Assembly (NCBI GenBank): GCA_002899765.1
Contig: PPDH01000003.1
Span: 1 to 64,000 of the forward strand
DNA from: Sulfurimonas sp.
Lineage (GTDB): Bacteria > Campylobacterota > Campylobacteria > Campylobacterales > Sulfurimonadaceae
Direction of reading: 5' to 3'
Length of the DNA stretch: 64,000 nucleotides
Shown: positions 1 to 64,000 of the stretch, one piece after another
How positions within the stretch are numbered: the first letter of the stretch is position 1
Layout: the number at the start of each line of letters is the position of its first letter
The notes under the pieces: model-generated
The model's input: the letters and a program-made list of their open reading frames with translations, nothing else
The model's database searches: none
Told to the model about the DNA's origin: nothing
Program-made: the position numbers and the translations under genes

Positions 1-187
1 GCGGTAAAATGATTAAAAGTTTAAAAGATCTGCTTGATAAGTTTAGTAGGTTTACAAATTCACTAGTTTATGATGGTGGAATTTGCAAGCGGCTCAATAT
101 TATAAATTTTTTTAATTTTTTAATTTAGAATTATAACTAGTATTGGATTGTTTTTAAATAAACTCTTTTATCAAAACTATTTCTTCT

Positions 188-985
188 TTAGTTTTGTATC
201 TGCTTTTTATTTGTCAATTGTTGTAAATAATTTGAGATATTTATAAGAGAAAATGTAACCAAAAATATCATAAGACCCGGAAAAAAACTTACCCACCATG
301 CAATCTCTACGACATCTTTACCGCTGCTTAGAATTGTTCCCCAGCTCATTTGCGGCGCGACTATGCCAAGACCTAGAAAACTAAGCCCTGACTCTGCTAA
401 AATCGCACCGCCCACTCCAAATGTAAAACTTACAAAATAGATAGGTGCTAAAAGCGGAGCATAGTATTTAAAAAGTATCTTTATTCTGCTTGCTTTTGCA
501 ATATTTAGTATATTTATGTAGGGTTGAGACGTTATGCTAAAACTCTCTGAGCGGATAAGCCTTGCCGTGGTCATCCAGCCTGTTATAGAGATGATAACTA
601 TCAAAACCCAGGCTGATGCGTTTACATAGCTAACAAGTGCAAAAAGAAGAAAAAACGTAGGAAAAGTCAAAAAGAGATCTACTAAAACAACGAAACCTTT
701 GTCGATTACTCCACGAAAATATCCAGCCATAGAACCCAAAATCAAACCTATCACAGAAGCGATAAAAGCACTGCCGACACCAATAAGAAGAGAGACCTTT
801 CCACCCTCGATAAGTCGTGCTAAAATATCTCTGCCGAGTCTGTCAGTGCCTAAGAGATATTCTGAAGATGGAGGCATTAAAATAGCACTGCTGCTAAGAG
901 AATAAGCATCTGTTGAGTAAAAAACAGAACCAAAAAATGAAAATATAAAAACAAACAGAAGTATAAATATACTAAATTTCGGCAT
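188..985 (-). CDS. ABC transporter permease, DppC/OppC-like
   Basis: 265-aa ORF with LLGTDRLGRDILARLIEGGKVSLLIG and SGLSFLGLG motifs typical of peptide/nickel ABC permeases. Confidence 0.85.
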   Translation of the reverse strand: MPKFSIFILLFVFIFSFFGSVFYSTDAYSLSSSAILMPPSSEYLLGTDRLGRDILARLIEGGKVSLLIGVGSAFIASVIGLILGSMAGYFRGVIDKGFVVLVDLFLTFPTFFLLFALVSYVNASAWVLIVIISITGWMTTARLIRSESFSITSQPYINILNIAKASRIKILFKYYAPLLAPIYFVSFTFGVGGAILAESGLSFLGLGIVAPQMSWGTILSSGKDVVEIAWWVSFFPGLMIFLVTFSLINISNYLQQLTNKKQIQN

Positions 986-993
986 CTTTTGCG

Positions 994-2877
994 TTACTGT
1001 TTGATTCCAAGAAGTGTCTGCATCATCTGATCTACCGTAGTAATAATCTTTGAAGCTGCACCGTACGCCGTTTGATATTTTATAAGATTTGTCAACTCTT
1101 CATCGATACTCACTTTTGAGATAGAAGAGTATTCTAATTCAACTGCATTGTACTGCGCCGTTATTGTCTGGTTGTTTAAAATCGCTTGATTGGTAGATAC
1201 GCCGACTTCGGTTGCGATAACATCAAACATTCCATAAACGGTAGAGTTATATGTTGCCTCTCCTACTTCAAAATCATACTTTTCAAACTGCTGCTGAATC
1301 ATATCTAAAGATAAGCTGGCATCCCCTGTAGAAGCAGATTTGCCTGCTGCTATATCCGTGGGATTTTCTTTTAATTTATAATTTAAGTCTATATTTTTTG
1401 CATTGTTACCGTCAAAAAATCTACTTAATCCCAATGCTCCTGCAAAATTTGAACCTGAGCTAAAGCTCTCACTTTTAAGATTGTCCTCTATAGCAAATGA
1501 GTAACCCTTAGATGCATAAGCAGAATCCATAATAAACTCAACTGCATTGCTGCCATCAGGATATGTAGCCCAATTAAACTGTATAAAGTCATCTATATCA
1601 TTGTTTGCATTTCCATCGTTATTGTCATCACCCTCTGCTTTTAGCTGCCCTTCTATTGAGTTAGAACCTGCAACTCCCGCCATAGCTGTAATACTGTTAA
1701 TATCAATCGTTCTTCTTGCCGAAATATTTCCGTCAATATCATACATGACAATATCAAAAGAACCTTCTTTGATGTTAAGAGATGAATTCACTAACGATTG
1801 AGTGTTATCAATACTAAGAGTATTAGATTCCATTCTAGTTGTATAGCTAGCCGCATAAAGATTATTTGTCGACTCTATAAGCGTGTTGGCAAAAGCATCC
1901 ATTTGGTCTACAACTTTTTGCAAAACACCGTTACTTGGAGTCCCTGAGAGGTCGCCGCTTCGCTTATCCCCTCTCAAGTCGAGTATAGCTCCTATCCTGC
2001 CGCCCTCAATAGCTTCATTCATAGGAATCAGTACGCCGTCTTGTCTCTCGTAAGAAAGTTAATAAAAGCCGTTTGGATTATTGCTGCTAGATATATGAAT
2101 CGGATGAAACGACCCGCCGTCAACTATATTAAATCCATTTACGTTTAACGTATAACTTCCATATCCCTCGTTTGATGAACTATCTATTGAAATGTTTGAT
2201 TCTATTTGATCGGTAAATGATTCTGCTCCGATAAGTTTAGCCAGACTAAGCTCTATTGAGCTTCTCTTGTCTCTTAAATCATTTGCCGTATATGCTCCGC
2301 CTGATTCTGCTATGGCGATTGATTTGTTAGTATTTGCCAACTCTTCGGCTAATGCATTAACCTCTTTTACATTAACGAACAATTGTTCATTAACACTTGA
2401 TTGAAGATCTAAAATTTTATTTTGAACTTCAATTATACTCTTTGATAGTGTTTCAGTTTGCTTTGCAAGTGCCAATTTGATAGCATCATTATCAGGATTA
2501 TCTGCAAATGTCTGCCACATATTGTAATACTCTTTTAAATCAGACTTAATACCGACATCATCTATTTCAGGAAAGTATGTTGAGAGCTCCTCTAGAGTAT
2601 TTTTTGTAAACTCAGAGTACTCTTTGTCGGATGAGATTCCCGTATATCTGTCATAAACAAAATTGTCAAATATTCTAGCGATATCCATGATTTGCGTGCC
2701 GTTGCCGACACTTCCCTCAGCCAAATTAACGGGATTGGCTGCTGCTTGAACAACTCTTTGTCTTGTATAGCCTTCACTCTCGGCATTTGTAATATTATGA
2801 CTGGTAGTGCTTACCCCGACTTGCGCTGCTGCTAGTCCGCTGTAACCGATGTTTAAAGTATTAAATATTGAACTCAT
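994..2877 (-). pseudogene. flgK: Flagellar hook-associated protein FlgK, interrupted by one in-frame TAA (2059-2061)
   Basis: N-terminal half (2059-2877) MSSIFNTLNIGYSGLAAAQVGVSTTSHNITNAESEGYTRQ; C-terminal half (994-2058, same frame) LSYERQDGVLIPMNEAIEGGRIGAILDLRG...LIKYQTAYGAASKIITTVDQMMQTLLG. Confidence 0.88.
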
Positions 2878-2878
2878 T

Positions 2879-3307
2879 TTAGACTCTTATCTTCAATATA
2901 GTAGATTCTTTTGAAGCAACTTTGTTGTAGCCCTGCATCTCTGTAGGAATTAAATTTTCTAAAAATGTATTGTAAAGATTGCTAACGGCTAAAACCAACT
3001 TTGCGTAACGTTTATTTATAGAGTGAAGAGTTGACAACTCGACTTTAAGTTCATTCAACATACCATGCTGCTGCGCATTTAGAAGCTCTGGCAGCTCTGC
3101 ATCCGGGTTTAAACGTATGAGAGTAGAAATTTCATAATCAATCATAGCTTTTTTTGATTCAAAACTTTTTAACTTCTCTTCTTTTAATTTCAATCTGTCA
3201 AATTGAGGATTGTGGTTTGCCGATTGGATATCTTCTATATCAGACTCTGTAATTTTTATTAAATCTCTTAAATCGTTTATAGCACTTTGTAAATGATAAC
3301 TCAACAT
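2879..3307 (-). CDS. FlgN-like flagellar chaperone / hypothetical
   Basis: 142-aa helical ORF between flgM and flgK; position and composition only. Confidence 0.5.
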   Translation of the reverse strand: MLSYHLQSAINDLRDLIKITESDIEDIQSANHNPQFDRLKLKEEKLKSFESKKAMIDYEISTLIRLNPDAELPELLNAQQHGMLNELKVELSTLHSINKRYAKLVLAVSNLYNTFLENLIPTEMQGYNKVASKESTILKIRV

Positions 3308-3336
3308 GGCATAATCCTTAATGTATTGATTAAAAC

Positions 3337-3546
3337 CTACATCAACTCTTCAGCTATCTTCTCTGATAGAGCTTGCAGATTTACTTTATATTCGCCAGAC
3401 GCAAGAGCCTCTTTTATCTGTTCGACCTTACTTGTATCTCCCTGCTGGGAAATTATTTTCGGAGTTTTTTTTGAAACTTCCTTACTTTCGCCAAAATCAT
3501 TTGCGTATACGTTACGCAAGCCCGCTTGATTAACTTGTGAAATCAT
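3337..3546 (-). CDS. flgM: Anti-sigma-28 factor FlgM-like
   Basis: 69 aa; KVEQIKEALASGEYKVNLQALSEKIAEELM is a FlgM C-terminal signature. Confidence 0.75.
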   Translation of the reverse strand: MISQVNQAGLRNVYANDFGESKEVSKKTPKIISQQGDTSKVEQIKEALASGEYKVNLQALSEKIAEELM

Positions 3547-3626
3547 GACTTATCCTTTTTATCTTCTTGTAAATATAATTATCTGTAACTATATCGACAA
3601 AACGAGATAAAATATTAACTATTCCG

Positions 3627-3908
3627 CTACTTCTGACTTAAAAAATCGTAAAGCATTTGAGAAAATCCAAATCCTCCCGCACTCGCTTTTGCAAGCTCTT
3701 CCCTGTACATGGATTTATATATCTTATCACCGGGGTCATTCGCCTCGGAAAAAAGATTTTTTTCATCTTTCATGGCATCATCCATCAACATCTTCAAAAT
3801 AACGGACTCAAAAGCATCAGTCTGCTCTCTTAATTTTGCATCATCTGCTTTTGGGTCAATCTTAGGAAGTTGATGCTGCTGCGATATAAATTGCGTATCT
3901 ATGTTCAT
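3627..3908 (-). CDS. Rod-binding protein (FlgJ N-terminal domain)
   Basis: 93 aa; ...FESVILKMLMDDAMK...YKSMYREELAKASAGGFGFSQMLYDFL; adjacent to flgI. Confidence 0.75.
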   Translation of the reverse strand: MNIDTQFISQQHQLPKIDPKADDAKLREQTDAFESVILKMLMDDAMKDEKNLFSEANDPGDKIYKSMYREELAKASAGGFGFSQMLYDFLSQK

Positions 3909-3917
3909 CCCCTCTCC

Positions 3918-4961
3918 TTATATTAATTTTAGTTCAGCCGAGATGCTTCCCGCACTTTTGATGGCTTCTAAAATTGAGATAATATCTTTTGGAGTAGCTC
4001 CGAGTTTTTGCAGTGAGCGAACCAAATTTGCAACCGTCGTACTTCCTGTTTTTGTATACAACTCGTTTTCATTTAGCCCGATAACCATATTTTCATCCAC
4101 ACTCACAGAACCTGCAGGCTTACTCAAAGCATCCTGTTCCGTGATTTTGATAGTTATATCGCCGTGTGTCATGACAATAGGTTTTATCTTTATACCGACT
4201 CCCGATATGATAGTTCCTGTTCTCTCGTTTATAACAATTCTGTCTTTTACATTGTAGTCCATATCTATATCTTGAACCTCTGCCAAAAACTCAACCATAC
4301 TCTTGTTTTGCGGCTTTTTTAGTTTGATGGTTCTTGAGTCCATGGCTACTGCTACCTGAGTGCTGTAGACTTCATTCAATGTTTTTTGGATTGTTACGCT
4401 GTTTTGAAAGTCGGCATCTTTAAGCGAGAGCGTTACAAACTCTTGGTTATAGAGGTCGATGTTAATCTCTCTCTCAACCAAACCGCCGTTATAAATCAAA
4501 CCTGCCGTCGGATGAGAATCCCCTCCGCCTTGTCCGTTTCTGCCGCCTATACTGATAGCACCCTGAGCCAATGCGTATATCTTGCCGTCAACCCCTTTTA
4601 AAGGAGTCATAAGAAGTGTTCCGCCTTCTAATGATTTTGCATCGCCTATAGATGAAACCGTTATATCTATCTTGTCACCCTGTCTTGCAAAAGGAGCAAG
4701 TTCAGCCGTTACAACTACTGCCGCAACGTTTTTTGACTTTATATCTATAGAGTTCATATCTATATTCATAGCTTTTAACATGTTGGCGATTGACTGCAGC
4801 GTAAATTTTGAAGTTGTACCGTCACCCGTTTTTTGCAGACCCACAACCAATGAGTAACCGATAAGGTGGTTGTCTCTTACACCCACAATATTGGCTACAT
4901 CGCTTATCTTAGCGGCATAAACAATAGTAATGCTAAGTAAAAATAAAATAATTGTTTTCAT
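3918..4961 (-). CDS. flgI: Flagellar P-ring protein FlgI
   Basis: 347 aa; RDNHLIGYSLVVGLQKTGDGT, GTLLMTPLKGVDGKIYALAQGAISIGG. Confidence 0.95.
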   Translation of the reverse strand: MKTIILFLLSITIVYAAKISDVANIVGVRDNHLIGYSLVVGLQKTGDGTTSKFTLQSIANMLKAMNIDMNSIDIKSKNVAAVVVTAELAPFARQGDKIDITVSSIGDAKSLEGGTLLMTPLKGVDGKIYALAQGAISIGGRNGQGGGDSHPTAGLIYNGGLVEREINIDLYNQEFVTLSLKDADFQNSVTIQKTLNEVYSTQVAVAMDSRTIKLKKPQNKSMVEFLAEVQDIDMDYNVKDRIVINERTGTIISGVGIKIKPIVMTHGDITIKITEQDALSKPAGSVSVDENMVIGLNENELYTKTGSTTVANLVRSLQKLGATPKDIISILEAIKSAGSISAELKLI

Positions 4962-5007
4962 CGCTAATCCTTAAATATAACGATGTTACAGCAATATCTA
5001 TTCCAAT

Positions 5008-5598
5008 TTACTCATCATGAAGGTAAGTTAAAGAGGTATTTCCAAATTTTTTAGATTTTTTTATGGTGTAAGCGCCGATGTTTTGAGGAATCTCCAGAGT
5101 ACTCATGTGCTCGATTATGATGAGCTTCACACACTCCCTTGGCAGAGAGGCGATAAGAGAGATGGTTTTATCATAAATATCTTCCATCCCTTCTCTTATG
5201 CTAAAAGGCGGGTCTATGTAAAAATATGCCTCTTCATTTTTCTTCTGCAACGATTTTACGACAGCTGCGATATTTGAAAATGTATCGCCGCTATAAACTT
5301 CACATGCCAAAGGGTCGGTCTGTGCAATATTCTCTTTTAGAACCTTCAGCGCTTCACTGTCTTGCTCCATAAAGATGACTTTTTTTGCACCGCGGCTAAG
5401 CGCTTCAAGACCTATTGAGCCGCTTCCTGAGAAGAGTTCTACAAAGGTAGAGTCTATTATCTCAAACTGCAAAGTATTAAAAAAAGACTCCAGCACTATT
5501 GCTTTTGAGCTTCTTGTCGTTGTTTTTGAGGGGAGTTTTAAAGTTTTGTTTTTGAATTTTCCCGATATTATCTTTTTGGTTATTGTTTTACTTTTCAT
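5008..5598 (-). CDS. rsmD: 16S rRNA (guanine966-N2)-methyltransferase RsmD
   Basis: ISGKFKNKTLKLPSKTTTRSSKAIVLESFFNTL; FVELFSGSGSIGLEALSRGAKKVIFME; YFYIDPPF. Confidence 0.88.
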   Translation of the reverse strand: MKSKTITKKIISGKFKNKTLKLPSKTTTRSSKAIVLESFFNTLQFEIIDSTFVELFSGSGSIGLEALSRGAKKVIFMEQDSEALKVLKENIAQTDPLACEVYSGDTFSNIAAVVKSLQKKNEEAYFYIDPPFSIREGMEDIYDKTISLIASLPRECVKLIIIEHMSTLEIPQNIGAYTIKKSKKFGNTSLTYLHDE

Positions 5599-5953
5599 AA
5601 AATGCGCGTACTACCTTTAAAATATTTGCCTGATACTCTTGGGTAAGCGACTCAATACGTTTTTGCAAAATATCAAAATCAAGAGACTCATCTTCATCAA
5701 ACTCTTCTTCAATCTTTCTTTTGTTCATGCTTTTATATCTTTTTTCCAACGCCAAAATAAGCTGAGATCTTGAAAACGGCTTAAGCAGATCTGCATCTTT
5801 GGAACTTGAGATATAAAAACATCTCTCATCATCAAAACACTTTACGTCTCTAAGAAGAATGTCGCAGTTTTTTACCGAACTAAGATATTTGCCCAAAAAA
5901 AGTTCTAATGATTTTTGCATCAACGGCGACTTGCATTCAACGGCTACTCTCAA
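5588..5953 (-). CDS. Conserved hypothetical protein
   Basis: 121-aa ORF overlapping rsmD start; no recognised motif. Confidence 0.5.
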   Translation of the reverse strand: MRVAVECKSPLMQKSLELFLGKYLSSVKNCDILLRDVKCFDDERCFYISSSKDADLLKPFSRSQLILALEKRYKSMNKRKIEEEFDEDESLDFDILQKRIESLTQEYQANILKVVRAFYEK

Positions 5954-5989
5954 AAGACTCCTTCATTTTTTAAGTTGAAGTATAGCATA

Positions 5990-6709
5990 TCAACCATGTA
6001 AATATCTTTTGAGGGTATACTTTAAATCTTCGTCCAAATCAACAATATTTAAAAGCATCCACTCAAGATAACCTCTGTCACACATGCTTATCTCCTCTAT
6101 ATACCTTCCGCTGTATTTTCCAAAATCAAACTTCTGCATAAGCACGTTTTTTTGGCTTAGTTCAACCAACATGTCATGTTCTTTTATCTGCGCTAAACAG
6201 TCATAAAGAAGCTTTACATGTAGATCATCGCTGAGTGCATTATGCGGCATCAAATCTCTTTCATGTAAAGCATATTTCAGCGCCTCTTTTTGTTCTTGTT
6301 TGTAAAGTCTAAGCTCATATCTTAAAAATTGCAAAGAGAACCCTTCGCACTCCGGGATAAGATGTTTTGTAACTCTGAGCGTGTCAAGCGTTTTGCCGTG
6401 CCATGTAAATCCTGCGGATTCAAGCATATTAAGGTCAAAGTTTATATTGTGCGCAATGATAGTGGCATCTTCTTTGTTATGTTCATGCAGAAATTTCCAC
6501 GCGCGGCTCTCTTTGAGCGGCGGTTTATCTTTAAGCATCTCGTTTGTAATATGGTTTATACTTGAAGCTTTTGCAGAGATTTTTTTGCCCTCGTTTACAA
6601 GCTCATATATCGAGACGGTTTCACTCTCTAAAACTCCGATTATTCCTATAGAGCAGATTTTATCGCCGATATCTAAACCTGTCGTCTCCAAATCCAAAAA
6701 TATTAACAT
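5990..6709 (-). CDS. 3'-5' exonuclease, DnaQ/DEDD family
   Basis: MLIFLDLETTGLDIGDKICSIGII (ExoI), HNINFDLNMLESAG (ExoII), HNALSDDLHVKLLYD (ExoIII). Confidence 0.85.
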   Translation of the reverse strand: MLIFLDLETTGLDIGDKICSIGIIGVLESETVSIYELVNEGKKISAKASSINHITNEMLKDKPPLKESRAWKFLHEHNKEDATIIAHNINFDLNMLESAGFTWHGKTLDTLRVTKHLIPECEGFSLQFLRYELRLYKQEQKEALKYALHERDLMPHNALSDDLHVKLLYDCLAQIKEHDMLVELSQKNVLMQKFDFGKYSGRYIEEISMCDRGYLEWMLLNIVDLDEDLKYTLKRYLHG

Positions 6710-7242
6710 GTAACAATCTTTATTTTTTTACATTTGGAGCTTAAGATGATGAAAGAGAAGTAACCGCTAAGAAGTATAAAACCATAGAGCCAGTAGATGT
6801 TAAACCACTCAAAAAGTCCGCTATAAGAGGTAAAAAGATTTGTATAGATGAGTGCTAAAATCATAACTGAGCCGACCAGCCAGATAAGCAGCATTAGCCA
6901 CTTCCGCCAAACTTTTACCAAATCCCCGTAACCTATCACTTCTACTATACTGCTGCCATCACATGTTAAAAGTTTGAGTTCAAAGCCGTTTATACAGCTG
7001 TTGAAAATATACTTCAACCCTCGAAAAAGTGCAAGTAAAATTGTAAAAGAGAAAAAGACGGGAAACCAAAATCTAAATATATCAAAAAGTGCATCCGTTA
7101 TTTCAGGCGTGAGCTGGGGCAATCCTCTTGAAATGTAGATAAAGAGCGTTACTGCAAACGACAACAATGCGGCAAAAAAGATGCTCCAAACAGTGAGACG
7201 CACAGCCCATTTAAACCAAAGAAGTATATAAAATCTACTCAT
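6703..7242 (-). CDS. Membrane protein of unknown function
   Basis: 179 aa with multiple hydrophobic segments; overlaps neighbouring CDSs as in an operon. Confidence 0.5.
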   Translation of the reverse strand: MSRFYILLWFKWAVRLTVWSIFFAALLSFAVTLFIYISRGLPQLTPEITDALFDIFRFWFPVFFSFTILLALFRGLKYIFNSCINGFELKLLTCDGSSIVEVIGYGDLVKVWRKWLMLLIWLVGSVMILALIYTNLFTSYSGLFEWFNIYWLYGFILLSGYFSFIILSSKCKKIKIVTC

Positions 7243-7663
7243 CTGTTTTAAAAGTTTCTAACATTCCATGATAGTGTTCAAGCGTCATAAAGCTTTTTTC
7301 AAACCTAAAGCGGATGATGAACTCTACTATTTTGTTCTTTAGCGTCTCATCGACATTTTGTGCTTTTCCAAAATAGCCCAAAGAGACATTTTTGCTCTTT
7401 ATAACGGCATCTTTGTCATATCCGATTGCGAGTATCTGAAGATATTTGCCCTTTTTTATCTCACCCAGACTTTCACTAAGCAGCGAAGCACCTGAGAGGT
7501 TTATAGCTTTAAACTGAAAAAGTTCACTGAACTCCTCGACTTTTTCATCGATGTGAAGTTCATCGTAAAGAGCTTGAAGTAAAACCAAATTCTCTTTTCT
7601 GGCACGCTCATAACTAGAGATTTTATTTGTTATACTTTTTAGTCTGTCTAAGGCTGAACTCAT
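7235..7663 (-). CDS. Conserved hypothetical protein
   Basis: 142-aa ORF overlapping the downstream CDS. Confidence 0.5.
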   Translation of the reverse strand: MSSALDRLKSITNKISSYERARKENLVLLQALYDELHIDEKVEEFSELFQFKAINLSGASLLSESLGEIKKGKYLQILAIGYDKDAVIKSKNVSLGYFGKAQNVDETLKNKIVEFIIRFRFEKSFMTLEHYHGMLETFKTDE

Positions 7664-7750
7664 TACTATTCCTCTGTTTACTTGAAGTGATTATACCAAA
7701 AAGCAAAACTATTTTGGATATAATCTCCCATTTTAAAAACAAAGACTAAC

Positions 7751-9034
7751 ATGGATTATTTACAGATTAAAAAAGTTCCCTCTCTACATGGAGAGATAAA
7801 AATTTCCGGTGCCAAAAATGCCTCTTTACCGCTTATTGCGATGACGATACTTGCAAAAAACAGCGTAACTATAAAAAATCTTCCACATGTTGCAGATATA
7901 AATACTCTCTTAAAACTCCTCTCAAATCTAGGTGCAGAGTGCTCTTCATCATGGAGCCAAGAAGAGAATGTAACAACGGTTGACACATCAACTCTAACCC
8001 AGACAAAAGCAACTTATGACATCGTCAGAACTATGCGCGCTTCCATACTTGTTCTAGGACCTATTTTAGCGAGATTTGGGCACTGTGAAGTTTCACTTCC
8101 CGGTGGATGCGCCATAGGGCAGAGACCTGTAGATTTGCACTTAAAAGCGCTTGAGAGTATGGGCGCGGTTATAAATATCGAAGCAGGTTACATCCATGCA
8201 ACTGCTCCCGAGGGTCTTAAAGGGTGCGAGATTATTTTTGACAAGATAACCGTAACGGGAACCGCAAACATTGTTATGGCGGCGGCGCTTGCAGAGGGCG
8301 TAACAACCATCACAAATGCGGCAAGAGAGCCTGAAGTCGTACAACTTTGTGAGATTCTCAACGCAAACGGCGTTAAAATCGAGGGAATTGAAACTGCCAT
8401 GTTAACCATTCATGGAACAGCAGGAAAACTCTTAAACATTGAACCATTTAGCGTTATTCCCGACCGTATTGAAGCGGGAACCTATCTGTGTGCGGCGGCA
8501 ATAACCAGATCAGAACTCACACTAAAAGACGTAAACGCCAAACACTTAGGTTCAGTACTCTCAAAACTTCAAGAGATGGGAAGCAGATTTACAATAAATC
8601 AAAACGAAATAACGATACACCCCTCAGAAGTTATCAAACCTGTAAAGATAGTCACTCAAGAGTACCCTGCATTTCCTACCGACATGCAGGCACAATTTTT
8701 GGTGCTTGCAACTCAAGCGGAGGGAACTTCCATCATAGAAGAGAGGCTTTTTGAAAATAGGTTTATGCATGTAAGCGAGCTTCAAAGAATGGGTGCAAAT
8801 ATTTCACTAAACGGCAATGTGGCAACCGTAAACGGAAAATCAAAGCTAAGCGGAACCGATGTTATGGCAACCGACTTAAGAGCGTCCAGTGCGCTTGTTC
8901 TGGCAGGTCTTGTAGCTGATGGCATAACGAATGTTCACCGTATCTATCACCTTGACAGAGGTTACGACTCTTTAGAAGTGAAGTTGCAAAATGTGGGAGC
9001 GGATATAAAAAGACTTAAAGAACAAGTAGTATAA
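7751..9034 (+). CDS. murA: UDP-N-acetylglucosamine 1-carboxyvinyltransferase
   Basis: [63 protein letters not shown]. Confidence 0.97.
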
Positions 9035-9039
9035 GCTAA

Positions 9040-9417
9040 TCAATCTTCAAAAATTATCATCTCATAGATACTTTTTTTAGTTACCAACGCTTTATCACTT
9101 GATACACTTTGATAGTTTTTAGCTTTTAAAACCTCATTTCTAAGCTCTTTCATATCTTGTTCCATGGTGTCGACATTCTCTTTTAATCTTAGTATTATGT
9201 CAACGCCTGCAAGATTTACGCCAAGTTCACGCGTAAGCCTCAAAATCAGTTTAATCCTATCTATATCTTTTTGCGAGTAGAGTCTTATTTTACCGCTAGA
9301 CCTTGATGGAGTGATAAGATTTTCCCTCTCATACTGTCTTAGAGTCTGCGGATGTATATCCAAAACTTTTGCAACAATACTGATTAAATAAACAGGTTCA
9401 TCATACTTGTGTATCAT
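9040..9417 (-). CDS. hspR: MerR-family heat-shock regulator HspR
   Basis: EPVYLISIVAKVLDIHPQTLRQYERENLITPSRSSGKIRLYSQKDIDRI; directly downstream of cbpA/dnaJ. Confidence 0.88.
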   Translation of the reverse strand: MIHKYDEPVYLISIVAKVLDIHPQTLRQYERENLITPSRSSGKIRLYSQKDIDRIKLILRLTRELGVNLAGVDIILRLKENVDTMEQDMKELRNEVLKAKNYQSVSSDKALVTKKSIYEMIIFED

Positions 9418-9427
9418 CTTTTTCTCC

Positions 9428-10327
9428 TCAATTTTGTATATCTATAGGCAGTTTCTCTTTCATTAATTCTACCAATTTTTCGTCCAAATCTTCAACTTTT
9501 GGCAAAACTATATTTGCTTCAAGATAGAGATTTCCTCTCTCTTTTGTCTTTCTGTTCATCGCGCCCATATCTTTTACACGGAACCTCTGTCCGTTTTTAG
9601 TATTTTGCGGGATTTTTAGCTTAATCTCTTTTTCCAAAGTTTGTACAGATATCTTTTCGCCAAAGAGTGCCGCAGAAAGAGGAACGTCAAACTTTTTAAT
9701 CAAATCGTCATCTACTCTGGTGTATTCAGGGTTGGAAGCAACATTTATACTTAAAAAAAGGTCTCCTGCTCTGCCGCCTTGCGCATGCCCTTTTCCTTTT
9801 ACGCGCATCTTCTCCCCGCTTTTTACGCCTGCAGGGATTTTGATATCAAATCTCTCTCCGTTTACTGAAACAGAGTGCGAACCGCCTAAGATAGAGACAC
9901 TAAAGGGTATAGTAACACTTGTTTCTATATCTAGATTCGGCTGTTGCTGCTGTTGTGAAAAACCGCTTCCGCCAAAGCCGCCTCTACTGCTAAAACCGCT
10001 GCTTCCAAAACCGCCAAAACCGCCGCCTGAGAACATACTTCTGAGTATATCGTCCAAATCACTCTGTCCGCCGCCGTAAGATTTCGAGAAATCATGAAAA
10101 TTTTGACCGCCGAACATGTTGTCTCCATGCATGTCGTACTGAGATTTTTTTTGCTTGTCGCTTAAGATTTCGTATGCCGCATTTATCTCTTTAAACTTCT
10201 CTTCTGCGCCTTTGTCTTTGTTTACATCGGGATGATATTGTCTTGCTAATTTTCTATATGCTTTTTTTATCTCCGCTTCGCTTGCGTTCTCTGAGACCTC
10301 TAATGTTTCGTATAAAGATTTACTCAT
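9428..10327 (-). CDS. cbpA: DnaJ-family curved-DNA-binding co-chaperone (CbpA/DnaJ)
   Basis: J domain [54 protein letters not shown] region; C-terminal DnaJ domain without a zinc finger. Confidence 0.88.
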
Positions 10328-10403
10328 TACTGTTTTTTCCTAAAATTTATATTGTTTATTAAGCGAAATTATATCATAAGAGTTGAGTGGAAGTCAATCA
10401 ACT

Positions 10404-11279
10404 TTAAGCCGATTTTTTAAGCTTCTCTATCCTCTCTTCAAGAGAAGGGTGTGTACTAAAAAGAGACATCAAACCCTTGCCGTTTATCCCGAAACTCTTT
10501 ATCTGCTCGGGTAGACGCGGCTCCTCTTTTGACCTTGCAAGAGCCTGCAGAGCGGCTATCATATTTTCCCTGCTTGAGAGATATGCCCCTGCTTCATCTG
10601 CTCTATACTCTCTGTATCTTGAAAATGCCATAACAATTATCATCGCCAAAACACCCAAAACTATCTCCGCCAAGATGCTTGCAACCATGTAACCGATACC
10701 GACGTTCTCACTTCTGTTTTTAAGAATCACCCTGTCAACCGCGTAACCTATTACTCTTGCAAAGAAGATAACAAACGTATTGACAACACCTTGAAGAAGT
10801 GTGAGAGTAACCATATCTCCATTTGCAACATGTCCTATCTCATGACCTAAAACCGCCTCCACTTCTCTTTTGTTCATACTTCTTAAAAGTCCGCGGCTAA
10901 CTGCCACCAAAGCATCATTTTTAAAAGCTCCCGTTGCAAAAGCATTTGGACTCATATCTTCAAATATAGCAACTTCGGGCATTTTTATCCCCGCTTTTTG
11001 CGATAATTTCTCAACACTCTGCATAAGCCACAGCTCCTCTTGATTTAGAGGTTCTGCAATTACTCTCGCACCTACCGCTCTCTTAGCCATCTGTTTAGAC
11101 ATCAAAAGAGAGATGATAGAACCCGTAAAACCTATAACTAACGAAAAAACAAAAAGCGATTCTAAATCAAGCCCATTTTCATTTAAAAACCTGTTCAGCC
11201 CGAAAATATTAACTATAGTACCGATAACAATTATTACACCTAAGTTTGTTAAGAGGAAAAGTCCGACTCTTTTAAACAT
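10404..11279 (-). CDS. htpX: Zinc metalloprotease HtpX
   Basis: VEAVLGHEIGHVANGDMVTLTLLQGVVNTFVIF; EYRADEAGA; LFSTHPSLEERIEKL. Confidence 0.94.
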   Translation of the reverse strand: MFKRVGLFLLTNLGVIIVIGTIVNIFGLNRFLNENGLDLESLFVFSLVIGFTGSIISLLMSKQMAKRAVGARVIAEPLNQEELWLMQSVEKLSQKAGIKMPEVAIFEDMSPNAFATGAFKNDALVAVSRGLLRSMNKREVEAVLGHEIGHVANGDMVTLTLLQGVVNTFVIFFARVIGYAVDRVILKNRSENVGIGYMVASILAEIVLGVLAMIIVMAFSRYREYRADEAGAYLSSRENMIAALQALARSKEEPRLPEQIKSFGINGKGLMSLFSTHPSLEERIEKLKKSA

Positions 11280-11327
11280 TTGTATCTCTTTTTAAAAAAT
11301 TTATAAAAAATTATAATCTATGATAGG

Positions 11328-11792
11328 TTAACAATATCCGTCGACTGCGATATCTTCATTCCAAAGATTGGGTTTTTCTTTGATAAATCTATCCATCAGT
11401 TCTGTACATTTAGCATCATCAAGCAGATGCACCTCTACACCGCTGCTTCGTAAAAACTCTATATTACCGTCAAAATTTTTATTTTCTCCTATTACTACAC
11501 GCTTGATACTAAACTGTACGATAGTTCCTGAACACATCATGCAATGGCTAAGCGTAGTATAAAGTGTCACGCCTTTATAGTTTGCTCTTCTTCCTGCATT
11601 ATAGATACAGTCCATCTCACCATGTGCGATTGGATTGCCGTCTTGAACTCTTTTGTTATGTCCTTTTGCAAGCAGCTCCCCGCTACAACTCATCACCGAA
11701 CCTACAGGCACGCCGCCCTCTTCATATCCCTGCTTCGCTTCTTCGTACGCTAACGTCATGAACTTTAAGTCTTCTTGTGTAATTGCACTCAT
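11328..11792 (-). CDS. Nucleoside/cytosine deaminase (CDA superfamily)
   Basis: HGEMDCIYNAGR and TTLSHCMMCSGTIVQF deaminase motifs. Confidence 0.82.
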   Translation of the reverse strand: MSAITQEDLKFMTLAYEEAKQGYEEGGVPVGSVMSCSGELLAKGHNKRVQDGNPIAHGEMDCIYNAGRRANYKGVTLYTTLSHCMMCSGTIVQFSIKRVVIGENKNFDGNIEFLRSSGVEVHLLDDAKCTELMDRFIKEKPNLWNEDIAVDGYC

Positions 11793-11985
11793 AAAATCTC
11801 CTCTTATACCATTTAATAAGAAAAGATTATAACTAAATTACTTCTTAACACATATCACTCTTTTTTCTAATTAAAGATTTGTCACATGTCAAGGAGTGAA
11901 ACAATAATCACACGTCACTGCGAGGAGTGACAGAGAAACTTTGTTCGCAATGTCGCATAAGGTGATAGCTTACACCCTTTTTAGA

Positions 11986-12270
11986 TTACGCAATAGCTTT
12001 TAGATGTACTCCTAAGCTATGAAGTACTTTCATCACTGTTTCAAATCTAGGCTTTGAACCTGCTTGAAATGTTTTATATAGGCTTTCTCTTCCTAACCCT
12101 GTATCAGCTGCTATTTGGCTCATACCTTTAGCTTTTGCTATATTTCCTATAGCTTCAAGTAGTTCATTCATATCACCATCTTCTAATACTTGTGATAAGT
12201 ATTCAGCTATCACCTCTTTGTTATCAAGATATTGTGATATATCAAATGTTGTTAGTTTACTCATTGTCAA
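11986..12270 (-). CDS. Antitoxin of type II TA module (HigA-like, addiction-module antidote)
   Basis: 94-aa HTH protein with GRESLYKTFQAGSKPRFETVMKVLHSLGVHLKA; overlaps toxin CDS. Confidence 0.82.
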   Translation of the reverse strand: MTMSKLTTFDISQYLDNKEVIAEYLSQVLEDGDMNELLEAIGNIAKAKGMSQIAADTGLGRESLYKTFQAGSKPRFETVMKVLHSLGVHLKAIA

Positions 12271-12556
12271 ACTCCTTTAGTAGCTCTTTTGCTTTTTCTA
12301 TATCTTTTGATTGGGTTGATTTATCCCCACCGACTAATAAAACAATAATCTCATCACCATTTTGTGTATAATAGACTCTATATCCCGGACCTGTTGTAAA
12401 TCTAAGCTCACTTATTCCATCACCAAGTGGCTTATAATCTCCAAAGTTTCCTTTTTTCATACGGTCAATTCTTCGTATTATAGAAACCTTACCTTGTATG
12501 TCTTTTAGCTTGTGTAACCACTTAGAAAATAGTTCTGTTTGTTTTATTAAATACAT
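12257..12556 (-). CDS. Toxin of type II TA module (RelE/HigB-like)
   Basis: MYLIKQTELFSKWLHKLKD...LRFTTGPGYRVYYTQNGDEIIVLLVGGDKSTQSKDIEKAKEL; start set at the internal Met of the 12592 ORF. Confidence 0.82.
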   Translation of the reverse strand: MYLIKQTELFSKWLHKLKDIQGKVSIIRRIDRMKKGNFGDYKPLGDGISELRFTTGPGYRVYYTQNGDEIIVLLVGGDKSTQSKDIEKAKELLKEFDNE

Positions 12557-12662
12557 AGGTTTATTGTATCTTATTAGATACTTTGCTGTCAAGAGACATA
12601 AGATAGAGAAATAGATAATATTTGCAAGAATTTAACGCTATGTTGATGAAAGAAAAAATTTC

Positions 12663-12830
12663 TCACATGTCAAGAAGTGAAACGATAATCACCCGTCACT
12701 GCAAGGAGTGAAACGACGCGGCAGTCTTAGATTGCCGCGGCAATCTAAAGTGACAAGAGAGATTGCTTCGTCGCAGGCTCCTCGCAATGACAGAGAAGCT
12801 TTGCTCATTGACGAGGTTGAAACCTCGCTT
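12663..12830. repeat. REP-like palindromic repeat cluster beside RAYT
   Basis: ...gtcactgcaaggagtgaaacgacgcggcagtcttagattgccgcggcaatct...gctcctcgcaatgac. Confidence 0.75.
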
Positions 12831-12836
12831 CCTAAA

Positions 12837-13580
12837 TCAAGATGTTATTTTTGAAACTGCAGTATGGCTTATGTTTAAAAAATCAGCTATCTCACTTTTT
12901 GTATATCCGTACTCATAGGCTTTTTTGATACCGTCATTTCTGTTGATATCCCTGTCAAACTCAAAAAAAGTCTCTAGTCTTTTACTCAGTACCTTTAGCT
13001 TACCGTCCTTTGTTATAAGCTTGGGTGATTTGTAAACTATATCTATAGCATCAGTATCCATATCGCTACTTATATAGTCTGCATATTCATCATAAGTCAT
13101 ATCAAAAATCATTGAATTTTCCAAAAGAGAAAAATAATCATGTTTATATTTCCATTGAAAAAAGGACTGGTATTTGTAGAGCGCTACATCTTTTACCATA
13201 GCTGCTTTTACGGGATTGCGCTCTATGTACTTTGCAACTATCCAGAAGTGTGCATCGTCAAACAGAGGGTAAGACTTGTATCTGCCTTGCCATAAATGAC
13301 CGCTTCTAGTGTACTTTTTGTTAAAATACTTGGAATATTTATCGTTAATAAACTGAATCGCTTTTGAAAGGTTGGTCTGTTTTGTTTCTACAAGTAGATG
13401 ATAGTGATTTGTCATAAGACAAAATACATGTATAATTATTTCGTACTCTTTTGTAAGCTTGAACAGTAAATCTAAAAAGAACTTATAATCCTCAGGTTCT
13501 AAGTAGATATCTCGTCTCTCTACCCCACGATTGATAATATGATAGTGTCCGGGTTCTTGGTAGCGTTCTTTTCTTGGCAT
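12837..13580 (-). mobile_element. REP-associated tyrosine transposase (RAYT, Y1/HUH, Transposase_17), apparently intact
   Basis: MPRKERYQEPGHYHIINRGVERRDIYL...CLMTNHYHLLVETKQTNLSKAIQFINDKYSKYFNKKYTRSGHLWQGRYKS; H-x-H (HYH) motif present; start placed at MPRKE (13580). Confidence 0.88.
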
Positions 13581-13730
13581 GTAGTATTGTAATAAACAAT
13601 ATCTTAATATTAAATTAATAAAAGTTTCAAAAGAGTGCCTGACACCCTTTTTTGATTTTAGAGTGATGGGTAGAGAGAGTGATTTGAGGGTGAAATGGAT
13701 GGTTTGGTCGGCTGGAATAGAGAGTAGAAA

Positions 13731-13769
13731 TAAAAAAGCCCCACTTACTCCGAAGAGTTTGTGAGGCTT
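13731..13769 (-). terminator. Rho-independent terminator after the 1304-aa gene
   Basis: On the - strand AAGCCTCACAAACTC-TTCG-GAGTAAGTGGGGCTTTTTTA: UUCG-loop hairpin plus T run. Confidence 0.82.
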
Positions 13770-13823
13770 GAAAGCTTTTGGGCTTTTATGCATTACCACG
13801 CAGAGCGTGGGAACGAGAAATAA

Positions 13824-16800
13824 CTAGATTAAAGAAGTTGCAAATTCTGCAGCATTAAGTAAATCACCTTGAATAACACCAACTAATTCAAGTTCAGCAG
13901 CAAGGATAGTGTCAGCACCACCTGCAGCTACATTAGAAACATACCAAAGTGTTGTATCTTCATCATCAAAAACACTAACAAGTACTTTTGAACCATCTGC
14001 AAGTGCAGTGTCTAAACCAGCAGTTACACCAGCTGCACCAGAACCATCATCCATTGCAACAATTGCAGCTGCTTTTAACTCAGCAAGAGTTTTAGTGCCA
14101 GCAATAAATTCATTAACAATACCAGCTGTCATAGCACCAGTCATGTGAGCATACACTACACCAGTAGCAATAGAAGCAAGGTCAGCCATATCAGCACCTT
14201 CATTAGTATTTACAGTAGTAGCTGTTCCATCATCACTAGATACAGCGCCGTTGAAATCAATAAGATCAGATGCTGCCGTGAAACCAGTTAAATTAAAATA
14301 ACCAGCAGAAGTAATTGCACTTGTTGCGATTGTATTTATATCAGCATTACCTGTCCATGTAACAGTAGTTACAGCGGCAGTTGCAGCAGTGATAATATCA
14401 GCTCCTGCAGCAGAGTTAATTGTTAATGCAGCCGTATAAGCACTAGCGTCAATATCATCAACACCAGCTAAACCAGTAACTGTTGTGATACCAGCTTCAA
14501 CGGCTTGAGCACCAAGCGTAATATCAGAAGCAGCACCAGCCATTTGTAATGTTTCAATACCAGTAACATTTGTAAAGCTATTATCAACTAGTGATGTCGA
14601 CTCAATCACTAAAGTATCAACAGTACCAGTAGCAGAAGCACCACCAGTTACAGTATCTGCAGCAGTTAAAGTATTAGCAACTTCAAATGTAATTGTATCA
14701 GCTTTAGCACCACCAGTGATAGTCTGAGTAGTACCTGCAGCAGCAGCACCAGCTACATTGATTGTACCAGTTGTATAGTTACTTAAACCAGAGATATTGA
14801 TTGCCATTGTAGTAGCAGTTGTTGACGCATCAGCATCTATCGTAATACTATTGGTACCAGTTTTTAAATCACCTGTAACAGTAATAGAATTTGAAGCAGC
14901 ACCATCTTCTATAGTAATAGCATCATTATAACCAGCAGCACCAGTTAAAGCAACAGCTAAAGCAGTTGAAGTCGTTGATGCAATGATTTTTTCAGTATTG
15001 TTATCTAATGAATATGTTTTCAGTGTAGCGCCAGTATGAGCTGTAATATCACCAAGAACAGGAGAAGTTGTACTAGCTACAGTTCCAGACAAATCAACAC
15101 TTACAGTTTTACCAGCAACAGTACCAATTGAAATGTCACCAACAGTTTGTTGCATATCAATAGTAACATCACCAGTAATACCTGCAGAGATAGCACCAGT
15201 TTGAGTATAGTCACCTGTACCAGTGTTTGTAAGTGTTAAAGCACCAGTTGAAGTAACATTAGCAATTGTAACTGCACCAGTTGTATTAGATGTATCAATT
15301 GCAACTGCCGCAGCATCTACATCACCTACATCAAATGTACCAGTTGAACTATTTGTCAATGTTACAGTACCTGTAGCATCAATAGTTGAAAGATTAACAA
15401 CACCTGCAGTACCTGCAGTTGTAACAGTAACATTAGCACCTTCAGTAACACCACCGATTGCACCAATTACTAAAGCATTAGTTGCAGCAGTTGCAGCAGC
15501 AATACCAGAACCATCTATAGTAATATCGTATCCAGCTCCTGTATTAACAGTACCAGCATCAAAACCACCCTTAAGACCAGTTGCAGTTATAGATAAGTTA
15601 TATGCATTGTCTCCACCAAGAGTACCAAAGTCAGCTGAAGATGCAGTAGTACCAGCAGTAGTATTAGTTACACCTGAACCAGCAACAGTTAAACTAGAGA
15701 GAGCTGATAATGCTTCACCATTAAAGTCAAGTACACCATCATTAGCAGTAAGATCCGCAACTTGAACACCTGTTAAAGTAGAACCTGAAGCATCAAAAGC
15801 TTTTCCAGATGTAACTGTTAAAGTTTCAATAAGTGCACCATCGATATCTAAAGTAGCAGCATTAGCACCATTTGTAATAGTAGCAGATTTAGCTTTTGCA
15901 GCAATAATATTAGCACCTGTAATTTTACCAGTAGCATTTACTTCAATAGATGTAGCTTCAGCTACTGTTACATCACTACCAAATACAGTTAGTTCAGCAG
16001 GAGTAGCAGCTGCATCTTTACCACTTGCAACATTAACCACTAAAGAAGTAGCAGCTGCAGCAGTAATATCAGAAGTAGTTTGATCAATATATGCACCAAC
16101 ATTAACTGTTAAAGCAGCTGAACCAGAGAATGATAAGTCACCATCCGGAGTTTGAGCAGTCTTAGCAGTAACAGATGCAGCATCTGCAGTATAGTTAAGA
16201 ACAGTAGAACCAGTGTGATTAGATGAAATAGTACTAGCAGTATCAGTATCACCAAGAGAGTTTACAGTTAAATCAATAGCTCCCATATTTACTAAAGATA
16301 CATTTTGAGTAACTGTTGATTTAGTTGAAATAGTAGTAAGATCAGATGTATTAGTCCCTGACATTGTTAATGCAGCAGTACAAACAGTACCAAGAGCTAC
16401 AGTTTCAAAACCACTCATTGCATATTGAACAACACCACCATTAGAGTTAAGAGTTAAAGTATCTGTACCTGCTCCACCAATAAGCTCTGTAGTAGCTGAA
16501 CCATCTACTTCATCAAAAGTAACAGCATCATTACCTGAACCAGTTGAAATACTAGTTAAAGTAGCGGCAGTATTTGTAGTATCAACAGTAATATTACCAG
16601 TTGAAGCAGAACCGTCAAAACTCGTTGTTGTTGTTGCAACTGAAGTTACATTCACATTACCAGCACCAGCAACAGTTAATGCTTTCATATCCGTACCAGC
16701 TAATGCAATAACATTGTCACCAGTAGCATTAATATTCACAGTTTCAATGTCAGTTAAAGTTGCTGTTACAACTTTTTGCTCAACAGCTGTAGTTGTAGTG

Positions 16801-17738
16801 TCTTCAACTGTACCAAGACCAGAAATTGTAAAAGTAATTGCATCAGTAGCACCAGTTAATTCAGCAGCACCTGTAGCAAATGCAGTTGAGAAAGAACCTG
16901 TATTAGTATAGTTAGATAAAGCAACTTCTGGAGTTGACGCTAAATCTGTAAGATTTACTAAGCCAGTAGTAGCATCAATATTATACTTTGTGACACCCGT
17001 AATACCTGTAGTATCAAAAGTTCTTGCAACAGTACCTGCATTTGTTAAGTTGATATTTTCAACATTAGAAACAGCACCAGTACCAGTCATACCTGTATGC
17101 CCTGAATTCAATGTTATATTAAAAGTATCTGTACCTTCACCACCGTCAACAATGTCTGTAGTATCAAAAGTCTTAGCAGAAGTTAATGTAGATACTACAC
17201 CATTGATAGTATCATTATTAGCTGTACCAGTAATTGTCTCAGTACCCGTAGTCAACGTGAAAGTTTGTGGTACATAAGTATCCGCAGTTGCTTGAACTGT
17301 AGTAACAGTTGCAGCATCATCTGTAACTGCCGATAAGCTGAAATCTGTAAGGTTTAATCCAAGTGTGTCAGCTACATAAAGACCCACTGTTGCTTTGTTT
17401 GCAATAATTGTCGCGTCCGTGCCTATTGCACCATTTTTCATCGCTTCAATCATTACTGAACGTGAAGTACCAGCCGTAAGGTCAGCTACCCAGTAAGCTA
17501 AACCATCTGCATCAGGAGCACGGTTGAATAAGTTTGTATAGATAGATGTTACGAACGCCGTATCTGTAGTACCTGTAGGGTACAAAGTTTGAGTCTCTGG
17601 TTGGTCAAAAAAACTTTGAGCAATCTCTTCGATTGTTAGACCTGAATCATTTACCCAATAGTCTAATCCAGCCGCGTCCGGCGCTCTGTTAAATGTTGCA
17701 ACGTATAGTTCTGCAACTTGTTGTCTTGTTACTGCCAT
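13824..17738 (-). CDS. DUF4214 + S-layer-like / type I secreted repeat protein (1304 aa)
   Basis: Two DUF4214 repeats (VATFNRAPDAAGLDYWV, YTNLFNRAPDADGLAYWV), then a long Thr/Ala/Asp-rich beta-repeat region (TFTLTTGTETITGTANNDTINGV), very few basic residues, no Cys-rich domain; acidic C-terminus. Confidence 0.82.
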   Translation of the reverse strand: MAVTRQQVAELYVATFNRAPDAAGLDYWVNDSGLTIEEIAQSFFDQPETQTLYPTGTTDTAFVTSIYTNLFNRAPDADGLAYWVADLTAGTSRSVMIEAMKNGAIGTDATIIANKATVGLYVADTLGLNLTDFSLSAVTDDAATVTTVQATADTYVPQTFTLTTGTETITGTANNDTINGVVSTLTSAKTFDTTDIVDGGEGTDTFNITLNSGHTGMTGTGAVSNVENINLTNAGTVARTFDTTGITGVTKYNIDATTGLVNLTDLASTPEVALSNYTNTGSFSTAFATGAAELTGATDAITFTISGLGTVEDTTTTAVEQKVVTATLTDIETVNINATGDNVIALAGTDMKALTVAGAGNVNVTSVATTTTSFDGSASTGNITVDTTNTAATLTSISTGSGNDAVTFDEVDGSATTELIGGAGTDTLTLNSNGGVVQYAMSGFETVALGTVCTAALTMSGTNTSDLTTISTKSTVTQNVSLVNMGAIDLTVNSLGDTDTASTISSNHTGSTVLNYTADAASVTAKTAQTPDGDLSFSGSAALTVNVGAYIDQTTSDITAAAATSLVVNVASGKDAAATPAELTVFGSDVTVAEATSIEVNATGKITGANIIAAKAKSATITNGANAATLDIDGALIETLTVTSGKAFDASGSTLTGVQVADLTANDGVLDFNGEALSALSSLTVAGSGVTNTTAGTTASSADFGTLGGDNAYNLSITATGLKGGFDAGTVNTGAGYDITIDGSGIAAATAATNALVIGAIGGVTEGANVTVTTAGTAGVVNLSTIDATGTVTLTNSSTGTFDVGDVDAAAVAIDTSNTTGAVTIANVTSTGALTLTNTGTGDYTQTGAISAGITGDVTIDMQQTVGDISIGTVAGKTVSVDLSGTVASTTSPVLGDITAHTGATLKTYSLDNNTEKIIASTTSTALAVALTGAAGYNDAITIEDGAASNSITVTGDLKTGTNSITIDADASTTATTMAINISGLSNYTTGTINVAGAAAAGTTQTITGGAKADTITFEVANTLTAADTVTGGASATGTVDTLVIESTSLVDNSFTNVTGIETLQMAGAASDITLGAQAVEAGITTVTGLAGVDDIDASAYTAALTINSAAGADIITAATAAVTTVTWTGNADINTIATSAITSAGYFNLTGFTAASDLIDFNGAVSSDDGTATTVNTNEGADMADLASIATGVVYAHMTGAMTAGIVNEFIAGTKTLAELKAAAIVAMDDGSGAAGVTAGLDTALADGSKVLVSVFDDEDTTLWYVSNVAAGGADTILAAELELVGVIQGDLLNAAEFATSLI

Positions 17739-17870
17739 ATTTTCTCTCCTTATATAAGTCTGACCCAGGATCTAGCTTAACAGCCAGATGTCATCGTGAA
17801 TTTAAATTTAACATCTCAGCCTTCATGTTTAGACTAGATGTAGCATGCATTCCTAGGTGAAACGAGGGAA

Positions 17871-17876
17871 ATTATA
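17871..17876 (-). promoter_or_regulatory. Putative sigma70 -10 element (TATAAT) for the 1304-aa gene
   Basis: - strand GACTGATATAATTTCCC, ~135 nt upstream of the ATG; RBS AAGGAGAG just before the ATG. Confidence 0.45.
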
Positions 17877-17959
17877 TCAGTCGCAAACTTAAAGGAAGTA
17901 TAAATTTTAGTGATTAGCGGGTATGTGAGGGGGTGTTAGGGTGTTATGGTCTCTTTTTA

Positions 17960-18395
17960 TGCAGTGTTGGATTGCCGCGCTTCGCTCGCAATGACGGAGA
18001 AGCTTCGCTCGCAATGACGGAGAGGGTTTGCTTTAGAATAGATTGCCGCGCTTTTAGATTGCCGCGTCGGCTTCGCCTCCTCGCAATGACGGAGGGGGTG
18101 AGATTGCCGCGTCGGCTTTGCCTCCTCGCAATGACAGGAAAGCTTTGCTCGCAATGACGAAAGGCAGTCACTGCGAGGAACGGAGTGACGTGGCAGTCTG
18201 GAGTGGCGAGAGAGATTGCCGCGCTTCGCTCGCAATGACGGGGTGGCTTTGCTTGCAATGACGAAAGGTAGTCACTGCGAGGAACGGAGTGACGTGGCAG
18301 TCTGGAGTGGCGAGAGAGAGATTGCCGCGCTTCGCTCGCAATGACGGGAAAGCTTTGCTCGCAATGACGGGGTGGCTTCACTCGCAATGACGTGA
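17960..18395. repeat. Dense REP-like repeat array (about 430 bp)
   Basis: Many copies of agattgccgcgcttcgctcgcaatgacgg, attgccgcgtcggcttcgcctcctcgcaatgacgg and gtcactgcgaggaacggagtgacgtggcagtctggagtggcgagagagattgccgcg. Confidence 0.92.
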
Positions 18396-18405
18396 CGGGG
18401 TGGGA

Positions 18406-18816
18406 TTAATTAAAATTTTTTTTTATATTTATGTCTAATATAGTGCAAACTTGATTGAAGATATTTTTAGCAAATATATAAAATTCATTTGCGTCTTTAA
18501 GTGTTGGTTTTCCATGGGGGAGAAGTCCCATTTCCGTTGGGTAACGAGATTCGATATAGAGTTCATCAAGAATGCTTAGAGTATCATCATTTACTTCAGT
18601 TAGAGTTGTCGGAAGCATTCTATGTAGTTTCAATAACTTATGGATTTTTGGCGTGTCTATCTCTTTTTCTTCTAAAATAGCTTTGAAACTTTTTTCTATA
18701 CATTGTTGAGCATGAAAGGCGGCAATATTGGTTAAATGTTGATTGTTTATGATTTCTTCTATAGTTAAGAGGTCATCATATGCCGCTTTTAGCCACTCTT
18801 TTGTAAAAGCTCTCAT
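18406..18816 (-). CDS. HEPN-domain protein (MNT-HEPN TA pair)
   Basis: KEWLKAAYDDLLTIEEII...AAFHAQQCIEKSFKAILEEKEIDTPKIHKLLKL; 4-nt overlap with the upstream MNT CDS. Confidence 0.82.
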   Translation of the reverse strand: MRAFTKEWLKAAYDDLLTIEEIINNQHLTNIAAFHAQQCIEKSFKAILEEKEIDTPKIHKLLKLHRMLPTTLTEVNDDTLSILDELYIESRYPTEMGLLPHGKPTLKDANEFYIFAKNIFNQVCTILDINIKKNFN

Positions 18817-19145
18817 AACAAAGAGATGCCGTCTTTGAGTATTTTTCTGCTAAACATGCTATCCATCTCTATAAATTTAGAGTGCATTGCTTTTGTATGT
18901 GTAATCAAATCCGTGGGAATATCAATCATCAAATCTTTTAATGCTCTTGCAATTTTTAAATGTAGTTGGCTTTTTTCTTTAAAACTTTGAGGTATAAACT
19001 CGTCTTTTGTAACTACATATAAGTCGATATCGCTGTTTTGGGTAGGAGTGCCGTAAGCATAAGAGCCGAACAATATAATTTTTTCAGGGTCAAGAGGTTT
19101 TAAGCGTTCTACTATTTGATGCTTTAAGTCTTCTATATTTATCAT
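18813..19145 (-). CDS. MNT-type nucleotidyltransferase (MNT-HEPN TA pair)
   Basis: MINIEDLKHQIVERLKPLDPEKIILFGSYAYGTPTQNSDIDLYVV: GSxxxGxxxxxSDxDL motif; start reset from 19262 because the upstream part is REP-derived. Confidence 0.85.
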   Translation of the reverse strand: MINIEDLKHQIVERLKPLDPEKIILFGSYAYGTPTQNSDIDLYVVTKDEFIPQSFKEKSQLHLKIARALKDLMIDIPTDLITHTKAMHSKFIEMDSMFSRKILKDGISLL

Positions 19146-19194
19146 CTTGTACTCCTTTTGTTCGTTTGAAATTATACTATAGTTTTTGGATTTT

Positions 19195-19345
19195 AGATTG
19201 CCGCGCTTGTCATTGCGAGGCTTTGGCCGTGGCAATCTCAATGACGGGAGAGGGCTTGTCATTGCGAGGCTTTAGCCGTGGCAATCTCAATGACGGGAGA
19301 GGGCTTGTCATTGCGAGCGAAGCGCTGCAATCTCAATGACGAGGT
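19195..19345. repeat. REP-like repeat cluster
   Basis: Tandem gtcattgcgaggctttagccgtggcaatctcaatgacgggagagggctt units. Confidence 0.9.
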
Positions 19346-19358
19346 GGTTCGCAAGGAC

Positions 19359-19646
19359 TTAAGATATGTCTCTAAGTGTCCATTTGAATATATCTAAAAG
19401 TACTATAGTGTTGTTTTGCAAATCTATAAGATAAGGAATGGTGTAGCCTTTAAAGATGAAATCCCTTATATCTGCATCTTCATAGTAGTTTGATTTGCGA
19501 TATTTGTATGGCATATTAGGGATATTGTTTAGTTTATGAAAAAGATTTTTATTAAAACTACTCGCTTTTGCTTTAGTGTCTTTAGCAATAAACTTTAAAA
19601 TATTTTTTAGATTTTTTGTAAAAATGTCGTCTTTTGTTATCTGCAT
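19359..19646 (-). CDS. RelE/ParE-family toxin-like protein
   Basis: 95 aa; KASSFNKNLFHKLNNIPNMPYKYRKSNYYEDADIRDFIFKGYTIPYLIDLQNNTIVLLDIFKW; paired with an upstream small CDS. Confidence 0.7.
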   Translation of the reverse strand: MQITKDDIFTKNLKNILKFIAKDTKAKASSFNKNLFHKLNNIPNMPYKYRKSNYYEDADIRDFIFKGYTIPYLIDLQNNTIVLLDIFKWTLRDIS

Positions 19647-19651
19647 CTGTT

Positions 19652-19903
19652 TTATAGATTTTGAATATAGTTGTGCATTTCATCCATGTAATCTTTATCG
19701 AGCGGAGTATAAGTTCCGTTGCCGTCTCTGTATCTCTGCACGGCATCGGCTACTCTTTTTTTGGCTTCCTGTGTGGATATAGCAGGGTAGCCATCATCTG
19801 CTAAAGTCGCTATAAACTCTTGGAGCTTATGGTTTATATCTATACCTTTTGAGACTATACTTTCATACATGTCATCTTGGATTTGAAGTTTTAGGGTGTG
19901 CAT
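19652..19903 (-). CDS. Antitoxin-like partner of 19359-19646
   Basis: 83 aa; MHTLKLQIQDDMYESIVSKGIDINHKLQEFI...EAKKRVADAVQRYRDGNGTYTPLD; immediately upstream of the toxin. Confidence 0.65.
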   Translation of the reverse strand: MHTLKLQIQDDMYESIVSKGIDINHKLQEFIATLADDGYPAISTQEAKKRVADAVQRYRDGNGTYTPLDKDYMDEMHNYIQNL

Positions 19904-19950
19904 GGTTACTCCTTTGCTTGTTTGTAATTATACTATAGTTTTGTGGACTT

Positions 19951-20132
19951 TAGATTGCCGCGTCGGCTTTGCCTCCTCGCAATGACGGAGGGGGTGAGAT
20001 TGCCGCGCTTCGCTCGCAATGACGGGAAAGCTTCGCTCGCAATGACGGAGGGCGGTCATTGCGAGGCTTTAGCCGCGGCAATCTCAATGACGGACGGGGA
20101 GATTGCCGCGTCTTCCACTCCTCGCAATGACT
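19951..20132. repeat. REP-like repeat cluster upstream of the DUF4214-M10 protease gene
   Basis: agattgccgcgtcggctttgcctcctcgcaatgacgg, attgccgcgcttcgctcgcaatgacggg, gtcattgcgaggctttagccgcggcaatctc. Confidence 0.9.
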
Positions 20133-20174
20133 ATATGTGTTATAATAATGTAAAAAACATTTTAGGAGTGTAGC

Positions 20175-22055
20175 GTGGTTAGTGAACTTGAAGTTACCAG
20201 AGTGTATGTAGCTACGTTTAATCGTGCTCCTGATGCGGCGGGGCTTGCTTACTGGGTTAATGACTCTTTTGAGGGCAATGCTGCGATTGAGCAGATTGCG
20301 CAGAGTTTTTTTGATAGTGCGGAGGCGCAGAGTATTTACGTACCTAGTTTGAGTGTTGCTCAGAGGGTCTCTTTGGCATATCTTAACCTTTTTGGCAGAG
20401 AAGCTGACGCGGAAGGGCTTGCTTACTGGGTAGATGAGATAGATAATGGACGTGTCTCTCAAAGCAGCATGATACTCGCACTTGTAAACGGTGCGCAAGA
20501 CAGCGTATATGGAATGGATGCAACTACGCTTGCTAACAAAAGTGAAGTGGGGCTTTACTATGCGCAAAGCTCTCTTGATGATGTTGCGGCTGCTTATGAG
20601 GTGATGGAGGGGGTTACATCGCTGCAGAGTAGTGTGAGTGAGGCTAAGGCGGTAGTAGATTGCCGCGCTTCGCTCGCAATGACGGAAGAGGCTTCGCTCA
20701 CAATGACGGAGGACAGTCATTGCGAGGCTTTAGCCGCGGCAATCTCAATAACGGAAGAGGCGCAAAACAGAAGCGTGACAATAGATGATGTTTTTACTTA
20801 TGATGCTGCTGAAGTTGACGAGTATATAGATGCACTTTATTCATTAAGCAGTTGGAGTAGTTCAGTTGTGACTTACAGCTTTAACGATACTATCCCCTCC
20901 TCTTACTACAGTTTTTACGATAATAGTTTGACATACGGATGGAGCGCACTTAACACTCTGCAAAGAGAAGCGGTTAGAGATGTATTTGAAATGCTTGAGA
21001 CAATCGTGGATGTAGAGTTTGTAGAGGTAGAGAGCGGCGGTGATATGCAGTACAACATCACCTATCAAGAGGCAAGTTCCGGGTTTGCTTTTTACCCAGG
21101 CGGCAGTGAGTTCATGGGCGACGTTTTTTTAGGAAGCGTGTTTAACACAAACCCTCAAGAGTACGGTGTAGCCGTAGGTGAGTACGGCTGGAGCACTATA
21201 GTACATGAGACGGGGCATGCGCTAGGACTTAAGCACCCTTTTGAGGGTTACTACACGCTTGATGATGAGCTTGACAATTTTGCGCACAGTGTCATGTCTT
21301 ACGATACGGGAATGACACTTCTGGCATTGACTTATATAGAAGGTCTGGAATTTGGAGTGAGCTTTGAGTGGGTAAATCCTGAGTCTTACTCCGTTTATGA
21401 TATTTTGACACTACAAGAGATTTACGGCGCAAGTCTTAATAGCAGCAGTGAGGATAATATATATAGTATAGAATTTGGGGAGCTTAAGACCATCTGGGAT
21501 AGCGGCGGAGTGGATACGCTTGATTTCTCGCGAAGTGCGGGGAGTGTTTTTTTGGATATGCAAGACGGGAGCGTCAATACGGTAGGATACATAAGTATAG
21601 AGAATCAGATAGATGCTTTTGTGGAAGAGCTTGAGGATACCCGGATATTCGGACAAGAGAGCTGGGTAAGTGAGAGTTTTTACACTTATGAGACGTCGCT
21701 TTATACAGGAGAGGACAACTTCGCTATAGCCTACGGCACGGTAATAGAAAATCTTGTGAGCGGAGATTTTGATGACGTGATTTTTGATAATGAGGTAGAT
21801 AATATAATCCTTCTTGGCAAAGGTAATGACAAAGTTTATCTTTATGGCGGCTGGGATTATGTAGACGGTGCAGACGGCTATGACACGGTTTACTTTGATG
21901 CGCTGCTTTATGATGTAGAGTTTGAGAAAATCTCCGCAGATGAGTATCTTTTTGTAGGAGATAACTTTGCAGCGACGCTTGTGGGAGTAGAGAGCGTTGT
22001 TTTTAGTGACGGGGTTGTTAAAGAGATAGGATACTTTGATCAGACCTTTGTGTAG
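20175..22055 (+). CDS. DUF4214 + M10 (serralysin-like) zinc metalloprotease, putative type I secretion substrate
   Basis: DUF4214 repeats VYVATFNRAPDAAGLAYWV and LAYLNLFGREADAEGLAYWV; HETGHALGLKHPF (HExxHxxGxxH) with Met-turn HSVMSYDTG; degenerate RTX-like C-terminus. Confidence 0.88.
   Translation: MVSELEVTRVYVATFNRAPDAAGLAYWVNDSFEGNAAIEQIAQSFFDSAEAQSIYVPSLSVAQRVSLAYLNLFGREADAEGLAYWVDEIDNGRVSQSSMILALVNGAQDSVYGMDATTLANKSEVGLYYAQSSLDDVAAAYEVMEGVTSLQSSVSEAKAVVDCRASLAMTEEASLTMTEDSHCEALAAAISITEEAQNRSVTIDDVFTYDAAEVDEYIDALYSLSSWSSSVVTYSFNDTIPSSYYSFYDNSLTYGWSALNTLQREAVRDVFEMLETIVDVEFVEVESGGDMQYNITYQEASSGFAFYPGGSEFMGDVFLGSVFNTNPQEYGVAVGEYGWSTIVHETGHALGLKHPFEGYYTLDDELDNFAHSVMSYDTGMTLLALTYIEGLEFGVSFEWVNPESYSVYDILTLQEIYGASLNSSSEDNIYSIEFGELKTIWDSGGVDTLDFSRSAGSVFLDMQDGSVNTVGYISIENQIDAFVEELEDTRIFGQESWVSESFYTYETSLYTGEDNFAIAYGTVIENLVSGDFDDVIFDNEVDNIILLGKGNDKVYLYGGWDYVDGADGYDTVYFDALLYDVEFEKISADEYLFVGDNFAATLVGVESVVFSDGVVKEIGYFDQTFV
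20658..20756. repeat. REP-like repeat inserted in frame inside the protease CDS (about 99 bp)
   Basis: agattgccgcgcttcgctcgcaatgacggaagaggcttcgctcacaatgacggaggacagtcattgcgaggctttagccgcggcaatctcaataacgg, encoding DCRASLAMTEEASLTMTEDSHCEALAAAISITEE. Confidence 0.92.
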
Positions 22056-22072
22056 TTGTTGTAGCTATTTTA

Positions 22073-22272
22073 GATTGCCGCGCTTCGCTCGCAATGACGG
22101 AAAAGGTTCGCTTGCAATGACGGAGTGGCTTGTCATTGCGAGGCTTTAGCCGTGGCAATCTCAATGACGGATGTGTCATTGCGAGGAACGGAGTGACGCG
22201 GCAGTCTGGAGTGGCAAGAGATTGCCGCGCTTCGCTCGCAATGACTAAAGGGCAGTCTGAGATGGCAAGCGG
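22073..22272. repeat. REP-like repeat cluster
   Basis: agattgccgcgcttcgctcgcaatgacgg...gtcattgcgaggctttagccgtggcaatctc...gtcattgcgaggaacggagtgacgcggcagtctggagtggcaagagattgccgcgcttcgctcgcaatgac. Confidence 0.9.
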
Positions 22273-22557
22273 TTATAACAGCTCATCATAAATATCCTTC
22301 CATGTCGGGTTTAAAGATTCTATGAGGGCAACTTTCTTTAATCTGCTTCCTGCTTTTAGTTGTTTTTCTCTCGTGATTGCATCTTCTATGGAGTCAAAAA
22401 TCTCATAATAGACTAGACTTTTTATATTGTACTTTGTAGTAAATCCTTTTGTAATATTGTTTTTATGTTCATAAATGCGCTTAATCAAATCGCTTGTAAC
22501 ACCTACATAAAGTGTTTTTGAGTTGTTTGAGAGTATGTAAATATAACCTTTTTTCAT
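22273..22557 (-). CDS. GIY-YIG nuclease-domain protein
   Basis: KGYIYILSNNSKTLYVGVTSDLIKRIYEHKN...YYEIFDSIEDAITREKQLKAGSRLKKVALIESLNPTWKDI. Confidence 0.9.
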   Translation of the reverse strand: MKKGYIYILSNNSKTLYVGVTSDLIKRIYEHKNNITKGFTTKYNIKSLVYYEIFDSIEDAITREKQLKAGSRLKKVALIESLNPTWKDIYDELL

Positions 22558-22593
22558 ATGTTACTATAACTTTTGTTTTGTTAATTTTGGCTT

Positions 22594-22662
22594 TAGATTG
22601 CCGCGCTTCGCTCGCAATGACGGAAAGGGTGAGATTGCCGCGCTTCGCTCGCAATGACATGG
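22594..22662. repeat. REP-like repeats (two copies)
   Basis: agattgccgcgcttcgctcgcaatgacggaaagggtgagattgccgcgcttcgctcgcaatgac. Confidence 0.9.
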
Positions 22663-22774
22663 AGATGACTATGACACCTATTTAAAAATGATAAAATGGT
22701 GTCGGAGTCATTTAATCGCCTCTTAAGTTTTATTTGCTTACAATTCAGTTTGAAAACAATATTAAGGAACTGAT

Positions 22775-23456
22775 TTGGCGCGAAAAGTTAGGATTTTTGT
22801 TAAAGACTCTTCACAACATGTGATACTAAAGAGTTTGGATAAACTTGCTATTTTTCAAGACGAATCAGACTACATGGCGTTTGCGGACATCTTGCGGGAG
22901 TCTAGTTCAAACAGCGCTCTGGCTGTTCATGCTTATGTTTTGATGCCGCACTTTTTTGAATTTTTGGCTACGCCTTCAAATGAAGATGCTTTGTCAAAGT
23001 TTATGCAGAGTCTGGGCAGAAAATATGTCGGCTACTTTAACAAAAAGTACAATCGCGTAGGAACTATTTTCGAGGGCAGATATAAATCTTCTCTTGTATA
23101 GGATGAGAGATATCTTTTTGACGTGATGCGCTACATAGAGAAACTTGCGCCAAAAGGACATCCCTTTAGCAGCATTCATAAAAATCTCTACGGCAAAAAA
23201 GATGAAATCGTCTCTTATCATGATTTGTACAAAAAGCTTGGATTTACAGACGAGCAGAGGGTAGAAAAATATGGTGAGTTATTTAACTCTGATGCAGATA
23301 ATGCCAAAGAGAGTTTTATAAAAAGATGTTTAGAAAAACAGAGTGTGACGGGCAGCGAGGATTTTGTAAAAAATCTTGAAAAAATTGTGGGAATTTCTCT
23401 AACTCTAAAAGAGAGAGGACGACCTAAAAAAGAAGATAAAGAAAAAGGAAAAAAAA
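22775..23456 (+). pseudogene. RAYT-related (Transposase_17-like) protein with lost HUH motif, interrupted by TAG (23099-23101); frame continues into sapC
   Basis: MARKVRIFVKDSSQHVILKSL...HAYVLMPHFFEFLATPSNEDALSKFMQSLGRKYVGYFNKKYNRVGTIFEGRYKSSLV*DERYLFDVMRYIEKLAPKGHP...GSEDFVKNLEKIVGISLTLKERGRPKK. Confidence 0.8.
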
Positions 23457-24160
23457 TGTATAAAAATTTAGTAATATTGGACAAAGAGAAACACAAAGAG
23501 CTTAAGATAAGCCCTTTAGAGGACCTTAACTTTGCAAAGAGCGCGGCGTATATCCCTATTTTGGCAAATGAAGTAGCACAAGTCGGTGCGGCGTTTCCAG
23601 TGGTGTTTACGGCAGGAGAGACTCCTGAGATAATGGCAATCGTATCTTTGGGAGCTGAGAGTCTGGCAATCCGTGAAGATGGAAAGTGGATAACTTCTTA
23701 TGTTCCTTCATACTTAAGAAAATACCCTTTTTCTTTGGCAAGCACGAAAGAAAATCCTAACCAAAAAGTTATTATTATAGATGAAGACTCATCTCTTTTT
23801 TCAAAATCAAAAGGCAGACAGCTTTTTAAAAAAGACGGTGAAAAATCAGAAACCCTAGAGCATGCCATAAATTTCTTAACATCACATGACAAGCAAATGA
23901 GTGTTACTTTAAATGTTGCAAAACTAATCGCACAAAGCGGAATCCTTGAAGAGAGAGAGATATCCGTGGGCGAAGGTGAAGAGAAAAAAGTGTTGGTTAA
24001 CGGGTTTAAAGTAGTTAACAAAGAAAAGCTTAATGCACTAAGTGATGATATCTTAGCCGACTGGGTAAGAAAGGGAATCATGACTATGATAGATGCGCAT
24101 CTGAAATCATTGGAAAATATTCAGACTCTTTTTGAGATAGCGCAAAAAAGACAGAGCTGA
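23457..24160 (+). CDS. sapC: SapC-family protein
   Basis: MYKNLVILDKEKHKELKISPLEDLNFAKSAAYIPILANEVAQVGAAFPVVFTAG...; RBS aaaaagga before ATG 23457; no stop separates it from the upstream RAYT-like frame. Confidence 0.82.
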
Positions 24161-24163
24161 TTC

Positions 24164-24375
24164 GCAATGACGAAAATAGTCACTGTGAGGAACGGAGTGA
24201 CGCGGCAGTCTGAAGTGGCAAGAGATTGCCGCGCTTCGCTCGCAATGACGGATATGTCACTGCGAGGAGTGAAACGACGCGGCAGTCTGGAGTGACAAGA
24301 GATTGCCGCGCTTCGCTCGCAATGACGGGGAATGCTTTGCCTCCTCGCAATGACAGAAAACGTCGCAATGACAAT
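24164..24375. repeat. REP-like repeat cluster between sapC and the T1SS ABC gene
   Basis: gtcactgtgaggaacggagtgacgcggcagtctgaagtggcaagagattgccgcgcttcgctcgcaatgacgg and further copies. Confidence 0.9.
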
Positions 24376-24408
24376 GACGTGAGATAGTAAATAGTAAAAA
24401 GGAATTTA

Positions 24409-26217
24409 ATGGCAAATAGACCATCAAAAGCACAAAACAAAAAAGTATCGGAACTGCGAGAAGCTATACTGAAATCGAAGAAATCATTTATAATAGTAGG
24501 TTTTTTTAGTTTGTTTATAAACATTCTTATGCTTGTTCCGCCTCTTTACATGTTACAGCTTTATGACAGAGTTTTGGCGAGCAGAAGTGAAGACACTCTT
24601 ATCATGTTAACACTGATAGTCGTTTTCATGTTTCTAATCATGGCACTTTTAGAAATCGTGAGGTCGCGCGTACTTGTAAAAGTCGGAAATAAGCTTGACA
24701 GCCTGCTTAGTCAAAGAGTTTTTGACTCTGTATTTGAGCTTGCGCAAAAGTATCCCGGAAAAGCTTCGTCTATGCCTCTAAACGACCTCACGCAGGTGAG
24801 ACAGTTTATGACGGGGAACGGGCTTTTTGCATTTTTTGATGCGCCTTGGATTGTCATCTACATAGCTGTTTTATTTATGTTTCACCCTATATTTGGATAT
24901 TTTGCCATATTTGCGGCGATTGTTCTGGTCGCTCTTACGATTATAAATGAGTACTCGACAAAACAAAAGCTTGCCGAAGCTAATGCACTCAGCCGTTCAT
25001 CAAGCGCATTTGTCGATTCAAATCTAAGAAACGCAGATATTGTACATGCTATGGGTATGAAAGAGAGTATCCGTAAGATTTGGGAAGAGCGTTATTTCGG
25101 TTTTTTAAATGCACAAAATGACGCAAGTAACAGTGCGGGAGTTTTTTCAAATGTCTCAAAAAGCCTAAGAATGCTATTTCAGTCACTTATACTTGGTATA
25201 GGTGCTTACTTGGCTATTAGCATGGAGCTGACTCCCGGAATGATGATTGCGGGTTCTATCATCATGGGCAGGGCTTTAGCACCTTTGGATCTTATTATAG
25301 GCAGCTGGAAAGGTTTTAGCAGTGCCAGAGCTTCTTACCAAAAACTGGAAGGTCTTCTTGAGGAGTTCCCAAAATATAAAGAGTATATGCAGCTTCCTGC
25401 CCCAATGGGAGAAGTTTTACTCGAAAGTGCGGTTGTCGTTCCTCCCGGTGCGCAGCAGCCATCACTTAGAGGTATATCCATGCTGATTCAAAAAGGTGAT
25501 GTTGTGGGCATCATCGGACCGAGTGCTGCGGGTAAATCATCACTTGCCAGAGTAATTTTGGGTCTTTGGCCGTTGGCTGCGGGTAAAGCAAGGCTTGATA
25601 AAGCGGATATCTATCAGTGGGATAAACATGATTTGGGGCAGTACATCGGCTACCTGCCACAAGACATAGAGCTGTTTGAGGGAACTATCTCTCAAAACAT
25701 CGCAAGATTCGGCGAGGTAGACTCTCAAAAAGTCGTAGATGCTGCACAAAGAGCGGGTGTTCATGAGATGATACTTAGACTTCCTGATGGCTATGACACC
25801 AAAATCGGCGCAGGCGGCGCAACTCTCTCAGGCGGGCATAGACAAAGAGTCGGACTTGCAAGAGCGATTTACAACAATCCCGTTTTAGTGGTTTTAGATG
25901 AGCCTAACTCAAATCTTGATGATGTCGGAGAAGCAGGACTTGTAAATGCCATCAACTACTTAAAGCAGATAGGCTCTACGGTAGTGATTATCACGCATAG
26001 ACCAAGCATCCTTCAAGTAACAAACAAGCTCGCAGTTATAAAGCAAGGTGCGCTTGAGCTTTACGGAAACACTAATGACGTTTTAGCGCAGCTATCTAAA
26101 AATGCACAGCAAGCGCAAGCACAAACGGCGCAAAATACTCCTAGTACGAAAAGCCAGCCGTCACAAAATGCACCTAAAATATCACTCAGCAAGCCTGAAA
26201 ATGAAGGAAAACTATGA
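24409..26217 (+). CDS. Type I secretion ABC permease/ATPase (PrtD/SapD-like)
   Basis: VPPLYMLQLYDRVLASRSEDTLIMLT; Walker A GIIGPSAAGKSSLAR; LSGGHRQRVGLARAIYNNPVLVVLDEPNSNLD. Confidence 0.94.
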   Translation: MANRPSKAQNKKVSELREAILKSKKSFIIVGFFSLFINILMLVPPLYMLQLYDRVLASRSEDTLIMLTLIVVFMFLIMALLEIVRSRVLVKVGNKLDSLLSQRVFDSVFELAQKYPGKASSMPLNDLTQVRQFMTGNGLFAFFDAPWIVIYIAVLFMFHPIFGYFAIFAAIVLVALTIINEYSTKQKLAEANALSRSSSAFVDSNLRNADIVHAMGMKESIRKIWEERYFGFLNAQNDASNSAGVFSNVSKSLRMLFQSLILGIGAYLAISMELTPGMMIAGSIIMGRALAPLDLIIGSWKGFSSARASYQKLEGLLEEFPKYKEYMQLPAPMGEVLLESAVVVPPGAQQPSLRGISMLIQKGDVVGIIGPSAAGKSSLARVILGLWPLAAGKARLDKADIYQWDKHDLGQYIGYLPQDIELFEGTISQNIARFGEVDSQKVVDAAQRAGVHEMILRLPDGYDTKIGAGGATLSGGHRQRVGLARAIYNNPVLVVLDEPNSNLDDVGEAGLVNAINYLKQIGSTVVIITHRPSILQVTNKLAVIKQGALELYGNTNDVLAQLSKNAQQAQAQTAQNTPSTKSQPSQNAPKISLSKPENEGKL

Positions 26218-27486
26218 GCGTAGAACAAGAGATAAAGATGCCTTCTACAGATGACTCTAAGGTTATAGGTTTTGGTTTGGCAGTCGTTTTTTTACTCTTT
26301 GGAGTATTTGGCGGATGGGCAGCTTTTGCACCGCTTGCAGAATCTTCGGTAGCAATCGGTAAAATTTCGGCTGATTTGGATAAAAAAACACTGCAGCATT
26401 TAGAGGGCGGTGTTATAGAGAGTATACATGTCAAAGACGGTGATGAGGTAAAAAAAGGCGATCTGCTTTTAAAGCTTAGAGATGTTCACATAAAAAGCCA
26501 GTTAGACATCTTCAAAACACAGTATGACGACGCTTCGGCGCTTTATGCCAGACTTGTAGCGCAAAGAGATAACAAAAATAGCGTTGTCTATCCTGATGAG
26601 CTGCAAAACGAGAGCATAAAAAAAGAGCAAAACAACATCTTTTATGAGACAAAAAAGAGTATAGAAGATGAGAAAATTATCTCTCAAAACAGAGTTGTAC
26701 AGTTACAAAATCAGATAGAGGGTTTAAACTCTCTTATGGAGGCGAAAAAATCCAGACTAGCGTCCATTAAAGAGGAGATTTTAGAGTGGGAAGACCTTTA
26801 TAGACAAAAGCTCGTAGACAAACTTAAAATCAGAGAGTTAAGCAGAGAACAAAACAGTATTGAGGGTGATATCTCTCAAACTGCATCAGAAATAGCAAAA
26901 CTCAGCGAAGCCATCAATGAGACGAAAAATCAGCAGCTCCTTAGAGAAAAAGAGTTTACAAAAGAGACACTGGGCGAGCTTGTAAAAGCAAAATATATGC
27001 TTTTTGATCTTAAGTCAAAAATAGTTTCGGTTGAAGATACGCTGCTAAGAACAAATATCGTCGCACCGATTGACGGTACTGTTGTCGGTTTGAGTCTGCA
27101 CACGGTCGGCGGTGTAGTATCTCCCGGTAGAGATATTTTACAAATCGTTCCACAGGATTCAAAACTCATTGTTGTGGCGCAAGTACAGACATCAGATGTC
27201 GACAAGGTTAAAGTCGGACTTATGGCAGACATAAGATTTTCAGCTTTTAACGTACAAAAAGCTCATGTCGTAGAGGGAAGAGTCGTACATGTCTCGGCTG
27301 ACAGCTTTATGGATGAGAAGAGCGGAATGCCTTACTATGAAGCAAAAATCGAAGTGACGAAAAACGGTGAAGTGCAGCTTGTAGATTATGGATTTGAGCT
27401 GGTATCGGGTATGCCTGCAGAGGTTATTATAAAGACCTCAGAGAGAACGGTGCTTAGTTATTTGGTAAAACCGTTTACGGATATGA

Positions 27487-27512
<26 letters not shown>
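26214..27512 (+). CDS. HlyD-family periplasmic adaptor (PrtE/SapE-like)
   Basis: FGGWAAFAPLAESSVAIGKISADLDKKTLQHLEGGVIESIHVKDGDEVKKGDLLL; 4-nt overlap with ABC gene. Confidence 0.93.
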
Positions 27513-29855
<2,343 letters not shown>

Positions 29856-29858
29856 AGC

Positions 29859-30737
29859 ATGAAGAAAGTTCTTATAACTGGCATAGACAGCTTTAGCGGT
29901 ACTCATCTATCGTCATATCTTGTAAATGCAGGTTATGACGTTTATGGAACTTCTCTATTTGAGTGCGGAGATAAAAAGTACAAATGCGATATCACTAAAA
30001 AAGAGGATATCATCGCTGTACTTAAAAGCTCTAAACCCGACTACCTTATCCACCTCAGCGGTATCTCTTTTGCAGCTCATGGAGAGAGTGAAGATTTTTA
30101 CAAAGTAAATACTATAGGCACTATAAATATACTTGAGAGTTTTATAGAACTGAAAATGAGTCCTAAAAAGATAATCCTTGCAAGCAGTGCCACAGTTTAC
30201 GGCAATCAAGGCTTGGAAGTTCTTGACGAATCACTCTGCGCAAAACCGACAAACCATTACGGTGTGAGTAAATACGCTATGGAGTGTCTCTCATCAGAGT
30301 ATTTTGGAAAGTTAAATATAATCATCACAAGACCGTTTAACTATACGGGCATAAACCAGCAGGAGCACTTCCTCATCCCAAAAATCGTAAAACATTTTAA
30401 AGAAAAGAGGCAAACTATAGAGCTGGGCAACATACATGTAAGCCGTGAGTTTAACGATGTCTCTTATGTATGCGAAATATACAAAAAACTGCTCGAATCT
30501 TCTGCGGTTTCCGAAGTTGTAAATATAGCCTCAAGCAGAGGCATAAAACTCTTGGACGTTATAGAGATGATACAAGAGATAGCGGGTTATAAGATAGAGG
30601 TGAAAATCAATCCTGCCTTTGTAAGAGAGGGTGAGATAAAAACACTCACAGGCTCATGTGAGAAGCTTTTTGGACTTATCGGCAAAGTAGAACAAAAAGA
30701 GTTTAAAGAGACACTGCGAGATATGCTTGAAGCCTAA
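29859..30737 (+). CDS. NAD-dependent epimerase/dehydratase (GDP-6-deoxy-D-mannose reductase-like)
   Basis: KKVLITGIDSFSGTHLSSYLVNAGYDVYGT; ASSATVYG...YGVSKYAME; directly follows gmd. Confidence 0.82.
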   Translation: MKKVLITGIDSFSGTHLSSYLVNAGYDVYGTSLFECGDKKYKCDITKKEDIIAVLKSSKPDYLIHLSGISFAAHGESEDFYKVNTIGTINILESFIELKMSPKKIILASSATVYGNQGLEVLDESLCAKPTNHYGVSKYAMECLSSEYFGKLNIIITRPFNYTGINQQEHFLIPKIVKHFKEKRQTIELGNIHVSREFNDVSYVCEIYKKLLESSAVSEVVNIASSRGIKLLDVIEMIQEIAGYKIEVKINPAFVREGEIKTLTGSCEKLFGLIGKVEQKEFKETLRDMLEA

Positions 30738-31830
30738 AGAGAAAAAAGTAGCAATAGTTCATGACTGGCTTGTGACAAATGCGGGAGCGGAGAAGGTCTT
30801 AAAAGCTTTGATAGACATCTATCCGGGTGCCGATATCTTCTCCATTGTTGATTTTTTAAGTAAGAGCGACAGAGAAGCGGTCATGGGCGGCAGAGAAGCA
30901 AAAACATCCTTTATCCAAAAACTCCCTTTTGCAAAAAAACATTTTAGAAGTTACTTTTTTCTTTTTCCTCTGGCAATAGAGAGCTTTGATTTAAGCGAAT
31001 ATGATTTAATCATCTCATCATCATGGGCGGTTGCAAAAGGGGTGAAGAAGAATGCAGACCAGCTTCATATCTCTTACTGCTATACGCCGATTCGCTATGC
31101 GTGGGATCTTTATGATGAGTATACGGCAAACTTGAGCCAGCCTAAAAAACTTTTTGTTCAAACAACGCTGAGATATATTAGAAGATGGGATATAAAAACG
31201 CTCTATAGAGTCGATCACTTTATAGCGGACTCTATCTTTGTGCAGGAGAGAATCAAAAGAACATACAACAGAGATTCGGTTGTTATCTATCCGCCTGTTG
31301 ATACGCAGAATTTCAGTTACGAGCCGCATAAAGAGGAGTTTTACTTAAGTGCTTCAAGACTTGTTCCTTACAAAAAAACAAAACTGATTGTTGAGGCGTT
31401 TAACGAAATGCCCGAAAAAAAGCTCCTCGTTATAGGACGCGGTGAGGAGTATAAAGCAATAAAAGAGATTGCAAAAGCAAATATTTCGGTGCTTGGTTAT
31501 CAAGAGAGAGATAAATTGATACGCTACATGCAAAAAGCAAAAGCTTTTGTATATGCGGCAATCGAAGACTTTGGCATAGTACCCATTGAAGCTATGTCAT
31601 GTGGAACTCCGGTAATCGCCCTAAGTAAAGGCGGCACTGCAGAGACGGTTACAGACGGTAAAAGCGGGGTGCATTTTCATGAGCAGACAAAAGAGGATAT
31701 CATAGAAGCTGTTTATAGATTTGAGAAGCAGAGTTTTGACTTGGCATCTATCTCAAAAGATGTTCAGGCATATAACACAAAAAGATTTCAAGGCGAGATA
31801 AAAGAGTTTATAAATAGTTTTGAAGTATAA
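30727..31830 (+). CDS. Glycosyltransferase family 4 (GT-B)
   Basis: KVAIVHDWLVTNAGAEKVLKALIDIYPGADIFS; ALSKGGTAETVTDGKSGVHF. Confidence 0.88.
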   Translation: MKPKEKKVAIVHDWLVTNAGAEKVLKALIDIYPGADIFSIVDFLSKSDREAVMGGREAKTSFIQKLPFAKKHFRSYFFLFPLAIESFDLSEYDLIISSSWAVAKGVKKNADQLHISYCYTPIRYAWDLYDEYTANLSQPKKLFVQTTLRYIRRWDIKTLYRVDHFIADSIFVQERIKRTYNRDSVVIYPPVDTQNFSYEPHKEEFYLSASRLVPYKKTKLIVEAFNEMPEKKLLVIGRGEEYKAIKEIAKANISVLGYQERDKLIRYMQKAKAFVYAAIEDFGIVPIEAMSCGTPVIALSKGGTAETVTDGKSGVHFHEQTKEDIIEAVYRFEKQSFDLASISKDVQAYNTKRFQGEIKEFINSFEV

Positions 31831-31838
31831 TCAGCCTC

Positions 31839-33149
31839 ATGAAGACTTTGAAATTTAACCCTTTTTTTTACATACTTACCTCTTTACTTGTGGCAGTTGA
31901 TTTTTTAGCGCTCATCATCTCTTTTGAAGTTCTCAGCTATACACAAACTGCACCTTTAGATATAACTCCATATTTTTGGATTTTTATTTTTATACTTCTT
32001 ACATTTGCCGCTCAAGAAATATATATAGTCCGTTATGACTTTTGGGGAGATGCCAAAAGAGTGCTTAAGGGGTTTTTCTTCTCCTTTTTTGCGGTTTTTA
32101 CTATCATTTCACTGGCTAAAGTCTTTGATGATTACTCCGTAGATTTTTTATTAAAGTTTTTCATCACGGCAATGTTTGTAACACTTTTTTTTAAAAGATT
32201 CTTTAAGAAACTATTTTTTACATTTGATGTATTCAGGCTTAAAGTAAAAATAGTTGCAGATGAGCAAAACTACGAAACTATCGCTAAAGAGATAGAGAAA
32301 AACTGGTATTTCGGCTATGAGGCGGATGATACAGAGTATGACTTGATTATCATCTCTTCACGCGGGTTTGAACTTAGTAAACTTCAAGAGAGCATCAGAG
32401 AATTTTCACGCACCACCAAAGATATTTTTATCATCCCTTATTTGGACTATTTGGATTTTTCACATGCTACTATATTTGATTTCTCAAACATCAGGTTTTC
32501 GGCAATTCATATAGAAAACAGACTTCTAAATCTAAAAAATATTTTTATAAAGTACTTTTTTGAAAAAATCACAATATTGATGCTTCTTCCCTTTGCATTG
32601 GTTTTGCACCTTTTTATCTCTAGGCTCATCAAAAGAGACTCCATTGGGGCGGTATTTTTTAATCAAAAAAGACTTGCCAAAGACTCAAAACTTTTTGAGT
32701 GTTACAAATACCGCACAATGTATGAGAACTCTCAGGAAATGCTTAAAGAGTATCTTTTAAAAAACCCCGACGAGGTTGAGTATTATAAAAAATTTCATAA
32801 GTATAAAAATGATCCCCGTATCACAAAAATAGGCAGGTTTTTAAGAAGAACATCGCTGGATGAACTCCCTCAATTTTACAACATACTCAAAGGCGATATG
32901 AATCTTATAGGTCCCAGACCTTATCTGCCCGAAGAACTTCATGCCATGGGTGAAGACAACACGGATATAATCCTTAGAGTCAAACCTGGGCTTACGGGTC
33001 TGTGGCAGGTGAGCGGGAGAAATAAATTAACCTTTAAAAAGAGGGTTGATTTGGATGTTTGGTATATTCAGAACTGGTCTCTGTGGATGGATTTTGTTAT
33101 TTTTCTTAAAACAACAAAAGTTGTACTGCTTAAAGTCGGTGCAAAGTAA
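31839..33149 (+). CDS. Undecaprenyl-phosphate sugar phosphotransferase (WbaP/WcaJ-like)
   Basis: FECYKYRTMYENSQEM...RITKIGRFLRRTSLDELPQFYNILKGDMNLIGPRPYLPEE...VKPGLTGLWQVSGRN. Confidence 0.93.
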   Translation: MKTLKFNPFFYILTSLLVAVDFLALIISFEVLSYTQTAPLDITPYFWIFIFILLTFAAQEIYIVRYDFWGDAKRVLKGFFFSFFAVFTIISLAKVFDDYSVDFLLKFFITAMFVTLFFKRFFKKLFFTFDVFRLKVKIVADEQNYETIAKEIEKNWYFGYEADDTEYDLIIISSRGFELSKLQESIREFSRTTKDIFIIPYLDYLDFSHATIFDFSNIRFSAIHIENRLLNLKNIFIKYFFEKITILMLLPFALVLHLFISRLIKRDSIGAVFFNQKRLAKDSKLFECYKYRTMYENSQEMLKEYLLKNPDEVEYYKKFHKYKNDPRITKIGRFLRRTSLDELPQFYNILKGDMNLIGPRPYLPEELHAMGEDNTDIILRVKPGLTGLWQVSGRNKLTFKKRVDLDVWYIQNWSLWMDFVIFLKTTKVVLLKVGAK

Positions 33150-33232
33150 ATATTTACTATTAAATTATACTATAAATGCCTATTTTTATTAAAAAATAGT
33201 ATAATTTAAGAATTTATATAAAGCAGGTAAAA

Positions 33233-34246
33233 ATGGGTTTTGAATTTATACCGTATAGCGATGAGCAGAGAAAGACTTATATCAATGCAGAATTGGTATA
33301 TAGGAGCTATATATCCAAAAAGAAAAGATACGATAAATCCTTCAGGTACAGGATGGGATGGCAAAAAGTAAAGGATAAGGAATATCTTTTTAGAGAGTGC
33401 CTTGATACCAAAAAGCGAAAATCGCTCGGTGCAAGAAGCAGCGAGACAGAAGCTATTTATGACTCGTTTCATGCTCAAAAAGCGGAGCTAAAAGAGAGCA
33501 TAAAAGAGACTAAAACGCTGCTTGAGAGGCAAGAGAAGATAAACAAGTTTACTAAAATATCAAGAGTACCCAATGTGTTGATAAATCTTTTTAGAAGATT
33601 GAACGAACTAGGTCTTGACGATAAAGTCGTGGTTATAGGTACGAACAGTTTATATGCTTATGAAGCTTATAGCGGCGTATTTATTGAAAATCAGCACTTA
33701 GCTACATTTGACATAGATATACTGAATAAAAGAGATAAAAAAGTTTCAATAGCTTTTAAAGAGAAGATTCCAAACAGAACATTAAAGGGCATACTACTAG
33801 AGGTGGACAATACTTTTAAAGAAAGTGATGAAGCCTTGTATCGCTTTGTTAATAAAGACGAAGTGGTGGTAGAGCTGCTTACTCCTATGAGGATTGGATC
33901 TGGCAATGAGTCCTTTGGCGGAGTCAGGGAAATAATATTAGACGGAATCAAATGGATAGAGAGTTCAAAGCTGCATAAGCAATTGCTTATAGGAGATAAT
34001 GGCAAATGTGCGTTTATCACGACCATAAACCCTTTGGAGTACGCTGTCTATAAAAAGTGGCTAAGTACTCAGACATACAGAGAGCCTATCAAGCGAGATA
34101 GAGATATGCAGCAGTCTTATCTCGTTACCAAACTTATAAGAGATTACATGCTTACAATCGATATAGAATCTGAGCTTAAAAATATTAGAAATATTTCAAA
34201 AGAAGCGGTAGAGGACTATAGACAAACCGTATTGAATAAGCGATAA
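33233..34246 (+). CDS. Nucleotidyltransferase-fold protein (possibly GSU2403-type)
   Basis: KVVVIGTNSLYAYEAYSGVFIENQHLATFDIDILNKRDKK resembles GSU2403-type NTase fold proteins; family assignment tentative. Confidence 0.5.
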   Translation: MGFEFIPYSDEQRKTYINAELVYRSYISKKKRYDKSFRYRMGWQKVKDKEYLFRECLDTKKRKSLGARSSETEAIYDSFHAQKAELKESIKETKTLLERQEKINKFTKISRVPNVLINLFRRLNELGLDDKVVVIGTNSLYAYEAYSGVFIENQHLATFDIDILNKRDKKVSIAFKEKIPNRTLKGILLEVDNTFKESDEALYRFVNKDEVVVELLTPMRIGSGNESFGGVREIILDGIKWIESSKLHKQLLIGDNGKCAFITTINPLEYAVYKKWLSTQTYREPIKRDRDMQQSYLVTKLIRDYMLTIDIESELKNIRNISKEAVEDYRQTVLNKR

Positions 34247-34293
34247 GTAAGCATCTGAGTGCTAAAATCTCCCTATAATAAGGGGAATATATA

Positions 34294-35688
34294 ATGACTA
34301 ATATTATCTTATGCGGCGGCAGCGGCACACGCCTTTGGCCGATAAGCAGGACGCTTATGCCTAAACAGTTTGTAAAACTTTTTGATGACAAATCACTTTT
34401 TCAGCTAACTCTTGAGCGAAACCGCCTCTCTTGCCAAAGAAGTTTTATAGTTTCAAGCTCTGAACAATATCTATTGGCACTGGATCAAACGCAAGAGACG
34501 GTTCTCTCTAATTCTGAGACAACATGTTATCTTCTTGAACCTATAGCAAGAAATACCGCTCCTGCAATCGCTCTTGCCTGCATGACACTGGATAAAGAAG
34601 AGATAGTTTTGGTTACGCCATCGGATCATCTTATTAAGAATGAAAAAGAGTACCAAAGAGTACTAAACCGTGCAAAAGAGTCGGCAGAGAAAAATTATCT
34701 AGTCACTTTTGGCATAAAACCGACATTTGCCCAAACCGGATTTGGTTATATTGAAGCAGACGGCGAAAATGTTAAAGCCTTTCATGAAAAACCGGATTTT
34801 GAGCGTGCTACAGCGTATTTAAAAGCCGGGAATTACTACTGGAACAGCGGAATGTTCTGTTTTAAAGCAGGAATTTTTTTAGAGGAGCTTCAAAAGCATT
34901 CGCCGCACATATACAATGCATGCAAAAGTGCATTAGGGGATGACGCTTTTGTTTTCTCAAAAAAAGTTATAACGGTAGATAAAGAGAGTATGTCTAAAAT
35001 CCCCGAAAATTCTATCGACTATGCCGTTATGGAGAAATCCTCAAAAGTCAAGGTTATCCCCTCGGATATCGGCTGGTCGGATGTAGGAAGCTTTGATGCT
35101 CTTTATGATTAACTGCCAAAAGATAAAGATGGCAACACCGTAAATGAAAAGTATGTTCAGATAGACAGCAAAAACAATTTTATTTACGGTAATGAAAGAA
35201 AAATAGCAACCGTTGATATAGAAGACCTTATTATCGTTGATACGGGGGATGCGCTTCTTATCTCAAAAAAAGGTTCGTCTCAAAAAGTAAAAGATGTCGT
35301 TGCTAAAGTACGCCAAGACAGCCAGCTGCACAATATCCATCTAACGGCTCATAGACCATGGGGAACATACACCGTGCTTGAGGATACTCCAAAATATAAG
35401 ATTAAACGTATAGAGGTAAAACCAGGAGGCAGGCTCTCTTTGCAAAAACATTTTCATAGAAGCGAGCACTGGACGGTTGTAAGCGGAACGGCTATCGTAA
35501 CACTGGCTCAAGAAGAAAAAGCACTCAGAGCAAATGAGTCTATCTACATCCCAATGGGAGAGCTTCACCGCCTTGAAAACGCGGGGAAATTACCTTTAGT
35601 TCTTATAGAGACGCAAATAGGCGACTATCTAGGTGAAGATGATATCTTAAGAGTCGAAGATGATTATAAAAGAGAAGAAAACAGTTGA
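34294..35688 (+). pseudogene. manC: Mannose-1-phosphate guanylyltransferase / mannose-6-phosphate isomerase, interrupted by in-frame TAA (35110-35112)
   Basis: MTNIILCGGSGTRLWPISRTLMPKQFVKLF...IGWSDVGSFDALYD*LPKDKDGNTVNEKYVQI...RPWGTYTVLEDTPKYKIKRIEVKPGGRLSLQKHFHRSEHWTVVSGTA. Confidence 0.9.
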
Positions 35689-36458
35689 AACACAATATTT
35701 TACTTGCTTTTAGTTTTGCCGAAAGAGATTTTAAAGAGCGTTATATAGGAACAGGTTTGGGGCAGATTTGGTATATTCTCTCACCCATCATTACCATACT
35801 TATATACACGGTCATCTTCTCTGATTTTATGAAGATGAAGCTTGATATTGTCGATAACAGCTACTCTTACAGCATCTATCTTGTTCCTGGTCTTTTGGCA
35901 TGGACATCTTTTAGCACCGTTATCATGCGGCTAAACGGCTCTCTTTTGGAAAAAGCAAATCTTATCAAAAAGATAAATGTTCCCGCTTTTGTTTATCAGC
36001 TCAGTATTATCATTACCGAATTTGGCATTTTGATACTCTCATACTCGTTGGCACTCATTTTTTTGCTACTTGTAAATCAACCCATAACGCTTACTTTTTT
36101 ATATCTTTTGCCTCTTCTGTTTTTACAAACGATTCTTGCCTTTTCACTAGGAGTGATTTTTTCACTCTTTACCCCGTTTTTTAAAGATTTAAAAGAGGCA
36201 GTTCCAATCATTGTACAGCTTTGGTTTTGGATGACGCCTATTATCTACATGAAAGAGATGATTGCAAACAAATATCCCGCTCTTTTAACCTTTAACCCGT
36301 TTTTTTACTTTGTGCATATCTATCAAGATATTTTTCTCTACTCAAAAGCGCCCTCCTTTGAGGCGCTCATCAGTATAATGTTTATCACATTTGTACCACT
36401 TGTTTTTGCCGCTTATCTTTACAAAAAAATGATAGGTACTATAAAGGATATTATTTAG
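35685..36458 (+). CDS. Polysaccharide ABC transporter permease (Wzm-like)
   Basis: FAERDFKERYIGTGLGQIWYILSPIITILIYTVIFSDFM; six hydrophobic segments. Confidence 0.9.
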   Translation: MKHNILLAFSFAERDFKERYIGTGLGQIWYILSPIITILIYTVIFSDFMKMKLDIVDNSYSYSIYLVPGLLAWTSFSTVIMRLNGSLLEKANLIKKINVPAFVYQLSIIITEFGILILSYSLALIFLLLVNQPITLTFLYLLPLLFLQTILAFSLGVIFSLFTPFFKDLKEAVPIIVQLWFWMTPIIYMKEMIANKYPALLTFNPFFYFVHIYQDIFLYSKAPSFEALISIMFITFVPLVFAAYLYKKMIGTIKDII

Positions 36459-37667
36459 ATGCAAAAAGTCCTAGAAGTTAAAAATATCACAAAAGTCTAT
36501 AAGATGTATAAAGGTAATTTCGACAGACTAAAAGAGGTGTTTTTAAAAAAAACATATCATAAAGAGTTTGTTTCAAACAACAATATCTCTTTTGACCTCT
36601 ACATGGGCGAAACACTCGGAATCATCGGAGTAAACGGTGCAGGTAAATCAACTATACTTAAAATCATAGCAGGCGTTACAAACCCTACAAGCGGAGAGAT
36701 TTTAAGGCATGGCAGAGTAACGGCGCTTCTTGAACTCGGCACGGGTTTTAACGATGAGTTAAGCGGATATGAAAACATCTTTTTAAACGGTACGCTTATC
36801 GGGATGAGTGAGCAGGAGTGCGCGCAAAAAGCAAAAGAGATTATCGCTTTTACCGAACTGGGTGATTATATAAACGAACCTATCAAAACCTACTCATCGG
36901 GTATGAAGATGCGTCTTGCTTTCTCTATCGCCATTTACTCCGAACCACAAATTCTTATAGTCGATGAAGCTCTAAGTGTCGGGGATGCGCACTTTGCGGC
37001 AAAATGTACCAAAGCATTAAAGCAGAGAAAAGAGCAAAATATGTCTATAATCTATGTCTCTCATGACTTGAACTCTTTAAAACTGCTTTGTGATAGAGTT
37101 ATTTTGTTAAATCATGGTGAGCTTATAGAAGAAGGAAGCCCTGAAACAGTGATAAATACATACAACTTTCTTATCGCAAAACTTGGCGACAAAGAGGAGA
37201 AAATAAGCATAAAAAACTCTCATGAGAGCTCTTTTGGAACATTTGACGTTGAGATAACAGGAGTAGTCATAAAGGGTGAAAATTCAAACTCAAATATGAT
37301 AAGTTCAGGTGAAGTTGCAAATATAGAACTAAGAATTTTTTCTAAAAAAGAGCTATCAAATATGACTGTAGGTATAATGCTGCGTGATAAATTCGGGCAG
37401 GATATATTTGGAACAAACACCTATTACTACGATATGAATATAGAGTTTCAAGCAGATACAGAGTACACATGCACTTACAAAATGCCCCTAAATATCGGAG
37501 CGGGAAAATACAGTGTAACTGCAGCAGTCCATTCAGAACATAACCATCTCTCTGAGTGCTCGCACTGGCTTGATCACGGAGCCGATTTTGAAGTTGCTGG
37601 AGTTATCGGCAACATGTTTATAGGCGCAACTAGATTAGAACCTAGTATTGAATTTAAAGAAGTATAA
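36459..37667 (+). CDS. Polysaccharide ABC transporter ATPase with C-terminal carbohydrate-binding domain (Wzt-like)
   Basis: GIIGVNGAGKSTILKIIAGVTNPTSGEI; KTYSSGMKMRLAFSIAIYSEPQILIVDEALSVGDAHF; C-terminal beta domain. Confidence 0.92.
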   Translation: MQKVLEVKNITKVYKMYKGNFDRLKEVFLKKTYHKEFVSNNNISFDLYMGETLGIIGVNGAGKSTILKIIAGVTNPTSGEILRHGRVTALLELGTGFNDELSGYENIFLNGTLIGMSEQECAQKAKEIIAFTELGDYINEPIKTYSSGMKMRLAFSIAIYSEPQILIVDEALSVGDAHFAAKCTKALKQRKEQNMSIIYVSHDLNSLKLLCDRVILLNHGELIEEGSPETVINTYNFLIAKLGDKEEKISIKNSHESSFGTFDVEITGVVIKGENSNSNMISSGEVANIELRIFSKKELSNMTVGIMLRDKFGQDIFGTNTYYYDMNIEFQADTEYTCTYKMPLNIGAGKYSVTAAVHSEHNHLSECSHWLDHGADFEVAGVIGNMFIGATRLEPSIEFKEV

Positions 37668-37668
37668 A

Positions 37669-39246
37669 ATGATACAAACAAACATACCAAATCTCACAAA
37701 TGAAGAGATTATGCAAAAAATAGAACAAGAAGCCAAAAGAGAAAAACCCAAAGCACCGCAGCAAGTAAAAAATTTTCATAAAAAACCGCGGCAGCAGACA
37801 AAAATCGAGAAAGTCACTATTTATGACTTTGCAGTAAAAATAGGAAAGTTTTTACAAAAAAACGGGTTTGGCAATTTTGCAAAAAGTGTGCAGAAAATAT
37901 TTAAGCTTTATCCTCAAAACCGTATATATATCATGAATGATTTTGTAAAATTTTATGACGAAGAGTTTGTAAACAATACTTACAATCTTCTTTTTTTCAG
38001 AAATCCGACCGACAAAGAGAAGGAACATTATCTTTCTGTTTTAAGAAGCGGCAAGGTCTCTAAGGCGGAGATTGTACTCTCTCTTTACTACTCTAAAGAG
38101 GCAAGAGAGCAAAATGTTATTATCTTAGGAGTAAAAAAAAGATATCTGCTTATGCTTTTATATAAAATCCCACTTATGGGATATTTAACAAAAACAGCAT
38201 ATACGCTTTTAACGCTGCCAAAACTTTTAGAGCGCATTGCAAGCCATGAAAATTTATTTTACTCTAAAATACAGCATCAAGAGATAAAGCAGAGCAATTT
38301 TGAAATGCAGCTGCAGACAAAAGCGTCAAACGAAACTGTTTCGGACTTAAATTCACAGCTACAGACAAAAGCATCAAACGATACCGTTGCGGATTTTACA
38401 AAACATTTTCAAGCGCAGCTGCAGACAAAAGCAGCTATAGAAGATTTCAAATACTACATGCAGACACTTAATTATGCAAAAGAGTATATGCAAGATGTGC
38501 AAAAAAATATGCAAGGTCTTATCGCAGAAGCGAAAAAGCGTTTACCTAAAGAGTTGTTAGAACAAAAAGAGCTTGTAGCTATTACGCAAGAAGAAAAACA
38601 TATCTTCGATACTTTTTATGTGGCATTTGAAGAGAGGTTTCGCGGCAGCAGAGAGCAGATTAAACAAAGAGTAGAAAAATATCTCTCATACATTGAAAAT
38701 TTGCCATTTGAGAAAGAACAGATAAGAGTACTAGATGTCGGTTGCGGCAGAGGTGAATGGCTGGAGCTTCTGGGAGAAAAGGGTTATAGCGCAAAAGGGA
38801 TTGATTTGAACCGTATCATGGTCGAAAAATCAAAAGAGTTATCTTTGGCGGTAGAAGAAGCCGATGTTTTAGAGTATCTTCATGCACAAGCAGATGATTC
38901 TCTATCTTTTATTAGCGGATTCCACATCATAGAACATCTTCCTTTTGAAGTCTTGATGACGCTCTTAAGCGAGAGCCGCAGAGTACTGCAAAAAGGCGGA
39001 ATGGTTCTTTTTGAGACGCCAAACCCTGAAAATCTTGTTGTAGGAGCTTGCACTTTTTATACAGATCCGACACATATAAATCCGCTTGTACCCGACTCCA
39101 CACAGTTTTTACTAGAGTACAACGGTTTTATAAATACGCAGATACTAAGAGTCAACGGCTCTTTTGACGTAGACCTGCAAAACGAATTTTTAAATCTTCA
39201 GTTTAATCCTCAGTTTGATTACGCAGTTATAGGATACAAAGCATGA
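37669..39246 (+). CDS. SAM methyltransferase with N-terminal DUF4214-like segment and coiled-coil repeats (WbdD-like role possible)
   Basis: IRVLDVGCGRGEWLELLGEKGYSAKGIDLN; YNLLFFRNPTDKEKEHYLSVLRSGKVSKAEIVLSLYYSKEARE; repeats QLQTKASNETVSDLNSQLQTKASNDTVADFTKHFQAQLQTKA. Confidence 0.85.
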   Translation: MIQTNIPNLTNEEIMQKIEQEAKREKPKAPQQVKNFHKKPRQQTKIEKVTIYDFAVKIGKFLQKNGFGNFAKSVQKIFKLYPQNRIYIMNDFVKFYDEEFVNNTYNLLFFRNPTDKEKEHYLSVLRSGKVSKAEIVLSLYYSKEAREQNVIILGVKKRYLLMLLYKIPLMGYLTKTAYTLLTLPKLLERIASHENLFYSKIQHQEIKQSNFEMQLQTKASNETVSDLNSQLQTKASNDTVADFTKHFQAQLQTKAAIEDFKYYMQTLNYAKEYMQDVQKNMQGLIAEAKKRLPKELLEQKELVAITQEEKHIFDTFYVAFEERFRGSREQIKQRVEKYLSYIENLPFEKEQIRVLDVGCGRGEWLELLGEKGYSAKGIDLNRIMVEKSKELSLAVEEADVLEYLHAQADDSLSFISGFHIIEHLPFEVLMTLLSESRRVLQKGGMVLFETPNPENLVVGACTFYTDPTHINPLVPDSTQFLLEYNGFINTQILRVNGSFDVDLQNEFLNLQFNPQFDYAVIGYKA

Positions 39247-42200
39247 AAAAAGTAGCTATACATCAGTTTTCGCCCACCGCAAACTATGGCGACGGTGTTA
39301 CAAACGGGATGCTGTATATGCAAAAAATTCTCCAAAATGCGGGTTTTGAGTCACACATTTATGCAGAACGATTTGATGAGAGGCTTGAGGGGAAAATCCT
39401 AAGCTATAAAAAAATTGACAAGGAGAACCCAAACCAGCTTCTTTTTGTACACTACTCAATCTTTTATGACTTTTCCGTATGGATGGATACTCTGAATATC
39501 CCAAAACACATGATTTATCATAATATTACTCCTGCAGAGTTTTTTAAAGACAATCCGCATCTTTACAAAATGTGCAAAGAGGGCAGAGAGATACTTCCAA
39601 AACTAAAAGAGAAGTTTGAGGGCTATATCGGCGACTCTGAGTTAAATGCACAAGAACTTAGAGACGTAGGCTATGAAGATGTTAAAACCATACCGCTTCT
39701 TATCGATGTGGATAAAAAAATATCGCATACTTTTGATGCAGACTATTTTGATGAAATAGCGCAAGATTTTAGCATAATGTTTGTAGGCCGCGTGGCTCCA
39801 AATAAAGCGCAGCATGACCTTATAAAAATAGCAAAAGAGTATAAAAGGTACAATCATGACTTTAAGCTTTACATTATCGGGGGTACAACCGACATAGCGT
39901 ATGAAAATAGGCTTAAAGAGAAGATTTTGCAAAACGACCTTACTCAAAATGTTATCCTCACCGGCAAAATAAGCGATGAAAAACTTTACGCTCACTACAG
40001 AGCTGCAAGTGCATTTGTGTGTATGAGCGAACATGAGGGGTTTGGTATACCGCTTGTTGAAGCGATGCTTTTTGGCGTTAGCGTAATCGCATTTAACTCA
40101 AGCAATATCAAAAGTACTCTTAATGGCGGCGGCATACTCTTTAATGAAAAAAATCATAACTACATAGCCGCTGCAATCAATCTTATAAGAAATAACAAAG
40201 CATTTAAAAGAGCTATTCTTTTAACGCAAAAAGAAGCGGTGAAAATATACGAACATAAAAGTGTTGTAGAAAAACTTTTATCCTATCTTCGCTCTTTTTC
40301 TATAGAGTGTGATTTTTATGTAGAGAGTGCAAAAGATGAGGTTGTATATCAAATAGAAGGACCATATGATTCAAGCTACTCTTTGGCACTGCTAAATAGA
40401 GAGATGGCAAAAGCGCTTGAGGCTATAAACCCTCATAGCGTATCACTTTTCTCTACCGAAGGTTATGGCGATTTTGAACCTTCTAAAACTTTCTTACAAC
40501 AAAATCCTTTTTATGAAACACTTCATAAAAGAGGTAAAAAAGCTCAACATGTTGAAGTAGTTTTAAGAAATCTATATCCGCCGAGGGTTTATGATGCAAA
40601 AGGATTAATAAACCTGATGAACTCGTACGGATGGGAGGAGTCTGCATTTCCTAGAGAGTACCTGCATGATTTCAATACCTATCTTGATGCGCTTCCCGTG
40701 ATGAGCAGCTATGTTCAAAAGGTCATGATAGACAATGGTCTCTCAATCTTCTCTAAAGTTGTAGGTGTGGGCATTGATCATCTTCTTGAAGTTGAGCAGT
40801 TAGAGTATAAACTTACAACAAAAAAAAGTTTCAAGTTTTTACATATCTCTTCTTGTTTTGCAAGAAAAGGAGTTGATGTTTTACTAAAAGCGTACGAAGA
40901 GGCGTTTAACATTGATGATGATGTCTGTTTGGTTATTAAAACATTTCCAAATCCACATAACAATGTCGAAGAGTTACTTAAAAACCATAAAAACGCAAAC
41001 AAAAACTTTCCCGAAGTCGAACTTATTAACCGTGATTTAGAAGATGCCTATATCGTGAATCTATATAAAAAGTGTGATGTTCTTGTAGCACCCAGCCGCG
41101 GTGAGGGATTTGGACTGCCGATGGCGGAAGCAATGCTTTTTGATATGCCTGTTATCACGACGGCTTTTGGCGGACAGAGTGATTTTTGTACAGATGATAC
41201 GTCATGGCTTATCGACTACAGTTTTGAAAAAGCCAAGACGCACATGAACCTCTTTAACTCCTTTTGGGTCGAGCCTTCACAAAAACACCTCAGTTCTCTT
41301 ATGCTTTTGCTTGTTTCTATGCCAAAAGAGAAGATAGAGCAAAAAACACAAAAAGCAAAAGAGTACATTTTAGCAAACTACAAATGGCAGCACTGCGCTA
41401 AGAGGCTGCTTGATATAGTTTCAGAGATTAAAAGTATGCCGATTTTTAATGATAAAAAAATAAATCTAGGCTGGATTAGTACATACAATACAAAATGCGG
41501 CATAGCAACTTACAGTGAGTTTCTTTTAGAGTACTTCAACAAAGAGAAGTTTGATGTGAAGGTTTTGGCAAATTATGCGCAGGATTTTATAGATGATGCA
41601 AAAGAAGAGAACGTTATAAGATGTTTCAGAGATAGAAAAGATGCCGATGTAGCGCTGCTCAAAGAGCATATAAAACAGAGCGCTCTTGAGAGTGTAGTCA
41701 TCAACTTTAACTTTGCCTTTTTTTCTATGCAAAATCTTCAAGACCTCTTAGAGTATCTGCATCAAAACGGTATCAAAGCTTCCATTATTTTTCATAGTGT
41801 CAAAGATGTTGAGATTAAAGGGTTAGAATCCTCTTTAGGCTGGATTAAAGAGACTTTGCAAAAAGTAGAGCATCTTTTTGTACATAACATCGAAGATTTA
41901 AACATACTTAAGTCATTTGGGCTTGTCAAAAATGTAACGCTTTTTCCTCATGGCGTGCAAAAAAGAGAGAGCCGTTCACAAATGGATAAAACAAAAAAGG
42001 TTATAGCTTCTTACGGTTTTATGCTGCCGCATAAAGGGATAAAAGAGCTCATAGAAGCTTTTGCGTTGCTCTTAAAAAAAGAGAAAAATGTAGAGCTTCT
42101 TTTAGTAAATGCTCTCTATCCGAACCCCGTATCAAATCAGTATGCAAAAGAGTGTGAACAAAAAATTGAGGAGCTGGGTATCTCCAAAAGCGTGACTATG

Positions 42201-42545
42201 ATAACTGATTTTTTAAGCGATGATGCGTCATTTTAGCATCTTTATACGGCAGACATGCTTGTAATGCCTTACAGAGATACACAAGAGAGTTCAAGCGCCG
42301 CCGTTAGATATGCAATCGCAACAAACAGACCGGTTGTTTGCACTCCTATAGGAATATTTAACGATGTTGCAGATATTGTTCATTTTTTCCAAGATTCATC
42401 TGTGCAAAGTATGGCGCAAAAGCTAAAAGAGCTGCTAAAAGACGAAAAAACACTTTACGCCAAAAATGAAGTTCAAAAGAGATGGATTGACGAACATGAC
42501 TGGAAAGAAGTATCTAAGAGATTGCAGACAATATTGTCATTATAA
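39243..42545 (+). pseudogene. Multi-domain glycosyltransferase (several GT4 units), interrupted by in-frame TAG (42234-42236)
   Basis: FVCMSEHEGFGIPLVEAMLFGVSVIAFN; VLVAPSRGEGFGLPMAEAMLFDMPVITTAFGGQ; third GT domain continues in frame past the stop: DDASF*HLYTADMLVMPYRDTQESSSAAVRYAIA. Confidence 0.88.
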
Positions 42546-42568
42546 AGCATGGTTGTCATCGTAAGCCG

Positions 42569-42605
42569 CATCGTCATTGCGAGCGCAGCGCGGCAATCTC
42601 TTGTA
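42569..42605. repeat. REP-like repeat (single copy)
   Basis: cgtcattgcgagcgcagcgcggcaatctcttg. Confidence 0.85.
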
Positions 42606-42668
42606 ACTCAAAACTGTCGTGTCATTTCACTCCTCTATATCTTTTTGTTTTAAACTAAAATATCTACT

Positions 42669-44324
42669 TTATTTTCTATTGACTTTTTTGCATACTATAC
42701 CGATATCATAGTTTTTGCATGATTTTTCATAAGAATCTTTAAAAAAAATATTAATCTTTTTTTCTTCTATTTTATCTTTTAAAAAGAGATATAAAACATC
42801 TTCTTCAACTTCATTTTCTAAAATACTACTCTTTTGCTCACAGTCTACATTTGCTCTAGCTAAAAACCCACTATTGAAAGGTTTTCTATGTAATGAAGTA
42901 AAATATTGCAGCGTTAAAGTATCTTCAATCTCTGCTCCGCATTTATATGGCGGAAAAAGATATACTTTTGTGCTTTGTGCCACTAATTCGCTCCATATTG
43001 CATAATCGACTTTAAAGTATTTTTCACGGTTTAAAGCCTCTTCTAAATAACTTCTATGATGTGTCATATCAATAATCTGTACAATTGTCAAGAAGAGAAC
43101 TCCATACAAAGTTTTTCGCTTGTTTTTTTGTAGGATAAAAGTTATAAGAGAGAAAAAAACCAAAACATAGCCTACTATCCAAAAAAATCTTCCTGAGGAT
43201 CTAAATGTGCCGGTTATAATCTCAAAAAATTTGGGCAATTCATACGTAAAAAGTAATGTATCTGCAACATATACCTTTGTAGATAAAGAGTATAATGTCA
43301 AAAGTACCACCGCTACAACTAAAATCCAGTGTTTTAAAACTCCTTCCATCACAATTTTAAAATGAAATAGCAACAAGTACCCAAGTAACAGTAGAGTTCC
43401 AAACCCTAAATAGTTATGACCATCAATCTGCATTCCTGTTGCATCCAAAACGAACTTATGAGAAGGAAGAAAAAAACTTTCTGCCAAATTAGTTCCAAGC
43501 AGAGGAGAGAGCAGATTCATAGAGTTTATTTCAAAACCTATAGTTTGCATCTGCGAATGTTCAGAGTTGATATATCCGATAATGTACCAAAAGAAAAATA
43601 TTCCGACAAGACTAAAAGCTAGATATAAAATTACCTTATCTAGTGTTGTCTTTTTATAGATCCAAAAAGAAAATAACGAAACTAAAAAAATAACAAATAA
43701 CATAACGGTTAAATAAGGATGTACAAAACAAGAAAAATACAAAATAAACAGCTCTTTTTTTAATACTTTGTTAGCTTCTTGTTTTCCTTGCATAGCAAGA
43801 TAATAAAAGGCCAACATAAAAATAAGCAGTCCTTGAGTTAAAAGCGCAGTATGTGGGATGCGTATCATTAGTGAAGGCATTGTTACTGCAAAGAGTACGC
43901 CTACTAGAGCGACATAGGGTGTTTTTGTAGTTGCTTCTCCTAAAAAATAGGCTCCTGCGACTGCTTGGAGTAAATAGGAAAAAAATACCCACCAACCAAA
44001 ATAGTGCCAATCTTGAGGTAAAAACCATCCTAGCAATTTATATAACAGTGCAGCTATGGGAATGCTGTCAGTAAATGCGGCGTTGCTTCCTTGAGGATAA
44101 TTTAAATACTTGGTATCTAGGAGTGGAAAATGCCAGCTATCTCCTATATAAGCCCACATTCCGGTAATATGTTGTGTTGGGTCTGTTCTAACATCAAACC
44201 AAAAAGCATTGCTTCCTGCAAAAAAATCTAGGTTAAATATATAAAATATATAAAATATTGCTATTGCCAATGATAAAAGATAATAACTTTTAGTGCTCAT
44301 ACTTTTTGTTAGACTTAAGTTCAT
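42669..44324 (-). CDS. Polytopic membrane protein (GT-C / DUF6311-like), third member of a Gtr-type cassette
   Basis: 551 aa, many TM segments; FWFDVRTDPTQHITGMWAYIGDSWHFPLLDTKYLNYPQGSNAAFTDSIPIAALLYK. Confidence 0.65.
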   Translation of the reverse strand: MNLSLTKSMSTKSYYLLSLAIAIFYIFYIFNLDFFAGSNAFWFDVRTDPTQHITGMWAYIGDSWHFPLLDTKYLNYPQGSNAAFTDSIPIAALLYKLLGWFLPQDWHYFGWWVFFSYLLQAVAGAYFLGEATTKTPYVALVGVLFAVTMPSLMIRIPHTALLTQGLLIFMLAFYYLAMQGKQEANKVLKKELFILYFSCFVHPYLTVMLFVIFLVSLFSFWIYKKTTLDKVILYLAFSLVGIFFFWYIIGYINSEHSQMQTIGFEINSMNLLSPLLGTNLAESFFLPSHKFVLDATGMQIDGHNYLGFGTLLLLGYLLLFHFKIVMEGVLKHWILVVAVVLLTLYSLSTKVYVADTLLFTYELPKFFEIITGTFRSSGRFFWIVGYVLVFFSLITFILQKNKRKTLYGVLFLTIVQIIDMTHHRSYLEEALNREKYFKVDYAIWSELVAQSTKVYLFPPYKCGAEIEDTLTLQYFTSLHRKPFNSGFLARANVDCEQKSSILENEVEEDVLYLFLKDKIEEKKINIFFKDSYEKSCKNYDIGIVCKKVNRK

Positions 44325-44695
44325 ACTCTTACCTTGTTAAATGTCCAAAATTGATGAAGCAGATAGGTTATCAGTGGTAAAACAATTACAACCAAAACAA
44401 TCTCAAAATAACTGTTTTTTAAAGATATAATATCTACCAAAAGTATACTAAGCAACAGCGCTCCAAATTGCACACTAAAAAATTTTAATGCTTTTTCAAG
44501 TTTGATTTCATGCTTAAAAGTAAAAAGCGACTGCATTATATATGAAAATAAAAAGGCAGACAAAAAACCAAATATATTAGAAATATAAATATTCTCACTA
44601 TACCGATAAACAATAGTGTAACTTACAGCAAGGTGAATAAGAGTGGATATGCCTCCTATGAAGCCATATTTGCAAATTTTACAACTCTTCATCAA
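44321..44695 (-). CDS. GtrA-family membrane protein (putative flippase)
   Basis: [52 protein letters not shown]. Confidence 0.85.
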
Positions 44696-45605
44696 TAATA
44701 TATATTGGTCTTTTTTTTGATTCCATATATATACGTCCTATATATTCTCCAAAAACACCAATGCCTATAAGTTGGATTCCACCTAAAAACAAGACAACAC
44801 TCATAAGTGAAGCATAGCCAGGCGCATCAACTCCAAAAACTAGAGTTTGAATAATAATATAGTTCATATATAAAAATGAAAAAAAGGACAAAATTATGCC
44901 GATATAGAGCCATATGCGAAGCGGAACCGTACTAAAACTGCATATGCCATCAAGCGCAAAGTTCCAAAGTTTCCACCCGCTAAAACTACTTTTTCCATAA
45001 GCGCGTGAATTTACTTCATACTCTACAATCGAAGTTTTAAATCCGACCCATGCAAACACTCCTTTCATAAAACGCTGGTTTTCCGGCAATTTCTTTACTG
45101 CCTCAACAACCTTTCTGCTAATTAACCGAAAATCACCGACATTTTCTGGAATTCTTATATTTGAAATCATATTGTGAAGTTTATAAAAACCGTATGCATT
45201 CATTTTTTTAACGAAAGATTCGGTAGTCCGAGTTTTTCTTTTTGCCAAGACAACATCGTAGCCCTTTTGCCACTCTTTATAAAGATCTTTTATAACATGA
45301 GGTGGATGTTGCATGTCTGCATCTATGGGTACGAGGGCATCACCTTTTGCTTTGTCTATACCTGCACTCAAAGCAGCTTCTTTGCCAAAATTTCTTTATA
45401 AACTTATGATTTTAATATGAGAGTAAGTATTTTTGAGTTCTTTTAACTTTTCCAAGGTAGCATCACTGCTCCCATCATTGACAAAAATCACTTCATACTC
45501 CAAATCAAGCTCTTGCAAAGTATTTATCAATTCTTTACTGAAATACTCTAAATTTTCTACTTCATTATAACAAGGGCATACGACTGAAAGTAAATTTTTT
45601 TTCAA
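44679..45605 (-). pseudogene. GtrB/DPM1-like glycosyltransferase family 2, interrupted by in-frame TAA (45396-45398)
   Basis: MKKNLLSVVCPCYNEVENLEYFSKELINTL...[41 protein letters not shown]. Confidence 0.9.
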
Positions 45606-45740
45606 GTGATTAATCCATGTTTTATATATTTAGAAATTATTATATCATATGATAAGATAAAGAAAAATTCATCCTTATCAAATTAAGAAAAAAATTATCT
45701 TAAAGAACATAGTTTGACACTTTTTTTCTTCGTCATTAAG

Positions 45741-45868
45741 ATTGCCGCGCTACGCTCGCAATGACGGGGGGGGGAGAGATTACCGCGCTTGTCATTGCAA
45801 GCGCAACCCCTGTGTCATTGCAAGCGCAGCCCCTTGTCATTGCGAGGCTTTAGCCGTGGCAATCTCCC
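45741..45868. repeat. REP-like repeat cluster, overlapping the 3' end of 45837-46817
   Basis: agattgccgcgctacgctcgcaatgacgggggggggagag...gtcattgcgaggctttagccgtggcaatctc. Confidence 0.88.
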
Positions 45869-46817
45869 CGCTAGCAGCTAAATCTGCAATCATCTGCTTT
45901 GTCCGCATATTCCTAGCTTCAGAGGTCAAATGAAAATCAGTGTTAAAGTAGTGCTCTTTTGTGTACATGTACTCATAAGGTTCGCCCACAAAACTCCACC
46001 CTTTTGCTTCAACTTCTTTAGCAATATTTTCATAAAACCAGCGCTCTTTTGAATCTTTCTTGTACACATCAAAAAATAGCATCGTCGTGGGCATAAAAAC
46101 AACTTTTACATCTCTTGCATCACACCATGAAACAAACTCTTCAAGGTAGTACCATGTCAATGCATCTTTTTTATATATTTTCCCGTAGTTGTTTGGCACT
46201 AATGCGTCAAGCTCTTTTTCTATGTATTCATTTTTTGCCGCCGCCGTTGCACCTATCTGGTCGCCTCTTGCATCTACATTGTGTGCGCCATAAAGTCCGC
46301 TGTTAACAGGTGTACCGCCCTTTGCTTCATATCCTGCTAAAATTCTCTCAAGCGTGATATTCCACACCGTTAAAAACTGCTCTTTAGGCGTAAGCGCATA
46401 AAAAAAATCGATATCGCGAGAAAATATTGTATCTATCATCTGCGTATTAGGTGTACCGTCGTAGGTATAAACATGATACTCTAAAGGTAAAATCACGACA
46501 TCTTTTGGTTTGATGATTTCTTTTGATTTGTAAAGCATATATGGCAGTAAAACCCCCGCATTTACGCCATAGTTCACAACCTTTACTCCAAAAGCATCCT
46601 CTAACATTTTGCTGTTTATTCCAAAGAGCGCATTTGAACCGCTGAGTATGACAATTTTTTTCTCATCTATGCTTTGTGCATACGCTTTTTTCTTTTCATA
46701 AACGTCAAAAACCCACTGTGATGTTTGTGTAGCTCTTTGCCCCTGCCCAAGAACCACACCGCTCCAGAGTAAAAACAGAACTACCAAAGTTATAAAAAAT
46801 CGTATAAAAAATTTCAT
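45837..46817 (-). CDS. SGNH/AlgX-DltD-like acyltransferase partner protein; C-terminus and stop codon lie in a REP copy
   Basis: MKFFIRFFITLVVLFLLWSGVVLG...KKIVILSGSNALFGINSKMLEDAFGVKVVNYGVNAG...YNTDFHLTSEA; paired with MBOAT; start reset from 46904 (REP-derived leader). Confidence 0.75.
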   Translation of the reverse strand: MKFFIRFFITLVVLFLLWSGVVLGQGQRATQTSQWVFDVYEKKKAYAQSIDEKKIVILSGSNALFGINSKMLEDAFGVKVVNYGVNAGVLLPYMLYKSKEIIKPKDVVILPLEYHVYTYDGTPNTQMIDTIFSRDIDFFYALTPKEQFLTVWNITLERILAGYEAKGGTPVNSGLYGAHNVDARGDQIGATAAAKNEYIEKELDALVPNNYGKIYKKDALTWYYLEEFVSWCDARDVKVVFMPTTMLFFDVYKKDSKERWFYENIAKEVEAKGWSFVGEPYEYMYTKEHYFNTDFHLTSEARNMRTKQMIADLAASGEIATAKASQ

Positions 46818-46837
46818 TTTCCCTCTATCTTTCCCGT

Positions 46838-47012
46838 CATTGAGATTGCCGCGGCTAAAGCCTCGCAATGACATGTGAGTGTTATTGCAAGCGAAGCGTG
46901 GCAATCTCTCTCTTCAGACTGCCACGTCGTTTCACTCCTCGCAGTGACGGTCGCTTGTCATTGAGATTGCCGCGGCTAAAGCCTCGCAATGACAAGCGCG
47001 GCAATCTCAACC
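46838..47012. repeat. REP-like repeat cluster
   Basis: gtcattgagattgccgcggctaaagcctcgcaatgacatgtgag...gactgccacgtcgtttcactcctcgcagtgacgg. Confidence 0.9.
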
Positions 47013-47018
47013 CTCTCC

Positions 47019-48422
47019 CTAAAAATTAAAGTACACAAAAGTAGCGGCAGGCGTACTTGCGAGCATCTTTAGACTCACAAAGAGCAAAATCCCCACCAAA
47101 ATCCCATGCCAATTTTTTACTTTCACACCGCCTTCTCTCATATGTAAAACTTCGGAAGCATTTGGCAGAAACCAGACCAAAAAAAGACCGCTCGCAAGAA
47201 AAAATGCTTCTTTTGCACTTACTTCAAACGCGTTAAAACTAAAGAGTATTTTATAAAGTCTAAGCGCTTCACCTATATCTGCACTAAAAAAGAGCACCCA
47301 AAGAAGCGTAACATACAAAAACGTCATAAAAACCGCTAAAACTTTAGGCAATTTTATGCCGCTGATATGCACCATGACAAGCCCTATGCCATGCATTACC
47401 CCCCAAAGCAAAAAGTTCCATCCTGCACCATGCCAGATACCCCCGACAACCATCGTTGCCAAGAGTGCAAACATCTGTACACCATAACCGCTTCGAGAAC
47501 CTCCAAGCGGTATATAGATATGTTCTTTTAAAAACGCGCCCAGCGTCATGTGCCATCTTCTCCAAAACTCTATAATATTGCGGGCTTTGTAAGGTGAGTA
47601 AAAATTGAGCGGCAGCATCACGCCAAACATAAGTCCAAGCCCAATTGCCATATTTGCATAGCCGCTAAAATCAAAGTAAATCATCAAACTATAACTTAAA
47701 AGATCCGCCCAATCCTCATACCGCTCCTTTACCAAGTTGTCTGCCAAAACGACTTTGCTAAACATTCCCATACTAAAGAGTACGATGCCTGCTTGAAACT
47801 TCTGCATGTCGAAATGCTCAAGCACTCCGCTCTTTACCTGTTGCATCATCGTATTGTAATGCACGATAGGACCTGCGATAAGCTGCGGGAAAAACATCAC
47901 AAAAAAGAGATACTCCCAAAAAGAGCCAAATGTAATCTTTTTTCTATAAACATCCACAACATAAGCGATTTGCTGGAATGTATAGAACGATATCGCAAGC
48001 GGCAAAACCATGTTGTGCTCGCTTAGATGTAAAAAGCCGCTATATTTAAAGTAGCCCAAAAGCAAGATGTTAAATCCGACAATGCCCCATAATATGCTCT
48101 TGTTGTAGACTGCCGCGTCACTTCGTTCCTCGCAGTGACTAAGTATGTCATTGAGATTGCCACGGCTAAAGCCTCGCAATGACAAGCACGGCAATCTAAG
48201 CTGAAGTAATCTCCTGTCTTTGCCGCTAAGCAGTCTAGCCCCCATGTAGTTAACACTTACAGAGACAAAAAGCAGCCCTAAATGCAGCAGATCCCACTGA
48301 GCATAAAAAACAAAAGAGGCAAGAGTAAGCAGGTACATTTTTAAAGAAGATGGAGTAAATCTATATAAAACAAGCAGAGGAATCAAAAAGTAAAAGAGAA
48401 AATCATACGAATGAAAGAGCAT
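47019..48422 (-). CDS. MBOAT-family O-acyltransferase (AlgI-like)
   Basis: MLFHSYDFLFYFLIPLLVLYRFTPSSLKMYLLTLASFVFYAQWD; FDFSGYANMAIGLGLMFGVMLPLNFYSPYKARNIIEFWRRWHMTL; GGIWHGAGWNFLLWGVMHG. Confidence 0.94.
   Translation of the reverse strand: MLFHSYDFLFYFLIPLLVLYRFTPSSLKMYLLTLASFVFYAQWDLLHLGLLFVSVSVNYMGARLLSGKDRRLLQLRLPCLSLRGFSRGNLNDILSHCEERSDAAVYNKSILWGIVGFNILLLGYFKYSGFLHLSEHNMVLPLAISFYTFQQIAYVVDVYRKKITFGSFWEYLFFVMFFPQLIAGPIVHYNTMMQQVKSGVLEHFDMQKFQAGIVLFSMGMFSKVVLADNLVKERYEDWADLLSYSLMIYFDFSGYANMAIGLGLMFGVMLPLNFYSPYKARNIIEFWRRWHMTLGAFLKEHIYIPLGGSRSGYGVQMFALLATMVVGGIWHGAGWNFLLWGVMHGIGLVMVHISGIKLPKVLAVFMTFLYVTLLWVLFFSADIGEALRLYKILFSFNAFEVSAKEAFFLASGLFLVWFLPNASEVLHMREGGVKVKNWHGILVGILLFVSLKMLASTPAATFVYFNF
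48108..48200. repeat. REP-like repeat inserted in frame inside the MBOAT CDS (about 93 bp)
   Basis: gactgccgcgtcacttcgttcctcgcagtgactaagtatgtcattgagattgccacggctaaagcctcgcaatgacaagcacggcaatctaag, encoding LPCLSLRGFSRGNLNDILSHCEERSDAAVY. Confidence 0.92.
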
Positions 48423-48474
48423 AAAAACCTGCTATTTTTGAAGAATTGTACCACAAAAAAACATAAGACTACTT

Positions 48475-48640
48475 CAGACTGCCGTGTCGTTTCACTCCTT
48501 GGCACATGACATCTTCCGTCATTGCGAGCAAAGCCCCTCCGTCATTGCGAGGCTTTAGCCGCGGCAATCTCAATGACTGGGTGGGAGGATTGCCGCGCTT
48601 CGCTCGCAATGACAAGCGTGACAATCTCAATAACGAAGAA
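48475..48640. repeat. REP-like repeat cluster
   Basis: gactgccgtgtcgtttcactcctt...gtcattgcgaggctttagccgcggcaatctc...attgccgcgcttcgctcgcaatgac. Confidence 0.9.
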
Positions 48641-48651
48641 GAGAGGCTGCA

Positions 48652-49104
48652 TCAAAAATTATAAGATATTCCCCATCTTATGTATGGTATAGCCGACTTC
48701 ATTACTTGAAATATTTGCGTAAGCATAAAGCCGTCCAAATCAGCTTTAGCCGTCATATTTTTAGAACTTAACGTTAAAATAGTATGTTTTGAGTTTATAT
48801 CAAAAGAGAGATTTACCTCCAGCAAAAGCTCTTCACTAGTTCTTAAGAGTTCTAAATTTACATTGTCCGTTTTTGACGTACCTTTGTCTTTACTCTCTTG
48901 TTCGGGAACTGTCTTAAAATCGGATACGCCGTAATGTTTTTCTATAAACTCTTGTGCAGTAGAAATTAGATTTATGATAAAACTTCTTGTTATCATGAAG
49001 TCAACTCTGTTTTGAATATCTTGATAGTTTATGACAAGTCTCAATCTATCTTCAAGCTCATCATAAATCGGTGTAAATGTTTTTGCTGCAATTTCTCTTT
49101 TCAT
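48652..49104 (-). CDS. Conserved hypothetical protein
   Basis: 150-aa ORF, no recognised motif. Confidence 0.5.
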   Translation of the reverse strand: MKREIAAKTFTPIYDELEDRLRLVINYQDIQNRVDFMITRSFIINLISTAQEFIEKHYGVSDFKTVPEQESKDKGTSKTDNVNLELLRTSEELLLEVNLSFDINSKHTILTLSSKNMTAKADLDGFMLTQIFQVMKSAIPYIRWGISYNF

Positions 49105-49170
49105 GGCGCGAATTGTACATAAAATCAGTTTTACTAAAGGTTAATGAGATAAAATTGCACTCTATTTTTC

Positions 49171-49247
49171 GCCGACATAGCTCAGTTGGCTAGAGCAGCT
49201 GATTTGTAATCAGCAGGCCCGGGGTTCAAATCCTCGTGTCGGCACCA
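49171..49247 (+). tRNA. tRNA-Thr (anticodon TGT), CCA encoded
   Basis: gccgacatagctcagttggctagagcagctgatttgtaatcagcaggcccggggttcaaatcctcgtgtcggcacca folds as a cloverleaf. Confidence 0.96.
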
Positions 49248-49259
49248 CCGTTACCATCC

Positions 49260-50273
49260 TTAAAACTTCAATGTAACCGTTGTTAAAACATTTTTTATAG
49301 AACTTATCTCTATGTCTATCTTATACTTTTGACAAACTCTTTTTACTATATCAAGACCTATACCGAATCCGCCTTCGTATTCGTTTGCTCTGTAAAACCT
49401 CTCAAAGATTCTGCTCTGCTGCTCTTTTTTTATGCCTGCTCCGCTGTTGGAGATGCTAAACTCTTCTGCCGTAAGCTTTAGCTCCATCTTGCCGCCGTGT
49501 TTGTTATATTTGATGGCATTGGAGATCAGATTGCCAAAAAGCCTCTGAGCACTCACCTCATCCATACTCAAGAAAGCATCGTCTAGCTCTTTATGGATGA
49601 AGACAGATTTTTTAAGTGCCAAATCTTCATATAGCGTGAGTTCATTCTCTACGATTTCCCTCAGATTAATCTGCTTTATATTCTGATTTTCACTCTCAAG
49701 CAGCAGATATGTCAAATCGGAGTAGATTTTCTGCACTCTTTTTGCGCTGATATCCACCCTTTTTAAAATCTTCTCATCGATTTTCTCTTTTTTGAGCCGC
49801 TCAATACTCATAAGTATCGCCGTTATCGGAGTGTTTAGTTCATGTGTTGAGTCTTTGATAAATTTGTCGAGTTTTACTCTCTCGTTTTGAATAGGCTTTA
49901 AAAACATTTTAGATAAAAAGTAACCGACCACGGCTATAAGCCCAACCGAAAAAACTGCAACGACAAGTATATCTTGAAGCAGTTTTAAAACCTGTTTATC
50001 CGCTTTTTTGCTCTTAAGTATAAGATATTTTACGCCATGATGAAGCTGAGGACTAAGGTCGATAAAATACTCAAACTTCTCATCCGCATAAAAACCCTGC
50101 CTTAGAGGGATATCTCCGACATCCAAACCATATAGAAGCACTCTCTTTTCATCATAAAGTGTTATTTCATACCCATCTATATTTTCTACATGTAATGGCT
50201 CTGAGTGCATGTAAGATGAAATGATCTCGGAAGAGAGACTCAGCGCTATGTTTTGCATCTTCTCTTTTTTCAT
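49260..50273 (-). CDS. Sensor histidine kinase; true start probably upstream (about 50398)
   Basis: FIKDSTHELNTPITAILMSIERLKKE; LFGNLISNAIKYNKHGG; IFERFYRANEYEGGFGIGLDIVKRV; upstream frame encodes a TM segment SEKKSFWGFLGLYLSSSIFLILFIAVSFYRYESSNIIS. Confidence 0.92.
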   Translation of the reverse strand: MKKEKMQNIALSLSSEIISSYMHSEPLHVENIDGYEITLYDEKRVLLYGLDVGDIPLRQGFYADEKFEYFIDLSPQLHHGVKYLILKSKKADKQVLKLLQDILVVAVFSVGLIAVVGYFLSKMFLKPIQNERVKLDKFIKDSTHELNTPITAILMSIERLKKEKIDEKILKRVDISAKRVQKIYSDLTYLLLESENQNIKQINLREIVENELTLYEDLALKKSVFIHKELDDAFLSMDEVSAQRLFGNLISNAIKYNKHGGKMELKLTAEEFSISNSGAGIKKEQQSRIFERFYRANEYEGGFGIGLDIVKRVCQKYKIDIEISSIKNVLTTVTLKF

Positions 50274-50382
50274 AGAGATAATGTTAGAAGACTCATAGCG
50301 GTAAAAACTGACGGCTATAAAAAGAATCAGAAAGATTGAGGAACTAAGATAAAGTCCTAAAAAGCCCCAAAACGACTTTTTT

Positions 50383-51042
50383 TCACTGGATGTTAACTCT
50401 ATAGCCGACTCCTTTTATCGTGGTTATAAAATCCTTGCCAAGGTATGCTCTGATATTTTTTATATATGTTCTAAGCGTCGCATCACTCGGCACTTCGCTC
50501 TCAAACCAGATATTTGAAATAAGCTGTGCATGTGATACTACACTCCCTTTTTGCGATAAAAAATACCGGGTTATCTCAAAATCTTTTTTAGATAGTTTTA
50601 CTCTGTTACCATTTTTGACAAGTTCGTAAGTAGCTTTGTCAAGATAGTTTTGTTCGTCGATTTTTATCTGTGAGCTGTCTAAATTATGCACCTTTGCAAG
50701 ATGTTCTATTCTTGCGTCAAGTTCTAAAAGTTCAAAAGGTTTTTTTAGATAGTCGTCGCACCCCAAATCGAAACCTTTTTTTAAATCATGTGCAGAATTA
50801 AGAGAAGTGATAAAGATAGTAGGGATATTTACATGTTGCTCCCTTAGGAGTTTTAAGAGTTCAAAGCCGTTTAAAAAGGGTACGTTGACATCAAGAAGCA
50901 TTAAATCATAGCGCCTTTTGAGTATCATCTCATAAGCCTCTTCACCGTCATAAACAGACGACACAAAGTACCCTTTTTCGCTCAAATGCTCACAAAGTAT
51001 CTCCGATAAGATGACATAATCTTCAAGTAGTAAAATATTCAT
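50383..51042 (-). CDS. OmpR-family response regulator
   Basis: MNILLLEDYVILSEILCEHLSEKGYFVSSVYDGEEAYEMILKRRYDLMLLDVNVPFLNGFELL; DNA-binding C-terminus ATLRTYIKNIRAYLGKDFITTIKGVGYRV. Confidence 0.94.
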   Translation of the reverse strand: MNILLLEDYVILSEILCEHLSEKGYFVSSVYDGEEAYEMILKRRYDLMLLDVNVPFLNGFELLKLLREQHVNIPTIFITSLNSAHDLKKGFDLGCDDYLKKPFELLELDARIEHLAKVHNLDSSQIKIDEQNYLDKATYELVKNGNRVKLSKKDFEITRYFLSQKGSVVSHAQLISNIWFESEVPSDATLRTYIKNIRAYLGKDFITTIKGVGYRVNIQ

Positions 51043-51051
51043 TTGAGTATT

Positions 51052-54000
51052 TTACACTTTTTTCCTTAGAGAGTATAAAACGGGAATGATAAGCAGCGTT
51101 AGAATAGCCGAGGTTACTATACCGCCTATCATAGGCGCTGCAATCCTCTGCATGACTTCGCTTCCTACTCCGTCTATATACATAATCGGAACAAGTCCGC
51201 CGAGAATGGCAAAAACGGTCATCAGTTTCGGTCTTAGACGTCCTGCCGAACCTCTGATTATAGCCTCTTCATGTGACGTGCCCTTCTCCTGCAAAGCTTC
51301 ATCAAGATAAATTACCATGACAATAGCCGTCTCTGCCGCAATGCCAAGCAGTGCCAAAAAGCCGACAATTACGGCAACTGAGAGGTTGAAGCCTAAAAAG
51401 TCAATGTAGAGCAATCCTCCCAAAACGGCAAAAGGCAGAGTCAAAAATACGATAAGCGAATTTTTAACATCTCCAAGCGCAAAATAGATAAGTACAAAAA
51501 TGCTTATAATCACTATAGGAACGATAAAACTGAGTCTCTTTTTTGCAGATTCCAAGTACTCGCTCTGCCCCGCAAACTCATAGTAATAACCCTTTGGAAG
51601 TTCTATCTTCTCAAGAAGAGCCGCCGCCGTCTTTTTGTACTCATCCACGCTCACACCGCTTTTGGGCGTGATGTAGACAAAAGAGACTTTCATCCCCTTT
51701 TCGCTCTTTATAACACTCGCACCCTCCGTATATTTTATATCTGCAAACAGACGAAGCGGCAAAAAACCGGATTTTGTTTTGACTTTTAACTCTTTGATTT
51801 TATCTATATCATCTCTTTGGTCAGCATCCACTCTCACAGAAATCGGGTGACGCTTAAGTCCGTCTATGAAAGTGCTAACACCCAGTCCGCCTACACCAAA
51901 CGAGACGGTGTCGAGTATCTCCTGTTTTGAGACAGAGTATCTTGAGAGAGCATCTTGTTTTATCTCTACATCGAGATAGTAACCGCTGTTTGATTTGTCG
52001 GCAGAGACACTGAGCGTAAGAGGTGTGGTTTTTAGTCTCTGTTCTATTTTAGATGCTACATCTTCTAAAACCTTGTTGTCATCACCGTAAAGTTTAATCC
52101 CCAAAGGCGTGCGGATACCCGTTAAAAGCATATCTATTCTGCCTCGTATCGGATATGTCCATGAGTTTATGAGTCCTTTTATTTTAAGCACATTTTCCAT
52201 CTCTGCCATAAGTCTCTCATACGTCATGCCCTCTCTCCAAAGAGATTCATCCTTAAATGTGATAATGGTCTCTATCATGGCAAGAGGTGCAGGGTCTGTC
52301 GCCGTGTTTGCACGTCCGGCTTTTGCAAAAACGGTATCTACTTCGGGAAAGCTTTTTATAATCTTGTTTGTCTCATGAGAGAGCTCATATGCGAGCTCAA
52401 TACTGATTCCGTAGGGCGTAACGGGCATATACATAAAATCCTGCTCGTTAAGCTGCGGCATAAACTCCCATTTTTGGGTATTGTAAAGGGGATAGATATA
52501 CGCTATAGCAGCTATAGACAAGACAATAACAAGATACTTCAGTTTTAAAAACAGTTTCAACACGGGGGTATATAAAAATGTAAAAAAGCGGTTTATGGGG
52601 TTGCTTTCTTCTTTTTTTATCTCTCCTTTTATAAAAAGTATCATCAAAACAGGTACTAATGTGATAGAGAGAATCGCACCAATAAGCATAGCAAACGTTT
52701 TAGTATAGGCAAGCGGCGAAAAGAGTATGGCTTCCTGCCCCTCTAGTGCAAAAATAGGCAAAAAGGAGACGACTATAAGTATAAGAGCAAAGAAAATAGG
52801 ACGCCCCACCTGCTTTGAAGAGTCGATGATAATTTCTACTCTGCTTTTTAAACCATCGCTTTTAGCGAGGTGTTTATGCGCGTTCTCTATCATGACGATA
52901 GAGGCGTCCACCATAGCACCTATCGCAATGGCAATGCCTCCCAGACTCATAATATTTGAGCCTATGTCAAAGAGCGTCATCAGCCAAAAACTAAGCAGCA
53001 CCGTCAAAGGAAGCACTATCACTACAACAAGTGCGCTTCTAAAATGAAAGAGAAAAAGAGCCGTGATAATGATAACGATGATGGACTCTTCAATCAGCGT
53101 ACTTTTTAGAGTGTCTATGGCTCTGTCTATGAGTTTTGTTCTGTCATACGCCGTAACTATATCTACCTCTTGGCTCTTTAGAGAGTCGATTTTGGCTTTA
53201 ATCTTCTGCAATACCTCATAAGTGTTCTCTTTATAACGCACCAAAACGATACCGCCGACAACCTCTCCCTCTCCGTTAAACTCCGCAACTCCGCGTCTTG
53301 GCGTAGGAGATAAAGAGAGCGTACCTATATCGCTGAGTTTAAGAGGAACTACTCCGTTTACTTTGATGGTTATATTTTCTATATCCTCTGCGCTTGTGGC
53401 ATATCCGCGGGCTTGAATGATATTTTCATATCCGTTTTGCAAAAGCACGCCGCCGCCTCTGTCTTGATTGTTCGTCTTAAGAGCAGCTGTTATTTCCCCG
53501 ATTCCGACGTTGTATTTGACCATCTTATCCTGATCTATAAGGAGTTGATAGTTCTTTACAAATCCGCCTACTGCCGCTACTTCACTCACGCCATCAACGC
53601 CCAAAAGACCGTATTTTAGGTAGTAATCCTGATAATCTCTCAGCTCGGCAAGATTTAATTTGTCTGATTTTAAAATATATTGATACGCCCAGCCTACACC
53701 CGTTGCATCGGGTCCCATGCTCACTTTTGCATTTGAGGGCAGAGTCGGCAGGATAGAAGAGAGCTGTTCTAAAATCCTGCTTCTGGCATCATATATATCC
53801 GTATCATCTTTAAAAATTATATAAACAAGTCCGTTTTCAAAACTGCTCATGGCTCTTACGGTATTTATGCCCGGTAGAGACATCAAAGAGCTTATAAGCG
53901 GGTACGAAACCTGCTCCTCTATGATTTTTGGAGACTGCCCCGGATATGAGATTTGAAGAATCACCTGAGGCGGCGAGAGATCAGGCAGCGCATCAAGCGA

Positions 54001-54102
54001 GATATTTTTAAGACTAAAAAGACTCAGAGCAGTTAAAATTACCGAGATGATAAGAGTTAAAAATATATTTTTCGCACTTAAGCTTATGATTCTCTCAATC
54101 AT
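51052..54102 (-). CDS. CusA/CzcA-family RND heavy-metal efflux pump
   Basis: 1016 aa; IISLSAKNIFLTLIISVILTALSLFSLKNISLDALPDLSPPQVILQISYPGQSPKIIEEQVSYPL; AIAIGAMVDASIVMIENAHK. Confidence 0.95.
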   Translation of the reverse strand: MIERIISLSAKNIFLTLIISVILTALSLFSLKNISLDALPDLSPPQVILQISYPGQSPKIIEEQVSYPLISSLMSLPGINTVRAMSSFENGLVYIIFKDDTDIYDARSRILEQLSSILPTLPSNAKVSMGPDATGVGWAYQYILKSDKLNLAELRDYQDYYLKYGLLGVDGVSEVAAVGGFVKNYQLLIDQDKMVKYNVGIGEITAALKTNNQDRGGGVLLQNGYENIIQARGYATSAEDIENITIKVNGVVPLKLSDIGTLSLSPTPRRGVAEFNGEGEVVGGIVLVRYKENTYEVLQKIKAKIDSLKSQEVDIVTAYDRTKLIDRAIDTLKSTLIEESIIVIIITALFLFHFRSALVVVIVLPLTVLLSFWLMTLFDIGSNIMSLGGIAIAIGAMVDASIVMIENAHKHLAKSDGLKSRVEIIIDSSKQVGRPIFFALILIVVSFLPIFALEGQEAILFSPLAYTKTFAMLIGAILSITLVPVLMILFIKGEIKKEESNPINRFFTFLYTPVLKLFLKLKYLVIVLSIAAIAYIYPLYNTQKWEFMPQLNEQDFMYMPVTPYGISIELAYELSHETNKIIKSFPEVDTVFAKAGRANTATDPAPLAMIETIITFKDESLWREGMTYERLMAEMENVLKIKGLINSWTYPIRGRIDMLLTGIRTPLGIKLYGDDNKVLEDVASKIEQRLKTTPLTLSVSADKSNSGYYLDVEIKQDALSRYSVSKQEILDTVSFGVGGLGVSTFIDGLKRHPISVRVDADQRDDIDKIKELKVKTKSGFLPLRLFADIKYTEGASVIKSEKGMKVSFVYITPKSGVSVDEYKKTAAALLEKIELPKGYYYEFAGQSEYLESAKKRLSFIVPIVIISIFVLIYFALGDVKNSLIVFLTLPFAVLGGLLYIDFLGFNLSVAVIVGFLALLGIAAETAIVMVIYLDEALQEKGTSHEEAIIRGSAGRLRPKLMTVFAILGGLVPIMYIDGVGSEVMQRIAAPMIGGIVTSAILTLLIIPVLYSLRKKV

Positions 54103-54106
54103 CTCA

Positions 54107-55072
54107 CTACCACTCTTCGCTCATGTATGAGCCGTTTGTTACCGCATCGCTATCAAGTAAAAAGAGTGCGTTTTGTGCAACTTCGCTGCTCTCATCTATA
54201 CCTGAAAGTACGCGATAGTATCCACCGATATACTCTACCTCTATCTCTTTGGGTTCATATTCGCTCTGTGAGATTTTAGTAAAGACATAGAACTTATCTC
54301 CTCTTTTTATTACCGCATCTTTTGGAAGTGTGAGTGCTGCGCTGAGATTTTTGCTAAAACTCACTTTTGCAAACATGTCGGGAAATATTTTAGAGTTCGG
54401 GTTTTTAACATCTATCCTGACATCAAAAGTTAAATCTTCTTTGTTTATTTTTGGATAAATCTTGCCCACCTTTGCGACTATCGGCTCACTTAAGCCTTCT
54501 ACGTCCACAACCGCGCGCATCCCCTCGCTTATAAACTCTATATCTTTTTGATAGACTTTAGCGATTACCCACATGGAAGAGTCGTCGACTATCTTTAAAA
54601 GCACTCCGCCCGCTTTGGCATAAGAGCCTTCATAAATATTTTTTTGAATGATTTTACCGCTGTATTTGCTAAAATGGGGAACTGCCGCAGCTTTAGAGTT
54701 GATTGCCTTCTCTCCCAGTTCATAGAGATGGAGTTTTTCTAGTATTGTTGCATTAAGAGGCAGAAGATTTTTTGTAGACTCAAGCTCTTTTTTGAGCGTG
54801 TATATCTCTTTGGAGTAGATGTCAAAAAGTCTCTCTCCTTTTTTAACACTCTTATAAAGCTCGTTTGCTTACAAATTTTCAATATTGCCGTCAAAGCGCA
54901 GCACAAGCTCATAAATCTTTTTTTCATCATAAGAGGTTGTCGCATAGTAACTTTTGGTGATTTTTTTCATCTGCATCTTTGGCTTAATAGTTTGGATATT
55001 AAAGGCTTGTTCAAACGTTTTTGCCTCCACAAAAGCAAAACTCAAAAGAACTAAAAGTAGCGTTTTCATCAT
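54107..55072 (-). pseudogene. CusB/CzcB-like RND membrane-fusion protein, interrupted by in-frame TAA (54869-54871)
   Basis: MMKTLLLVLLSFAFVEAKTFEQAFNIQTIKPKMQMKKITKSYYAT...LRFDGNIENL*ANELYKSVKKGERLFDIYSKEIYTLKKELES...VLLKIVDDSSMWVIAKVYQKDIEFISEGMRAVVDVEGL. Confidence 0.88.
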
Positions 55073-56244
55073 ATACTCTCTTTCGTGATATAAAAAAGCT
55101 CCAGCTCGGCGGCTTTTATCTCTAGTTTATATTTTAATCTCTCTATCTCTAAATCAAAAAGCAGATTCTCATCCTCTATGCTTCTCTCAAGCGTGACGCT
55201 GTTTCTTATGTTGGATTTCTCATAACTGCCAAGCGCTTTGTATTTCTCTAAAATTGCATCAAGATTCTCAACTCTTTTAGAGAAATATTCCGCTTTTTTA
55301 TAGTTATTTTGAAAAATCATAGTTGCATTTTGCAGATAGTTCTGCGCGTTTTGTATGCTCTCTTGTTTTAAGTAGCGTGTTTTTTTTGCTTTTGCATCTT
55401 CGCTGCCGTAAATCGGGAGTGCGAAGGATGTCGCTACAGATAGATAATCATCAAAATTTTGACGGTGATTGTAGCTTAGAGAGAGGTTTATGTTTGAGTA
55501 TTTTTTTCTCTCTTCAAGCTTTGCAGCAATCTCCAACTGTCTGCTGCGCAACTCAAAAATTTTATATTTCGGTGCTTTTTTTATCTCTTCTTCTATAAAC
55601 TCTTCGCCGATTTGTGCTCTTTGTATCGAGATAAAGTCTTGATTTGTAAGGTATTTAAACTCATTTTTGGCTCTTTGAACACTCTCTTTAAGCTCTAGGA
55701 TTTTGTCCTCAATAGCAAATATCTTTTTTTGAAGTTCGACATTTTTTCTAAAACCGCTCTCAACACTTATGCTTTTTTCATAATACTCTATGAGTATCTC
55801 CAAGTTTGCTTTTTTTCTCTCTAAAAGCTCTAAAAGATTTGAAAATGTCGCTATTTTCTCAACCAAAAGTGCAGTTTTTTTGTACAAATCAAGCTTCAAA
55901 TCTTCCAGTTCATACTCTAAAATAAGAGTATCGACTCGAAGTATTGCCTCTTTAAGCTCAAGCTTGCCGAATGTTTCAAACTCTTGGGTTATTCCTATAA
56001 AGTTCGTCTGCATAGGCTCGATATCTCTTTTTAAAAAGTTCTCATTTAAAAGCAGATCATTCGCACCTATGGAGAGAACGGGATTTTTATATACCGCTTC
56101 GCCTTTTATAGCCTCATGTGAAGCTAAAATCTTTTCATGTTTTGCACGCAAAAGAGGCGAACTTAGAGCCGCTTTTTCAAAAACCTCTCTAAACTCCGCA
56201 CTAAAACATACAAAAGGAATCATAAAAAGAGTCAGCATCTTCAT
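55069..56244 (-). CDS. TolC-like outer-membrane efflux protein (CusC role)
   Basis: SPLLRAKHEKILASHEAIKGEAVYKNPVLSIGANDL; ITQEFETFGKLELK. Confidence 0.82.
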   Translation of the reverse strand: MKMLTLFMIPFVCFSAEFREVFEKAALSSPLLRAKHEKILASHEAIKGEAVYKNPVLSIGANDLLLNENFLKRDIEPMQTNFIGITQEFETFGKLELKEAILRVDTLILEYELEDLKLDLYKKTALLVEKIATFSNLLELLERKKANLEILIEYYEKSISVESGFRKNVELQKKIFAIEDKILELKESVQRAKNEFKYLTNQDFISIQRAQIGEEFIEEEIKKAPKYKIFELRSRQLEIAAKLEERKKYSNINLSLSYNHRQNFDDYLSVATSFALPIYGSEDAKAKKTRYLKQESIQNAQNYLQNATMIFQNNYKKAEYFSKRVENLDAILEKYKALGSYEKSNIRNSVTLERSIEDENLLFDLEIERLKYKLEIKAAELELFYITKESI

Positions 56245-56253
56245 GACAAACTC

Positions 56254-56670
56254 CTAGTTACGATGCGCTGAAGAAGCTTGACCTAGATTTACACTCCCTT
56301 TGTGTTTATAATCCTTGCCTTTCTCATCTTTTATAAAAACCTGATACTGCCATGTTCCGCCCATAGCAAAATTGACGTTACACTCAAAATGGTTTTGTGC
56401 TTTTTTACAGATGTCTTTTGACTCCATGTAAGGCATTCCGGGCATCTCAGGCATAAAAAACTTTACACGAACATCTTTAGCCGCAACCTTTGCACCGTCA
56501 TGAGAACCTTTGTTTAACTCCACCTTGATTTTGTTCTGCCCCTCGCTTAGAACTCTATCACTTGATAACATCACATGTAAATCACCACTCATACCCATAT
56601 CCATAAATTCCCCCGCAAAAGAGAGAGTCGCTAAAACCACTGTTGAGAAAAAAATCTTTTTCATTTTCAT
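56254..56670 (-). CDS. YtkA/FixH-like periplasmic protein of the metal-efflux operon
   Basis: MGMSGDLHVMLSSDRVLSEGQNKIKVEL...VKFFMPEMPGMPYMESKDICKKAQNHFECNVNFAMGGTWQYQVFIKDEKGK. Confidence 0.65.
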   Translation of the reverse strand: MKMKKIFFSTVVLATLSFAGEFMDMGMSGDLHVMLSSDRVLSEGQNKIKVELNKGSHDGAKVAAKDVRVKFFMPEMPGMPYMESKDICKKAQNHFECNVNFAMGGTWQYQVFIKDEKGKDYKHKGSVNLGQASSAHRN

Positions 56671-56741
56671 ACTCCTATATTTTATTTTTTAGAGTATATA
56701 CTTTTTAACGTGTAGTGATTGTGTAGCAATTAACAACTTCC

Positions 56742-56962
56742 CGTCATTGAGATTGCCGCGGCTAAAGCCTCGCAATGACCGCCCTCCGTCATTGCAAGCG
56801 AAGCATGTTTGTCTGTCATTGCAAGTCAAGCATGTTTGTCTGTCATTGCGAGCGAAGCGCAGCAATCTTCCACTTACCCCTCCAGACTGCCACGTTACCA
56901 TGCTCCTCGCAGTGACAACTACCCGTCACCCGTCATTGCGAGGCTTTAGCCGCGGCAATCTA
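56742..56962. repeat. REP-like repeat cluster upstream of tmRNA
   Basis: gtcattgagattgccgcggctaaagcctcgcaatgac...gtcattgcgagcgaagcgcagcaatct...gtcattgcgaggctttagccgcggcaatct. Confidence 0.9.
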
Positions 56963-57042
56963 GTTTCTAGAACTTTCCTAAAGCATTTTCTAAAGTTTTC
57001 TTTACTTTTTATTTACAAAAATTATGTTACAATTCTACTCAT

Positions 57043-57418
57043 GGGGCTGACCTGGTTTCGACGGGATCAAGTAGCTTCTAATTGCATGTCGGACTGAGCA
57101 TCTCCGTTACGCGGCTCAACTTGCTTAAACGCAAACAATACAAATTACCGCCCAGCTTACGCAGTAGCATAAGTTTTAACCCCTCGCAAGAGGCGGGCTG
57201 CTTCACCTATGGACTCTAGATAAATAGGATTCGAAGTATAACCCTTATGTAGATATATTTTATGTCTGTCTCGAACATAAAAAGAACCTCAGAGACTCGT
57301 CTTGCGTAGCTTTGCAAGTTGTGTGAAGCAAGATTAAACTTAAACGACTTTACTAAACATGTAGACGTTAGGAGTAGCGTGGTTTCGGACTGGAGTTCGA
57401 TCCTCCACAGCTCCACCA
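57043..57418 (+). ncRNA. ssrA: Transfer-messenger RNA
   Basis: 5' ggggctgacctggtttcgac...; tag ORF gcaaacaatacaaattaccgcccagcttacgcagtagcataa = ANNTNYRPAYAVA* (57131-57172); 3' ggagttcgatcctccacagctccacca. Confidence 0.97.
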
Positions 57419-57470
57419 TTTTACAATCAAACACAATCCGACAACACCTTTAAACCCATATAAAGCCCTT

Positions 57471-57731
57471 CTACTTTCTCATCCCTGCCTTTTGCGACAA
57501 AACTTCAATACCGCCGAACATGTCAAACATCTCCCCAAAAACAAGCCTGCCTAGTTTATCTTTTGTGATATCAAACCCACACAGTCTTGTATAGATATCT
57601 TTTTGAATCGTTATTTGTGAGACATTAAACTCCTCCGCCAACGAAGAGATAGTAGGTCTCTCATCTTTAGCAAGCATCAAAATAATCGACAACAATCTAA
57701 AAAGAGCTTTATCGTATGATTTTTGAGACAT
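57471..57731 (-). CDS. Small HTH-domain protein
   Basis: LLSIILMLAKDERPTISSLAEEFNVSQITIQKDIYTRLCGFDI. Confidence 0.6.
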   Translation of the reverse strand: MSQKSYDKALFRLLSIILMLAKDERPTISSLAEEFNVSQITIQKDIYTRLCGFDITKDKLGRLVFGEMFDMFGGIEVLSQKAGMRK

Positions 57732-57869
57732 TGTGAAGCCTTTTTGTTAAAGTAATATACTATTTATATTAAATATTATATAGCTTTTTACTAACCATGT
57801 CAAGAAAGTTTTAGCAATTTACTATTGTATATGATAAAATAATAGTAATATGTTTAAAAAAGGACAATA

Positions 57870-58118
57870 ATGCATAAAAACATAAGTAAAGAGCAGTTTA
57901 TTGCAAGACTAAAAGATTTGGGTTTTGACAAGAAAAGATTTTCAGATTTATCAGGTGTACCATATACTACAGTAAATAATTGGGGTGTTATGAAAAACGG
58001 TAAACCTCTTCCTGTTCCTATATGGGTCTAACCATTCCTAACCTACTACGAAAAAGCGCAAAAACTTGAGTATGTCATGACCGAAATTTGTCAAAAAATC
58101 GAGGCTGTCAAAGTATAG
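57870..58118 (+). pseudogene. Small HTH repressor-like protein, interrupted by in-frame TAA (58029-58031)
   Basis: MHKNISKEQFIARLKDLGFDKKRFSDLSGVPYTTVNNWGVMKNGKPLPVPIWV*PFLTYYEKAQKLEYVMTEICQKIEAVKV*; RBS aaggac before ATG. Confidence 0.7.
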
Positions 58119-58264
58119 CTTTTACTATAACTTACTCATCTGTTTTTAGCATTTGGGTATTTTTCACTACTCTGAGCCATTTTCACCCAAATTTTCTATT
58201 TTTTTTACCAAAACGAAGCAACGCCCTCACCAAATTTCCTTATGTTTTTCAAAAAGGAACCACC

Positions 58265-59407
58265 ATGCCAAAAGCAAACATCACCAACAAGTTCGTCTCA
58301 AAAGTAACATGCGACCGAGCAAAGGCAAAAGAGGTCTATTATGATGAGAAGTTAAGCGGTTTTATCTTAGAAGTTAGAAGCACCATGACAAAAACATTCT
58401 ACTACTCTTACTCTAAAAACTCACGCCGAACCATGAGAAAGATAGGCAGCGCAGAAACACTCAGCGCCAATGAAGCGAGAAAAATCATTCTAAACCTAAA
58501 AAAAGAACAAGTCTCATGCGATGTAGCATCTATCATGGCAGAGAAATCCGACACTCTTACTTTAGTAAAATTTTTTAGAGAGTTTTATCTCCCTTATGTT
58601 CAAAAACATGTCAAAAGCCACGCTACAAATGAAAGCATCTTCATAAACCATATTCTCCCGACTTTAGGCACAATTCCTATGCAAAGCCTAAAGAAAATCG
58701 ATGTCATGAAGCTGCATTCGGATATGATTCAAAAAAAGAAGCTCAGTCCCGCTACCGCAAACAAACTGCTCATATTTCTCTCTCAAGCGTATCGTTTAGC
58801 GTATGAGTTTGAACTCTTTAAAACTCCCTACAATCCCGTAAGCGGAGTAAAACATTTTGAAGAAAACAATGAACGTCAAAGGTTTTTGAGCAAAGCCGAA
58901 ACAAAACGACTCTTAGATGCCGTGCAGATGAGCGAAAATGTACATCTTAAGTACATCATCCCCATGTTACTCCTCACGGGTGCAAGAAGAGGAGAACTTC
59001 TCAAAGCAAAATTTGAAGATTTTGACGAAGTGCAAATGCTCTGGATTATACCCACGACAAAAAACGGCAAAAAGAGGATTGTCCCTCTCACACCCGAACT
59101 CTACAAGATTTACAAGCAAATCCCTCAAGAGAGCGAGTATCTATTTACGTCCAAGGTTACAAACAAACCCTACACGACCTTTTACCGTTCATGGAACAGT
59201 GCAAGAATAAAAGCAAATCTTGCAGATGTAAGAGTTCATGACCTAAGACACACCTACGCTTCAGCACTTGTAAATGCCAAAAGAAGTCTCTATGAAGTCC
59301 AAGTTCTACTAGGACACTCCACCGCCAAAATGACACAAAGATATGCACATCTCTCAAACGAGTCTCTTCACGCTGCCGCTTCTTGCGCCGCGAGGTTGTT
59401 TAAGTAG
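58265..59407 (+). CDS. Tyrosine recombinase / phage-type integrase
   Basis: MPKANITNKFVSKVTCDRAKAKEVYYDEKLSGFILEVRST; LLTGARRGELLKAKFEDFD; VRVHDLRHTYASALVNAKRSLYEVQVLLGHSTAKMTQRYAHLS; RBS before ATG 58265. Confidence 0.94.
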   Translation: MPKANITNKFVSKVTCDRAKAKEVYYDEKLSGFILEVRSTMTKTFYYSYSKNSRRTMRKIGSAETLSANEARKIILNLKKEQVSCDVASIMAEKSDTLTLVKFFREFYLPYVQKHVKSHATNESIFINHILPTLGTIPMQSLKKIDVMKLHSDMIQKKKLSPATANKLLIFLSQAYRLAYEFELFKTPYNPVSGVKHFEENNERQRFLSKAETKRLLDAVQMSENVHLKYIIPMLLLTGARRGELLKAKFEDFDEVQMLWIIPTTKNGKKRIVPLTPELYKIYKQIPQESEYLFTSKVTNKPYTTFYRSWNSARIKANLADVRVHDLRHTYASALVNAKRSLYEVQVLLGHSTAKMTQRYAHLSNESLHAAASCAARLFK

Positions 59408-59492
59408 GGGGGTGCTGCTACTTTGTGTCTTTAGGAACCGATGCCTTGGCTTCGGTAGAGGAACTTGAAAACTGCTAAGTACAAAAAAGTAC

Positions 59493-59540
59493 TCATCTAT
59501 CAAGCCATTTAAATATATCCAAAATAACTATTTTATCATT
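59493..59540 (-). pseudogene. C-terminal remnant of a RelE-like toxin gene abutting a REP copy
   Basis: - strand NDKIVILDIFKWLDR*, similar to ...NTIVLLDIFKWTLRDIS at the end of the 19359-19646 toxin. Confidence 0.55.
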
Positions 59541-59585
59541 GCGAGGAACTCTCCTCCGTCATTGCGAGGAACGAAGCAATCTAAA
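59540..59585. repeat. REP-like repeat (partial/degenerate copies)
   Basis: tcattgcgaggaactctcctccgtcattgcgaggaacgaagcaatct. Confidence 0.75.
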
Positions 59586-59709
59586 AACAACCGCTTATAA
59601 AAAGGTACTTTTTAAATGGTTGAAAATCACACCGAGTATCTTATTTGCTTGATTTATTTATATTTGTGTATAATTTTCTAAATTCTAAATTACAAAAAAA
59701 GGTTCATTA

Positions 59710-59976
59710 GTGCCTATCATTTCATATTTTTTTGGCATCTATATAAGAATGTATCATGATGATCATCCTCCGATGCATATTCATGTTGAATATCAAGGTC
59801 ATATTGCTTTGGTAGGTATTCAAGATGCTCAAATAATAAAAGGAAGTCTTCCTAAAAAAGCATATAACCTCGTCAAAGAATGGATTTTTGAACATCAAGA
59901 AGAACTTTATGCAGATTGGGAACTAGCACAACGATTTGAACCACTTCAAAAAATAGCGGGAGCTGATAATGATTAA
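59710..59976 (+). CDS. DUF4160-like protein
   Basis: MPIISYFFGIYIRMYHDDHPPMHIHVEYQGHIALVGIQDAQIIKGSLPKKAYNLVKEWIFEHQEEL. Confidence 0.82.
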   Translation: MPIISYFFGIYIRMYHDDHPPMHIHVEYQGHIALVGIQDAQIIKGSLPKKAYNLVKEWIFEHQEELYADWELAQRFEPLQKIAGADND

Positions 59977-60238
59977 TTTGACAAAAGCCTCATTATATGA
60001 GGACTACAAAGTAAAACTATATTTTTCTGATAATAGTTTTGGTATCTTAGATTTTTCCTATCTTTTAAAAGCCAATACGGTTTTAACCAAACCTTTAGAA
60101 GATAGCACATATTTCAAAAAATTCTTTATCGACTTTGGAGCTTTATGTTGGAAAAATGGTCTCGAACTAAGTGCTGAGTCACTCTATTTAAAACTAAAAA
60201 ACCAAGGTAATCTACATTTTGCCAAAGATGTCGCTTGA
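59969..60238 (+). CDS. DUF2442-like protein, paired with DUF4160
   Basis: YKVKLYFSDNSFGILDFSYLLKANTVLTKPLEDSTYFKKFFIDFGALCWKNGLELSAESLY; overlaps DUF4160 CDS. Confidence 0.8.
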   Translation: MINLTKASLYEDYKVKLYFSDNSFGILDFSYLLKANTVLTKPLEDSTYFKKFFIDFGALCWKNGLELSAESLYLKLKNQGNLHFAKDVA

Positions 60239-60348
60239 TATAGCTACACCTCTCTTAAAAGGTACTTTTTGTTACCTTTTCACCCACACCGCAAATTTCT
60301 TTTTTCTTAAAGTTTTATAAAATACTTATTAGTCTGCTGACAATCCGC

Positions 60349-60374
60349 AGGTAAAAACACTCAAGTTTTTACCT
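60349..60374. other. Perfect 10-bp inverted repeat (hairpin) in the intergenic region upstream of the 958-aa gene
   Basis: aggtaaaaac-actcaa-gtttttacct. Confidence 0.7.
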
Positions 60375-60589
60375 CCAAAAACTTCTCTCAAACACCTATA
60401 AATAGGCATCTTTAAAGGTTTTTTTATTTTTATTTTTATCTGTTTTAAGACGTAAAAGAAAATAAAAAATATTTCAATCTGCAGGCGGTTTACAGGTGAT
60501 AGAGCTTGACAAGGGTTTTTGTTTTTGGATGTTTTTTAAAGAAGGTCGTAAAATAGGGGGTTTTAAGGGGTTTTTTGTTTTAGGTTGGA

Positions 60590-63466
60590 GTGGATGAGAC
60601 TTTTATGTTGACTACAAGTAGCGACGATGTTTTAAACGGAACAGCACTTAATGACTTATTTGATGGATCTCAAGTAGATACATTACAAACAGGTGATATT
60701 ATCTTAGATTCAACATCTACAGATGCTGATATCTTAAACGCTACAGTTACAGTTAGTGATTCTGCTGCAAGAATCCAAAATATTGAAACATTAAATATCA
60801 CAGGTAAAATTGTTGATACAGGAATTGACTTAACTAATGTAATAGCTGCAAAAGAATTAAATCTTAATACGGATTATAAAAATGGTACAGCAACAGTAAC
60901 AAATGCTTCCACATTAGCAGTAGAAGAGATTAATGCAGGTGCTAATATCAGAACATTAGAAGTATCAGCAGCAACTTTTGGAACAAGAGATACACTAAAA
61001 ATTGATTCAAATAATGCAGAAGATGTAACACTTGATGGTACAGCTACAGCTTTAAATAATATAGAGCTAACTACTAAAGGTGATGTAACTATTAATACTT
61101 TAGGTGCAAACTCTGAAGTAACAGTAAACTTATCTGATGCAGAAACTTCACTTGATGGGAATAATGCTTTAGCTAACTTAATAGTTAACCAAACTGCTGT
61201 AGATTCTGTTATTACTCTTGATGGTGTTTTAACTACTGCTGCTGCACCTGCTGGTAATGTTAAAACAATAATTAACTCAGACCAAGATGTAACAGTTAAA
61301 TCAGTTAAAGCTAATATTGATGGTACTGCAATGGAATCAACAGGAACAGGTTCTTTAACAGTTAAAATTACTGATGGTTTATCAGCTACAGCTTCAGATA
61401 CAGATCTTAGTTCTGTAAAAGCTGATGTTATTGATTTAAGTGTAAAAGCTGCTGCTGCTGCTGATTCAGCCGTAATAGTAAATGCAAGCTCAAAAGTAAA
61501 AATAAGTGCTGATATGCAGAATACTGCAGCTACTGAGACTTTAAAAATCACTCAGTCATATGATGCTACAGTTACAGATGCAGCTAAACTTTTATCTGCA
61601 ACTCAAGTTGGTGCACTTCAATTAGAAGTTGCTAAGAGTCAAACACTTACTGTTGCAACAGATAACACAACTAAAACATTAATGTTAAATGCTGGTATTG
61701 ATGCAGCTGCAGATGAAGAAGATACAATCACACTTGCAAAACTTGATTTAGCTAAAGATGCTGCTGCTGCAACTGGTTTAATAACTTCAACTGTTTTAGT
61801 AAATGGTGCTGAAGATTTAGAAATAAGTCAATTATCATTTGGTGGAGCAACAACAGGTAAATTTTTCTTAAGTGCAGAAGATATGACAGGAGACTTAACA
61901 ATAAGTGCTCTTTCTGAAGCTGCTACTGCTGCTGATACTGATTTAGAAGCTACAATTATTCTTGGTAAAGGTGATGATTCATTAACTACTGGAACAACTG
62001 GTAAAGGTGTATATACAGTTGAAGGTACATCTGGTACTAACACAATTAATATCTCTGCTGCTGCTGCTGGTTCAAAAGTAACAGGTGGAACAGGTGATGA
62101 TACTATTACTGGTAATGCTGATGGTGCAACACTAAATGGTGGAGCTGGAGATGATACAATCACAACAGGTGTTGGTGTAAATACAGTTGATGGTGGTACA
62201 GGTGATGATACAGTTATCTTAGGTGGAACAGGTGCTGATACAATTACTTTAGGTGCTGGTGCAGATAAAGTTGTTGTTGATTCAGGTACAAATGGTTCAA
62301 ATATTAAAGACTTCGTAACAGGTGAAGATACAATTATCCTTACAGGTGCAGGTGCAGCTATTAATTTATCATCATTAGCTACAGCTCCTACTACAGCAGG
62401 TGTTTATGACTTTGATGGAAGTACAAACTTTAACACAACACTTAAAAATGGTGGTGTTGCTTTAAGTACTAAAGATGTTGCTGATTCAGTACAACTAGGT
62501 TACACAAAAGCTGATGGTACTATGGTAGCGTATACTTTAGCAGCAGATACTACAGTTGTTGCTGGTGATAAAGATGATGTAATCTCAGTTGCTACTAAAA
62601 TGGATAGTACAATTACATCAGGTGATGGTTCAGATACTGTAATTATAGCTATCGGTACAGGTGCAGGTACAGCCTCAAATACTACAATTAGTGACTTTAC
62701 AGTTGGTTCAGATAAAGTTATTGTTACAGGTGTAGCTACAGGTACAGCTACAAACTTAACAGCTATTTCACCAGATGCAGGTAAATATTCAATTGATGGT
62801 GCAACTACTACATTGACTGGACTTACTTTATCAAATGGTGGAACTGCATTCACAGCTACAGACCTTACAACAATGGTACAATTAGGTTATAAAGGTGCTG
62901 CGTTTACAGCAGAAGCAACTGCTGGTACAACAATCACTGGTGGTACATTTGATGATCACCTTGCAGGTGGAACAGCTGGTCAGACTGATGTGTTCAACTT
63001 TATAGATAATGGTGGTATGGATACAATTACTGTGTTCGTAGCAGGTGAAGATGATTTATCATTCGATGCAATGACTGGTATTACTGATACAACTGGTGCA
63101 GTTGTAGGTACTGCAGGAGTAACAGCAGCAGATGGAAAAGTATATGTTATGAGTGATAACACTGTTATTGCTGGTGATACAATTGATTACTCTAAAATAG
63201 GAACAAATGTAGATGGTGTAGAGGTTAAAGTTACAGATGCAAATATTATGGCTGATGTAGCTGCATATATCAGTAACGCTCTTGATAGAGAAGCAGCTGG
63301 TGATTCTTATGTTGCAGTAATTAATGATGTAACAGGTGCAGCTAATGAAGCGTATGCATACTCTGTAGAAGTTAATGCTTCAGGTACAATCACAGCTGAT
63401 GATATTACTTTAATCGGTACTATTACAGCTACTGCAGCAATACTTACAGATGCAGATATTGCATAA
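60590..63466 (+). CDS. S-layer/RTX-like putative type I secretion substrate (958 aa), no DUF4214 N-terminus
   Basis: Starts (GTG) at ETFMLTTSSDDVLNGTALNDLFDG, matching QTFTLTTGTETITGTANNDTINGV in the 1304-aa protein; RTX nonapeptides TGGTGDDTI, NGGAGDDTI, DGGTGDDTV. Confidence 0.78.
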   Translation: MDETFMLTTSSDDVLNGTALNDLFDGSQVDTLQTGDIILDSTSTDADILNATVTVSDSAARIQNIETLNITGKIVDTGIDLTNVIAAKELNLNTDYKNGTATVTNASTLAVEEINAGANIRTLEVSAATFGTRDTLKIDSNNAEDVTLDGTATALNNIELTTKGDVTINTLGANSEVTVNLSDAETSLDGNNALANLIVNQTAVDSVITLDGVLTTAAAPAGNVKTIINSDQDVTVKSVKANIDGTAMESTGTGSLTVKITDGLSATASDTDLSSVKADVIDLSVKAAAAADSAVIVNASSKVKISADMQNTAATETLKITQSYDATVTDAAKLLSATQVGALQLEVAKSQTLTVATDNTTKTLMLNAGIDAAADEEDTITLAKLDLAKDAAAATGLITSTVLVNGAEDLEISQLSFGGATTGKFFLSAEDMTGDLTISALSEAATAADTDLEATIILGKGDDSLTTGTTGKGVYTVEGTSGTNTINISAAAAGSKVTGGTGDDTITGNADGATLNGGAGDDTITTGVGVNTVDGGTGDDTVILGGTGADTITLGAGADKVVVDSGTNGSNIKDFVTGEDTIILTGAGAAINLSSLATAPTTAGVYDFDGSTNFNTTLKNGGVALSTKDVADSVQLGYTKADGTMVAYTLAADTTVVAGDKDDVISVATKMDSTITSGDGSDTVIIAIGTGAGTASNTTISDFTVGSDKVIVTGVATGTATNLTAISPDAGKYSIDGATTTLTGLTLSNGGTAFTATDLTTMVQLGYKGAAFTAEATAGTTITGGTFDDHLAGGTAGQTDVFNFIDNGGMDTITVFVAGEDDLSFDAMTGITDTTGAVVGTAGVTAADGKVYVMSDNTVIAGDTIDYSKIGTNVDGVEVKVTDANIMADVAAYISNALDREAAGDSYVAVINDVTGAANEAYAYSVEVNASGTITADDITLIGTITATAAILTDADIA

Positions 63467-63529
63467 TAACTACTAAGTTATAAAGAAAATTAACTCTTAA
63501 CCCCTCAAAAGGTTAAAAGTTAAAACACT

Positions 63530-63562
63530 AAGCCTTACTTCTTCGGAAGTAGGGCTTTTTTA
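63530..63562 (+). terminator. Rho-independent terminator after the 958-aa gene
   Basis: aagccttacttc-ttcg-gaagtagggctttttt. Confidence 0.85.
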
Positions 63563-63719
63563 ATGCCTAAAATTTACCAATGGGTGGGTGGAGGGAATCA
63601 GATAAATCCACAGCCAACCAATCACGTCTAAAGCCTCCTAAAGCTTATAAATCATTAAATTTTTATAACAATTATGATAAAATAATATAATATATAAGGA
63701 AAAATACCAAAGGACTAAC

Positions 63720-64000
63720 TTGAAAAAAAACACTGATGGATATACTGATAATGTAGACTACACTTATGGCTACTATCCTTTCTGGACACCCTCTAAACTA
63801 AAACTAGCTTGTATCCAAAGAAATATAGAGATACCAACAATTACAAATGCTTGTGAATTAGGCTTCGGTCAAGGTGTGACTATGAATCTATTGGCTTGTA
63901 CAAGTGAAGTAAAATGGTATGGAACAGATTTCAATACTAATCATGCAAACTATGCACAAACACTAGCAGATGATACTAAAAATAATGCTAAAGTGTATAA
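63720..64000 (+). CDS. SAM-dependent methyltransferase-like protein, truncated by window end
   Basis: TTG start; MKKNTDGYTDNVDYTYGYYPFWTPSKLKLACIQRNIEIPTITNACELGFGQGVTMNLLACTSEVKWYGTDFNTNHANYAQ, open to the end. Confidence 0.6.
   Translation, partial: MKKNTDGYTDNVDYTYGYYPFWTPSKLKLACIQRNIEIPTITNACELGFGQGVTMNLLACTSEVKWYGTDFNTNHANYAQTLADDTKNNAKVY

Follow-up and report, generated by a model that had tools for sequence, protein, structure and literature searches.

CGTC-tagged hairpin repeats with a paired basal stem and a variable tip in a Sulfurimonas genome and in other bacterial phyla

The repeats clustered at positions 17960–18395 belong, by their tag and by the start of their stem, to the superfamily of CGTC-tagged REP sequences. 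Within it they probably form a new family of non-autonomous single-strand hairpin elements, mostly arranged as inverted dimers of two unlike halves and dependent on an enzyme supplied in trans. They stand outside the families CGTC-1 to CGTC-4, from which they are set apart by the stem, loop and tail described for those families (Di Nocera et al. 2013, PMC3733652). New here are the division of the unit into a basal part and a free tip, the dimers of unlike halves, a signature of the tag strand, a broader range of hosts and a test of linkage.

Units in the window

The window, i.e. the whole stretch of DNA analysed, consists of bases 1–64000 of contig C10, in a genome of 2.39 Mb and 45 contigs. 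The array announced in the preliminary description is present in it, with seven complete units and several truncated ones; these comprise half units in which the GTCATTGCGAG side alone is kept, and a left-half stub at 18041 (Table 1). The pattern GTCAYTGC-N6..26-GCARTC has 121 matches in the genome and the reversed pattern has none, a frequency well beyond what chance would give. Of these 121 units 100 were located, and the class, arm and position counts given below rest on these 100. The window, with less than 3% of the genome length, contains 42 of them, instead of the about 15 sites first reported, and a more lenient unit pattern gives 44 matches there. The listed units of the window are mostly found in two blocks, at 12.7–24.4 kb and 42.6–59.6 kb.

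Table 1. Repeat units and the adjoining RAYT-like gene in the window
Position	Strand	Feature
12695–12791	.	D18 (12695–12726, +) and F17 (12761–12791, -) units just downstream of the RAYT gene
12837–13799	-	RAYT-like gene of a Y1 transposase, its true start probably near 13580
17970–18391	.	Array of the preliminary description; 7 complete and about 6 truncated units
17970–17995	-	Class A12 unit, tag-strand core GAGCGAAGCGCG
18008–18017	-	Half unit (tag arm and tip, without closing arm); others at 18148, 18252, 18358 and 18381
18057–18090	-	Class C20 unit, core GAGGAGGCGAAGCCGACGCG
18102–18135	-	Class C20 unit, core GAGGAGGCAAAGCCGACGCG
18167–18239	.	Asymmetric tail-to-tail dimer containing the former "long type": D18 (+, ACTGC arms, 18167–18198), constant spacer, A12 (-, ATTGC arms, 18214–18239)
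18271–18345	.	D18/A12 dimer, second copy (18271–18302, +; 18320–18345, -)
19209–19332	+	Three direct-order units B15, B15 and A12, each followed by CTCAATGACG
19953–20131	.	Mixed cluster: C20, A12, half unit, B15, D-frame variant
20658–20744	.	A12 (-) and B15 (+) units, in frame within ORF 20175–22055
22073–22245	.	A12, half unit, B15, then D18/A12 dimer (22175–22245)
22596–22658	-	Two direct-order A12 units
24179–24326	.	Two D18/A12 dimers in succession (24179–24249, 24256–24326)
42573–42598	+	Lone A12 unit
45740–45864	.	A12 and B15 units, separated by half units
46844–46993	-	B15, D18 and B15 units
48108–48183	-	D18 and B15 units
48541–48613	.	B15 (+) and A12 (-) units
56751–56960	.	B15, half units, A12, D18, B15
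59558–59581	+	Short unit with 10-nt core

The open reading frame containing the units at 20658–20744 codes for a 626-residue DUF4214/serralysin-C-like protein, in which both units are translated in frame (CRASLAMTEEASLTMTEDSHCEALAAAISITEE). Composites of AGATTGCCGCGCTT and GTCATTGC, in which a half unit ending at the tip is fused to a full unit, recur in the window (19195–19230) and in two further loci (L187:1000–1040 and L207:920–964); some of them contain a perfect foldback of 13–14 bp. A cluster for type I secretion and for polysaccharide synthesis and export (24409–45371, with ABC, HlyD, OEP, GDP-mannose dehydratase, Wzm/Wzt-like and glycosyltransferase genes) has dense arrays on both sides and almost no units inside. 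A HEPN/nucleotidyltransferase pair of the toxin-antitoxin type (18406–19262) directly adjoins the array, and a RelE/ParE-type toxin gene is located at 12257–12592. In the region 57043–59407, the tyrosine integrase gene at 58088–59407 lies directly downstream of the tmRNA gene, a typical entry site of genomic islands.

Anatomy of the unit and of the dimer

On the strand that carries the tag, the unit reads (C/T)GTC-ATTGC-GAG[tip hairpin]CG-(CG/TG/AA)-GCAAT-CT. Among the 44 window units GTCA is preceded by C 19 times, by T 16 times, by A seven times and by G twice, and nearly all the units end in the tail CT. The tag strand is predicted to fold into a basal helix ATTGC:GCAAT beside the unpaired (C/T)GTC tag, with an internal loop GA/(AA,TG,CG) above the helix. 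An optional second block, a G:C pair followed by GA/GA, gives what we call the D frame, GAGGA...GACG; units lacking it have the simple or S frame. The whole is capped by a tip stem-loop, which requires complementarity and tolerates almost any sequence, and compensated changes are present in both the basal helix and the tip.

Classes were drawn by core length and tip. A12 has 33 copies (core GAGCGAAGCGCG), B15 has 21 (GAGGCTTTAGCCGCG), F17 has 15 (GAGGAgtttacGACGAA), D18 has 13 (GAGGAgtgaaacGACGCG), E19 has 7 (GAGCTTCTTTAGAAGCGCG) and C20 has 4 (GAGGAGGCAAAGCCGACGCG), followed by G16 with 3 copies and a few odd cores. When the 46 distinct cores are joined by single linkage at two edits or fewer, nine groups result, with a cloud of one or two base changes inside each. 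The cores thus form about seven discrete classes, each with a small cloud. The preliminary description had named discrete core types, to be abandoned should alignment reveal a continuous cloud of divergence; all the types it named exist, they are mixed within single arrays as it stated, and with nine linkage groups no continuous cloud is seen. The core types should not each be taken for a separate repeat family.

Contrary to what had been supposed, the arms are not constant; their type varies with the core class. ATTGC:GCAAT pairs are found in 83 units, ACTGC:GCAGT pairs in 15 and mispaired arms in two. In 12 of the 15 cases the ACTGC:GCAGT arms belong to D18, among whose matched-arm units ATTGC:GCAAT is absent, and the GTTTCACTC core class has these compensated arms in all 12 of its copies with matched arms (Fisher p=6e-13). 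The CGCGTCGTTTCACTCCTC core is found in AGACTGC/GCAGTGAC arms and never in AGATTGC/GCAATGAC arms among the 100 listed units. Likewise, the AA junction is tied to F17 (Fisher p=5e-8). Given this linkage, arms and cores are inherited together in this genome, as would suit separate subfamilies and dimers with two unlike halves. The free exchange of cores between constant arms that was proposed earlier is not supported here. Free diversity of cores, absent from this genome, is found elsewhere: a metagenome-assembled genome of the Oscillospiraceae (G069) has more than 20 tips on one frame. Arm-based recognition is compatible with these data; no recognising protein was found. AA junctions are present in 2 of the 42 window units versus 22 of the 58 listed units elsewhere, the window units having nearly all YG; the window thus has its own mix of subfamilies.

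That a variable but self-complementary tip sits on a fixed basal frame, part of the original claim, is far more evident outside this genome. In G069, the frame GTCATTGCGAGGA...GACGTGGCAATC encloses more than 20 mutually unrelated tip stems, such as CCCC-GAA-GGGG, GTGC-GAAA-GCAC, GGGC-GAA-GCCC, CCGCC-GTAA-GGCGG and CCAGT-GCGCAC-ACTGG. Generally, the tip stem is 2–9 bp long and its loop mostly has 3–4 nt. A tip stem of at least 2 bp is formed by 81–100% of the distinct cores from other phyla and from the Oscillospiraceae, versus 12–15% of shuffled cores; in this genome it is formed by 53% of the distinct D-frame cores and by 100% of the simple ones. Over all these sets the shuffled values range from 5 to 15%. 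The 3' junction [CT]G(AA/TG/CG), which lies outside the search pattern, is present in 91% of the genome-contig cores and 87% of the viral-contig cores. When the proposed structure is applied to 30 distinct 32-nt D-frame units taken from several phyla, 99.2% of its pairs form (90.4% when shuffled) and six of the eight pairs have changes on both sides, values of which neither is reached in any of 500 shuffles; the units are mutually related, so that covariation and loop statistics overstate certainty and the pairing result is to be read as support, not as a probability.

Whether DNA or RNA parameters are used, the tag strand forms the more stable fold of the two strands in 178 of 179 distinct units. 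Triloops of the tip conform to GNA in 19 of 34 and 21 of 43 distinct tip hairpins in two sets, and to the mirror sequence TNC in one of 34 and two of 43. GNA minihairpins closed by a G-C pair are exceptionally stable in DNA (PMC4686876, PMC10527192). The better folding, the GNA loops and their known stability in DNA together suggest that the tag strand is the one that works. As to its chemical nature, the fold and loop evidence in favour of DNA over RNA is suggestive, not decisive. GNNA loops fit the GNRA consensus in 10 of 11 cases in one set and in 3 of 9 in the other, and with this mixed preference they were not used to decide between DNA and RNA.

The sequence gtcactgcgaggaacggagtgacgtggcagtctggagtggcgagagag, taken earlier for the core of a long type, is in reality no core: a whole unit with the 18-nt core class lies here in reverse, and a constant spacer follows it. 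This spacer, CTGGAGTGGCRAGAG, joins the reversed D18 unit tail to tail to an A12 unit, and the dimer recurs, slightly varied, at 18167, 18271, 22175, 24179 and 24256. In G069, 24 of 25 tail-to-tail dimers combine a D-frame and a simple unit (D+S), with the alternative arms almost always in the simple half; across phyla, 24 of 37 tail-to-tail dimers are D+S and only one is D+D. In view of this prevalence, the repeated element is most readily understood as two unlike hairpins in inverted order, with their tags outward. Head-to-head and direct neighbours are also common in this genome, making its arrays more mixed than those of most other hosts.

Distribution and gain of copies

An exact scan for GTCATTGCGAG-N4..26-GCAATC in a species collection yields at least 116 stretches. 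Among the matches listed are Alphaproteobacteria, Bacteroidota, Oscillospiraceae, Chloroflexota, Cyanobacteriota, Planctomycetota, Patescibacteria and others, including isolates of Bradyrhizobium, Hymenobacter, Mucilaginibacter, Chryseobacterium, Sphingopyxis, Helicobacter and Nostoc; the cross-phylum set consists in part of metagenome-assembled genomes. Fifty genomes from the scan contain 1–403 units each, the reversed control giving 0. Within the phylum of the window 72 of 397 genomes bear units, with 1 to 626 copies, the copy number within this one phylum thus ranging from 0 to 626. The frame is thus distributed over many phyla and in a patchy manner. Units are present in 3 of 50,697 phage records and 8 of 72,556 plasmid records, and IMG/VR contains at least 120 matching stretches. 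The arms were held fixed in most searches; when left free they are still paired and include ATTCC, ATCGC, ATTAC and ATTCT. Rfam contains no match for the units, and a literature search for the literal GTCATTGCGAG returned only papers without bearing on bacterial repeats.

The spacer between recA and eno (names assigned by reading the translated flanks) contains an insertion of about 110–120 bp, in which one complete F17 unit is enclosed by AT-rich inverted repeats. The corresponding spacers read in relatives of the same genus, the closest of them 84–88% identical on the flanks, are short and free of units, which means that unit gains are recent and lineage-specific. AT-rich inverted repeats (AATTGARYRCTCTGAWTAA) surround head-to-head E/F dimers or single units at about ten sites on other contigs; these elements measure about 125 bp and are located on contigs C4, C6, C12, C15, C27, C29 and C37. 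At these bounded copies, one suggestive 9-bp match was found at recA-eno (TATATTATT), from which no clean target duplication can be read; at the other sites none is evident, and none is claimed. Di Nocera et al. (PMC3733652) describe comparable palindromic settings of other REP dimers, again with no mover named.

Relation to known repeats and possible means of movement

With the CGTC REPs the units share the unpaired CGTC/TGTC tag at one end (the superfamily tag may also be CCTC) and the A-T and T-A pairs with which the stem begins; AT.../...AT is present in 83 of the 100 units and the second pair is C:G in 15. They also share high copy number, mostly intergenic location, inverted dimers and heterodimers, patchy occurrence and the lack of a linked transposase. 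Families CGTC-1 to CGTC-4, as characterised by Di Nocera et al. (PMC3733652), have a stem of 8–9 bp, a loop of 4–5 nt and a CCA tail, whereas our units have a 5-bp basal helix, an internal loop, a variable tip of 2–9 bp and a CT tail, are often gathered in large clusters, and also occur in Chloroflexota, Planctomycetota, Bacillota, Cyanobacteriota and Patescibacteria. An arrangement of constant arms and a variable core is already known from a sibling, the Neisseria repeat dRS3, ATTCCC(N8)GGGAAT (PMC3898611). This member of CGTC-1 likewise forms clustered intergenic arrays (NIME arrays), but its arms are ATTCCC and its core is fixed at 8 nt, while the present units have ATTGC or ACTGC arms and cores of 10–20 nt with a separate tip stem. 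With the REPIN/RAYT system the units have in common inverted hairpin dimers, here tail to tail with a constant spacer in the window and D+S in 24 of 25 cases in G069, and a tag beside the foot of the hairpin; both are probably read as single-stranded DNA. They differ in the tag, GTAG there and (C/T)GTC here, in the different frames of the two dimer halves and probably in having no association with RAYT genes. Integron attC sites, with a folded single strand, constant ends and a variable central hairpin, offer an analogy only, and no membership is claimed. Since their description in 2013, CGTC repeats have stood as REP-like sequences without a mover. The two-part anatomy indicates which features a recogniser would have to read and which it could disregard, so that the question of the missing enzyme can be addressed with oligonucleotides, and the host range is widened well past the five phyla reported.

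In the proposed mechanism, an enzyme for DNA processing supplied in trans would read the folded strand at its tag and basal fork, in the way TnpA-REP reads GTAG REPs. The tip would then need only to close, and so may drift or be replaced. Arrays such as the one at 17960–18395 would grow as units insert repeatedly and recombine locally, and half units would be left where the tip breaks or the template is switched there. The sequences show that D-frame and simple halves are joined preferentially tail to tail and that copies are gained in single lineages; an effect on host transcripts, if any, would be secondary. A wider and more tentative possibility is that one single-strand DNA processing system reads the fixed D+S basal fork and has carried the element into well over ten bacterial phyla, and that the unread tips diversify without limit, save for a stable DNA loop.

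The nearest candidate for the enzyme is the RAYT of the window. The gene (12837–13799) adjoins the units at 12695–12791, and a RAYT-like remnant (22796–23302) adjoins those at 22596–22658, so that both Y1 domains are within about 150 bp of units; with 42 of the 100 located units, the window could be regarded as a REPtron and the centre of spread. That the RAYT or the remnant mobilises the units is nevertheless improbable. The RAYT has terminal hairpins of its own directly at the gene ends (GACGAGGTTGAAACCTCG at 12811 and CCACGCAGAGCGTGGGAACGAG at 13796), and its homologue in another genome (G036; 77%) lies in a 3.7 kb locus without units, a 12-mer search of that genome finding none. Among 80 loci that carry units, up to 8 kb in length, none has a RAYT match, and Y1_Tnp has no match in 19 of the 50 unit-bearing genomes, including ones with 403, 223 and 211 units. 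The RAYT is thus probably not the mover, and no mover was found in the 50 genomes searched for Y1_Tnp and the 80 loci searched for RAYT. This agrees with the account of Di Nocera et al. (PMC3733652), who describe CGTC REPs without a dedicated or linked transposase.

It is unlikely that the units act instead as RNA, be it in stabilising 3' ends, in termination or in processing, and are retained because of what they do to transcripts, their spread being incidental. Some weight stays with an RNA role, as the tag strand folds better than its complement with RNA parameters too. The units here are mostly intergenic, and their arrays flank a polysaccharide export cluster, as Thauera GTAG-1 repeats are reported to do (PMC3733652). 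However, opposite orientations are adjacent in the arrays, units are also found within an open reading frame, their presence is patchy among close relatives, with unit-free recA-eno spacers, and the commonest loop is the GNA triloop, no hallmark of stable RNA hairpins. It is also quite unlikely that the units are the cargo or target of conventional elements, be it a MITE bounded by terminal inverted repeats, a phage or an IS110-type integrase. The AT-rich inverted repeats around some ten dimers or single units on other contigs would suit such an origin, as would the precedent of dRS3, a CGTC-1 repeat that is the integration target of phage Nf1 (PMC3898611). But the arrays of the window have no flanking inverted repeats of that kind, the similar REP dimer settings are described in PMC3733652 without a mover, and phage and plasmid records seldom contain units. 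We prefer the hairpin element served by an enzyme in trans.

By sequence, the RAYT has no relative among solved structures. At 22796–24160 a Y1 domain of RAYT type and a SapC domain share one reading frame as a fusion, the frame being interrupted by one TAG, and the same fusion is an intact open reading frame of 461 amino acids in G036 (L225:2222–3607). The HUH motif of the fusion looks degenerate, suggesting a domesticated domain.
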